From Tubiluchus corallicola (lineage: Eukaryota > Priapulida > Priapulimorpha > Priapulimorphida > Tubiluchidae): a stretch of DNA of 64,000 nt. The position numbers and the translations under genes are program-made. This document shows positions 1 through 64,000 of the stretch, one piece after another. The first letter of the stretch is position 1; each line of letters starts with the position of its first letter. Location of the stretch: the NCBI GenBank assembly GCA_030141605.1, contig JAQGDQ010000060.1, forward strand, positions 609,001-673,000, read 5' to 3'. A model generated the notes under the pieces. It was not told where the DNA came from. It did no database searches and worked only from the letters and a program-made list of their open reading frames with translations.

Positions 1-3000
1 CATTCAAACAAACTCACTGCATACAAAAAGGAAGGAAAAAGAAAAGGAGAAGAAAGAAGAAAAGGAGAAGTTAAACAAGAAAGTTCCGAGAAAGAAATAC
101 CTTTTTGTCTGCTAAATTACTTAATACAAACATCCTAACAAACTTCATTAACTCCCTTTCGGTGCACAATATAAAAAATACTCCATCTATGTGTTACCTA
201 TGGAAGATGCACAATCTATAAAATCCTTTGAGATAGTTTCTCTCTCCAAATAAGGATTCTTGCTGAAGTGAAAAACCAGCCGCATCTTTTTGTTGTCCTC
301 TAGCCTCTTTACATCTATCTAAAATGAAAACGGTTGTGGTTGACTGACAAAAATCTCTGTACAAAAACAAGTATCAAAAATTTCCTACGAATTATATGCA
401 GACTACATAATCATAGACACTACAAAGACACTGAGCTTAAAAAAAATTCACTAAATGGAGTGCAAAAATTCGCTGCCCATCTTGGAACGTTTCGCTGTTT
501 GCTGGTTCATCTACTAATTATCTGAGAAGTTCAAACCATCCCCGTAGGTCAGCTTTAGCCGTTTCACACTCGAGTAGGGCTGTAATGATACACCTAAGTC
601 ACGATACAATACATATCGCGATACTAACCTCACGATACGATACGTATCACGATACACATTGAGTTAACGTTTACAGGCTTCAATTAAAAAAAAAACAGAT
701 TAAGGTGTTGGCATATTATATGCATATATTAGATTTTTCAAACAATTTTAAAATCTGTAAGTGCTAAAATAATTCAGCAAACTGTTTGATTTCAGTTTAT
801 ACTCTTGTATTATTTGCATTGTAAGCCACCGGAAATGCAAAACATTTCAATACTTTTTCATTTAAAATATGTTGGTGCATTTTCTAGTTCACATTTGCTG
901 CAAGCCATTTCAGAAACGTATAAGTAAAAACTTAATTAGTCTACTATGCACATTATTATAAACACATTGCGCTTTCAACGGCTTCGCTTCTGGCTGGCTT
1001 CTAGCAGCAGGTCTCATTATGTCAAGGTCAAGCTGCCTATATATACTGCGCTCACTACACTACTTGTTAGGTATCTACAACACATGCTACAGCTGTACCT
1101 GGAATTATTTAACACTGTTTTTATCAACAGACAGTCGAGCTTGTGCTAAATATCAGTGATTCACATTATTACGATACTGGTGCATTTTACGATACATGTA
1201 TCATTACAAAAGGTATCACGATACATTGTTACATCGAGTGCCAAATTTTTCAATATCCGCAACTTGCATTAACTAATATAGCAGAGTAGCACCATCTCAA
1301 ATGAGTTATCATGGCGTCAGTTAGTTATTCATTGTACTTACATGATCTAGGAACGTGATGCACTCCATATCGGCTTTGTCACCTACTGAAGATATTAACC
1401 GATGATTTGACAACTGATCGAGTAACATTAAGGAAAATATGTACAAATAAGAACAAAGAACAATACTGGAAACAAGAAAGATTCTCCATTTTGTCAAATG
1501 AGTACCTACATATCTTGTTAAGAACATTTTGAACAAGTTTGTATTTAGAATCGTGATAGCATAATGAAGTCTGGAAAACGGCTCTTCCAAATAAATGAAT
1601 AGATATAGAGAAAATGACATTCACAAAAATATAACTAAAAAAATCAATAAACTAAACGGATGAAATAAAAAAATGCTAAGAAATATTGGGTAGAAGTCTA
1701 CCCAGAAGTGAAAGTGCTGAAAATTTTTTAATGTATAACTATTTTCTTAACATGTTAGTATGTGAAGAAAATAACATGTTTGTTACCATTACTACGTACT
1801 ATTACTATACAAGACTTAGAAATGAGTCTCCTTATTTGGTAGCATTTGGAGCTTAAATTAAAAAAACATCGTGGAGATCTCATTGAAGTTTATAAAATAT
1901 AAATTAGAAAAGACATTTTGCCGGAAAAAATTTAGCTGTTGATGCTAAAACTAGAGGACATAGTTTAAAACTGTTTAAAGAGCGGTCATGTCTTGACATT
2001 GTAAATATTCATTTTCTGTGAGAGTAGTGAATGAATGGAATAATTTGCTTGTCATGATGATTCAAACACTAACCGTAGTAGAGTTTAGATCCTTAATCGA
2101 CAATTATTTTGCGGAAAAATATAGGATTTCTATGAGGTACATGCTTAACCTCTAATCATGACAGTGTAAGAGTTTTTGGCTTAGTAGCTAGCAAAATGAT
2201 TTAGACTTAAACAGATCAGAGCTCAAAAATGCACCCTGCAAAATCACCAAGCTTGCAGGACTTGTGATTAAATTTTCCATCTGTTCAACTTTGTTTATCC
2301 TTGCTTGAATTCATGTATAATTATCATAGGTTTTAATTATAGATTTCAGTTTGGCCTGTAGGTATTAGATTGCATGTCTTTAATATGTTTAGTTAAGAAG
2401 CCTAAAATGTGTTGTGTAAAGAAAGTTGTGGCTACATTTACCTGCTTGTTTTGATCTTGTCGACCATTCTGCCTCTTGTTAAATAACATGTGATTCAACA
2501 ATCATTACAGTACTGATGTCTAGCTCACCTGATGACTTTTTAGTCCATTTGCTACCTTATCTTGCTGACTTTATATTTACTTAATTAACACGTTTACTAC
2601 TCTATTTATGTTTACATATTTCTATAGATGTTTCTGAAATGCTACAGAGAAAAATAAACTTCATTTGATTTGAATTTGAGCACATTTTTCAAGATGTCAT
2701 TGCAGGCCTTATAAGTTTGTTAGTCACTCACAAGTGGTCACTGTATGAAAAGTGTGTAAGTTGCAAAATGCATTAGAATTGACGAAGCAAAAGGAAACAA
2801 AAGTGGACTTGAGTGTAGAAAATGCCTACCCAGTACAGTTACAGGCAATGTCTAAGTACATTACTTTGGATAAATATAAATTGATTAATGCTACATGGGT
2901 ATAGTCAGCTGTTACTGAATACAATATAGTTGTTGTCTTGCTGGCAGGTAGTCCACTTTTTATCCAAAATCCAGATCTGTGTATGAGAGCCAATCAGGCC

Positions 3001-3358
3001 GATCAGTTTTGTATTTTGTTCATTAATGGTGACTATCTTTGATTGTTGCACGGGTTACATACTATAAGGATACAGCTTTTGCCCAAAAATGAGGTATCTT
3101 TTTGATAACAAGGCTTCTCTTCTCTAAAAACGGTTTTCGTTGTTTGTCGAATTTCCGCTTTATAGAAGCAATTTCTTCTTTACATTTAATGTCTATTAAC
3201 TGCAGATCAGTTTGACAAGCCGCTATTTCATTGATTTCACTGCTAAATTTCTCTTTTTCACAGTTACCATTAACCGGTGACAACATCCTAAAACCACACT
3301 TTCTGTGCCTTTCGCCGAATTTAGGAATCTTTCTTGGAGGCTCTAGTACCAACGCCAT
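1..3358 (-). CDS. SET/TAF-I-like NAP-family histone chaperone, 3' end outside window
   Basis: Exons on the minus strand: 3358-3074, 1413-1342, 318-198 and 16-1 (continues off the window). All joins are phase-consistent with GT-AG borders. The first 95 codons give a basic N-terminus, a helix with alternating acidic and hydrophobic residues, and the block KRSLVIKKIPHFW, matching the SET block before the NAP fold. Exon 2 (24 codons) gives NHRLISSVGDKAD and TFLDH. Exon 3 carries KNPYLERETISKDF, the equivalent of the SET NPYFENKVLSKEF motif. Known family role: histone binding and chromatin remodelling in the nucleus. The start at 3358 is chosen because the in-frame sequence upstream is hydrophobic and unlike SET. 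The protein is quite divergent, so it could be a lineage-specific paralogue. The acidic tail would lie outside the window. Introns 1 and 2 are about 1.7 and 1.0 kb; the second holds a hAT-type MITE. Confidence 0.82.
575..1231. mobile_element. hAT-like MITE with GATAC-rich terminal repeats
   Basis: The left end begins TAGGGCTGTAATGATAC and is followed by repeats of the type CACGATACGATACGTATC. The right end carries GTATCATTAC, GTATCACGATAC and ATTGTTACA, which are inverted relative to the left end. The interior has no coding capacity. The right terminus is damaged, and only a short TCGAG match remains of a possible target duplication (CACTCGAG on the left). It lies in an intron of the SET-like gene. 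Confidence 0.55.
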
Positions 3359-3780
3359 TCTGGGGTCTTTATTTAAAAAGAATATCGCTCTGAGATAACG
3401 ACGGTCTTCAGATACGATAGCAGCTGGCCAATTACACAAATGTTTGATAAAGGAAAGAAACAAATAAGGTAACAAGGACACAATTTGAATTAGAAGTCAA
3501 AATCATAATCAAACTCAATCAAATCACTCATTCCGTAAAGAAGCCCAAATTTAGTCAATTTGGAAATTCCGGATTATGAAACAAACCGGAAAGCATCTTC
3601 TGGAAATTTACGCTTGTTTCTACGACTTGTCTTCACGACTTAGAATTACACAAAGGAAAGTAACCATTTCAAGAGGGTACAAACATAAAAACCAATAACA
3701 AAGAATAACCTATAACATCAAACTATTGTGGAATTAATAAATAACCTATCATGACCTCGATATTTTAATGTGTAACCCCA

Positions 3781-4175
3781 TGGGGGAGGGGGGGAGTAGG
3801 AGGAGGAGGAACGAACATTCGAATTCGATTTGAAGCTAAAACTGCAGATACTAATAATTCAGCACTTCAACCACATACGTTCTTTATCATTAAAACATTT
3901 GAAACTTCATGAAATTAGTGTAATTTAGCTATGATTTCTGTGCACAGTTTTTAAACAAATTATTAGTAGTTTTACTCCAGAACAAAATCTTTTAATATGC
4001 ATGATCTTTGTAAGACTAATTTTCGTTGGTGGTTCGAAAACTTGTTCCAAAATCTTCAAATCTCAATCCGAATTCGATTAGAATTCGAAATACTGAAGCT
4101 CGGTTCGATTTGAATTCAAAAGTGACAAATTCGATTCGAATTGAATTCACTTTCTGGTAGAGAATGCTTAGCCGT
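3781..4175. mobile_element. hAT-type MITE, degraded copy of the family at 55149
   Basis: The interior matches the element at 55149-55555 along its length: both share the stretch containing AATTCAGCACTTCAA, the block around ATTTAGCT.TGATTTCTG, and the TTCGAATTCGA-rich arms. The right end TTTCTGGTAGAGAATGCT is shared as well. The flanks TAACCCCA (left) and AAACCCCA (right) look like a near-perfect 8-bp target duplication. The terminal repeats themselves have decayed. Confidence 0.65.
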
Positions 4176-4609
4176 AAACCCCACGCATCTTTTACACTTA
4201 CAGTCTGCAGTGACTGTAATTGCTTATAGCTGACACAAGATGATTAGGTGTACAAATTAAGGACATTTCTGATAAACTTTTAAAAGCCAACGTCCCAATT
4301 AATTCAGCATTTAATCTATTATTTAATTATCAGAAGTGGGTTTTGCAGTATTAATTATATTAAAATGTATATTTTTATTGTATTAGAAAATGGAAGAGTA
4401 TTTGATATGGAGAATCATCCTGTCTTGTTGTTGTCTTTAGTGTTGATATTTCACTAATTATAATGTTTTGTAAAACAACAATCTCTTCCGTTCTGAACTA
4501 GCATAATGTGGCTTTTTTCATATGTTTGCTAACTGGCTTAAGATTGAGAAAGACCACGAAAATGTATTAAGCTCGTTGGTAGGTATAAATAGCATCTGAC
4601 TAATTACCA

Positions 4610-5400
4610 TACTGTTCTGTGTAATAAAATGTTACTGAAGATGCTAAAGAAAATTATGGCTGGTACATCATCCTCTACATGAAGAATTTAAATTTCTCTC
4701 ACACGAAGCAAGATTAAATTTACCCTTTCAAGAATTTTCACTTTAAATTCTCAGTTGTGAAAAGCAGCCATTTCAATAAAAACATTCAATGGTAGCTAAA
4801 ACTCTAAACAATTTTTAATTTTTTAAGCTTTATTTAAATTGTACCATTTAGATTTATTTTATGTATTATTATATATATAGATTATTTGTTTGTAAAATTG
4901 AATTTATTTTACAGTTGAAAATCTATTGCTCTAATTGCTTTTCACTAATCTGAGCAAAGTTGAAACAACAAATTTCATATATCTCATGTGTACTATATAT
5001 CGCCAATAAAGATGTCCATGTATATATTTATGTTTGTAGATAATCTAGCATTATGTCATAACCTGCGCATGCGCAAGTACTCCGGTCACTGCATTTTTGA
5101 GAGTGAAAAAAGGTTGTTACAAAATTATAGCTAACTTACCGGCTAGCAGCCCATTCAGTAGTGATAAAACAACACAGCAAGATAAAACAACTTCTAAACA
5201 CCACATATCTACAGTAGTTTAGCTTTGATACATGTAAAGCTTTTATATGTGAAGTTGAAGACATTCCACGTGTCTGGAATACCGACCATAAACAGTGAAA
5301 ACTAATGTGGTTGCTGTTCAGGTTACATGCTGGCATTTTGTCATGTAAATCACATGGGGTAAACGAAGTTAGGTGCAATGACACATTTTGCCCAGGGCCT
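4610..5400. repeat. Dispersed repeat family B, copy 1
   Basis: This segment is nearly identical, in the same orientation, to 21337-22170. Landmarks are ATGCTAAAG.(A/G)AATTATGGCTGG, CCTGCGCATGCGCAAG and CTTACCGGCTAGCAGCCC. On the minus strand it keeps an open frame of about 82 codons that ends exactly at a GTAAGT splice-donor-like sequence in both copies. Its class is unknown and I saw no clear terminal repeats. Confidence 0.7.
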
Positions 5401-6362
5401 ATTTCGGGGGCTTATTTTTGCTAGCATCACTCGCCGATGTATTAGCAAACTTGTGACAGTGATGAAGAACATTGAGAAAAAAGAGGAAGAGAAGCAGAAA
5501 AGGAGAAAAAAATAAAAGCAAAATTTCTGATACGCAAAACATTGTTGTGTTGTTACAGAATAAACTTCTATTATGTACTGTAACTGTAATTTTTTCTGAA
5601 AGTATTAGTGTCGATGTCATTGTCGTCATCATCATCGTCATCAGTATCACCACCGTCATCATCTCTACACTTGAATTGGCACTTTGTGATTCTATAAAAA
5701 ACAATGCACATTCAAGCATAAATACATGAGCAAATATTGTCTAATTTTTATGCATTATGCACATCACACAAGCATCCACACATACAGTTTTTGCAAATTT
5801 TTGGCCCTCCTTCACTGTATCAGTACAATTTGAAAGTTGTATAATGTACAAAATTTTTTGTAAAACATGTATGAGCATTGCTGTCAAATGGTGTCATTTG
5901 ATGTCATTTGAGAAACCATTACCAGTATTTAAAACATGGCAACTAAGAACATATGTACATTTACGCAAAATGGATTTAGAAAGGCTAATATCATTTTCTA
6001 CGCAGATTGCAGAAGATCGCGTACCATATGTATAATTGAAGAATTTTACCATAGCTCTGTAGTGCCCAGATTTCAGGTCATTAAAGATATACAAGTTATA
6101 TTTCACAGAAAAAACGTAATGCCCATTATAGCCTCATAGATCAAAATATTTATTTAGTAGATTTTGCCTTAGCAGACTTCATCAGCCGAATGTAGTAGAT
6201 AAAATAACAGTATGTATCAAAGAAAGAAAATTGTGTCTAAACATCACTGGTTTGAAGTACAATAAGTTAAAGAAAGAGTATAATTGACTGCATAAGAAGT
6301 TTTACCAGCACATGCTATTCAGGTATGTCAATTTTTCTTTTTGTCAATCTTCTTTAATTAAT

Positions 6363-6368
6363 TTTATT
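6363..6368 (-). terminator. Candidate polyadenylation signal of the TTLL gene
   Basis: AATAAA on the minus strand about 50 bases after the TTLL stop codon at 6416. A second candidate lies near 6374. Position fits a short 3' UTR, but there is no transcript evidence. Confidence 0.4.
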
Positions 6369-6415
6369 CAATTTTATTAAAATAAAAACAGAATGTTTTT
6401 ATAATTCTATTATTG

Positions 6416-21041
<14,626 letters not shown>

Positions 21042-21336
21042 CTGAAATGCAGGTTAATTTATAATCTTTAACCAATTCCTTTATTATATTATTCTAAGTT
21101 TAAGTGAAGACTGTAAAATAAAGCCAAAACACTGAGTGACTTGTTTGCTTTAAAGCCTTATTATTATTATTATAACAAAAATAATAATTATTATTAATGT
21201 TGTTGTTGTTGTTAAAGCCCTCTTTTTATTGCAAAGTAATTTTATAATTCTTAAAGCTAAACAGGACCCAATCTTAAACTGCAGATCAAAACAATCTGGT
21301 TTTTACAATATTGAAAGAAAACAAAGTATTTACTAT

Positions 21337-22170
21337 ACTGTTCTGTGTAATAAAATGTTACTGAAGATGCTAAAGAGAATTATGGCTGGCACTTTCATCC
21401 TCTACATGAAGAATTTAAGTTTCTCTCACACGAAGTAAGATTAAATTTACCCTCTCAAGAATTTTCACTTTAAACTCTCAGTTGTGAAAGCAGCCATTTC
21501 AATCAAAACATTCAATGGTAGCTGAAACTCTAAACAATTTTTAATTTTTTTAAGCTTTTTTTAAATTGTGCCATTTAGATTTATTTTATGTATTATTATA
21601 TATATAGATTATTTGTATGTAAAGTTGAATTTATTTTATAGTTGAAAATTTGTTGATCTAATTGCTTTTCACTAATCTGAGCAAAGTTGAAACAACAAAT
21701 TTCATATCTCTCATGTACAAATTTCATATATCTCATGTACGAATTTGATATATCTCATGTGTACGTTATATCACCAATAAAAATGTCTATGTCTATATCT
21801 ATGTTTATGAATAATTTAGTATTATGTCATAACCTGCGCATGCGCAAGTACTCCGGTCACTGCATTTTTGAGAGTGAAAAAAGGTTGTTACAAAATTATA
21901 GCTAACTTACCGGCTAGCAGCCCATTCAGTAGTGATAAAACAACACAGCAAGATAAAACTTCTAAACACCACATATCTACAGTAGTTTAGCTTTGATACA
22001 TGTAAAGCTTTTATATGTGAAGTTGAAGACATTCCACGTGTCTGGAATACCGACCATAAACAGTGAAAACTAATGTGGTTGCTGTTCAGGTTACTTGCTT
22101 TCATTTTGTCACTTTTGTCACACGGGGTAAACGAACTCAGGTGGGATGACACATTTTGCCTGGCAACCTT
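21337..22170. repeat. Dispersed repeat family B, copy 2
   Basis: Nearly identical to 4610-5400 in the same orientation, with a few point changes and short indels (for example GATAAAACTTC against GATAAAACAACTTC). The two copies flank the recognised exons of the TTLL gene. The minus-strand open frame of about 81 codons ending in a GTAAGT donor-like site is kept. Confidence 0.7.
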
Positions 22171-22433
22171 TTAACCTGTTATGTCTTCTAAGTTGCTACT
22201 GATCTTGTTCACTGTTCCATTGTAAAGAGTGTAGGTAGACTGTATATGTAACTGTAATCACTAATCAATTAATTAACCATTACGTGATTTGTTGACTACA
22301 GAATTAACTACTATGTAAATTATGTATGAATTTCTGCATAATGGTATTGTACGTATAAAAAGGTGATAATGACAATAATAGTAGAAATAGTAATAGTATA
22401 GAAATAGTAATAGAAATAGTAAAAATAATAGTG

Positions 22434-23293
22434 TTATGGGCAAATTGCCCATACAATTTGTTTTTTCTTTTTCCCGCACGAGGGACCCAAAAACTGAAGC
22501 GGACGGGTGGGAATTGCTGGCAGAGTTATCTGGTTTTTTGTGGATAATGCAATGTGTTGTAATGTCGATAGTGCAATTTTGATGTAAGGAATTGGTTTTA
22601 TGCTTCAGCCATAAACGGTGTGCGCTCTTTGGCCGCACGAAGTGAGTGTTTTTTGTATATTTAATACATAGCAATTTTCTGTGTAATTTTTTTGTTCAAC
22701 TTCTGTGTTTTTTGTTCAAATTGCATTGCTGCAGATTTTATGTATTGTTTTGTTTTTCAAAGACTCCAGTGAACACATTAGGAAAGGAACTCTCGTGTTT
22801 GGCTGTATTAACATTTATTCTTTCGGCTGAAATGGACCGTGCATGCTGTTGGGTGTATGGAGCATAAACTGAAAGCGAGGAGCCATTTTTACTACCTTGA
22901 CACGGACGAACTAGTTTCATACATCACAGGAAGCCAGGCTGTACAAGCAATCAACTTACCTGTTTTACCCGTCTGAAGAACTTGGCTGCAGGGTGAATTA
23001 TGGAAAGTCAACCAGCTGTATGAAGTTACAGGTTTCTATCAACTAAATACACGTTTGAAGAAAACTTTTTGATGTAATCTGTATTGATACTTCATTGCAA
23101 TATTTCAATATTGAGAGAGAAAAATTGATCTAGCCTGTATACATGCTAAAAGACAGAGCTATGTTACAATTTGATGGTATAGTCTTTACAGTATTGGGTT
23201 TTTGGATATTATGCCAAGTTGCCATTACATTGTTGAATAGGTGTTGCATTGTTTAACATTGTTCTTGTTATAGTTTGTGCTAATGCTTTTATA
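22434..23293 (+). other. Leader region of the BEL/Pao element, possible 5' LTR
   Basis: TGTTATGGGCAAATTGCCCA at 22434 starts with TG and contains a short palindrome, as some BEL LTRs do. It precedes the gag start by 860 bases. With no 3' LTR in the window the LTR boundaries cannot be checked, so the call rests on position only. No separate gene is visible here. Confidence 0.25.
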
Positions 23294-24610
23294 ATGTCTG
23301 ATATAGAAAATTACACTGTTGAGCAGTTGAGAAAAAACTTGAAAGAGAGAGGGTTAAAGGTATCTGGGTCAAAAACCGAACTTATTGATAGATTAAAGGA
23401 GAGCATTACTAGGTTTTTACCTATTGAGCCCGGCCCTTCGGCCATCCATGAAGAAGATGCGCATAAGAGACAAACTTTAATGTCTAAATCTAATAAAGGA
23501 TCATCCAAAGCATCAGCTATTTCTTCTGTATTATCAAAAAGGGTAGCAGCAGAAGCTAGAAAAGCTGCTTTGCTGGTAGAAAGGAATGCCTTAGTGCAAA
23601 AGCAAGAGCTTGAACAAAAACAAAAAGAAATGGAACTGCAACAACAACGATTAAAGCAGCAACAAGAGCGCGTAGATCTGGAGACGAGACTCAAAGTAGC
23701 AAATGCCGAAGCTGCAGTGTACTCTAATTATGAAGCGAGTGAGCGCTCAATTTCCGAAGCAAGCTCTGAAAATAAAATAAGACGAGCCACTTCATGGGTA
23801 AAGGCACAGCAGACAAAGGATAAATTGGAAACCCCAAATGAAGCTCATGTAACCCTTGCAACTAATGACTTTTATGCTCAAAGCGCTATGGTCTTAGCTC
23901 ATTCTTTGCGAAAAACAAATACTAGGCATAGCATAGTTGTCATGGTAACAGCGCAGCTCTCGTCGAAGATTATGATACAAATGCAGACAATTTTTGATGA
24001 CGTTGAGCTTGTTGAAGAACAAATCTGCGACGGTTTAGAGGCGCTATATGCAGGACGTCCCGAGGTGAGAGCAACATACACCAAGCTTCATTGTTGGACT
24101 TTGACACGTTACTCTAAATGCATTTTCATGGATGCAGACACGATTGTCCTGCGAAATATTGATGACTTGTTTGAAAAAGAAGAACTTTCGGCGTCTCCTG
24201 ATATTGGTTGGCCTGACCATTTCAGCAGTGGTGTCATGGTCATCAGACCAAGTCTTGACACTTATAACAGTCTCTTAACCTTTGCCAGAACATTCCCAAG
24301 CTTTGATGGAGGAGATCAGGGCTTGTTGAACAGCTTTTTTAAAGACTGGAATCGTCTCCCCTTTAGGCCTTTACTTATAATGTTTCGGCATCTACGTGCT
24401 GCACATATCTACCTGCATTTGAAGCTTGTAGGGATGAAATAAAAGTTGTACATTTCCTTGGGAAAGAGAAGCCTTGGCAACACCATTAGAACAAGTTAAG
24501 AGATGTCATTACGCCACCATTTGGCGAGCCATTAAAGTATAATGCAGAGCATTTACGTTTATGGTGGAAATATTTCAATGAAATACAGACCACAAGCCAG
24601 CCTAATATTA
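23294..24610 (+). pseudogene. BEL gag N-terminus: SAP domain, coiled coil and fused glycogenin (GT8) domain
   Basis: From ATG 23294 a 382-codon frame runs to 24442. Residues 4-36 form a SAP domain (TVEQLRKNLKERGLKVSGSK). About 60-145 is a K/E/Q-rich coiled coil. From about 23840 the sequence is clearly glycogenin: TLATND, TKLHCW, the DxD metal site in FMDADT (24125-24142), NIDDLF, GWPD, FSSGV and SFDGGDQG. A frameshift near 24365 moves the rest into another frame, where TYLPAF (the region of the self-glucosylated tyrosine in glycogenin), VVHFLGKEKPW and, after a TAG at 24487, LRLWWKYF continue the glycogenin fold. That second frame then runs unbroken into the downstream gag, so the domain was once translated as part of gag. 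Glycogenin primes glycogen synthesis; its role in a retroelement is unknown. No introns, poly(A) tract or target duplications are seen at the joints. Confidence 0.9.
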
Positions 24611-25527
24611 ATGAAAGCGAAACACATTTCTTTCAGCAGCCACGTGTACAAGATCAGCATTTTGGCAACCAACCAATTCAGTGTCAGCAACCTTATAGGC
24701 AACCAGGTAACCAAGCAACCATCTATGCATCTAACCCATGCAATCAACCTTTACAGCTTGAATATACCCCTGCAATGAATACAGGTATGCCTACCTATGG
24801 CGCCTTTAGCGGTTTTCCATTGCCTAGCATCCAACTCGAAACATTTGACGGTTCAGAACTCCAGTATGCTAGATTCATTAGACGTTTTGAATCAACTGTA
24901 GAGAATAACACGACAGATAGTGTTGCGAGACCTTCCCTTCTCCTGCAATTTTGTAGCGAAAAAGTGCGAAAATATATCGACTGTTGCATGAATATGCGCC
25001 CAGATATTGGTTACATGCGTGCCAAACAAATGCTGAAGGAGAGGTATGGTGATGAATTTTCCATTACGCAGGCCTGGTTGAAAGAAATATCAAGCTTCAA
25101 ATATATAAAAGCGTCCGAACCAGAGCTGCTTCGTGATTACGCTGATACTTTAAGAAGTTGCTCAGAAGCTTTATCTGCAGTTGGACACATATCTGAGGTA
25201 AACACGCAAGGAAACCTATCCCAGATTGTTGACAAATTACCGCCTGGAATTCATGCGTCATGGAGAAAGGAAGTCTATAAAATACGAACTTCAGGCAGAG
25301 ATCCCAGGATTGAAGATGTTGTGAGTTTCATTGAACTTCAGGCAAAAATAGAGAACAACCCAACGTATCGCAAGAAGCCTGTAGATAGAAAAGAAAGCAA
25401 GGAAAGCACAAAGCCCAAGTTTGGGAATGCCAAGACCTTTGCTAACACAAACACACAACAACCGCAAGCTGCAGATGATCCTAAGAGCAATGACAAGAGC
25501 TTAAGGATCCTAAGAGGTTTCAAATTT
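24611..25527 (+). pseudogene. BEL gag, Q/N-rich linker and DUF1759-type region
   Basis: A frame continuous with the glycogenin tail. A linker rich in Q, N and P (about 24611-24775) leads to LPSIQLETFDGSELQYARF, the typical start of the BEL/Pao gag core. The region then runs through RYGDEFSITQAW and ends in a K/S/T-rich stretch. A single-base shift near 25500 separates it from the zinc-knuckle frame. Expected role: particle assembly. Confidence 0.85.
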
Positions 25528-26662
25528 TAAAATGCATTTCCTGCTCAGGAGAACATCTACTAATTAAATGTCCTGCTTTCAAGAAGTTATCTGTTCAAGA
25601 ACGTCGCGAGTTTGTTACTCAAAATAAGCTTTGCTTCAACTGCTTAAAGCGCAACCACATCAGCAGAGATTGCAGATCTGAGAAAAGATGTAAGGTTTGC
25701 CATAAAGGGCACTCCAATTTTTTGCACCTGAAGAGGGAAGATACAGCAAGCGCCATACCAAACAGAGATGTTACACAGATTAAAGAAGCATATGGAAAGC
25801 GTAACCAATCTCCCAGAGTTGAGAACAACGCAAAGAAAGATAGAGATGCATCACCAAAGCCAAACTCTCACAGTGCATATGTAAAGCAACAAAAGCCAAA
25901 TGCAAGAACAGCTTTGCCTATACTACCAGTTCAAGTAAAGGTACCAGGCGGTGTACCAACTATGACTCTAGCTTTACTGGCCAATGGTTCAATTAATACA
26001 TTTTGTTCAGAGCCATTGCGTCTAAGACTAGGTACTCGGGGAAGGAGGATGTTTTACGTCTAACAACTCTGGAAAGGAAGATGAGTGAAAATAAGACTAC
26101 TGTTGTCAAGCTCAAAGTCTCGCATATTGACAATCAAGATTTCATGGATCTGCTATTCGTCTTCACCAGACCTTCCTTGATGTTCGATATGGAGAATATG
26201 CCAACGCAAGACCATCTAAAAGAATGGCTGCACCTTCAAGGGCTTGATTTCCATTGCCTAGATGGCAATTGCAGCAACTTAGATGTAGGTCTTTTAATTG
26301 GTCAAGACATACCTGAAGCACTCATGTCACTGGAGATTAAGACAGGTCCAAAATATGCACCTTGGGCGACACGTGCTAAACTTGGATGGACTTTGAATGG
26401 TCCGCTATGTTCAGGAGAAACTAAGATTGCCTTAAGTCATTATGCTCATGTGGAAGGGCTGCAGGAAGTGATTCAAAAATTTTGGCAGTTGGAAGAATGT
26501 CAAAATGAAACTGTCGGCATGTCTGTAGAGGATGCGAAAGCTATTAAAATTTGGAAAACTTCAGCTGTTGTAACTCCAGATGGGCATTACCAGATAAGAA
26601 TACCATTCAGAGACAAAAATCCTCAACTAGGGATAGTAAAGTCGTTGCTCTGTCCCGATTAA
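25528..26662 (+). pseudogene. BEL zinc knuckles and Pao-type protease region
   Basis: CISCSGEHLLIKC and CFNCLKRNHISRDC are CCHC knuckles (C-x2-C-x3/4-H-x4-C). CKVCHKGHSNFLH is a third motif ending in H. The protease follows: VPTMTLALLANGSINTFC. In relatives the equivalent motif is ALLDSGS, so the catalytic aspartate appears lost. A frameshift near 26030 leads to the conserved Pao block with DVGLLIGQD and TKLGW-like ARAKLGWTLNGP. Decay is clear. Confidence 0.85.
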
Positions 26663-26679
26663 CTTAGCAAAAAGATTCA

Positions 26680-27697
26680 GGCAGGACAGCATTTTTTCAT
26701 AATAAATATGCAAATGAAATTGCAACGTTGCTACGAAACGGACATGCAGAACTCGTTCTTAAGGATCATGAGCCTGTGCCCGGTAAAGTGTGGTACCTCC
26801 CACATTTTGCTGTCAAAAGTGAAAGCAAACCAGATAAGACCAGAGTGGTGTTCGACTGTGCAGTTATTTTTCGTGGAACAACTCTCAATAAGAATGTTTT
26901 ACAAGGACCTGACCTAACTAACAACCTTGTTGAGGTGTTGGTCAGGTTTCGTGAAAAGCCTATTGCAATTGCAGCAGACATCGAGAAGATGTTCTACCAA
27001 GTTTAAGTGCATCCAGATGACAGAGACGTTTTACGATTTATTTGGTGGCCTGATGGACACGTGGATTTAGAACCACAAATCTACCGGATGACAGTGCACA
27101 TATTTGGAGGCATCTAGTGCCCTAACATTGCATCCTTTGCATTGCGGAAGAGCAGAAGACAACATAGGGGACATAGATGAGGACATAGTCATTCAGACAG
27201 TTTTAAGGAACTTTTATGTTGATGATCTTCTGGCAACCACACAAACTGTAGCAGATGCTACCTCTCTGATCAAGGACCTTTCTGAATTACTTCACCGTGG
27301 AGGCTTTCACTTGACAAAATGGTCCAACAACAATCGGGAAGTAATATCTTCTGTAGCACCCAAAGATCGCAGCAATTACGTCAAAGAAATCGATCTTGAC
27401 CTAGATGCTACAGCTACTCTTCCTGTGGACAGGGTCCTTGGTATAATGTGGGACCTGGAATCAGATACTTTTAATATTAAAGTCAAGAAGGGCAGACCTA
27501 TGACCCGACGTGGGCTTTTGAGTGTCACAGCTTCGACCTATGACCCATTGGGTATAACCAGCCCATGCATCTTGAATGCCAAGCTTCTGTTTCAAGAAGA
27601 AACACGTCTAAAGAAAGATTGGGATGATGATCTTTCTGACCACATTAAGGCTAAATGGCAGGCATGGCTATTATATATAGCAACGATATATACATAA
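26680..27697 (+). pseudogene. BEL reverse transcriptase, frameshifted and truncated
   Basis: Three frames together give the Pao RT: GKVWYLPHFAV, TRVVFDCA, IAADIEKMFYQV (first catalytic aspartate), FIWWPDG, then NFYVDDLL with the YVDD active site, HLTKWSNN, LGIMWD, and STYDPLG.TSP. The sequence is broken at about 27003 (stop) and 27095. The RNase H and integrase are missing after about 27660. Confidence 0.9.
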
Positions 27698-29765
27698 CGT
27701 TGCTGTAAGGTAATATAATTTTAAAGCGATTTTCGTGAAACCTACTTTTTCTTGTCCTTTGTTAATTCAAGAATAGTTTTGTCCCATATGGCTTATTTAA
27801 TTTCCAAATTTAAGTTTCGACTCATTTATTGAGAGAAATGAGAGAAATCGTGGCATCTGAAAACCTGCTAGCTTCTACATTGATTATGTTAAAATGTATA
27901 CTTTTATCAGATTTGAAAATGGGATAGCACATGAAAAATTATCCTGTCTTCCTTTCAATGAAAAGGAATAGGAAGTAATTACTTTGGAACAGACAGAGTT
28001 TTTATAAATTTGAAAAGGTTTCGGTCATGCTGTCTCTACACGTTTTTTAGCTTGAAAAACTTACAAATATGACTCTTTCTAATTTTTCCAGGTACTATGC
28101 GTCTGCGTTACTGTTACCCAAGTAGAATGCCTCTTGATGCAGAAAACTTGTATGATTTTAAAAAGAAAAAATAATAATTGGACATTGCGCGGTGGCCCAC
28201 ACTGGTTGATTGTCGCCTGCCGATTTTGTATTGTTGTCCAGTTTGTCGAAAAAGTGATTCATGGATTGGACTACAGATTTACCTTAGGAACGACGAAAAA
28301 AACGGCCATCGTTTGACTTTGGTCACCTCACAACCATAAATCATCATCAGTTAACGTTAAAAGTGAAGCTAAGATCTATTAGTAACGCCAAGTTAAGCAG
28401 TTGTTATTAGGAAACTACATCTAATAATTTCCATAACATAACTAGCTTAATTATACTCGCTTAGCTGTAGTTAGAAAACAAATAAACCTGATTAGACTAG
28501 CAGCTGGGAGATTTGAACTGTACTACAGAGACTACAGTCAAGTAGTCAAAAACCAGCATGTAAATGTGCATATGGGTGATTCAGAAAAATGGTGTTTTAT
28601 TGTCACTTGGGGTCAGTGTCATTAAAAGCTGGCTGCTGTCGCAGGTTTAAAGTTAAAATAACTCAACTAGGTGGCATTTGAGGTGGCATAAATGTATTAA
28701 CAGCAGATTTAAAAATGTGGGTGGTCTATCAGAAAAATAGTATTTCAAGGTCAAACTCAATCAAACGGTCTGCAGACGAAGATTTATAGTCAAAATAACT
28801 CAACTAATTAACACCTTACCAGTTGATACAGGTAATGGTCTATCAGAAAAATCGTACTTCAAGGTCATTCAAGGTTATTGTAAATAACTGAAGTAGTAAA
28901 CATTACGGTTACATAACTATACTAGTAGCCGACATAGAAGTGCTGTATCATCACTGAACTGGTTGTTCACAGTCAAGGTCATACAAAATGGTCGCCGATG
29001 CACCTTTGAAGTCATCATAAAACATTAGGAAGCATGGTAGGCTGCATATCGGATTGTCTTTAAAGGGAATTTGGTCCCTGAATTCAACAATTTTGTTTCA
29101 CTGCATGAAATGGCTATATGCGGCTCTCGTGCTTTCTTGACAACAAATCTTTGGCAATGCTTAAACTGTGAAAACCAGTTTAAGAGAATTTCAGGTGTTG
29201 TAGTCCAGAGGATTCCGTCGCTTTTTTTTCTTGACAACAAATCTTTACCAGCGTTTAACTTTCTGTGGTGAAAACCGCTTTAATAGAATTCCAGGTGTTG
29301 TAGTCCAGAGAAATGCGTCCCTTTTTGCTTGACAACAAATCTTTACCAGCGTTTAACTTTCTGTGGTGAAAACCACTTCATTAGCCAACATTATTCATTA
29401 CTCTGGTATACTGCAAACGAATGCTTTCCAGCCATAATTTCAAAAACCACTAAATCTGTAAACTTGTAGTTTCTCACGACCAAAAGGTAATGTTTCCTGC
29501 TATCTCATCATTTTTGTGGAACTGGAATTTGAAGTTCCCGTGTCTTCAGGCTCAGTGTGCATCCATTTCTGAAACGTTACCGATTCTTAAGTCTCAGTCA
29601 GTTTAAACACACAACTTTTTTTAAAAACTTTAATTTACAATTAAAAACATGTCCAAAAGTTTCAACAGCAATCAGCTGTCATCATCAGTGGTAAATTTAT
29701 ACAAACAACAACCAGTTTATATAGGCAGAGCCTACAGTATACAAAATTATATAAATTAGAAATTA
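27698..29765. other. Gene-free stretch with degenerate repeats
   Basis: I see no supportable gene. A fragment of repeat family A lies at about 27890-28000. Two to three degenerate copies of a unit with TATCAGAAAAATCGTA and AACTCAACTA occur at 28570-28900. Confidence 0.5.
29134..29385. repeat. About 100-bp tandem repeat, 2.5 copies
   Basis: Each unit contains TTGACAACAAATCTTT, GTGAAAACC and CAGGTGTTGTAGTCCAGAG. The first copy is more divergent than the other two. Confidence 0.85.
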
Positions 29766-29868
29766 TGTATTGCTTCATTTAATGTCTCGTATCAGAGAAT
29801 CTTTTTCGATGCTTATAAAAAATGTTCATGTTAATAATGCAGAACTGATAATAATATTAATGATAATG

Positions 29869-29879
29869 ATGACGACGAC

Positions 29880-29936
<57 letters not shown>

Positions 29937-29949
29937 AATAATAATAATA
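29869..29949. repeat. GAT trinucleotide microsatellite
   Basis: GACGAC passes into about 20 GAT/ATG units and then AAT repeats. The methionine-rich open frame through it is an artefact. Confidence 0.95.
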
Positions 29950-30389
29950 ACTAGAAAAATTATCAAAATTGTATTTCTTATGACTATCTTCAATTCTTTA
30001 TCTATGTTTCCTTATCTAGCTGTTGTAAGTTGACAGATCGCGAGTAAAAAGAATTTTAGAAGTCTTCATGCGTCCAGGGACATTATTTTGTTCACCTCTG
30101 TTCTACTGGTTGTTGAATGGCTATTTCTTCGCTGGACTACCATCAGGTAGTCTGTACACAACCTATCTTAAACGACGCGTTTTATTTTCCTAAAATGTTT
30201 TAGAAGAATAAACTCCATACTTGTTACCATGGAATTAGTAAGCATCATCATCGCCCGAAAGTGCGTCATGACACATTACGTCATTCATATGAAGATAACA
30301 ATTCGCTGCCATGGCAACGATTGTTCTTCGTTCTTGCAGTGACCTAATAGACGTCAGTCTTTGTTCGGCCTCATTTCTTTCTTTGCTTT

Positions 30390-31740
30390 CGATGCGAGAA
30401 GGTGCGTTATTATTATTATTATTACTTGCAAGTCTCTTGTGCGTTCTTTAGTGGGCTATCATGGGGTGTTTTGATTTTTTATGCAACTGCGAGCGCCGTG
30501 AGGACCAACCGGTGCCTAGACGCTGGAGGATCCGGACCATATGGTCTAGGACCCGGGGGCTGTCGCTCCTATGCCCTCAGTCCATTCGTCTTCTGGGACC
30601 TCCACGCGTTGTAGTGGTGAGGGAGAGTCTTCCGGGACAACCACGGGGGCGGTTCGTCTTGGAAGCTCGAGTAGCATGGGTCTCCCTCTGGTTGAGTGCT
30701 GAATGTCATTCTTAAGTACTAACCTTACCGTACCATGCTCTCACATCTGGGCTCTGATTAGGACAGCTACTATTGGACTGGCAGAGCCCCGTAATGTGAT
30801 AGGTGGGTTGAACGAAAATCTGGGCTCTGGTCAGGACAGCCACTATTAGACTGTCAGAGCCCCGTAAGTTGGTAGGTGGGGTTGAGCGGAAATCTGAGCT
30901 CTGGTCAGGACAGCCACTATTAGACTGGCAGAGCCCCATAAGTTGGTAGGTGGGTTGAACGAAAATCTGGGCTCTGGTCAGGACAGCCACTATTGGACTG
31001 GCAGAGCCCCGTAAGTTGGTAGGTGGGGTTGAACGAAAATCTGGGCTCTGGCCAGGACAGCCACAAATGGACTGGCAGAGCCCCGTAAGTTGGTAGGTGG
31101 GGTTGGGCGGAAATCTGGGCTCTGGTCAGGACAGCCACTATTGGACTGGCAGAGCCCCGTAAGTTGGTAGGTGGGGTTGAACGAAAATCTGGGCTCTGGT
31201 CAGGACAGCCACTATTGGACTGAGCCCCGTAAGTTGGTAGGTGGGGTTGAGCGGAATTCTGGGCTCTGGTCAGGACAGCCACTATTGGACTGTCAGAGCC
31301 CCGTAAGTTGGTAGGTGGGGTTGGGCGGAAATCTGGGCTCTGGTCAGGACAGCCACTATTGGACTGTCAGAGCCCCGTAAGTTGGTAGGTGGGATTGAGC
31401 GGAAATCTAGGCTCTGGTCAGGACAGCCACTATTGGACTGTCAGAGCCCCGTAAGGTGCCTCGGGGGGAGGGGGGGCCTGGCTCACGGTAGTGCGTGCAC
31501 TACAGGGGTGTGTGATGCGTTAGGCGTAATTGCCTACTAAAGCTAACTGTAGACGAACAGTTGGCACACAGCCTCTCCACACCCAAGACTCCTGCGTAAC
31601 CTCCACGAGGTGCGAGCTGGTAACTGCCCCATTACAGGAGCAGGCTAATCAGCAGGGAATCTCGGAGCAGTATGGAGCCCCAGAGGTGCAGTGCTGAAAG
31701 GCACTCACCATTCCATACCCCGACTATGGGTTAAATAGCA
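30390..31740. repeat. GC-rich block built around a 75-bp minisatellite
   Basis: About nine to ten units at 30750-31455 share GGGCTCTGGTCAGGACAGCC and AGAGCCCCGTAAGTTGGTAG, with units of 74-76 bases and one deletion near 31220. Flanks on both sides (30450-30720 and 31455-31730) are also much richer in GC than the rest of the window, which suggests one transposable unit or an imported segment. Minus-strand open frames through it change frame between units, so coding is unlikely. It might be a 5' region of a non-LTR element with promoter-like monomers, but no reverse transcriptase follows. Confidence 0.85.
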
Positions 31741-32465
31741 TAATATATTTCAGAGCAGATCTACGTGTACTTAAAAACAGAAGTTTTTTTGTATTTTCTC
31801 TCATTATAATAAAAATTATGTTTAATAAACAGTTAACAGGTTAACTGTATTGTTTACAGTTTTTTTTGTTTGATTTTTGTATGTATAGTAGATGAAACGC
31901 TTTTAATTGTTTGGAATATTGATGCAGAAAATCGACTTTAAATGAAATTTGTCTTGTCTAAATTTATTTTATCTCCTCTCCTCTCTCTTCTCCTCTCCTT
32001 TCCTCTCCCCATTCTCTTTATTATTGTAACAAATTATTATTATTGTAATTTTTGTATTTGTGTAAGTTTGTGTGATTTGTTTGTATGTTGTAAATACGTC
32101 AATTATAATATGAGCTTCAGTTTGAAATAAAGGATTAATTAAATCAAATCAAATCAGATCAGATCAAATCCTTTTCGCTCCTCTCTCGTTTCGCCTCTTT
32201 CGTCTAGCACATCTAGTCCTACGTTAATTTTAATGCTAATGAACATGGAAAACTTCATTAAATTTCCGTACAAGGCAGTGGTGGATAAGGCACGGCTTTA
32301 TTAGTTGCGCCCAGGGGCCTCCACCAGCTGAGGAGCCTCCAGAGATTACGTAAAGACAAATGACCTTGAAATTACTACAGAATGAGAGCAGAATTATGCT
32401 GAATTTTTCCTTTGAAAAGGGCTCAATTAATTAATATGCCGTAGAATAATACATTATTATCGACA

Positions 32466-32597
<132 letters not shown>

Positions 32598-32605
32598 TCT
32601 TGATG

Positions 32606-32843
32606 AGTGCAATGCAATGCAATACAAAGCAATACACTACAATACAAGATGATGCAATGCAATGCAATGCAATGCAATGCAATGCAATGCAAAGCAAAGC
32701 AATACAATACAATACAATACAATACAATACAATACAATACAATACAATACAATACAATACAATACAATACAATACAATACAATACAATACAATACAATAC
32801 AATACAATACAATACAATACAATACAATACAATACAATACAAT
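32606..32843. repeat. AATAC/AATGC pentanucleotide array 1
   Basis: The left part (to about 32700) mixes AATGC, AAAGC and AATAC units. The right part is about 28 pure AATAC units. The 15-base super-period has no stop in any of six frames, which creates long spurious open frames on both strands. Confidence 0.97.
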
Positions 32844-32849
32844 TGTAAG

Positions 32850-34020
32850 GTTCTTACACATAGCTAAACTAGATATTGCTGTAGTATAGTCTGTGGGAAG
32901 GGTTTCCTACCTATCACCCCTCCTTTCGTAATATACTATAACCTATCCATGCATAACATGATCTTGGAAAGTGCATGACACAGATATCCAGGGGAGTACA
33001 GTGTAACTGCTGAATCTGAAAGCAGCCAAAAATGCTTTAACTCTTAACTTTAACTTTACTTTACGAAAATGGTTAAAATCCTAAACTTGATTATAAGAGT
33101 CTTTGAAGCACTAAACTTGTGCACATCTACTATTTGACTGATCTAACATAAAGAGACTATCAGTGGTGATACCAAACTACTTCAGTTTTGATGTTGTGGA
33201 TGGAGCTTCATTCACACTGATGAGATGTTGGAACTCTCTACGATGTGTCTTATTCTAAACTACATGAAAATGCGTGACTAGCCACCAGTGTCCAGACGTT
33301 GTGGATTGTGGACGTATCCTGAGTCAACCACAGAGACTTGTGAGCCATTCCTTAGTTCATGTTTGATTGGTGCTGCAGCCGGCGTCATCACCGTTGATTG
33401 TTATGGCCATAGACTTGAAGTCGTTGATGTGTTGCTGTGACTGACTGGAGTGAGCTACGTCCGCGGACTCCTTTCCTATGTCCTTGTCCTCTCAGGGGAA
33501 GGGTTAACTGATAAGTAGACGTTTTGTTTTCTTTTCACTTTGTCATTTTTGTTATTATGCTTTTATGCGAAACTGTTATTGATAATTTAACCTGTTCTAA
33601 TTTATCTAAACAGAGTAAAAAGTGAATAAAAATAGTAAACATAATCATAATCTTTTCCTCCATTTCATATAAGATTTTGTTGTTGGTATGTTTGGAATCT
33701 ATGTATGTCATGGTCAACATGGAAAACCATAACGCCTAAGTAGACCCCCGTAAAACGTAACATCAAGCCTTAGACCCGCTGGTTTTTCAAGTGAGCCCTT
33801 CGACATTGCAACCTCACTAAAGATATATTAATTATACCTGTGTCGTTGAATTTTGGTTCATATGCCTTGTTGCCCTCTGGAAAATTGTAGGACAACAACC
33901 GCCCACGTATGTTGCACAACCCTTTTATTGTGAATAAAAGATGACGCGACAGGGTAGTCAGATTTGTGGATGAGTTGGGAGGTAAAGAGTTGCACCCCCA
34001 CCATAAAAATCTACTAGCTC
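32850..34020. other. Stretch between the two pentanucleotide arrays, no gene seen
   Basis: AT-rich unique-looking sequence of about 1.2 kb. No conserved coding motif, splice-bounded exon or RNA gene was recognised. Confidence 0.45.
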
Positions 34021-34024
34021 CCAA

Positions 34025-34655
34025 CAACAATACAATACAATACAATACAATACAATACAATACAATACAATACAATACAATACAATACAATACAATACAA
34101 TACAATACAATACAATACAATACAATACAATACAATACAATACAATACAATACAATACAATACAATACAATACAATTCAATACAATACAATACAATACAA
34201 TACAATACAATACAATACAATACAATACAATACAATACAATACAATACAATACAATACAATACAATACAATACAATACAATACAATACAATACAATACAA
34301 TACAATACAATACAATACAATACAATACAATACAATACAATACAATACAATACAATACAATACAATGCAATGCAATGCAATGCAATACAATACAATACAA
34401 TACAATACAATACAATACAATACAATACAATACAATACAATACAATACAATACAATACAATACAATACAATACAATACAATACAATACAATACAATACAA
34501 TACAATACAATACAATACAATACAATACAATAAAAATCAATACAGTATAATATAATATAATACAACACAACACAATGCAATGCAATGCAATGCAATACAA
34601 TACAATACAATACAATGCAATCAAATACAATACAATACAATACAATACAATACAG
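34025..34655. repeat. AATAC pentanucleotide array 2, about 630 bp
   Basis: More than 120 AATAC units, interrupted by a block of four AATGC units at about 34364-34384, and by mixed AATGC, AAAAT and ACAAC units near the right end (34530-34625). Open frames of up to 291 codons across it on either strand are by-products of the stop-free repeat. Confidence 0.97.
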
Positions 34656-35934
34656 TAAACCTAAACACTTGGTTTAGCATCAGTGAAATAAATAAAGTTC
34701 CGAATAAAGTAATAATCATCTTACCTGTTGCTAGTAAACGTTGTTGTTGTTATGTCCAGTGATATTCTCATTTCAGAAGCATGTTTCTTGAAGGGTACAG
34801 GAAACGTTGTTAGCTGAACAGTATCTTCATATAGAAGCCATACAAGCTATAACAGCAACAGCTAAATGAAGTTTCATATTAATGCTTCGGAAGTTGTAAA
34901 GTTGTAATCATAAAATGGAATTATTATCATTTTTGTGACGACGAAGATTGCAGCTAATTAGCTATTGTTATCAAGTCGGTTAAATGATTATGCTGCATAG
35001 GCGACCAGTGTGTTGAAAGCTCATGGGAGTACAATTGCAATTTCAAATCATGTTGAACATTCACCATAGAAACACACAAAACACACTTTTGTAACGCCCT
35101 TGAGCATTACGTCAACGCATAAGATGCACAATGCTCAACCATGTATTAATTTCAACGTTTTCTTTGCATAGCGAAGTTTACTTTGTTCAAAGGACAAAAA
35201 TACTGAATGTATAGAGAACCAACAAAGAGAACCTCTGAAGGGAAAGTTGCACACGTGATGTTACGTCAAACGAAGCCATTTCTGAATCATTGCCAGGTAA
35301 CAAAGCTTGCTCTTTGACTATGAAAAACTGCTTAAATATGTTCATTGTTAAAACTAATGTACTAATAATTGTAGTTTAAAGTATCCACACTATGAAATTT
35401 CTCTATACCAATACAGATAGATAAAAACTCATAAAGATAAAGTAGAAAACTACATTATCTACTTTTAGCATAAATATATAGTATGCATACTTTGAACTAT
35501 AATTATTAGTTTTTCTCTGTACTAGAGATTTTGTATTTTAGCAATTTTACTAATTTTAATAATTTTGCTATTTCAATTCAAGTGCAAATTCATTAAGTTT
35601 TATATCGGAATCGCTTTCTTAGATTAATTTATACTAAAAGTACATGTCATATTTGTCTCTGTGCTAGATTGTAAGATATCTTTTTGTATTTGTATTTATC
35701 GATTGATTTTATAATAATTTTTAAGGCGCTTTTTCTAAATCCTTCATTGGGTACCCCTTTCTTGTTTTTAAAGTTTAACAAGTGAATAAGTTTACATTTA
35801 TATACGAAGTTAAAATTTTTGCTATAGCATAAATCAAACTCGTTATAGTCTAAGGCTTTATATAAAACACAGAAATAGTTTTCTGTCTGATAATAAGGCT
35901 GTTTAAAGGAAAAGTCAAGCTTTTTAAGCGGTTA

Positions 35935-36665
35935 GACTTATTTCAATGTTCGCAAAAAATGTTAGAAGGATTTAGTAATAAAACTGCAATAAGCGCCTCG
36001 TGTAACTAATAAAATCACTTTAATGTCGTGATCACTTCATGCTTGGGCGCTCCCATTTTCAATGTCCATTCTTCTTCCAATGACTTCATTTGTCTTAAAG
36101 AAAAGTAGTGCTTCGTCAAAAGCTTCGTCAAAAGTATTGTTGCGCTGGCAAAATGGCATTTATTTTTTACCACTCCCCTATTCATTGTGATGGTTTGATC
36201 CATTACGAAGCCATTGCATAACAGCACTGCATAGCAGCTATAAGAATGGCTTCATCGGTTCAGTCGGCAGGTGGACAGGTGCGTTTATCACCTAAGCACC
36301 TGTTCCGTGGTCACAATCAGCATGTGAAACGCAGGGAAAGATCTGACAAGTTTTCATCTTACTTTTCTGTTTACATTTTTATATTTCTTTTTTTTATTTT
36401 CACATCCACAACGTTTGTCTGCAACATGGTTTGGCTGATCTAGATTTGAGCCCTTGACCATTTGGCCGCCACCGTAACAGTATAATAAGTTTTCACAAAA
36501 TAATTAGATAACTAATTTTGTAATATTTTTACGTGAACATTGCGTAAGCTGCATAAATTTGAAGTAGTTTAAGCTGTGCGCTTTTGGAAAGCCACGAAGT
36601 CTCCCAGTTACGTAATGATTTTCAAGTGAATGGCGGCAACCATCACGCCTGAAAAATTGTATTCA
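35935..36665 (+). repeat. Dispersed repeat family D, copy 1
   Basis: Two blocks, 35935-36090 and about 36470-36665, have inverted counterparts at 43540-43935. Landmarks: GTGATCACTTCATG.TTGGGCGCTCCCATTTTCAAT, and CACGAAGTCTCCCAGTTACGT followed by GCGGCAACCA. About 380 bases between the blocks are not in the second copy, so this copy carries an insertion or the other a deletion. Confidence 0.65.
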
Positions 36666-36774
36666 GCAGTAGTCGATTTTAAATCTAGGCTCTTTGCCAA
36701 TTTCGTTTATTATATTTTTTAAAACTTTAAGTGATGACAGTAAAATAGATTTAGATATTTATTTATTAGTGTCA

Positions 36775-37225
36775 AAAATACATACAAGACATACATACAA
36801 TTTCAGTTTTGAAATATACAAAAAAACAAGACATATATAATTTCAATTTTGAAATATACAAAAAACAAGACATGTATACAATTTCAATTTTGAAATATAC
36901 AAAAACCAAGACATATATACAATTTCAATTTTGAAATATACAAAAACCAAGACATATATACAATTTCAATTTTGAAATATACAAAAAACACGACATATAT
37001 AATTTCAATTTTGAAATATACAAAAAACAAGACATATACACAATTTCAATTTTGAAATATACAAGAAACAAGACATATATACAATTTCAATTTTGAAATA
37101 TACAAAAAACAAGACATATACACAATTTCAATTTTGAAATATACAAAAAACAAGACATATATACACTTTCAATTTTGAAATATACAAAAAACAAGACATA
37201 TACAATTTCAATTATGAAATATAAT
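36775..37225. repeat. 42-bp tandem repeat, about 10 copies
   Basis: Units contain CAATTTCAATTTTGAAATAT followed by ACAAAAAACAAGACATATA. Each unit holds a small palindrome (TTTCAATTTTGAAA). Confidence 0.93.
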
Positions 37226-38085
37226 AACACTATAATTATGCAAAAAAAATAATGACCCAACATGCTAAGTGAATTGTTATTTCCTTTAAAGAACGAAGTT
37301 TTCATATAGTATGAGCTCGGGTAACTGGGATAGTTCGCATAAACCGGACAAATAGTTTTGCACCAGTTCCGTCAAGCAATGAATTTACTGCATGATTTGT
37401 ACGTTACTCTACTCCTTTAACTGCTTGAACAATTTCCTGATTAATGCCCAGAATTTACGGAGACCAACAGCTAGAGAGGGTTTGCTTGCTGATATAACGT
37501 TATTAACATTAAGGGTTATAAATAAACGTTATGACGCTAGTAACGCTAATAAATAAAACAAATCGAATTGACGACACACTATGAAACATGACGTTCGAAA
37601 GTACCTTGTTATCAATGATGATTTCTATAAATGTTGACATTGTAATAATGGTAACCATCTCCTCGTCCAATTTAGAAAACTCTGCTCCACCTGCCGCCAC
37701 TGTTGCAAAAGAGAACGACAGTATAATAGCGTATGGATTTTGAAGTAACATACATTTCAATGCCACCTTAATACAACTAATACTGTGCTTTGTACTGCTG
37801 TTGAGTTAGGAAGCTTAAGTTTGTTTAGTTAATGAATTATAATTCTAATTAGTAATCCATATTTTAACCATTTTACAATAAAATACTAGCTATTAAATAT
37901 TAACTTTTAATTGTTTGAACCAACTACCAATAATAATAATAATAACAAAGAGATTAAGATTTTACACACGCTTCTTACGCATTATTCGCCACAATCGTAT
38001 TTTCATTGGCATTCAGATAGTTTAGTCGTAAGGGATGATCTGAAATCGGAAAAAATGCGATTATCGATTGTAAATCGAGGTGTAA

Positions 38086-40334
38086 ATGCAGCCTGGCAAA
38101 TACAAGCATGATGGCGGCAATTACATTTCCCAAACTTTTTTACGTGCAAAAGAGTTTTTGTAAGTTAATGCATAGCAGTATAAGGTACTTTATATATTTT
38201 ATTGGCCGTCTTAAAAGAAATAACAGCTGAGAATCCTTTATTTTGCATAGAATCACGAGCTAAACACCTGTTCCTTGTTAAGCATGCTAAGTGACTGTCT
38301 CTTGTTCATAATCATAAGCAGGCGAGATTTGAACTAAGAACCTTGCGATCGCATGTTGCTGCGAAATCTTAGGTCAATCATGGCAAGCTCACAATTTTTG
38401 AGTGCCTGCCTTCATTAATTAATGATTATTGTTAAATTGTTTCTTCTGTGCAGTTTTTGTTCTTTCCAGAAGCATTTAGTCGATTTACTTAGCATCATGG
38501 AGTTGGACTCGTGAACTCAGTTTTATAACTTTGATGCAATAAGTAGTTTGTTATTTCCAATGGCCTGTGAAGTCTCAGTGCCAATTCATTAGTGTGACGA
38601 TATAATAGATGACCTTGAGTCCAAATTTTTAATATCATGCATTTGTTTTCAGGGTTTGTGTTCACACTACTAGCGTGCTGGAGAAACAGACTGCTCATCA
38701 CTTAGAAGGATTTCCCACTCTGCCGAAGAAGCCGGCCAACCCCTTTTCGCTGTTTGTTCAAGAAAACAAGGAATTTTTTAAAGGGGGTATGTCGCTATAT
38801 TTGAGAGGAGTTTTTTAATTATCTGCATAGTAGATGACTAGCTACGTGACTTGCTTTACAATTTGTTCATGATGCGAGGGTACTGTGCATGTACTGTACT
38901 TGTTTCTGACTTGCTTTACAATTTGTTCATGATGCGAGGGTACTGTACGTGTTCGTGACTTGCTTTACAATTTGTTCGTGTTGCGAGAGTACTGCAATTT
39001 GTTCGTGTTGCGAGGGTACTGTACACGTACTGTATGTGTTTGTGACTTCCTTTACAATTTGTTCGTGATGCGAGGGTACTGTACACATACTGTACCTGTT
39101 CGTGACTCGCTTTACAATTTGTTCGTGATGCGAGGGTACTGTATGTGTTCGTGACTTCCTTTACAATATGTTCGTGATGCGAGGGTACTGTACGTGTTCG
39201 TGACTTCCTTTACAATATGTTCGTGATGCGAGGGTACTGTACATATACTGTACGCGTTCAGACTAGCGAATTTTCTTTCACGAGTTTCTTTCTAATGGCA
39301 AACTCGCAAGTGTGAACTGCTTTGCGAGTTACCATTGGCAAGAAATTAGAAACCCTCTAACAGTTGCTGGAAGTTGATTCACTGTCTAGTGTGAACACAG
39401 CAGAATGCTTCAGCAAGTTAATGTCGACGCTTTTTGGAGTGAATAAAGAAGTGGATGTTGGCTCACGCTTGCTGTTGGAGAGTAATTTGCAGAAGTTTTG
39501 TTCTCTAGTCTGAACACGACTGTGTTTTACTTGGCGAGTAAACGCCTAGTCTATGCTGTAAAATGTAATCCGTAATTGTCATGTTGCATAAACCAACATA
39601 GCCTAAAGATAACAGAGAAAAATAAATTCTAGTGTAATGCAATGTTTTTTTTAATTTCTCCAGCGTGTTACTGCAGTTCAAACTTATTGCTTCACAAAAC
39701 TGCTTTTTAATGATATGCAATGCTTTTTCCTGAAGAGTATGTAGGTGGGTGCTTGATTGTTACTTTTGAGCCTGTGTTTGTCTGATCTGCATACTTCCAA
39801 GAGGCAAATTTAACTTCCTTAGAAACACAATGATTAAGTTAGTCAGTACTGTAAGTGCAATACTAGTATTTACTAGGTTAATGCATTGTAAATCTGCAGC
39901 AAAGGTTGTGTGATTTTGCATTAGTTGCGTGTGCATTTTAAGTCGTTTTGATTTTATAGGTCAACTCAGAAAAGGCTTTCCACCAGAATTATTGTCTAAA
40001 TGGACCAACATGGATGAATCAAAGAAACAGGTGCGTCCACGTACATTCACGAATGTCTTGCATTGTTTTACTCTGCAGAAACAGAATTACATTTGATCAC
40101 CTGGGATGTGCTGTTCTGTGTTATTTGGTTATACAGTTGTATTGTGTATTTTATCTGACGTGAACAATTTATCAAAATTGAAATTAAGAATGAGTCTGTG
40201 GAGTTTTTGGTTCACACTAGTAATAACCATTTGAAGAAGGAACCATCCGTATTGTTTGATAGCTTGCCTGAAGTTTTTAAATCATTTTTAGTTTGTATCA
40301 TATCAAAGAGAAAGTAATGTTGGTGTCTATCTCC

Positions 40335-40391
<57 letters not shown>

Positions 40392-43300
40392 CTTCCTTTT
40401 TCTCGTATGTACAATCTCTCCGTATCTTTCTTTTCATGCATGCTTCATTTTTTTGTAATATTTAGGAAATGGCCCTGGAGTTCAAGGAAAAGATGAAGGA
40501 ATGGAAGGAAAACTGTGATAACATTCTGTCTCGACTGAGTGAAGAGGAGCGCAAACAGTTCCATACAGTCCGACTAAAAGATCACCGACAACGAATCCGC
40601 GAGAAAAAGCGTCGGAAATTAAAAAAGGTGAATTGTTAACTTTCTTGGCGAGCAAGTGTCTAGCACTAAACGGAAAATTGTGACAGGTGCAAATCCAATG
40701 CAACCATTACCAAGAGTAATCCACTACAAACCCTTTTTTCCTCTACAATTCTCTGAACTGGCAGATGTGTCTTAGCAACGTTTAGATGCACACACACGCA
40801 CACACGCATGTGCGTGCTTACAGTCAGAGAGAGCCCTAAATTATGCAAAAGCCTAAAAGTTTTGGTCGTGAAATGAAAAGCCACGTTGACTAAAAATAGA
40901 TGATTCTAGTCTGAAATGTTTCACTGCCAGTACCTTTGTCTCCATATCAGGGTACAGTCTTGTGGGTTTCATGCATTTTTCTTTCTATTTTTTCAGGTAG
41001 AGAAAGAGTTTGGAAAACCGAAGGCAAACCGCCCGGCTTTCTTATTCTTCATGTCGGATCATTTTGATCGCAGTAAAGCGGGTAAAGAGGGTTCTCTCAC
41101 AGCAACAGTGAGTTATTTTTTTGTTTTATTTGATGTGAAGAAAGTAAGAAAGATTTTTAGCTTGCTGTTTCTTTGCAAACGTATTTAAATTTAGTGTTAT
41201 GCAAATATGTGTAGTTATTTGCAAAAGTATTATATTTATTATGTGGAATGCCTGTACAAGATGGCTGAAATTAATGAAAGGAAAATTCTAAACTTAGATT
41301 TTTAGAATTTAGAGTCTCCATGATGATCTGCATTGTCATATATGCCATATAAAGACAGAAAGAGAAAAGATACTAAGGATTGCTTATACCAAAAAACTAA
41401 AACATTTTTTTATATAATTCTTGAACAAGTCAAGTAAGATAGACTTAATGTTACTGACGATATTCGTTGCGAGATCTTGCTGATACGTAATTTACAATTA
41501 GTCGGTAAAACCGGGTTCCCTGAACTTTCAAATTTTTCTGTAATTATAAAAGATTTATACACTTTTGTTCCTGTAAACATGTATTCATTTTTTAAATTTG
41601 AGCAAAAAGTTGAAATTAAAATAAATGAAAAAGTTTGCGAAATTCATATATCGTTGAATATACGAATTTACATAGATTCACATTGATCAACTCATTTCTT
41701 CACGTCATTTTCATATAGCAAATCATTAAAAAGAAGCCTACAGTTATTTCTTACATTACAGCTATTGAGGCTAATTTTTAAATTTAATTATGTTTTCTTT
41801 CTACAGCAGACACAAGTGAAAGAGCTCAGCGTCAAATGGACATCGTTATCAGACTCAGAGAAGCAAGTAAGGATTATTCCTGTATGCTCATATCTCGGTT
41901 TACCAGACCTCGGGTTTTACAGATATGAGAAGAATCAGACAAAATCAGGACCGTTAACAGTCCAGCAAACTATGGACACAGTCCGTTGTTTCGCAAGCTG
42001 ACTGCTAGTTGGCGGGCCGTCACTTTGCTTACATCATTACGTCAGTGTAACCACGTGCATATCTCTATATATAAAAATAACGAGTCAATTATGTGGAGTT
42101 ATTTGAGTCAATTGCAGACAGTTTTTATATACTTTTGCATAGGAATGGCCTGTGCTAGACGCTTTTACCGTGAGTCTAATGCACGGCTCTTATTGTATTA
42201 GCTTAATATCGATAAATACGGACAATCTTTACATTCGGACTGATGTCTCCACGCTTTTATTTGGCAAACCGAGATATGAATATATATAGTCTTGAGTAAA
42301 TCAGTGATGTTATCGCTTATTATTATCAGCACTGTTAGCTGTATTTGTTATTAACCAATAGCTTCATAAATTAGCAAAATTGCCGTTAAAATGACTGTGC
42401 CTAGTGGTCACCGCGAGAGTTTAAATTTACAAATTTTACGTTCCGTTACTACTGACACAAACTTTACGTGCAATAAGACAGCATGTAAGTGATCAAAAAT
42501 TTCAAGATGAAGTTTTTAAGCTTTTTTTATACTTTGATACAGAAATATCATGAGAAGGCAAAAGCTGACGCGGAACGTTATGCCACCGAACTCCAGGAGT
42601 GGGAGGACAGCATGCTAGAACAAGGCAGATCAGACCTGCTGCGTAAGAACACCATGAAAACATTAGGATTGGCGACAGAAAAAAAAACAAAGAAAAAGAG
42701 GAAGCAAAAAAAGAAAAAGGCAAAGAAACTGGCTTTGAAGCAGAAGAAACATTTGGCAGAAGAAAAGCGTTTGGTACGTGAGTTGTATGTTTCAATAGGG
42801 ACTCATTTCGCTATTTTTGCAATTTTAATGCATCTTGTAGTTCACTGACTGTGATAGTAATAGACAATCACGGTCAGGAAAAATCCCGGAAAATCCTTGA
42901 AAATACAGGCAATCCTGGAAAGCCGGGAAAAAGACAATTTGGTAAAAAGTCAGAGAAAATTATGAAAATGGGGCAAAAAGTCCAGAAAATTGGAAAGAGT
43001 TACAAAAATAATCGCCGTGAACCGATTTTTTTTCCAAACAGGTTTTCCAGCGATTCGTGTTGAAATAAAATTTTGCTATGGCAGGCTCCCAGTTTCCACT
43101 TCTGTTCTAAAAATAATGATTGGAAAAAAAAAAAAACACACACCAACGTGCCACACATTATATATCAGTATATGTATGAACAAAAATGTTTAAATATGAA
43201 TACTGATAATGCAATTTCTGCTTACCTTCGTCATGGAAAATCAATATTTGGTCAGGGAGAAGTCAGGAAAATTTATTTTAAAATTCTGTGGGAACCCTGA

Positions 43301-46300
43301 TAATTTATGATTTATGTCTCATCCAGGTACAGCCGTCATGTGTAGCTACATTCAAGTTCTGTTTCACTGAATCTGTTGGTCGAGGCTTATGTATAATCTT
43401 TGTAAAAGGAGAGAACAATTCACTCCGTATGTTGGGTTTATTTTACTGTTATCACTTAAACTTAGAAAAATATAACAAAGAAATTTGCAAAGAACTGCCT
43501 ATAAAGCATAAATTTAAAATGTACTGCCTCTGAATAGAAATTTTCGGGCGTGGTGGTTGCCGCAATTCACTTAAAAATTATGACGTAACTGGGAGACTTC
43601 GTGACTTTCCGTAAACGCGGGCTGCTCATATTAATTCACACTTCTGCAGCTTAACCAATGTTCACACAAAATTATTACAAATTAGCTATCTAATTTTTTT
43701 CTAAAAACTTATTATACCTTTGCTGAAGATTGACAGTGCGCTAATTTTCTTGAAGACGAATGACATCGTTGGAAGAAGAATGGGTATTGAAAATGGGAGC
43801 GCCCAAACATGAAGTGATCGCGACTTTAAAATGATTTTACTAGTTAGACGAGACGCTTATTGTAGCTTTATTACTAAATCATTCTAACATTTTTGTACGA
43901 ACAATGAAATAAGCCTAACCTCCTATAAAGGTTGACCTTTCCTTTAATATGTCGAACTACAGTTTAGTGTTTGAAGACCTTCTACTTTAGTTAATTCACT
44001 TTATTTTTATAATTTGTTGTTTGTGTGTCCCATGGTTAATGTCATAAGGCATTTAGTTAACTATGTTGACCCATTGCTTAAAAAATGTACATGTTTATTG
44101 TGATAACTTTATAAGCTATGGTTAAACTGACGTAATTCAGTGTTTTTTCGCTACTTCCATTTGAATCACTGTTATTGTAATGTATTGTACCTGCTTTTTA
44201 AATCTTTGTCCCCATTTGCTTAGTGCTCACAGTTCTGTTGCATCATTGTGGATACCTAAGCTTTGGAATAAAGTGGGAAAATAATGTGCACATTATTTCA
44301 TTTTTCCAGAAAAATGTGGAAATGGGAAAGCCTAAGCGACCACTATCCATGTTTAGCTTGTTTATGCAAGACAGGGCGGCAGAAAGAACACCGGATGATA
44401 TGCCTGGAGTAAGAATTTTTTCTGGCCCATTTCTTGCTAATAGAACAGCTTGCCCATAGGAGTCTTGTAAAGTTGCTATTTATTGAACAATACTCGGGTT
44501 GGTCCGGAGATTTTTTCTTTGTAAATTGTCAATTCTAACTTGGCAGTTTTCTTAGATGAGAATTTTAAAGGAAATCACTTTACAGATTACAGAATGAAAT
44601 CCACACCTAAACTGTAAACAGTCACATTCAATTTTGCTCTGTGCTCATGTCTTTTTGTTTACATTGTATGGTCTATTTATACGCAACTGCATCAGATTAC
44701 ACAAAGTCATTGCATACATGCAGTATTAATAATAACGCCAGGGTCACATAAGGTCGTCATAGTTATCCATTGACTCAGTTATTAGATCTACCAAGAATAA
44801 GAAACATTTTAATAGCGCTCTAACAGCTCGCCTCGAATTTTAAAATGACTCATCTGCATATTTGAAAAGACAAGAGCTGTTCCGGTGATGTTATATGCGT
44901 GCTTGCACAGCATCATCATCCGTAATTTGGCATTTAATTTTTTCTAGTTATTCACACGTCCTGGGTCTCCATTTCATGAGGATCATTTTGATACAAAGCT
45001 CTATGTTATTTCTAAGCTGAGATAATCAACGTTGAAGTTGAGTTGCACGCTATGCACTGAAAAACATAATCTTGAGTAAATCACTGTTATAGTCGGCCAT
45101 TGTTTTCTATCGCATATCTACAAAACATTTAGCAACATCGCAAATGTTGGTTGCTACGGACTTTACAAGAACACATTGAAACTATATTTAAATCCAGTAG
45201 ATGGCTCTTTCTGACAAAGATATGGGCTTGGCAACAAAAAAAAACCCGAAGCAAAATGACAGCTTCCATGCGCTTTTTACAATTACAGTACTAGTTTCTA
45301 GATAAGAAATTGACATTTGAACAAATTTTTGGTGCATTCTACTTTGAAGTATCATAACGTAGTTTTAACTAAGTCGACTTATGAACGGTTTTGGTTTGCA
45401 AACACACATATAATCTTTATTTATTGAAAGTGGACAAAACAGTTATAAGTCTCTTCACAGAATCATTTTCTGCTCGTTGTCTCAAAAAACGAGAAGTAAA
45501 CCATTTGCATTATTTTTACAGCATTTTCTCAAGCATTGCGCTGACCAGTGGGCAATGATGCCAGCTAGCGAGAAACAGGTAACTGTTTATTTGTTTGTAC
45601 TGGACTCCAACTATTTGTTCCAGGTTTGTACGTGTCTGCGTTCAACAACTTTTTTGCTTTCCAGATTTTCTATATTTGATGTTGAGCTACAGTTCATAAA
45701 TCAACATTAAATTTAATTTATCGTGATATTGTTGATTATCAATAATAAATTATCGTCGTGTTTTGATTTGATGTAATTAAGAATTATGAAATTCTTTCAT
45801 TATGAAATAATTTTAAAGATTTATTTCAGCCATACAGGGCCCCTTTACAATGCCAGCCTCGCCTAATACCCAAATTTTTAGCAGAACAAATATCTATATT
45901 TGCATAGACATGTATGTATAAATGCACCTCGTCATAATGCCAAACTCGCTTAGCGCCAACTTTTTTGGCAATTCCAAAGTAGATGGCGTAAAGATGTTAG
46001 ACTGTATACCATTTAAATGACACAGAGACTTGACTGTTAAAGCAAGACAGGATGATTTTTTAAAAATATCCCATTTTCAAATCCGACAAAAGTATACATT
46101 TTAATACAATTAATACTGCAAAAGTATTTCTGATGATTAAATAATAAATTAAAAACTTAATTACAGCGGGTGAGCCCAACTATTTATGACATCACAAACT
46201 AGCATAATTTTCGACAGCAAATATATTCCATGAGCGTGTTGAACGTATTTGTGAAAGTGAAAGTTAAAGTACAGTGCTACTGTCAGATATTCAATGTGTT

Positions 46301-47163
46301 GTACTAAAACTAGGTAAGTTTTAAGATAAAGATTCAAATTTACCGCTGTGCTTGTGCATGAGCTGTCGAACGTGTGCAGTTCGTCAGAAACACACATCTG
46401 AACTGAGATGTACAGCACCTGCTTTTGTACAATGCGTTTCTGAAATGCAGGCGCTAGTGCCCGTCTAACAAGCGAATGGCGAAATGCGTGTAACAGCGAA
46501 GAACTAGTGGCGAGAACGTGAATTTGTGTTTGTGTGATAATAATTCGTTCAAGTAAGTCATTTTGGAAAAAATAGTTTGTTTCCTTTCAGTATTTTAGCG
46601 AGTAGATTGTTTTGACCTAAGGTCTGGTTTTGCTTTGAAGCCTCAAAGTCGCTTGAGCACCTGAGTTACACAAAATTGCAGCACATAATAGCAAATCGCA
46701 AAAAAGTTACAGATACATGAAATAAACCATAAGCATTTCGTATTTTGTGCATAATTTACGTTAATCGTTTAAACGGAACTCAGTAAGGCTATGTGAGTAA
46801 CAAACGTGACCTTTATTAGGCCTTGCACTGCATTGCATATGACCCAGATTGCCCAGAGGAAATATTTCTTCTGGGACAGAATATGTTTAACAAGGTAGAA
46901 AATATGATAATCAAGGGAACATATTTATTCATGAATTACAAAATTTGGACTTATCATAACATTCAAACTTGCAAGAAACTTTCTATAAACATTTCGTGAT
47001 TTTACAGATGTACCAAAATAAGGCCAAAGCAGAAAGCAAAAAATACGAGGAGGACTTAGCCGAGTGGGAAGACAGGATGATAGAGGAAGGGCACATGGAC
47101 CTCGTTCGAGAGAAAGTGCTAGCAAAAATTAAGAAACATGACGAAGAACTGCATTCCGAATAG
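38086..47163 (+). CDS. TFAM: TFAM-like mitochondrial HMG-box protein with three HMG boxes
   Basis: Ten exons with consistent phase: 38086-38159, 38653-38786, 39960-40030, 40466-40627, 40997-41107, 41807-41866, 42543-42773, 44310-44408, 45522-45578 and 47008-47163, giving 384 residues. Box 1 is at about residues 48-117 (LPKKPANPFSLFV), box 2 at 153-226 (GKPKANRPAFLFFM, WTSLSDSEKQ), box 3 at 287-360 (GKPKRPLSMFSLFM, WAMMPASEKQ). The ends of boxes 2 and 3 read EWEDSMLEQGRSDLLR and EWEDRMIEEGHMDLVR, like the TFAM box-B end. A lysine-rich linker lies at about 245-270. TFAM bends and packages mitochondrial DNA and activates its transcription; it normally has two boxes of about 246 residues in total. 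Boxes 2 and 3 are split by introns at the same sites, which points to exon-cassette duplication. The start at 38086 is the only one found that keeps phase with exon 2, and its leader is a weak mitochondrial targeting peptide. A nuclear HMG protein cannot be excluded. Confidence 0.88.
38860..39255. repeat. Tandem repeat in intron 2 of the TFAM-like gene
   Basis: About eight units of variable length with the core TTTACAATTTGTTCGTGATG followed by CGAGGGTACTGTA. Unit length varies because of an optional CATGTACTGTAC-type segment. Confidence 0.92.
40338..40387. repeat. CT dinucleotide microsatellite
   Basis: About 25 CT units in intron 3, some 80 bases before the exon 4 acceptor of the TFAM-like gene, where it adds to the polypyrimidine tract. 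Confidence 0.95.
43540..43935 (-). repeat. Dispersed repeat family D, copy 2 (inverted)
   Basis: Inverse of the two blocks at 35935-36090 and 36470-36665, here adjacent to each other. Lies in intron 7 of the TFAM-like gene, between the exons of box 2 and box 3. Confidence 0.65.
44925..45410. repeat. Dispersed repeat family C, copy 2
   Basis: Same orientation as the copy at 9170-9780 and clearly similar along most of its length. Lies in intron 8 of the TFAM-like gene. Confidence 0.68.
46030..46535 (-). repeat. Dispersed repeat family A, copy 2 (inverted)
   Basis: Inverse of 20213-20745, including GGCGAAATGCGTGTAACAGC against GCTGTTACACATTCTTCGCA. Lies in intron 9 of the TFAM-like gene. Confidence 0.65.
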
Positions 47164-47357
47164 CTTCTTAACAAGATGTGGTGAAATTGATGCTGGTATT
47201 TGGCTACTAGCTTAAGTGTTTTAAAATGTTGATGTCTCAGTTCACTGGAGTGGTGGCAAAATGTTTATATCACTGTATAATAATTATAAATATCTACTAC
47301 ATATCTACTCATTTTTTGGTAATAATTGATGTATTAATCTTTGTTTTGACATTGGAA

Positions 47358-47363
47358 AATAAA
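47358..47363 (+). terminator. Candidate polyadenylation signal of the TFAM-like gene
   Basis: AATAAA 195 bases after the stop codon at 47163, on the gene strand, before the downstream transposons start. Confidence 0.5.
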
Positions 47364-47572
47364 TATAAAGACAGAGTGAAACATGCAATCTTTAGATTAC
47401 TCTTGCTGATTGAAATCAGATTAAATCCAAAAGCTTCTCCCAAAAGTATAACGATTGCTGCAGTCAGAAGTGACTTTGTCTATTGTTTCTGTCAGTTGTA
47501 TGTTTACATTTTCACTCTGTTCTTTTACTTCCTAGAACAGATGTCATGTTGAAGTATTATTGAATGCAAATA

Positions 47573-48758
47573 CGGTAAGTCCTCGGTTAACAAAGTCGTA
47601 CTTAACGACGTTTTGTTTTGTCGACACTAATCTTTCGATGCCTTTTTTCACTTAACATCATGTTTCGTTTAACGACGATCTTTTAGCCCTACTTTAAGGA
47701 TCAAATCTTGCTTACTGTGTCCGTGCTCTGTAAATGAAGCAAACTACTTTTATCAGACCTCTTGTGTCATGCTTTGTAAACAAAGCAAACTACAGTCTAG
47801 CCTCGTTATCTCGCCACTGTCTGTCTAGGGCAAATTTTTGCCGAGAGGCGAGTATGGCGAGATAACGGGAATATAACGAAGTTAGTCTATATGTATATAC
47901 ATACTGTACATAATAGTTGATTAACATAGTGTTCCTCTATGTACATATAAAATATGTTTCGCATTATGATACCAATCAACATTAAATCAGAAATGAAAAA
48001 ATGTCATAAAAATAATCTTAGAATGTTACTTTTTTATTTAAAAAACCTTTTTCGAGTATACACGTAAATGCAATAAACTTAGCAAAAGATTTAGAAATGT
48101 TCACAAATGAGTTACTGACGATTCTGAAATAATTCAGAAGAGACGACTGTTTCATTGATGATACACGCAAGCAGTCAACACGACGCTTACAGACAAAACA
48201 GTTTTCGCTTCAGAGACATCATGTAAAGTTGCTCACACTTAAATGCAGCTTTGGTGTTATAGAGTAAGGATATCGGTGACGCTTTAGTTTCTCTGCGCAT
48301 TAACCAACCACAGCACTCCTAATCTAATCCTGGTGAGACACACACTAGATTAATTATGTCTGTCTATCGAGTACAGCAGCATTGTCTACATGCCGCGGTT
48401 ATATTGATCGACACGCGGTATGTGTATTGATCGATTCACCTCTGAGTTTGTCTGTTTGGCGACATAACGAATATAGTTTACATAAGCACTCATCCTAGCA
48501 TGACGTGGCGAGGGTGGCAACTTAACGAGGTAAATATCAAAGCAGGAAATCCGTCCTGGTACTTTCTATGGCGAGAGAGGAGCTTGGCGGCATAACGAGG
48601 GGCGAGATAACGAGGCTAGACTGTACTTAACTCAGATCACTGTGTTATTATTATAGGGGTAATAATTTGCCTAACTAAACTGAACTGAATTGCAAAATAT
48701 TTTGCTTAACGGTATGTTTTGTTAGAATGCATGAATGAAATTAATCGAGGAATTACTG
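47573..48758. mobile_element. pogo/Tigger-like MITE (outer), interrupted by a second one
   Basis: Left end CGGTAAGTCCTCGGTTAA and right end TTAATCGAGGAATTACTG are inverted repeats with few mismatches, flanked on both sides by TA, the target duplication of Tc1/mariner-class elements. The remaining interior (47573-47792 and 48624-48758) is non-coding, with ACGACG-type motifs. The element at 47793-48623 is inserted in it. Confidence 0.75.
47793..48623. mobile_element. pogo/Tigger-like MITE (inner, nested)
   Basis: The left end CAGTCTAGCCTCGTTATCTC and the right end are perfect inverted repeats of at least 23 bases. TA flanks both ends (47791-47792 and 48624-48625). At 831 bases it is non-coding. 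Perfect ends and its position inside the outer element show that it inserted later. Confidence 0.88.
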
Positions 48759-49486
48759 TACAATTATTATTACTATGTCAAGTGTAGATATTGTTGTATC
48801 TGTTTATTAATCATGAATCATTGGTCATAAATTGGTCACTATGAGTATGAATCATGAGTTTAGCTGTGAAAAATTAGTTTTGGTAGCAAGAGTGATTCAC
48901 ATTTATACATGACAAATAGCGACATTTGGGGTGAAATTTGTCTTTCTCTGTCATAAGGTGGTTTTGATAAGTCAAGCAATTTTTGCAAACTAATCCAATG
49001 GCAGTCAAAAATTCTCTCCATTCCAATTTGAAATGTTGACCTTGGTGTTGCAGTCATTATGATTTAGTTATCAGCGCTTGACAGTTGTTCAGTTGCTTAA
49101 TGGCTAGCTCCACATGATAACATATTGTACAATAAAACTATTAAAATCTCTCATTAATAGACCTCGTTAGTTGATCAGTAGTTTATAGCTTCAGGAAACG
49201 ATGAGAGAAATGTGGATAAAATCGATGAGTTCTGTAAATAATTATTATATAAATTACAGTAGTTTATTCATTAGTATTATTTGTAGGTTATAGGTTTCTC
49301 AGCTAAAGTAGAATGATTTTTATAAAAAATAAAAAAAATTTTGTAAATTTAAAGTCGGATAAATCAGATTGTCCATCGTTTTTTCTCTTATTGTTCAAAG
49401 TGGCTAAGTAGTGTGATATCATCATTATGGATATAGAGTCACATGGGGTTTTGATCTTAATTTTTAATTTGTGAAGATTTGAACTA

Positions 49487-49939
49487 CAGTCAACCTTGTA
49501 TATAAGCGACACCTCAGGACCAGGAAAAAACGTCCCTTATAGCCGAGGTTGAGTCAGACCGAGGGTGTATCTAGACCTGTACTTTTACCCATATTTTTAT
49601 GGATTATTGCTACACATTCAGTGCAAACGGTATGTAGGAAGCTTCTTCAATGATGCGAGACGTATGTGACCGTGGAAAGCGAGCTGTTCGAAGGCCGAGT
49701 TTACGAAAAATTGAGCTTAAGAATCGATCAATTTCGCTTTGATCATAGGGTCCCTTATATGCGAGGTAATTTACATGGGTTTCTATTACGCAGGACCTGA
49801 AGATATCATCCCTCATAACCAAAAGTCGCTTATATCCGAGTACGTTATACACGAAGACTTTTACATAAAACATTACGATAAATTGGGACTTGTGTTGGTA
49901 GTCCCTTCTAAGCGAGTGTCCCTTACCCGAGGTTGACTG
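49487..49939. mobile_element. pogo/Tigger-like MITE, third family
   Basis: Starts CAGTCAACCTTGTATATAAG and ends CCGAGGTTGACTG, inverted relative to each other, with TA on both sides. The interior contains several repeats of the terminal motif (GTCCCTTATA..CGAG, TCGCTTATATCCGAG). It is 453 bases and non-coding. Confidence 0.82.
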
Positions 49940-49941
49940 TA

Positions 49942-50715
49942 CGTTCTTATTTGTATTGAGTGATTTGAGATCTTCCGTTTGACCAAGGACATTTTCTAAT
50001 ATGTTGTGATCAGGGCCGGATTAAAACCCCAAGAGACCCTAAGCACTGAAAAGATTATTATTATTATTATTAACCTTTTATTATAGTAGACCCATGCATA
50101 TAAGCGTCATTCAGAATAAAAACGGTACTAAACAGAAAAATGAACTTTTACCTATCTAAGTGAAAAAAGTTGCAGTAACAATAAAGATTTGTTTACAATA
50201 GTCACGTAGTCAACATCACCATCATGTGATAAAATACAGACACTCAAAAGCAACATTATCCTGTTTTCAGTATCACCATATTTTTCTAAAGCGTGACCGC
50301 ACTTGAAATATACTATGACACGTTATATAATCAATTAGTGTCACCATATGGGCAATGAGGAGCCCAGGTTACTAAGTAACCAGAATCTTGATATATTGTA
50401 AACAAACACAGAAACTGCCATGTCTTCCGATGTTTTTTTTAGTAATTATTCGATTTCAAGAAATTGTCGGTCTCTTCCCCTTTGGCTCTAATGCTTATTT
50501 TGTTTAATGGTTAATCCTGGGTTGGTTCAGATAAAAAACAACAATCATGATTTATTAAAAAAAATGTCATGCCATAATTAGTATAAATTTAATACTACAG
50601 TAGACAATGGGTATGTGAGTTCGACTTATATTTCTATTAAAATATTTTCATTATTTACATGTAACAAAAACCTGAATTTCTGCACACAAAAGTACGCAAA
50701 GTTTTACACAAAACT
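49942..50715. other. Intergenic stretch, no gene seen
   Basis: AT-rich sequence between the Tigger-like MITE and the CAMLG stop codon. Apart from a candidate polyadenylation signal for CAMLG, nothing is recognised. Confidence 0.5.
50551..50556 (-). terminator. Candidate polyadenylation signal of CAMLG
   Basis: AATAAA on the minus strand, about 160 bases downstream of the CAMLG stop codon at 50716. Confidence 0.4.
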
Positions 50716-53700
50716 CTAGACACCAATGATATCAAGCGTTCCATTCAGAGTGACAAACGTGAAGAAAAAGATGGAAAAGTCCCTCGTCACGTCTCCAGCT
50801 GTTGCTATTGTCTTACCAAGCATCTTAACCCTTTCGTCTGTCATTCCAGCGAGGATAAGCGCTCGCAGTAACAAGCTCAGTTCTTCTTTTACTGGTGTAG
50901 GCGGCATTTTCTATCATGAAAAAGATGCAAAACAGTCTTCTTGATTATTTTATTAGAACGTGAGCTAAAACGTGCTTACTAAGTACGAGAAAACCGCCTA
51001 GAAAACTATTAACTGCTACATTGGTAGTAGTTGGCACACTGCCATCTACACTCAAACACATTAGACTTGGTCTTTAGAATTAGTCATTATTATTTGAAAT
51101 ATTGCATAACAGTGCAATGAAGTACGTGCCAGGAAGATCAAACTATTTTTTGTAAAAGGGATTACTGAAGAAACGCTACCAAAAACAAACTATGATTTCT
51201 TTACGAAGAGATTAATTATTCAATATTAATTGCTTATTAATATCTAGAAAACTTTCAGACCACCAACAAAGATACCAATAAATGGATTGTTAAGTTTAGC
51301 AACACGTAAAAAAGTACAATAGATTATTGTATTCCCCTAATTGCTATGATGTAGCTAACTCATTGTAAAAGCATCCAGTATAATTATTAAGTCTGGCAGT
51401 TAAGGACGAAAACTCAGGCACCAATGGTTGTTTTTATTTTAAACAAAAATGTTTTTAATTTCTTCACTGCCACAGAGTGTTAGCAATTGGGTACCCGAGT
51501 ACTCGACAGGTATAAAGAAAGGGGTACTCAACTCCTTTGCTACCTGCGTAAACATTTTGTAGTCACCACCATTAACGAATTAGGCCCAATTCTGCTTGAC
51601 TTCATAAGCATACACGATGACCACTCAGCTACACTGTTTGGTGTAATTAGTCTGTGTGGAAAAATAATCTCACACAAACTGAGTGCACTTTTTCGTCTTT
51701 TTCCGGTACTTAATTAGTCTGTGTTGCATTGCGCAGCACAGGTTTTGAACACTTGAAACACTTGATCATGCAACCTGGCAACCGACTCTGTACAAGTAGT
51801 TAATACCCGGCAAGACGAACACGGCATGATATTTGCCAGCAAGGCAATGATACGCACTGGCCTGACACTGGATGCAGACGACAAATGGAAAACAATGCAA
51901 CCGTAGTCAGAGTCGCAGGAAATCGTAGCAAAGGCACCAGGAAGGGTTTAATGGAAGCTAGTCGATGAAGAAAACTTTAGTTTCAAGTTTGAACACGCTG
52001 AAGAAGATTCTGTTTTTGAAAAGCAAAAAATTGTTTCTGTCATTTGATTTAGATTGAAATTAAACTGGAAGGAAAAAATATTGTATAAAATTAGTCTGTG
52101 TAAAGAATTATAATAACACAGACAAATTTTGATACAGTGCAAGTTGAAAAGCTGGTTTCAAATTTAGTTTCTCACACACTAATTACATTAAACAGTGTCC
52201 TTGCCCAGTAATGATATCTAAAATTTGTTTTATAACCACCCCGTCTGCTACAAAACAATGCGAAGAAGGCATGATGATGATGATGTTTACCTGTGTTACT
52301 ATTTTTTCGTAGCCCAGTATCACTAGCTCCAGGATGATAAAGGAACAGACAATACTTTCCGGGAACAGGAAACTCAAGCCGATGGGAGACGATATCCGTA
52401 TCAGCACCGCAAGAGCTACTGACAAGTATAGTCTGGCAATGGGCAGGTACTTCAATGCAGTTGCTGCCTGAAATGACAAAACATATTTAACACCAGGAAC
52501 TTGATGTACCAAGTTAAGTGGCATTTACATAGCATCTGGATGCGTTTTCCACCAGCGGAACAGCCTGTGGAAAAAGAATAATGTATATGTGAGCTACACA
52601 AGCAAGTACATTGAAAACAATACAGACCAATTTTATCTATTCCGCACCACCCAAAATGCATGAGCATCCGGATGATACGTAAACTCCATTTTATTCCTGC
52701 AAACCTAGACTATTTCGATGACCAAAGAAGGCTAGGAAGACACTAAAAAACATCTTTGTATCTGCAGGGTTCTCAGTTTGGCACAGCACTACTTATGCTG
52801 ATTCAAATTACTTTTAAATAAACCATTTCCTACTTGCATGTCATATTTAAAAATACAGCAAACAGTGCAAATGCATATTGCTGTCGTCCATGTTTAATGC
52901 AAATGCACATTGGTGTCCCTCATGTTTAATGCAAATGCACATTGGTGTCCCTCATGTTTAATGCAAATGCACATTGGTGTCGTCCATGTTTAATGCAAAT
53001 GCACATTGGTGTCCCTCACGTTTAATGCAAATGCACATTGGTGTCCCTCATGTTTAATGCATAGGCCATCCATGTTGTGAAAACAGCTAGCCTACCTTGG
53101 TTAAGAATGTCTTTATTTTGCTGGGTTCAAGTTAATTGTTCAGTAGGCATAGGACTATTCACACTGATCAGATAAAATTGCTAGATGACCAGGGGAGTCG
53201 GCACATTGAACTATGGACTCTGGCCCCGACTCCTAGAATTTTAGATGATCCAACTCCGACTCCAGCTCTTAAAATTTTAGATCCAACTCCGACTCCAGCT
53301 CTTAAAATTTTAGATCCGACTCTGATTCGTAAAATTTTAGGAGCGACAACTCCGACTCTGATTCCTAAAATTGTAGGAGCCACAACTCCTGCTTTTAAAT
53401 AATAGTTTGTAGCACTCTCAATATTTAGCTACAGTGGCATTTCATCACTACTTCTTATGCTCGAAAAACAGTCTAGCTGCATAAACACCAATACGAAAGC
53501 GTCCCAAATTGGAACTTATGCATAAATGCATTAAAAGTAACTGGAGTTTGAGTTTGTCTATTTTGTACCGACTCCTCTAACAATAAGTGTACTCCCAAGT
53601 CCAGACTCCCACTCCAAAACCCTAAGTTTTAACAACTCCAACTCTTCTAGCAGTAAATTTACTATTGGTGTCTATGCCGACTCCCACTCCACAGCCCTGA

Positions 53701-54923
53701 TTATGACTAAAGTGCATGTACATGTAATGTTATTAAACACCCACTTAGGAAACACAAATTATCTTAAACCAAGTCATTTCAGGAGATTTATAAAGGTGTT
53801 AAACAAATAAAGGTTGTTTATCAAACTTTGAGCAAATCGGGTTAACAAGAGTTAAGAACAGAGTTGACCAAGAGCATAGCAAAGAATGTGTCGAAAGTGA
53901 AAACCACCGCGGTCTTCACAAGATCTCTGTTAGAAGCTGTTTTAGACTACTAGCCCACTTGAAAAAGAAATGGCTTTGGAAGAGAGAACCTCAATTTCAA
54001 AAAAAAGATAACGGTACATAGAAAAAATTCTGAAATAAGTGAAACCAGTAGACCACCTTGTTATCCACTTTTCAGGAACATGTTTTTAAAGACTACGTCT
54101 AACCTGAATATACACTTCAGTTTTACGATCAGAATCTTCCATCCGTTTCGGAACTTCTGTAGATTTGATAACAGTATCACCAGCATCATCATGCAGCTTC
54201 CGTCTCGTAAGCTGAGGCTTGTCCTTTCTGCCTATAGATGGCATATCTGTAGTGTCATCACAGCATGGCTCACTGACAGCTTCAATTTGCAGAGTGCCTT
54301 TTTTATTCTCACACAAGGCTTCCTTGTCAAATAGCTTTTTGTTGGCAGACTCGCCTCCATTGCTGACATCTTTCAATTCATTTTCATCACTATTCAACAA
54401 GAAAGTGTCTTCGCTAGGCGTAGAAGCACATTCTGCAGAAAAAGTTCCAACTATTTTGCCACTCACAGATGATTCTCCTAAAGAAGTTGTATCTTTTGAA
54501 TGTGTACTTGAGTCAATAGCGCCATCTGCAAGAAAAAATAAAATGGAATGATAGATCCAGCACCCTATAGATCGTTTTTACCACAAGTTAATCATGAATT
54601 CCATCAAACTAGGAATTGACGCAAGACAAGAACATCTTTATACAAGGTAAAAATAAAATATTCTGACGAGATTGCAAGGATTTTTTTGCAATATGCTCTT
54701 TAATTGTATTGAAGGCGTGTAACAATAATAATAAGTCATATTTCGCTAATTATTATAACCGACTGGCGCTACTGTTTTCCTAGTTTATAAACTAAATTGT
54801 AACTGCACGAAAGATACCTGACACGGTACTTTCCAAACCCATAACTTTCTTCAAACGATCTTCAGAATTTAATAAAATTCGGTTTTTCCGCGCCTCGCGT
54901 CGCCTGGCAGCAGACTCAGCCAT
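50716..54923 (-). CDS. CAMLG: CAMLG/GET2, ER receptor subunit for tail-anchored protein insertion
   Basis: Four exons on the minus strand: 54923-54818, 54525-54104, 52467-52291 and 50910-50716, giving 299 residues, against about 296 in human CAMLG. All joins keep phase. The N-terminus carries the arginine-rich GET3-binding motif (RRREARKNRILLNSEDRLKK, residues 7-26), followed by MG. Residues about 36-175 are a poorly conserved acidic, disordered linker, as usual. Exon 3 gives two hydrophobic helices (about 183-230). Exon 4 gives the last helix with FSIFFFTFVTLNGTLDII. Known role: with WRB/GET1 it forms the ER membrane receptor that takes tail-anchored proteins from the GET3 (TRC40) ATPase. 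The start at 54923 is chosen because the conserved motif follows at once. The 1.6-kb intron 2 holds a minisatellite and a hAT-type MITE. Confidence 0.93.
52885..53060. repeat. 32-bp tandem repeat, about 5.5 copies
   Basis: Unit GTTTAATGCAAATGCACATT followed by GGTGTCCCTCAT, highly uniform. Lies in CAMLG intron 2. Each unit contains ATGCAAAT, the octamer recognised by POU proteins; this may be chance. Confidence 0.95.
53190..53699. mobile_element. hAT-type MITE with internal CCGACTCC repeats
   Basis: Left end CAGGGGAGTCGG, right end CCGACTCCCACTCCACAGCCCTG. The inverse of the right end is the CAGGGCTGTGGAGT type seen in many hAT elements. The flanks TAGATGAC and ATTATGAC share ATGAC, a decayed 8-bp target duplication. 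Inside, about six units of CTTAAAATTTTAGATCC with GACTCCGACTCC form a 33-bp tandem repeat (53215-53400). Lies in CAMLG intron 2. Confidence 0.65.
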
Positions 54924-55148
54924 GACATCGGAGTTACAGAAATTTATTAATAATTTGAAAAAGTTTAAATTAAAAAGGCACAAATGTAAAACACAATTTC
55001 AAAGCTAAACGAAAACCGTCATTGTTGATGTAACGCCAGCAATAGAAGAACTCTTATAATTGATTACACGCTGGATTTGATTTTCACCTTTACGGTGATA
55101 TCGACACTACTTGTCCATTTCTTTATGAATTAGAAGTTACAACAAGGG

Positions 55149-55555
55149 TAGGGGTGAGCATCGAACGTTCGAGTTCGATTCGAACGAGTTTTTTTAGTTC
55201 GAACTCGATTCGAATCCAAAACTTATAGATTCGAATAATTCAGCACTTCAATCACACACGTTCTTTATCACTAAAACGATTGAAACATCATGCAATTAGC
55301 ATAATTTAGCTGTGATTTCTGCGCATAATTTTAAAGAAATTACTAGTCGTTTTATTGCAGAACAAAATCTAGTGATATGCATGATCTTTGTAAGACTAAT
55401 TTTTGCTGGTGGTTCGAAAACTTGTTCGAAAATCTTTCGATCTCAATTCGAATTCGAAACACTGAAGTTTGGTTCGATTCGAATTCGAAAGTCACAAATT
55501 CGGTTCGATTCGAATTCGCTTTCTGGTAGAGAATGCTCACCCCTAAACAAGGGCC
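55149..55555. mobile_element. hAT-type MITE, intact ends
   Basis: Terminal inverted repeats TAGGGGTGAGCA and TGCTCACCCCTA are perfect. Direct 8-bp target duplications AACAAGGG lie at 55141-55148 and 55556-55563. Sub-terminal arms are rich in TTCGATTCGAATTC. The element is 407 bases and non-coding. It lies about 220 bases upstream of the CAMLG start, so it could be near the promoter. Confidence 0.92.
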
Positions 55556-55563
55556 ATACAGTG

Positions 55564-58488
55564 GGCTATGGATTTCATGAAGTCTATGAAGATCAGATAA
55601 AAACTTGAACCTAATATTTTTTTCAATTGGTTCTTGTTAATAGATACCAGGTGTTATGCATGCAGTAATTTACTAACAAAATTCCTTGAATGCATGGAGA
55701 ACATAGGGTATGCTGTCTTTTCAATTTCACATTTAAAGTCAAACCAGGGAACAAAGCTAGATTTTTGTAGTTGCAAATAATTAAGTAAGTAAGTTTATTA
55801 GTTTATCACCATTTTTAAAACAGCAAAATACATAACCATACCTAAATGCAAGGTGAGAAACTATGAAATTATTGATTCTGCTACTTCTGCGGAACCTCTA
55901 CCCTGCCTGAATGACTATCGTCAGTTTTTCTCTGCCACAGAGTTATCTAGAAAGTTCCAAATTGCACAATGGTAGGGTAAGGAATAAATTCGGAGCATTT
56001 TGTGTGAGTTGGCGACGATTTGGATTATTTACAGTTTCTTAAAGATTTAGGTGTCACATGAAAATAAAAATAAAAGACGCTGTAGAATTTGGCATATACT
56101 TAGACTACCTGATGATATTCCAATGAAGATAGCTCTTCAACAGGCCATACAACCAGCTAAGAACCTGCAGGAGGACAAATGTTAGCATAATATTTAGATT
56201 TTGCACAGAAATATTTAATCACTTCAGCACTGATCCTTAGAAATAAATGCACTTAGGGTATTGCAGCGAGTAGGGAGCCTCGGTACAGAGAATCATGTCC
56301 CTGGACGCATGATTCATTGGATGACGATGGTAATGTTGCACATGAACACGGTAGTGGTGCTGACAAATAACCAGTATGGTAGTGTTTAGTTTTTTGCTGC
56401 TGTGTTTATCTGTGTTGAGGGCAGATTTCTTTTTATTTCAGATGTCTTGAGGGCAGATTTATTTTATTTTACGCCTGTCCAACGCCTACAGTAGACGTAA
56501 TGGGCATAATTATGATGATGATGTGTCACATGAAATGCCTAGGAATTTTATCAAAAATTCTAAATTTTGCACATTGCCTGTAACAACGTCATTAAATTAA
56601 TGTTTACAATAAAGCCAGTTGTAAAAAAACCGCTTTAACACTGTAAACTGTATTAAAGTCGCTACGTAGATAACACTAAGATTGTGCTACCAGCAAACTG
56701 TCACTCTCTAATGTGGGAAGAGGATCCAGTAGATTTCACCAGATTATCAAATAAAGTTCAAGACTCAAAAAGGTGAAGAGCCCCTGTATTACACGGTGCG
56801 CGACAAAAATGCCACAGGTAAAATGGCCTGCCCAATGTCTACAATTGATGTAATGGGCATACGATCACCATATATACACCTAACCCACACGCCCGCACGC
56901 ATATAATTAAATGCATTACATAAGTTGTTAGTACAAAAGTAAAGACGAATTTTCTGGATATTAAGTACTATTATCATAATTTATTCGACTTAAACAAGAC
57001 TAATAATAGAAGGTGCAACAGGTGCAACTTCGCGTATTTGGACAAGCAAAAATATAATTATCGACAACAAATGCAACTAGTTTGCAAAAACAATCAGGGC
57101 ATCGCAAAACGATTACTTCAGACACTGCAAAACGGTTTCAGATTAAATGTTTTTCCTTGACATTTTTTTCCAGAAAACTGACACATGGCAGCACGGCCTA
57201 CTGTCGACAAAGTGCAGTAATTCGAACAAAATCATAAAACAATAAATACAAAATAAACTAGGGATTATACAGGCACGATGTGCAGAGAAGAAATGCAATA
57301 ATTACTTTACAAAATGTCTCTATCATACAATTTTTTTTGACTAATAATGCTAAAATATATACTTGATTATCATTCAAACTAACTCAGTCAGCCTCCACCA
57401 AATACTATTACATCCTATTGTAATTTACAGTATATTTAATACATAAGCTAAATTTAGAACACAGAATTATTATATCATGCACCCTGCTTTGTATAAGCAT
57501 ACAATCGCCCGGAAGGCTCTATCCAACTTCATCACTTAATCAAGTCAAAAATATCGATCGAATTGAAAGACATCCTTACAAGAACAATAGAATGGCTGCT
57601 CCATTTGAATTATTTAGAACCGAAGAATAAAATACATTGGCCACATCGAAGATTTTAATTTGTACATACTTTACAATGCAACACTAGCCAACACTTTTAA
57701 AAAGACGTAGTCCACGCACAAGACGAGATAAAATTATTACACTTACAAACCTATTTCGTAAGACAATTAATGATTTTAACAGCGTAACAGCAACAGAGAG
57801 AGGGATGGGAAGTATGCAAATTTCATAAGAACGAATTAAAATATTCATTTAAGAGACACATTATCTGGCAGAGCATATAACACACAAAGATAAACTAGCA
57901 GAAAGGTATAATACATCATGATGAACCACGGATGTCAGTTCTCCAGCTTAATAGTATTAATGTACATAGCTTTAGTAACACTTACTAGTACGTAAACAAA
58001 TTGACACGTTTTAGTACTGATTTTAACAGAACTTCTTTGGATAGTACAAAAGTTAGGCTTGACTACAGTTTTTTTACATAATATCTACAGAGCGAAGTTC
58101 TAATTTACACCTGTAATTTGCAAAACAATATGACAGACAAATTAGTTATGTACATATAAACATACGCGAATTAGCAACATGCACTACCTTTCCTGCTGAT
58201 AAAAAGTTATAGTTCAAACAACTTAATATGCATGAAGACTTTCAAGAGCGTTACCTGGATGAATACAGGATAACATTAAAATTCCTCACAACCAATTAAC
58301 ACGTGTTGCAGAAAATGTTTCTCCCGACTTTTTACACAACTTCATTTTCCATACACAGTAAATGTTTTTACTAAATTATTGTAGTTCGGGGCAGCATGCT
58401 TAGGGGACAACTAAGACATGTAAATTCCTCTTTGCAATAGGCATGTCAGCAGTATAAGAAGATACATTGTATAAGAAGATGCATTACT
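55564..58488. other. Intergenic region and probable KAT6 3' UTR
   Basis: No coding sequence recognised. The part next to 58488 should include the 3' UTR of the KAT6 gene on the minus strand. Its end could not be placed, since several AT-rich candidates exist and none stands out. Confidence 0.5.
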
Positions 58489-61400
58489 CTAGCATCGTCG
58501 CATGTTCATGTTGAAAGTAGGCTGTATGTAACCATAATACATTGCGTTCATTGCATTCTGGCCGCGGGGAGGTTGCATTGAACTCGGATCCTGCATCTGA
58601 TGATATCCAACCTGTGATTGTTGCATTTGGACGTTGCCAGGCAGATTAACAGCAACCGCATTAAATGGTACCTGCGACTGATTAATAAATCCCGGATTGG
58701 TAGCGATGTAAGTAGCGCCGTGATTAATAACTGCTGCAGGTGCTGCTCCCTGTTGCTGCAGTCTGTAACCATACGTGTTGAGTGTGGTGTTATAGCCTGC
58801 AGGCATTATATTCGGAGGACCAATGGTGACGTTTGGACTTCTCTGAACCGGTCCTCGACGTTGGCTGTAACCCTTATAGTACTGGGCGTGAGCTGCATTA
58901 AGATTTGGGGCTATTGACACCTGAGTTTGCAACCCAGGCGGAAGAGGGGAGGCAATATTGCGCTGTAGAGCACCGGGTGGAGGTGTGGCATTGGGTGGAG
59001 GTGTAAGCTGAGGTGGCGGGGTCATGGTGTTGATAGGTGGCTGTTGCGGGGCAATGTCCATAATGCCGTCCGTTAACTGGCGAAGTTTGGCAATACTGCA
59101 GCTTGTATTTCCGTTCTGTCCAGCATAAAGCTGCCTCTGCGCCATTTGCAGCTGATGATGATGTTGCTGTTGTTGTTGCTGTTGCTGATGAAGTAGTTGT
59201 GCATGTTGCCACTGTCGCTGCTGGTGTGATGTGACGGCACACGAGTTCTGGACGATGTAACCTTGTGTGACGTGCGTCAGACGCTGCGTTTGGCTCACCG
59301 CCTGCATGTTAGCAAAGTTGATGGGAGTTGGTGGTGGTCCGGGCGTGTGAGGGGGAACCGGAGTGTGAGACGGAGCATACCCAGCATTATTGGTTATCGG
59401 CGTTGAAGGAGGAACATAACCGGCCGAAGAATTTTGCTGCTGCATCTGTACCTGTTCAATCTGATGGGGATGTGCATAATCACCAGCAGTGATACCAGCT
59501 GGCGCATTTGTGCCGTTACAAAACCCTTGCTGAACACCTTGAACTTGTGCACAGTCTGAATAACCCTGCGGAGTCTGCGACTGCTCCAGAGAAGAACTGC
59601 AATTGCTACCTGGCATTTCATTGGAACTTATAGAGGTCGGCGATTCCAAGCCCAACGTGGAAGGATCAATTTCTACATGTCCATAGTTCTGTTGCTGACT
59701 GGTTTCAGAATACACAGGTTGGATATTATATTCATGCTTTTGCTGCTGTACCAGCGCAGTCTGTGACGGCATATTTGACCCTACTACCTCCTGATGCTGC
59801 TGTACAGCTGGCGTCATCGGCGGCATCATCTGACGAGCATCGTGCGGAGGCGTGCCGTGTGGTGCTGACTTCTGACGTTGCACTTGTATTGTTTGAGGTG
59901 GCATAGATCTTGATACTTCGCTGCTTGTAGGTACCTGCTGTTGCTGCTGCTGGGGTGCTTGTTCTGAAGCCATGAGCTGTGAAGAATGTACATCTGCTTG
60001 CGGTACAATATCTGACCCATACATCTGAGAAGATGGCTCGTGCGTTAAATTTTCGTCAATGTTTGTCGAATCAGAATCTCCAGATTCGCCATTTTCAGAT
60101 GGTATAGACTCGTGCGAATCAGCCGTGTACTCAGTACCACTTTCTGCATTACCTTCACTTGCTGCTCTCTCTATTTCGTCACGAATATCAGGTATCTGCA
60201 ATCCCTCACTACTGTCTTCATCTGCAGCCTCAATATTGGCAGCAGCTGCTACTGTTTCCGCATCGTCTGCTGTGCTTACCACAGCCATTGTCTCAGGTTT
60301 TGACAGTGCCATCTCTGGTTGACTCTTGGCTGGAACGTCAGTTGTCGTAGCAACAATGTGCTGGACTGCTTCGGCTATTCGACTGTCGCTTTCGTCAACA
60401 GGTAAGCTGTTGAGCGCTTCTGCTCTACTGTTATCTTTACGTTCCTCTTCTTCGTTTTCTGATTCCTCCTCAGACTCTGATAATTCGCTTCCCGATGCAA
60501 CACTTTCAACACGTTCTTGGTCCTCAGCTACTCTCTCCTTTTCTACTTTCTTGTTATTCTCTCTGCTCACTTCTACGCTTGCATTATCGTCCTCCTCTGG
60601 CCCTTTTTCCACAGAAATATTTTGCTCGCGGAGAATCATTTCAATTTCATTTTCGGAATCGTTCTCGTTGTTGCTCTCGTCGCCTTCGGCATCACTTTCT
60701 CCCTTTTCTGCCTCGCTCTCGGCTTCACTTTCGGTTTTCTTTGTCACTTCAGCAGTAACAGTTTCCATGATCTTTAGAGCCTTGTGTGTCCTGTGGTACG
60801 TGTTGATGTCCACTTCTCTAGGTTCTCTAGGCGGACTTCTTCTAGGTGAACCACTTTCAGCCTGACTAATTTCCTCGTTATCTGAAGCAGCTTCCTTTTC
60901 GCTTTCGCTCTCCTGGTCAGATGATGAACCTTCTGCTTCCGCCTTTTCCACTTTCCGTTCCATTAACGCCGCGGCCGCCGCCTGCTCTTCTTGTTTCTTC
61001 TTAGCAGCGACTCTTTCTCTCTCTTGTTTTTCCAGTTCTTCCTTCTCTTTTCTCACTTCATTTTGTTTGCGTTTAAAATACTGGTGCAGGGTAATGTGCT
61101 GAGTCTGAAAAACAAACGAGGTTATGTCACTAAAAAGAGCTACAAGCGATTATGGAATTCACAAATGCTGGAGAAGGTTAATAGTCACAAAATAAATCGC
61201 TGTTAGATCATAGGGAGAGCTGGGTGAAATGAGTAGGTCCTGTTTTCTAAATGTTTCTAACAACTAAACTTTTCTAACTCATTGATTTCTTTTTATTTCG
61301 ACTTAGCATTCTAAGTTTGTTCTGTTGAGCAAAGCTCCTCACTGTAGCAACAGAGCCATTCTGGTTGACTTACACAGCATTTTCTTTTTTGAAAAATAGC

Positions 61401-63594
61401 TTATATCATTCTTGACACGTCTACATCACACCATCTGGCAAAACTCCAGATGTATTTCTGGGAAAGTACTCTCTCCCTTACTCTACAACTAAGAAACCCC
61501 CCCCCTTATAATAGACCGTTAGCACAAAGTTTTGCAAAGTAATGGTTCTCATTGTAACAGTTACAATACAAATAAATAAATCATATCACTCAAACAAACA
61601 AGCAATTGCATCGCTTTTTGCAATAACTAGTCTATACAATAGACAAGACTGTACATGTAGTACCTTAAAATTTAAATAAAACGCTAAGTATTTACACAAC
61701 CTTAAAACAAATGTACCCGTTTCGTTCCAGATACTCATTTCACACAGCCTTACCCTAATGATTACAAAATTTACAATACAATAAATTCTATCAAAAACAA
61801 TACAAAAATTTGTATTAAAATTGCATTAAAAGCAGTACAAAAAATTGTATCAAACCTAAGCAAATATTTTTCTTAAGTTGATGTCAATTTAACTGAAATA
61901 TATTTTGTAATTCCATCACTTTTAAGGCAACTAATTTCATAGTTACTGTTACTGTGGACGCAAGCTTAAACAGCGAACACAACGGTGCAAGTACCTTTCT
62001 TGGTCGTCCCGGGCGCGGTCTTCTCCCTCTGGGTTTCTCCCCCGGTTTTCGACTACCCCGTTTTACTCCTTTTGGCCAACCTCGTTTCTTCTTAACAGGT
62101 GGTTCAAGATTATTACCAATAGTCTTCGACGGAGCTTCGGCCACCTTTGACCCTTTCAGTGCGGAGGCTACATAGAAAAAAGCTACATTAAGCACTGCTT
62201 TTCTTTACACAACAACTAACAACACGATAACGGCAATGAGTAAATAATCAGCTGAAAGAAACAATGGAAAATGCAAGTAAGTGTTTTTTCTTTCATTATG
62301 CGCAGAAGCCACACATTACACTGTTGAAATGCACAGCACTTGTAAACTTTAAATAACTGTCGTAAAGGTGCTTATTGGCACGAATTAATAAACAATTAAT
62401 AAACACAAAAAACAAGAAAGAAATCCATCAAAACACGAAACAAACAGAAACTTAAAATCAGCAAGCAAAATGTATAAGGTGCTCCACAATCATAAACAAA
62501 ACAAACATTTGCAAATGATGTTAATGCACAAAACAAGAAACAAAACAAAAAAAATGAAAATAATCAAATTCAAAAAGTAATCAGTTGATCAAAAAGGAAA
62601 GGATGTCGGGTACTTACAGGAGGAGAAAAAAGGATCATACACGCAGAGCACACGAGAGTGCCTTTCTTTTATCTACATGAAACATAATCAGGTAGAGGAA
62701 ATAAAAGCAAACTGAAACTTTTAAATTAAATTACGTTCATGATTTTGCAGGTTTAATGCAAAGTTGTTTATTGTGAATTATTGGCAGAAAATTCATTTTA
62801 TGTCCCACACAGCAACAAAAAGCTTCTAAATTTTCTCATCCCCAAGCATACTTCGAATATTCCAATCATCAGTGCCAATCAAAACAACATTTAGATGCAA
62901 ATCAATGCAAATTAAGAAGCTAAAGTCTCACCTTGTGACTTGAATTTTGAAGCACTGCTAGCCTGAAATGCAAATTTCTTCGCATCCGAGTTCTGTCGAC
63001 CAAATTCCGTGCGGCTTCCAAATTTTCGCTTTCGACCTCGCTTTGCTGGTTGTCGAGTTTGAGTGACAGCGGGAACAGTCGCGTAAACTCGCTTGGATGG
63101 GTCTAACGGTGGTCTTCCGGGCTTTAAGTATTTCCGTTTAGGTGCAGGAAACTAAGAATACGTAGAAAACTTATAGAATGCTCTACTGCATAATACTAGA
63201 GTAAAACAAATTTTATGTACGACTCGTTTGATGTAAAATTAGTTAAATGGCTTGACATACTTATTGCAGCTTATCAGACACAAACAACAAAATTCAAATG
63301 AAAAGACAAAATGGCATAAAAAAACAAAAATATTTTGGTTTTTATAAAGCTCGCTAAACAGTATCAATAACTTACAGAATTAACGGCAACACGAGGCGGT
63401 TTCTTCTCAACAGGTGGCGGTGTTTTTACCTTCTCTTCCTCGTCCGGTGGAGCCTGAGCAGCAGATCGTATCGGCGAACGTCCCGGCGGTGTAATCCGCA
63501 CCGGAGAAAAACTCGGAGGCGGGCACGTAACACGAAGAGGAGAGCGCAGATGCGGCGACACAAATCTGTCACTAAAACTGTCTGCAGTCTTCAC
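58489..63594 (-). CDS. KAT6: KAT6 (MOZ/MORF/Enok-type) MYST histone acetyltransferase, C-terminal exons only
   Basis: Four phase-consistent exons on the minus strand: 63594-63376, 63151-62932, 62167-61995 and 61104-58489, about 1075 codons. The first three encode basic, AT-hook-like DNA-binding stretches: KRGRKRKFG, KKKRGWPKGVKRG (vertebrate KAT6 has KKKKGWPKG) and RGRRPRPGRPRK. The 2.6-kb last exon starts with a charged helix (HQYFKRKQNEVRKEKEELEK), then an acidic E/S/D-rich domain, then a Q, P, S and M-rich tail with QNSCAVT, polyQ (about 59150-59200), SIAKLRQLTDGIMD (about 59056-59097), TPPP repeats and a final MNMRRC. The last two features match the serine/methionine-rich end of vertebrate KAT6A/B (SLAKLQQLTNTIMD; final MRR). 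Role: catalytic subunit of complexes that acetylate histone H3, as transcription coactivator. The PHD, MYST and upstream parts must lie beyond 64000. Human-type activation function of this tail is inferred. Confidence 0.88.
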
Positions 63595-64000
63595 CTGTTT
63601 TAATGTCAAGCAAAATTTCTACTGACGAATTATCAATCAAGCATCAAACTTAGAAGAGCAGCACAAACATCACTTATTGCTGAAAAGGGCTGGTTAAACT
63701 GTATGGAAAGTTTACAGCTTGCACTGTTCAGGTGTAAAGAGATATGAACTTATACCACCCCTTCTTGACTTTCTTTAAGAAGATACTGGAAAAGCCGGAA
63801 ATTAAATACTAAAGTACGCAAAATCATTGTAACAAAGACATTACATTAATAACTTTTGAAACGTGAGAATTAAAAATCTTGAATCTTAAATCTTGAATAA
63901 TTTAACAATTGTTTAGATGAAACAATTCTACATTGATATCTCTCCACATCCTCTCATGTTGTTTGTTGCACTTTGCAATATCGCTACATCAATGTACTTA
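63595..64000. other. KAT6 intron, open to the right edge
   Basis: AT-rich sequence upstream of the KAT6 exon with acceptor at 63595-63597. No further exon was recognised before the window ends. Confidence 0.5.

What the first reader, a model, noticed from the sequence alone, without database searches (positions are those of the whole stretch)
23294..24610. A retrotransposon that captured a glycogenin gene inside its gag
A nearly complete, intronless glycogenin GT8 domain lies between the coiled coil and the core gag region of a BEL/Pao element. Upstream it is in frame with the SAP-coiled-coil part. Downstream its tail is in frame with the gag linker. One frameshift and one stop are the only breaks, and both look like later decay. 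Key glycogenin features remain: DxD in FMDADT, GWPD, DGGDQG and the TYLPAF tyrosine region. No poly(A), target duplication or untranslated sequence marks the joints, which argues for transduction of a spliced mRNA by template switching rather than a LINE-made pseudogene dropped into an old element. I know of no described BEL element with a glycosyltransferase in gag. A functional fusion could have sugar-modified gag particles or tied them to glycogen; that is speculation.
Basis: partly seen in the sequence, partly recalled or inferred. Interest (0 to 1): 0.92.

Follow-up and report, generated by a model that had tools for sequence, protein, structure and literature searches.

The report
Jumping genes carrying a glycogen-starter enzyme
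In this genome a whole group of retrotransposons carries, inside its capsid gene, the catalytic part of glycogenin (the self-sugaring enzyme that starts glycogen), and long-term selection seems to have kept it there, which suggests that these elements sugar-coat their own particles.

Summary
Confirmed, and far wider than the window. At 23294-24588 a SAP domain, coiled coil and intronless glycogenin GT8 domain lead into a BEL/Pao gag. The genome (343.5 Mb, apparently an animal) has 68 clusters of GT8 matches; 49 have a BEL gag within 2.5 kb downstream. SAP-GT8-DUF1759 order holds in 27 of the 30 best-scoring loci, 16 in one open frame. Eight diverged families are involved. One copy has identical 407-bp LTRs, a 5-bp target duplication and a 2217-aa frame. 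Between families GT8 synonymous sites are saturated while dN is 0.27-0.43. DxD, the Tyr195 acceptor and other active-site residues are mostly kept; the glycogen-synthase-binding motif was not found. The host glycogenin has three introns where the elements have none. A closely related gag group lacks GT8: one gain plus one loss is favoured, two gains not excluded. The window copy is a decayed member whose acceptor Tyr is Cys. Self-glucosylating Gag is the best mechanism, inferred and untested. Other species could not be searched. The paper searches found no such element.

The parts
22432..22813 (+). 5' LTR of the window copy (TGTTATGG...ACA, 382 bp)
   Evidence: Homology of window and C1143 copies starts at 22432 with unrelated flanks; 24 of 45 matches to 22432-22850 end exactly at query 382 = 22813; C1143 has two such LTRs.
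23294..24439 (+). open reading frame: N-terminal Gag fused in frame to glycogenin GT8
23300..23407 (+). SAP domain of Gag
   Evidence: Pfam PF02037, residues 3-38, E 7.1e-11
23540..23830 (+). coiled-coil-like stretch ending in a short motif with a Trp (here TSWV), about 15 residues before GT8
   Evidence: by eye in translations; a like motif also stands in GT8-less relatives
23840..24367 (+). glycogenin-like GT8 domain, first part (DxD at FMDADT, GWPD, FDGGDQG)
   Evidence: (E 2e-59)
24367..24477 (+). GT8 second part in the shifted frame; residue at the Tyr195 position is Cys in this copy
24487..24489 (+). in-frame TAG in the GT8 tail (decay of this copy)
24490..24588 (+). C-terminal tail of the GT8 domain (..LRLWWKYF..), in frame with gag
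   Evidence: like boundary in other families
24820..25368 (+). BEL/Pao gag DUF1759
   Evidence: Pfam PF03564 E 9.3e-07; profile hit
25629..25676 (+). CCHC zinc knuckle (nucleocapsid)
   Evidence: Pfam PF00098 E 4.9e-04, just under its curated cut-off
25997..27697 (+). decayed pol (several frames) ending in Pao A17 peptidase; element truncated at about 27690
   Evidence: PF05380 E 2.7e-13; sequence

Best explanation
The window holds a decayed copy of one family in a large clade of BEL/Pao LTR retrotransposons. An ancestor of the clade captured the catalytic domain of a spliced host glycogenin mRNA into the linker between the Gag coiled coil and the capsid-like DUF1759. Shown: many copies and eight families with the same order; long open frames; one copy with identical LTRs and a target duplication; purifying selection on GT8 between families; retained active-site residues including the acceptor tyrosine; absence of the host introns and of a recognisable glycogen-synthase-binding motif. 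Inferred: one capture by template switching, with one later loss; and that the domain works as an enzyme, using UDP-glucose and Mn2+ to glucosylate Gag itself on the Tyr195 equivalent, so that assembling particles carry short glucose chains that may help assembly, shield the particle or direct its place in the cell. Recruiting glycogen synthase by glycogenin's usual tail is unlikely because that tail seems to be missing.
For: 68 clusters of GT8 matches, 49 with BEL gag <2.5 kb downstream on the same strand. SAP-GT8-DUF1759 in order in 27 of the 30 best-scoring loci, 16 in one open frame. Of 26 GT8 matches spanning query residues 8-226, 22 have no stop (read off). Open frames up to 2217 aa. One copy: LTRs of 407 bp identical, ATATT on both sides, purine tract, A17 peptidase and integrase domains and a weak aspartic protease. 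Between families GT8 pS 0.72-0.94 with dN 0.27-0.43. One pair from each of six families pooled: pN/pS 0.36, p 8e-8 against neutrality. 10 of 11 tested active-site columns invariant across 7 families, against 71 of 211 columns overall (hypergeometric 9e-5). GT8 tree: one element clade fits slightly better than the free tree (p-AU 0.534), and its main splits mirror the gag tree. Host gene with three GT-AG introns inside GT8.
Against: On the gag tree GT8 carriers are not one clade (p-AU 0.001): the SAP+ GT8-less group (L059-L061) nests beside families A/B, so GT8 was lost there or gained twice. Both free GT8 trees keep A/B apart from the other element rows. GT8 is less constrained than gag's DUF1759 in 16 of 20 within-family pairs (1 tie) and has the higher dN in 6 of 7 between-family pairs; family D within-family dN/dS is 0.55-0.99. 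Active-site changes: D102E in family B (L013, L014; contigs with shared flanks), D160N in L050, D102N in L049, Q164R in L047, N133S and the Tyr195 Cys in the window copy. No expression, activity or particle data. Several loci may be haplotype or assembly duplicates, so counts are not insertion counts.
Confidence: 0.7

Rival explanations
1. The GT8 fold is kept only as a structural module: glycogenin forms dimers, and the captured domain helps Gag oligomerise, with no catalysis needed.
For: Its place between coiled coil and capsid suits a dimeriser; family B carries D102E yet has a 1248-aa open frame; GT8 is less constrained than DUF1759 in most within-family pairs.
Against: 10 of 11 tested active-site columns are invariant across 7 families that are only 52-65% identical, including Tyr195, His212 and Lys218; a mere scaffold need not keep the acceptor tyrosine in a variable loop.
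Confidence: 0.22
2. Two independent captures of glycogenin (one in the A/B line, one in the line of the other families) at the same place in gag.
For: Gag tree needs two changes and rejects one GT8+ clade (p 0.001); free GT8 trees keep A/B apart from the rest.
Against: Same region of insertion after a Trp motif and like domain boundaries; one GT8 clade is not rejected (p 0.275 and 0.534); one gain plus one loss costs the same.
Confidence: 0.2
3. Nested processed pseudogene: a LINE-made glycogenin retrocopy that fell into an old BEL element here.
For: The window copy is broken.
Against: Same junction in two further copies, 94% and 78%, the first with different flanks, and SAP-GT8-DUF1759 in one open frame in five other families with a complete GT8 (B, C, D, L053 type, L044 type).
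Confidence: 0.01
4. Assembly artefact: chimeric contigs joining glycogenin to BEL elements.
For: Some contigs share flanks or look like duplicates (C485/C461; C1796, C2016, C2136, C2140, C2209).
Against: Dozens of loci, eight diverged families, LTRs and target duplication at one copy, no introns in the open copies.
Confidence: 0.01

Closest known systems
BEL/Pao LTR retrotransposons (Belpaoviridae, genus Semotivirus)
   Same: LTRs, DUF1759 gag, CCHC, A17 peptidase, integrase, one long gag-pol frame, length about 7.7 kb (compared with the ICTV profile PMC8742986, read whole)
   Different: SAP domain and a glycogenin GT8 enzyme domain in Gag; neither is mentioned in the ICTV profile, and 'SAP' and 'glyco' do not occur in de la Chaux and Wagner 2011 (PMC3118150, term search only)
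Glycogenin (GYG1/GYG2; GT8)
   Same: Catalytic domain of family D aligns with 221 residues of glycogenin-1 (1zct) at E 3e-87; DxD, Tyr195, His212, Lys218 mostly kept
   Different: Fused inside Gag, intronless; the C-terminal motif that I took as mark of glycogen-synthase binding is in 92 of 120 glycogenins and in none of the GT8- or gag-bearing frames of 63 loci
Orchid Ty3/Gypsy elements with an AlkB-type m6A RNA demethylase (PMC9289625; abstract and one results section read)
   Same: Host enzyme captured by an LTR retrotransposon lineage and kept
   Different: Additional ORF in plant Gypsy elements, found in Phalaenopsis only; here an in-frame Gag domain in several animal-type BEL families, and a different enzyme
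Bdelloid rotifer LTR elements with ORF3 esterase or exonuclease, or dUTPase (PMC5408684; abstract read)
   Same: Enzymatic genes acquired by animal LTR elements
   Different: Esterase and exonuclease are ORF3s beside gag and pol, not inside Gag; no glycosyltransferase named in the abstract

Membership tests
BEL/Pao retrotransposon | LTRs flanking the element, 0.2-1.2 kb | tested here: met
   C1810 copy 407-bp LTRs; C1143 two LTRs; window 5' LTR only, 382 bp
BEL/Pao retrotransposon | Pao A17 peptidase, aspartic protease and integrase in pol | tested here: met
   C1810: PF05380 3.9e-44, PF17921 1.2e-10; rve 6e-05 and aspartic protease 0.0076 are under their cut-offs
BEL/Pao retrotransposon | Gag with capsid-like and CCHC parts | tested here: met
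   DUF1759; CCHC in the window, just under cut-off
BEL/Pao retrotransposon | Target duplication and polypurine tract | tested here: met
   ATATT on both sides and purine run before the 3' LTR, C1810 copy only
BEL/Pao retrotransposon | Placement by RT phylogeny in a named BEL/Pao clade | not tested
   no reference RT set was at hand
Glycogenin | GT8 catalytic domain with DxD | tested here: met
   ExD in L013/L014, NxD in L049
Glycogenin | Acceptor tyrosine (Tyr195, human numbering) | tested here: met
   Tyr in 11 of 11 element rows that reach it (15 rows); Cys in the window copy
Glycogenin | C-terminal glycogen-synthase-binding motif | tested here: not met
   0 of 63 loci (duplicates, GT8-less and host-gene loci included; only frames with a GT8 or DUF1759 hit scanned) against 92 of 120 glycogenins; pattern written from recall. 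So it is filed as a captured glycogenin catalytic domain, not as a glycogenin
Glycogenin | Self-glucosylation from UDP-glucose | not testable with these tools
   needs an enzyme assay

The most novel reading that the evidence does not exclude
A clade of animal retrotransposons encodes a Gag that glucosylates itself: each particle is built from a capsid protein carrying its own glycogenin, making a glucose-coated virus-like particle, a kind of intracellular glycan shield or address label for which I found no precedent in the papers searched.
Probability: 0.5. Interest if true: 0.94.

Novelty: new variant of a known kind. Interest (0 to 1): 0.88.

Why it matters
The captured host enzymes that I found described sit in extra ORFs beside gag and pol. 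Here a metabolic enzyme has become a lasting part of the structural protein in eight families, at least one of them with a recent insertion. That makes testable whether a retroelement modifies its own capsid with sugar, why glucose chains would help a particle, and whether glycogen metabolism and transposition interact.

Tried and rejected
Rejected: the processed-pseudogene and assembly-artefact readings (see rivals). The top protein hit (P0001, Pangasianodon, 296 bits) looked like a second chimera but is a glycogenin with a duplicated stretch and no SAP or gag; only 120 of 2161 hits were listed. Led nowhere: SAP-coiled-coil and gag protein searches found no relative at E<=0.001 among 821 and 653 candidates, but the length window (0.55-1.75x) left out full gag-pol proteins, so presence in other species is untested. 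Viral contigs gave nothing in four scans. The host species was not identified: its glycogenin is at most 70% identical to any row compared. The first GT8 tree with the window alone was unresolved. Structure prediction was not run: with solved glycogenins matching at E 2e-59 and 3e-87 it would add little.

Full report
What is in the window. A BEL/Pao element runs on the + strand from its 5' LTR (22432-22813) to about 27690, where it is cut off; no second LTR shows in the window or among the matches listed for its contig (where 40 of 91 candidates were scored). The open frame from ATG 23294 to 24439 holds a SAP domain and a GT8 domain, and the GT8 part matches glycogenin-1 structures at E 2e-59. 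The GT8 reading is interrupted by a frameshift near 24.36 kb and a TAG at 24487-24489, then runs through the glycogenin tail (LRLWWKYF) into a gag with DUF1759 and a CCHC knuckle; pol is decayed. One detail does not: the residue aligned with the self-glucosylated Tyr195 is Cys here.

It is not a single accident. The DNA of 23294-24610 finds two more copies with the same junction elsewhere in the 343.5-Mb genome, at 94% (C1143) and 78% (C331). The C1143 copy starts at the same LTR base as the window copy but in different flanking DNA; its matching gag lies 13.7 kb farther on and it has two LTRs, so something was probably inserted into it later. The same search brought GT8-only matches at 66-68%, and those fetched turned out to be other BEL families with the same order of parts, several with long open frames.

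Survey. With the GT8 of one open copy as query the genome gave 90 matches, which cluster into 68; with the window's DUF1759 it gave 132 matches in 124 clusters, 150 of 194 candidates scored. Forty-nine of the 68 GT8 clusters have a gag within 2.5 kb downstream on the same strand; the 19 others include the host glycogenin (two clusters), a second host-like gene (C2318, two clusters), a contig end (C1210), the split C1143 copy and decayed pieces, some with weak gag remains. Seventy-five of 124 gag clusters have no GT8. In the 30 best-scoring loci cut out, SAP, GT8 and DUF1759 follow in that order in 27, and in 16 they lie in one open frame; of the other three, one runs off its contig, one lacks a SAP hit and one a DUF1759 hit. 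Of 26 GT8 matches spanning query residues 8-226, 22 have no stop (read off). These counts include likely haplotype or assembly duplicates (C485 and C461 share flanks; five near-identical C1796-type loci), so they are not counts of insertions.

Recent activity. One copy (C1810:379959-387678, about 7.7 kb) has 407-bp LTRs that are identical, with ATATT on both sides, and a purine run before the 3' LTR. Its open frame is 2217 aa, with SAP (below Pfam's cut-off), GT8, DUF1759, a weak aspartic protease, A17 peptidase and integrase.

Origin. The host has its own glycogenin at C2137, split inside the GT8 domain at three places with GT-AG ends; the element versions run through all three without a break. 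The captured part begins where glycogenin begins and ends after the W..I..V.P stretch in the families looked at. GT8-less BEL relatives show the unoccupied arrangement: coiled coil, a short motif with a Trp (WV in those copies), linker, DUF1759. GT8 starts roughly 15-30 residues after the like motif (WV, WL, WI or WF; by eye).

One capture or two. The DUF1759 tree has 34 rows; 18 loci that repeat others and loci without a stretch of at least 121 residues were left out. The SAP-bearing elements form a clade (95/90), which splits into (A, B and the GT8-less group L059-L061) and (all other GT8 families). GT8 changes twice on it, and holding all GT8 carriers together is rejected (p-AU 0.001). In the GT8 tree (15 element rows, the host and 24 glycogenins) holding the element rows together is slightly better than the free tree found (p-AU 0.534); a smaller tree with 6 element rows gave 0.275. 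The main splits agree between the two trees (A/B apart; family D first among the rest, 94/96 in gag and 96/92 in GT8). One old gain with one loss fits best in my judgement; two gains at the same spot cost the same number of changes and are not excluded.

Selection. Between families synonymous sites are saturated (pS 0.72-0.94) while GT8 dN is 0.27-0.43. In the seven between-family pairs GT8 dN is 0.27-0.36 and DUF1759 dN 0.23-0.36, GT8 being the higher in six. One pair from each of six families, chosen by me and pooled, gives 66.5 nonsynonymous changes over 2844 sites and 50.5 synonymous over 780, pN/pS 0.36 (p 8e-8, binomial against equal rates, no correction for transition bias). Against this, GT8 is less constrained than DUF1759 in 16 of 20 within-family pairs, and family D stands at 0.55-0.99. 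Of 11 active-site positions (chosen from recall of glycogenin structures; numbering via Suncus GYG1) 10 are invariant across seven families, against 71 of 211 columns overall. The exception is Asp102, Glu in family B (L013); single copies have D160N (L050), D102N (L049) and Q164R (L047). That Tyr195 is the self-glucosylated residue, that a Y195F mutant is not glucosylated and that a C-terminal region binds glycogen synthase come from passages of PMC9188544.

How it probably works. Gag is made in many copies per particle, so a Gag-fused GT8 puts glycogenin about where retroviruses have matrix (recalled). With DxD, His212, Lys218 and Tyr195 kept, it should be able to add glucose to itself or a neighbouring Gag. 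The motif that I took for glycogen-synthase binding occurs in 92 of 120 glycogenins and in none of the frames examined at 63 loci, so full glycogen granules are less likely than short glucose chains. What these do (assembly, shielding, targeting) is open; the closely related GT8-less group shows that the domain can be dispensed with. None of this is shown by experiment.

Compared with what is known. Enzymes captured by LTR elements are known: an AlkB-type demethylase in orchid Gypsy elements (PMC9289625, abstract and one results section) and ORF3 enzymes in rotifer LTR elements (PMC5408684, abstract). Both are additional ORFs. I found no report of a glycosyltransferase in a BEL gag, nor of SAP in one, in searches of an open-access library (listings only; 29 and 93 list 15 of 763 and of 4297 papers), nor by term search in two BEL/Pao papers. 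Subscription papers, preprints and Repbase notes were not searched.

Limits. Copies were found by similarity, with the tool's warning that counts are lower bounds.

Noticed in passing
L059-L061 (C1776:50300-52600, C2080:15400-17560, C2123:125230-127500): A SAP-bearing BEL group closely related to the window family (64-66% in gag) lacks GT8 altogether; C2080 holds two opposed copies about 10 kb apart.
   Followed up: partly
L055 (C2318:1-5000): A second glycogenin-like host gene seems to have two exons here, on opposite strands (possible misassembly), with exon ends like those of the C2137 gene.
   Followed up: no
C1796, C2016, C2136, C2140, C2209: Five near-identical GT8-gag remnants, each with a further gag fragment about 4-5 kb upstream at the same spacing: part of a larger repeat or assembly duplicates.
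   Followed up: no
window 21327-22160 and 4601-5392: A dispersed repeat, 93-94% identical, lies upstream of the LTR.
   Followed up: no
window 32423-32863 and 33770-34673: Long short-unit tandem arrays that are open in several frames on both strands.
   Followed up: no
L062-L064 (C1254, C2289, C548): Another BEL group without SAP or GT8 hits has a different Gag N-terminus.
   Followed up: no
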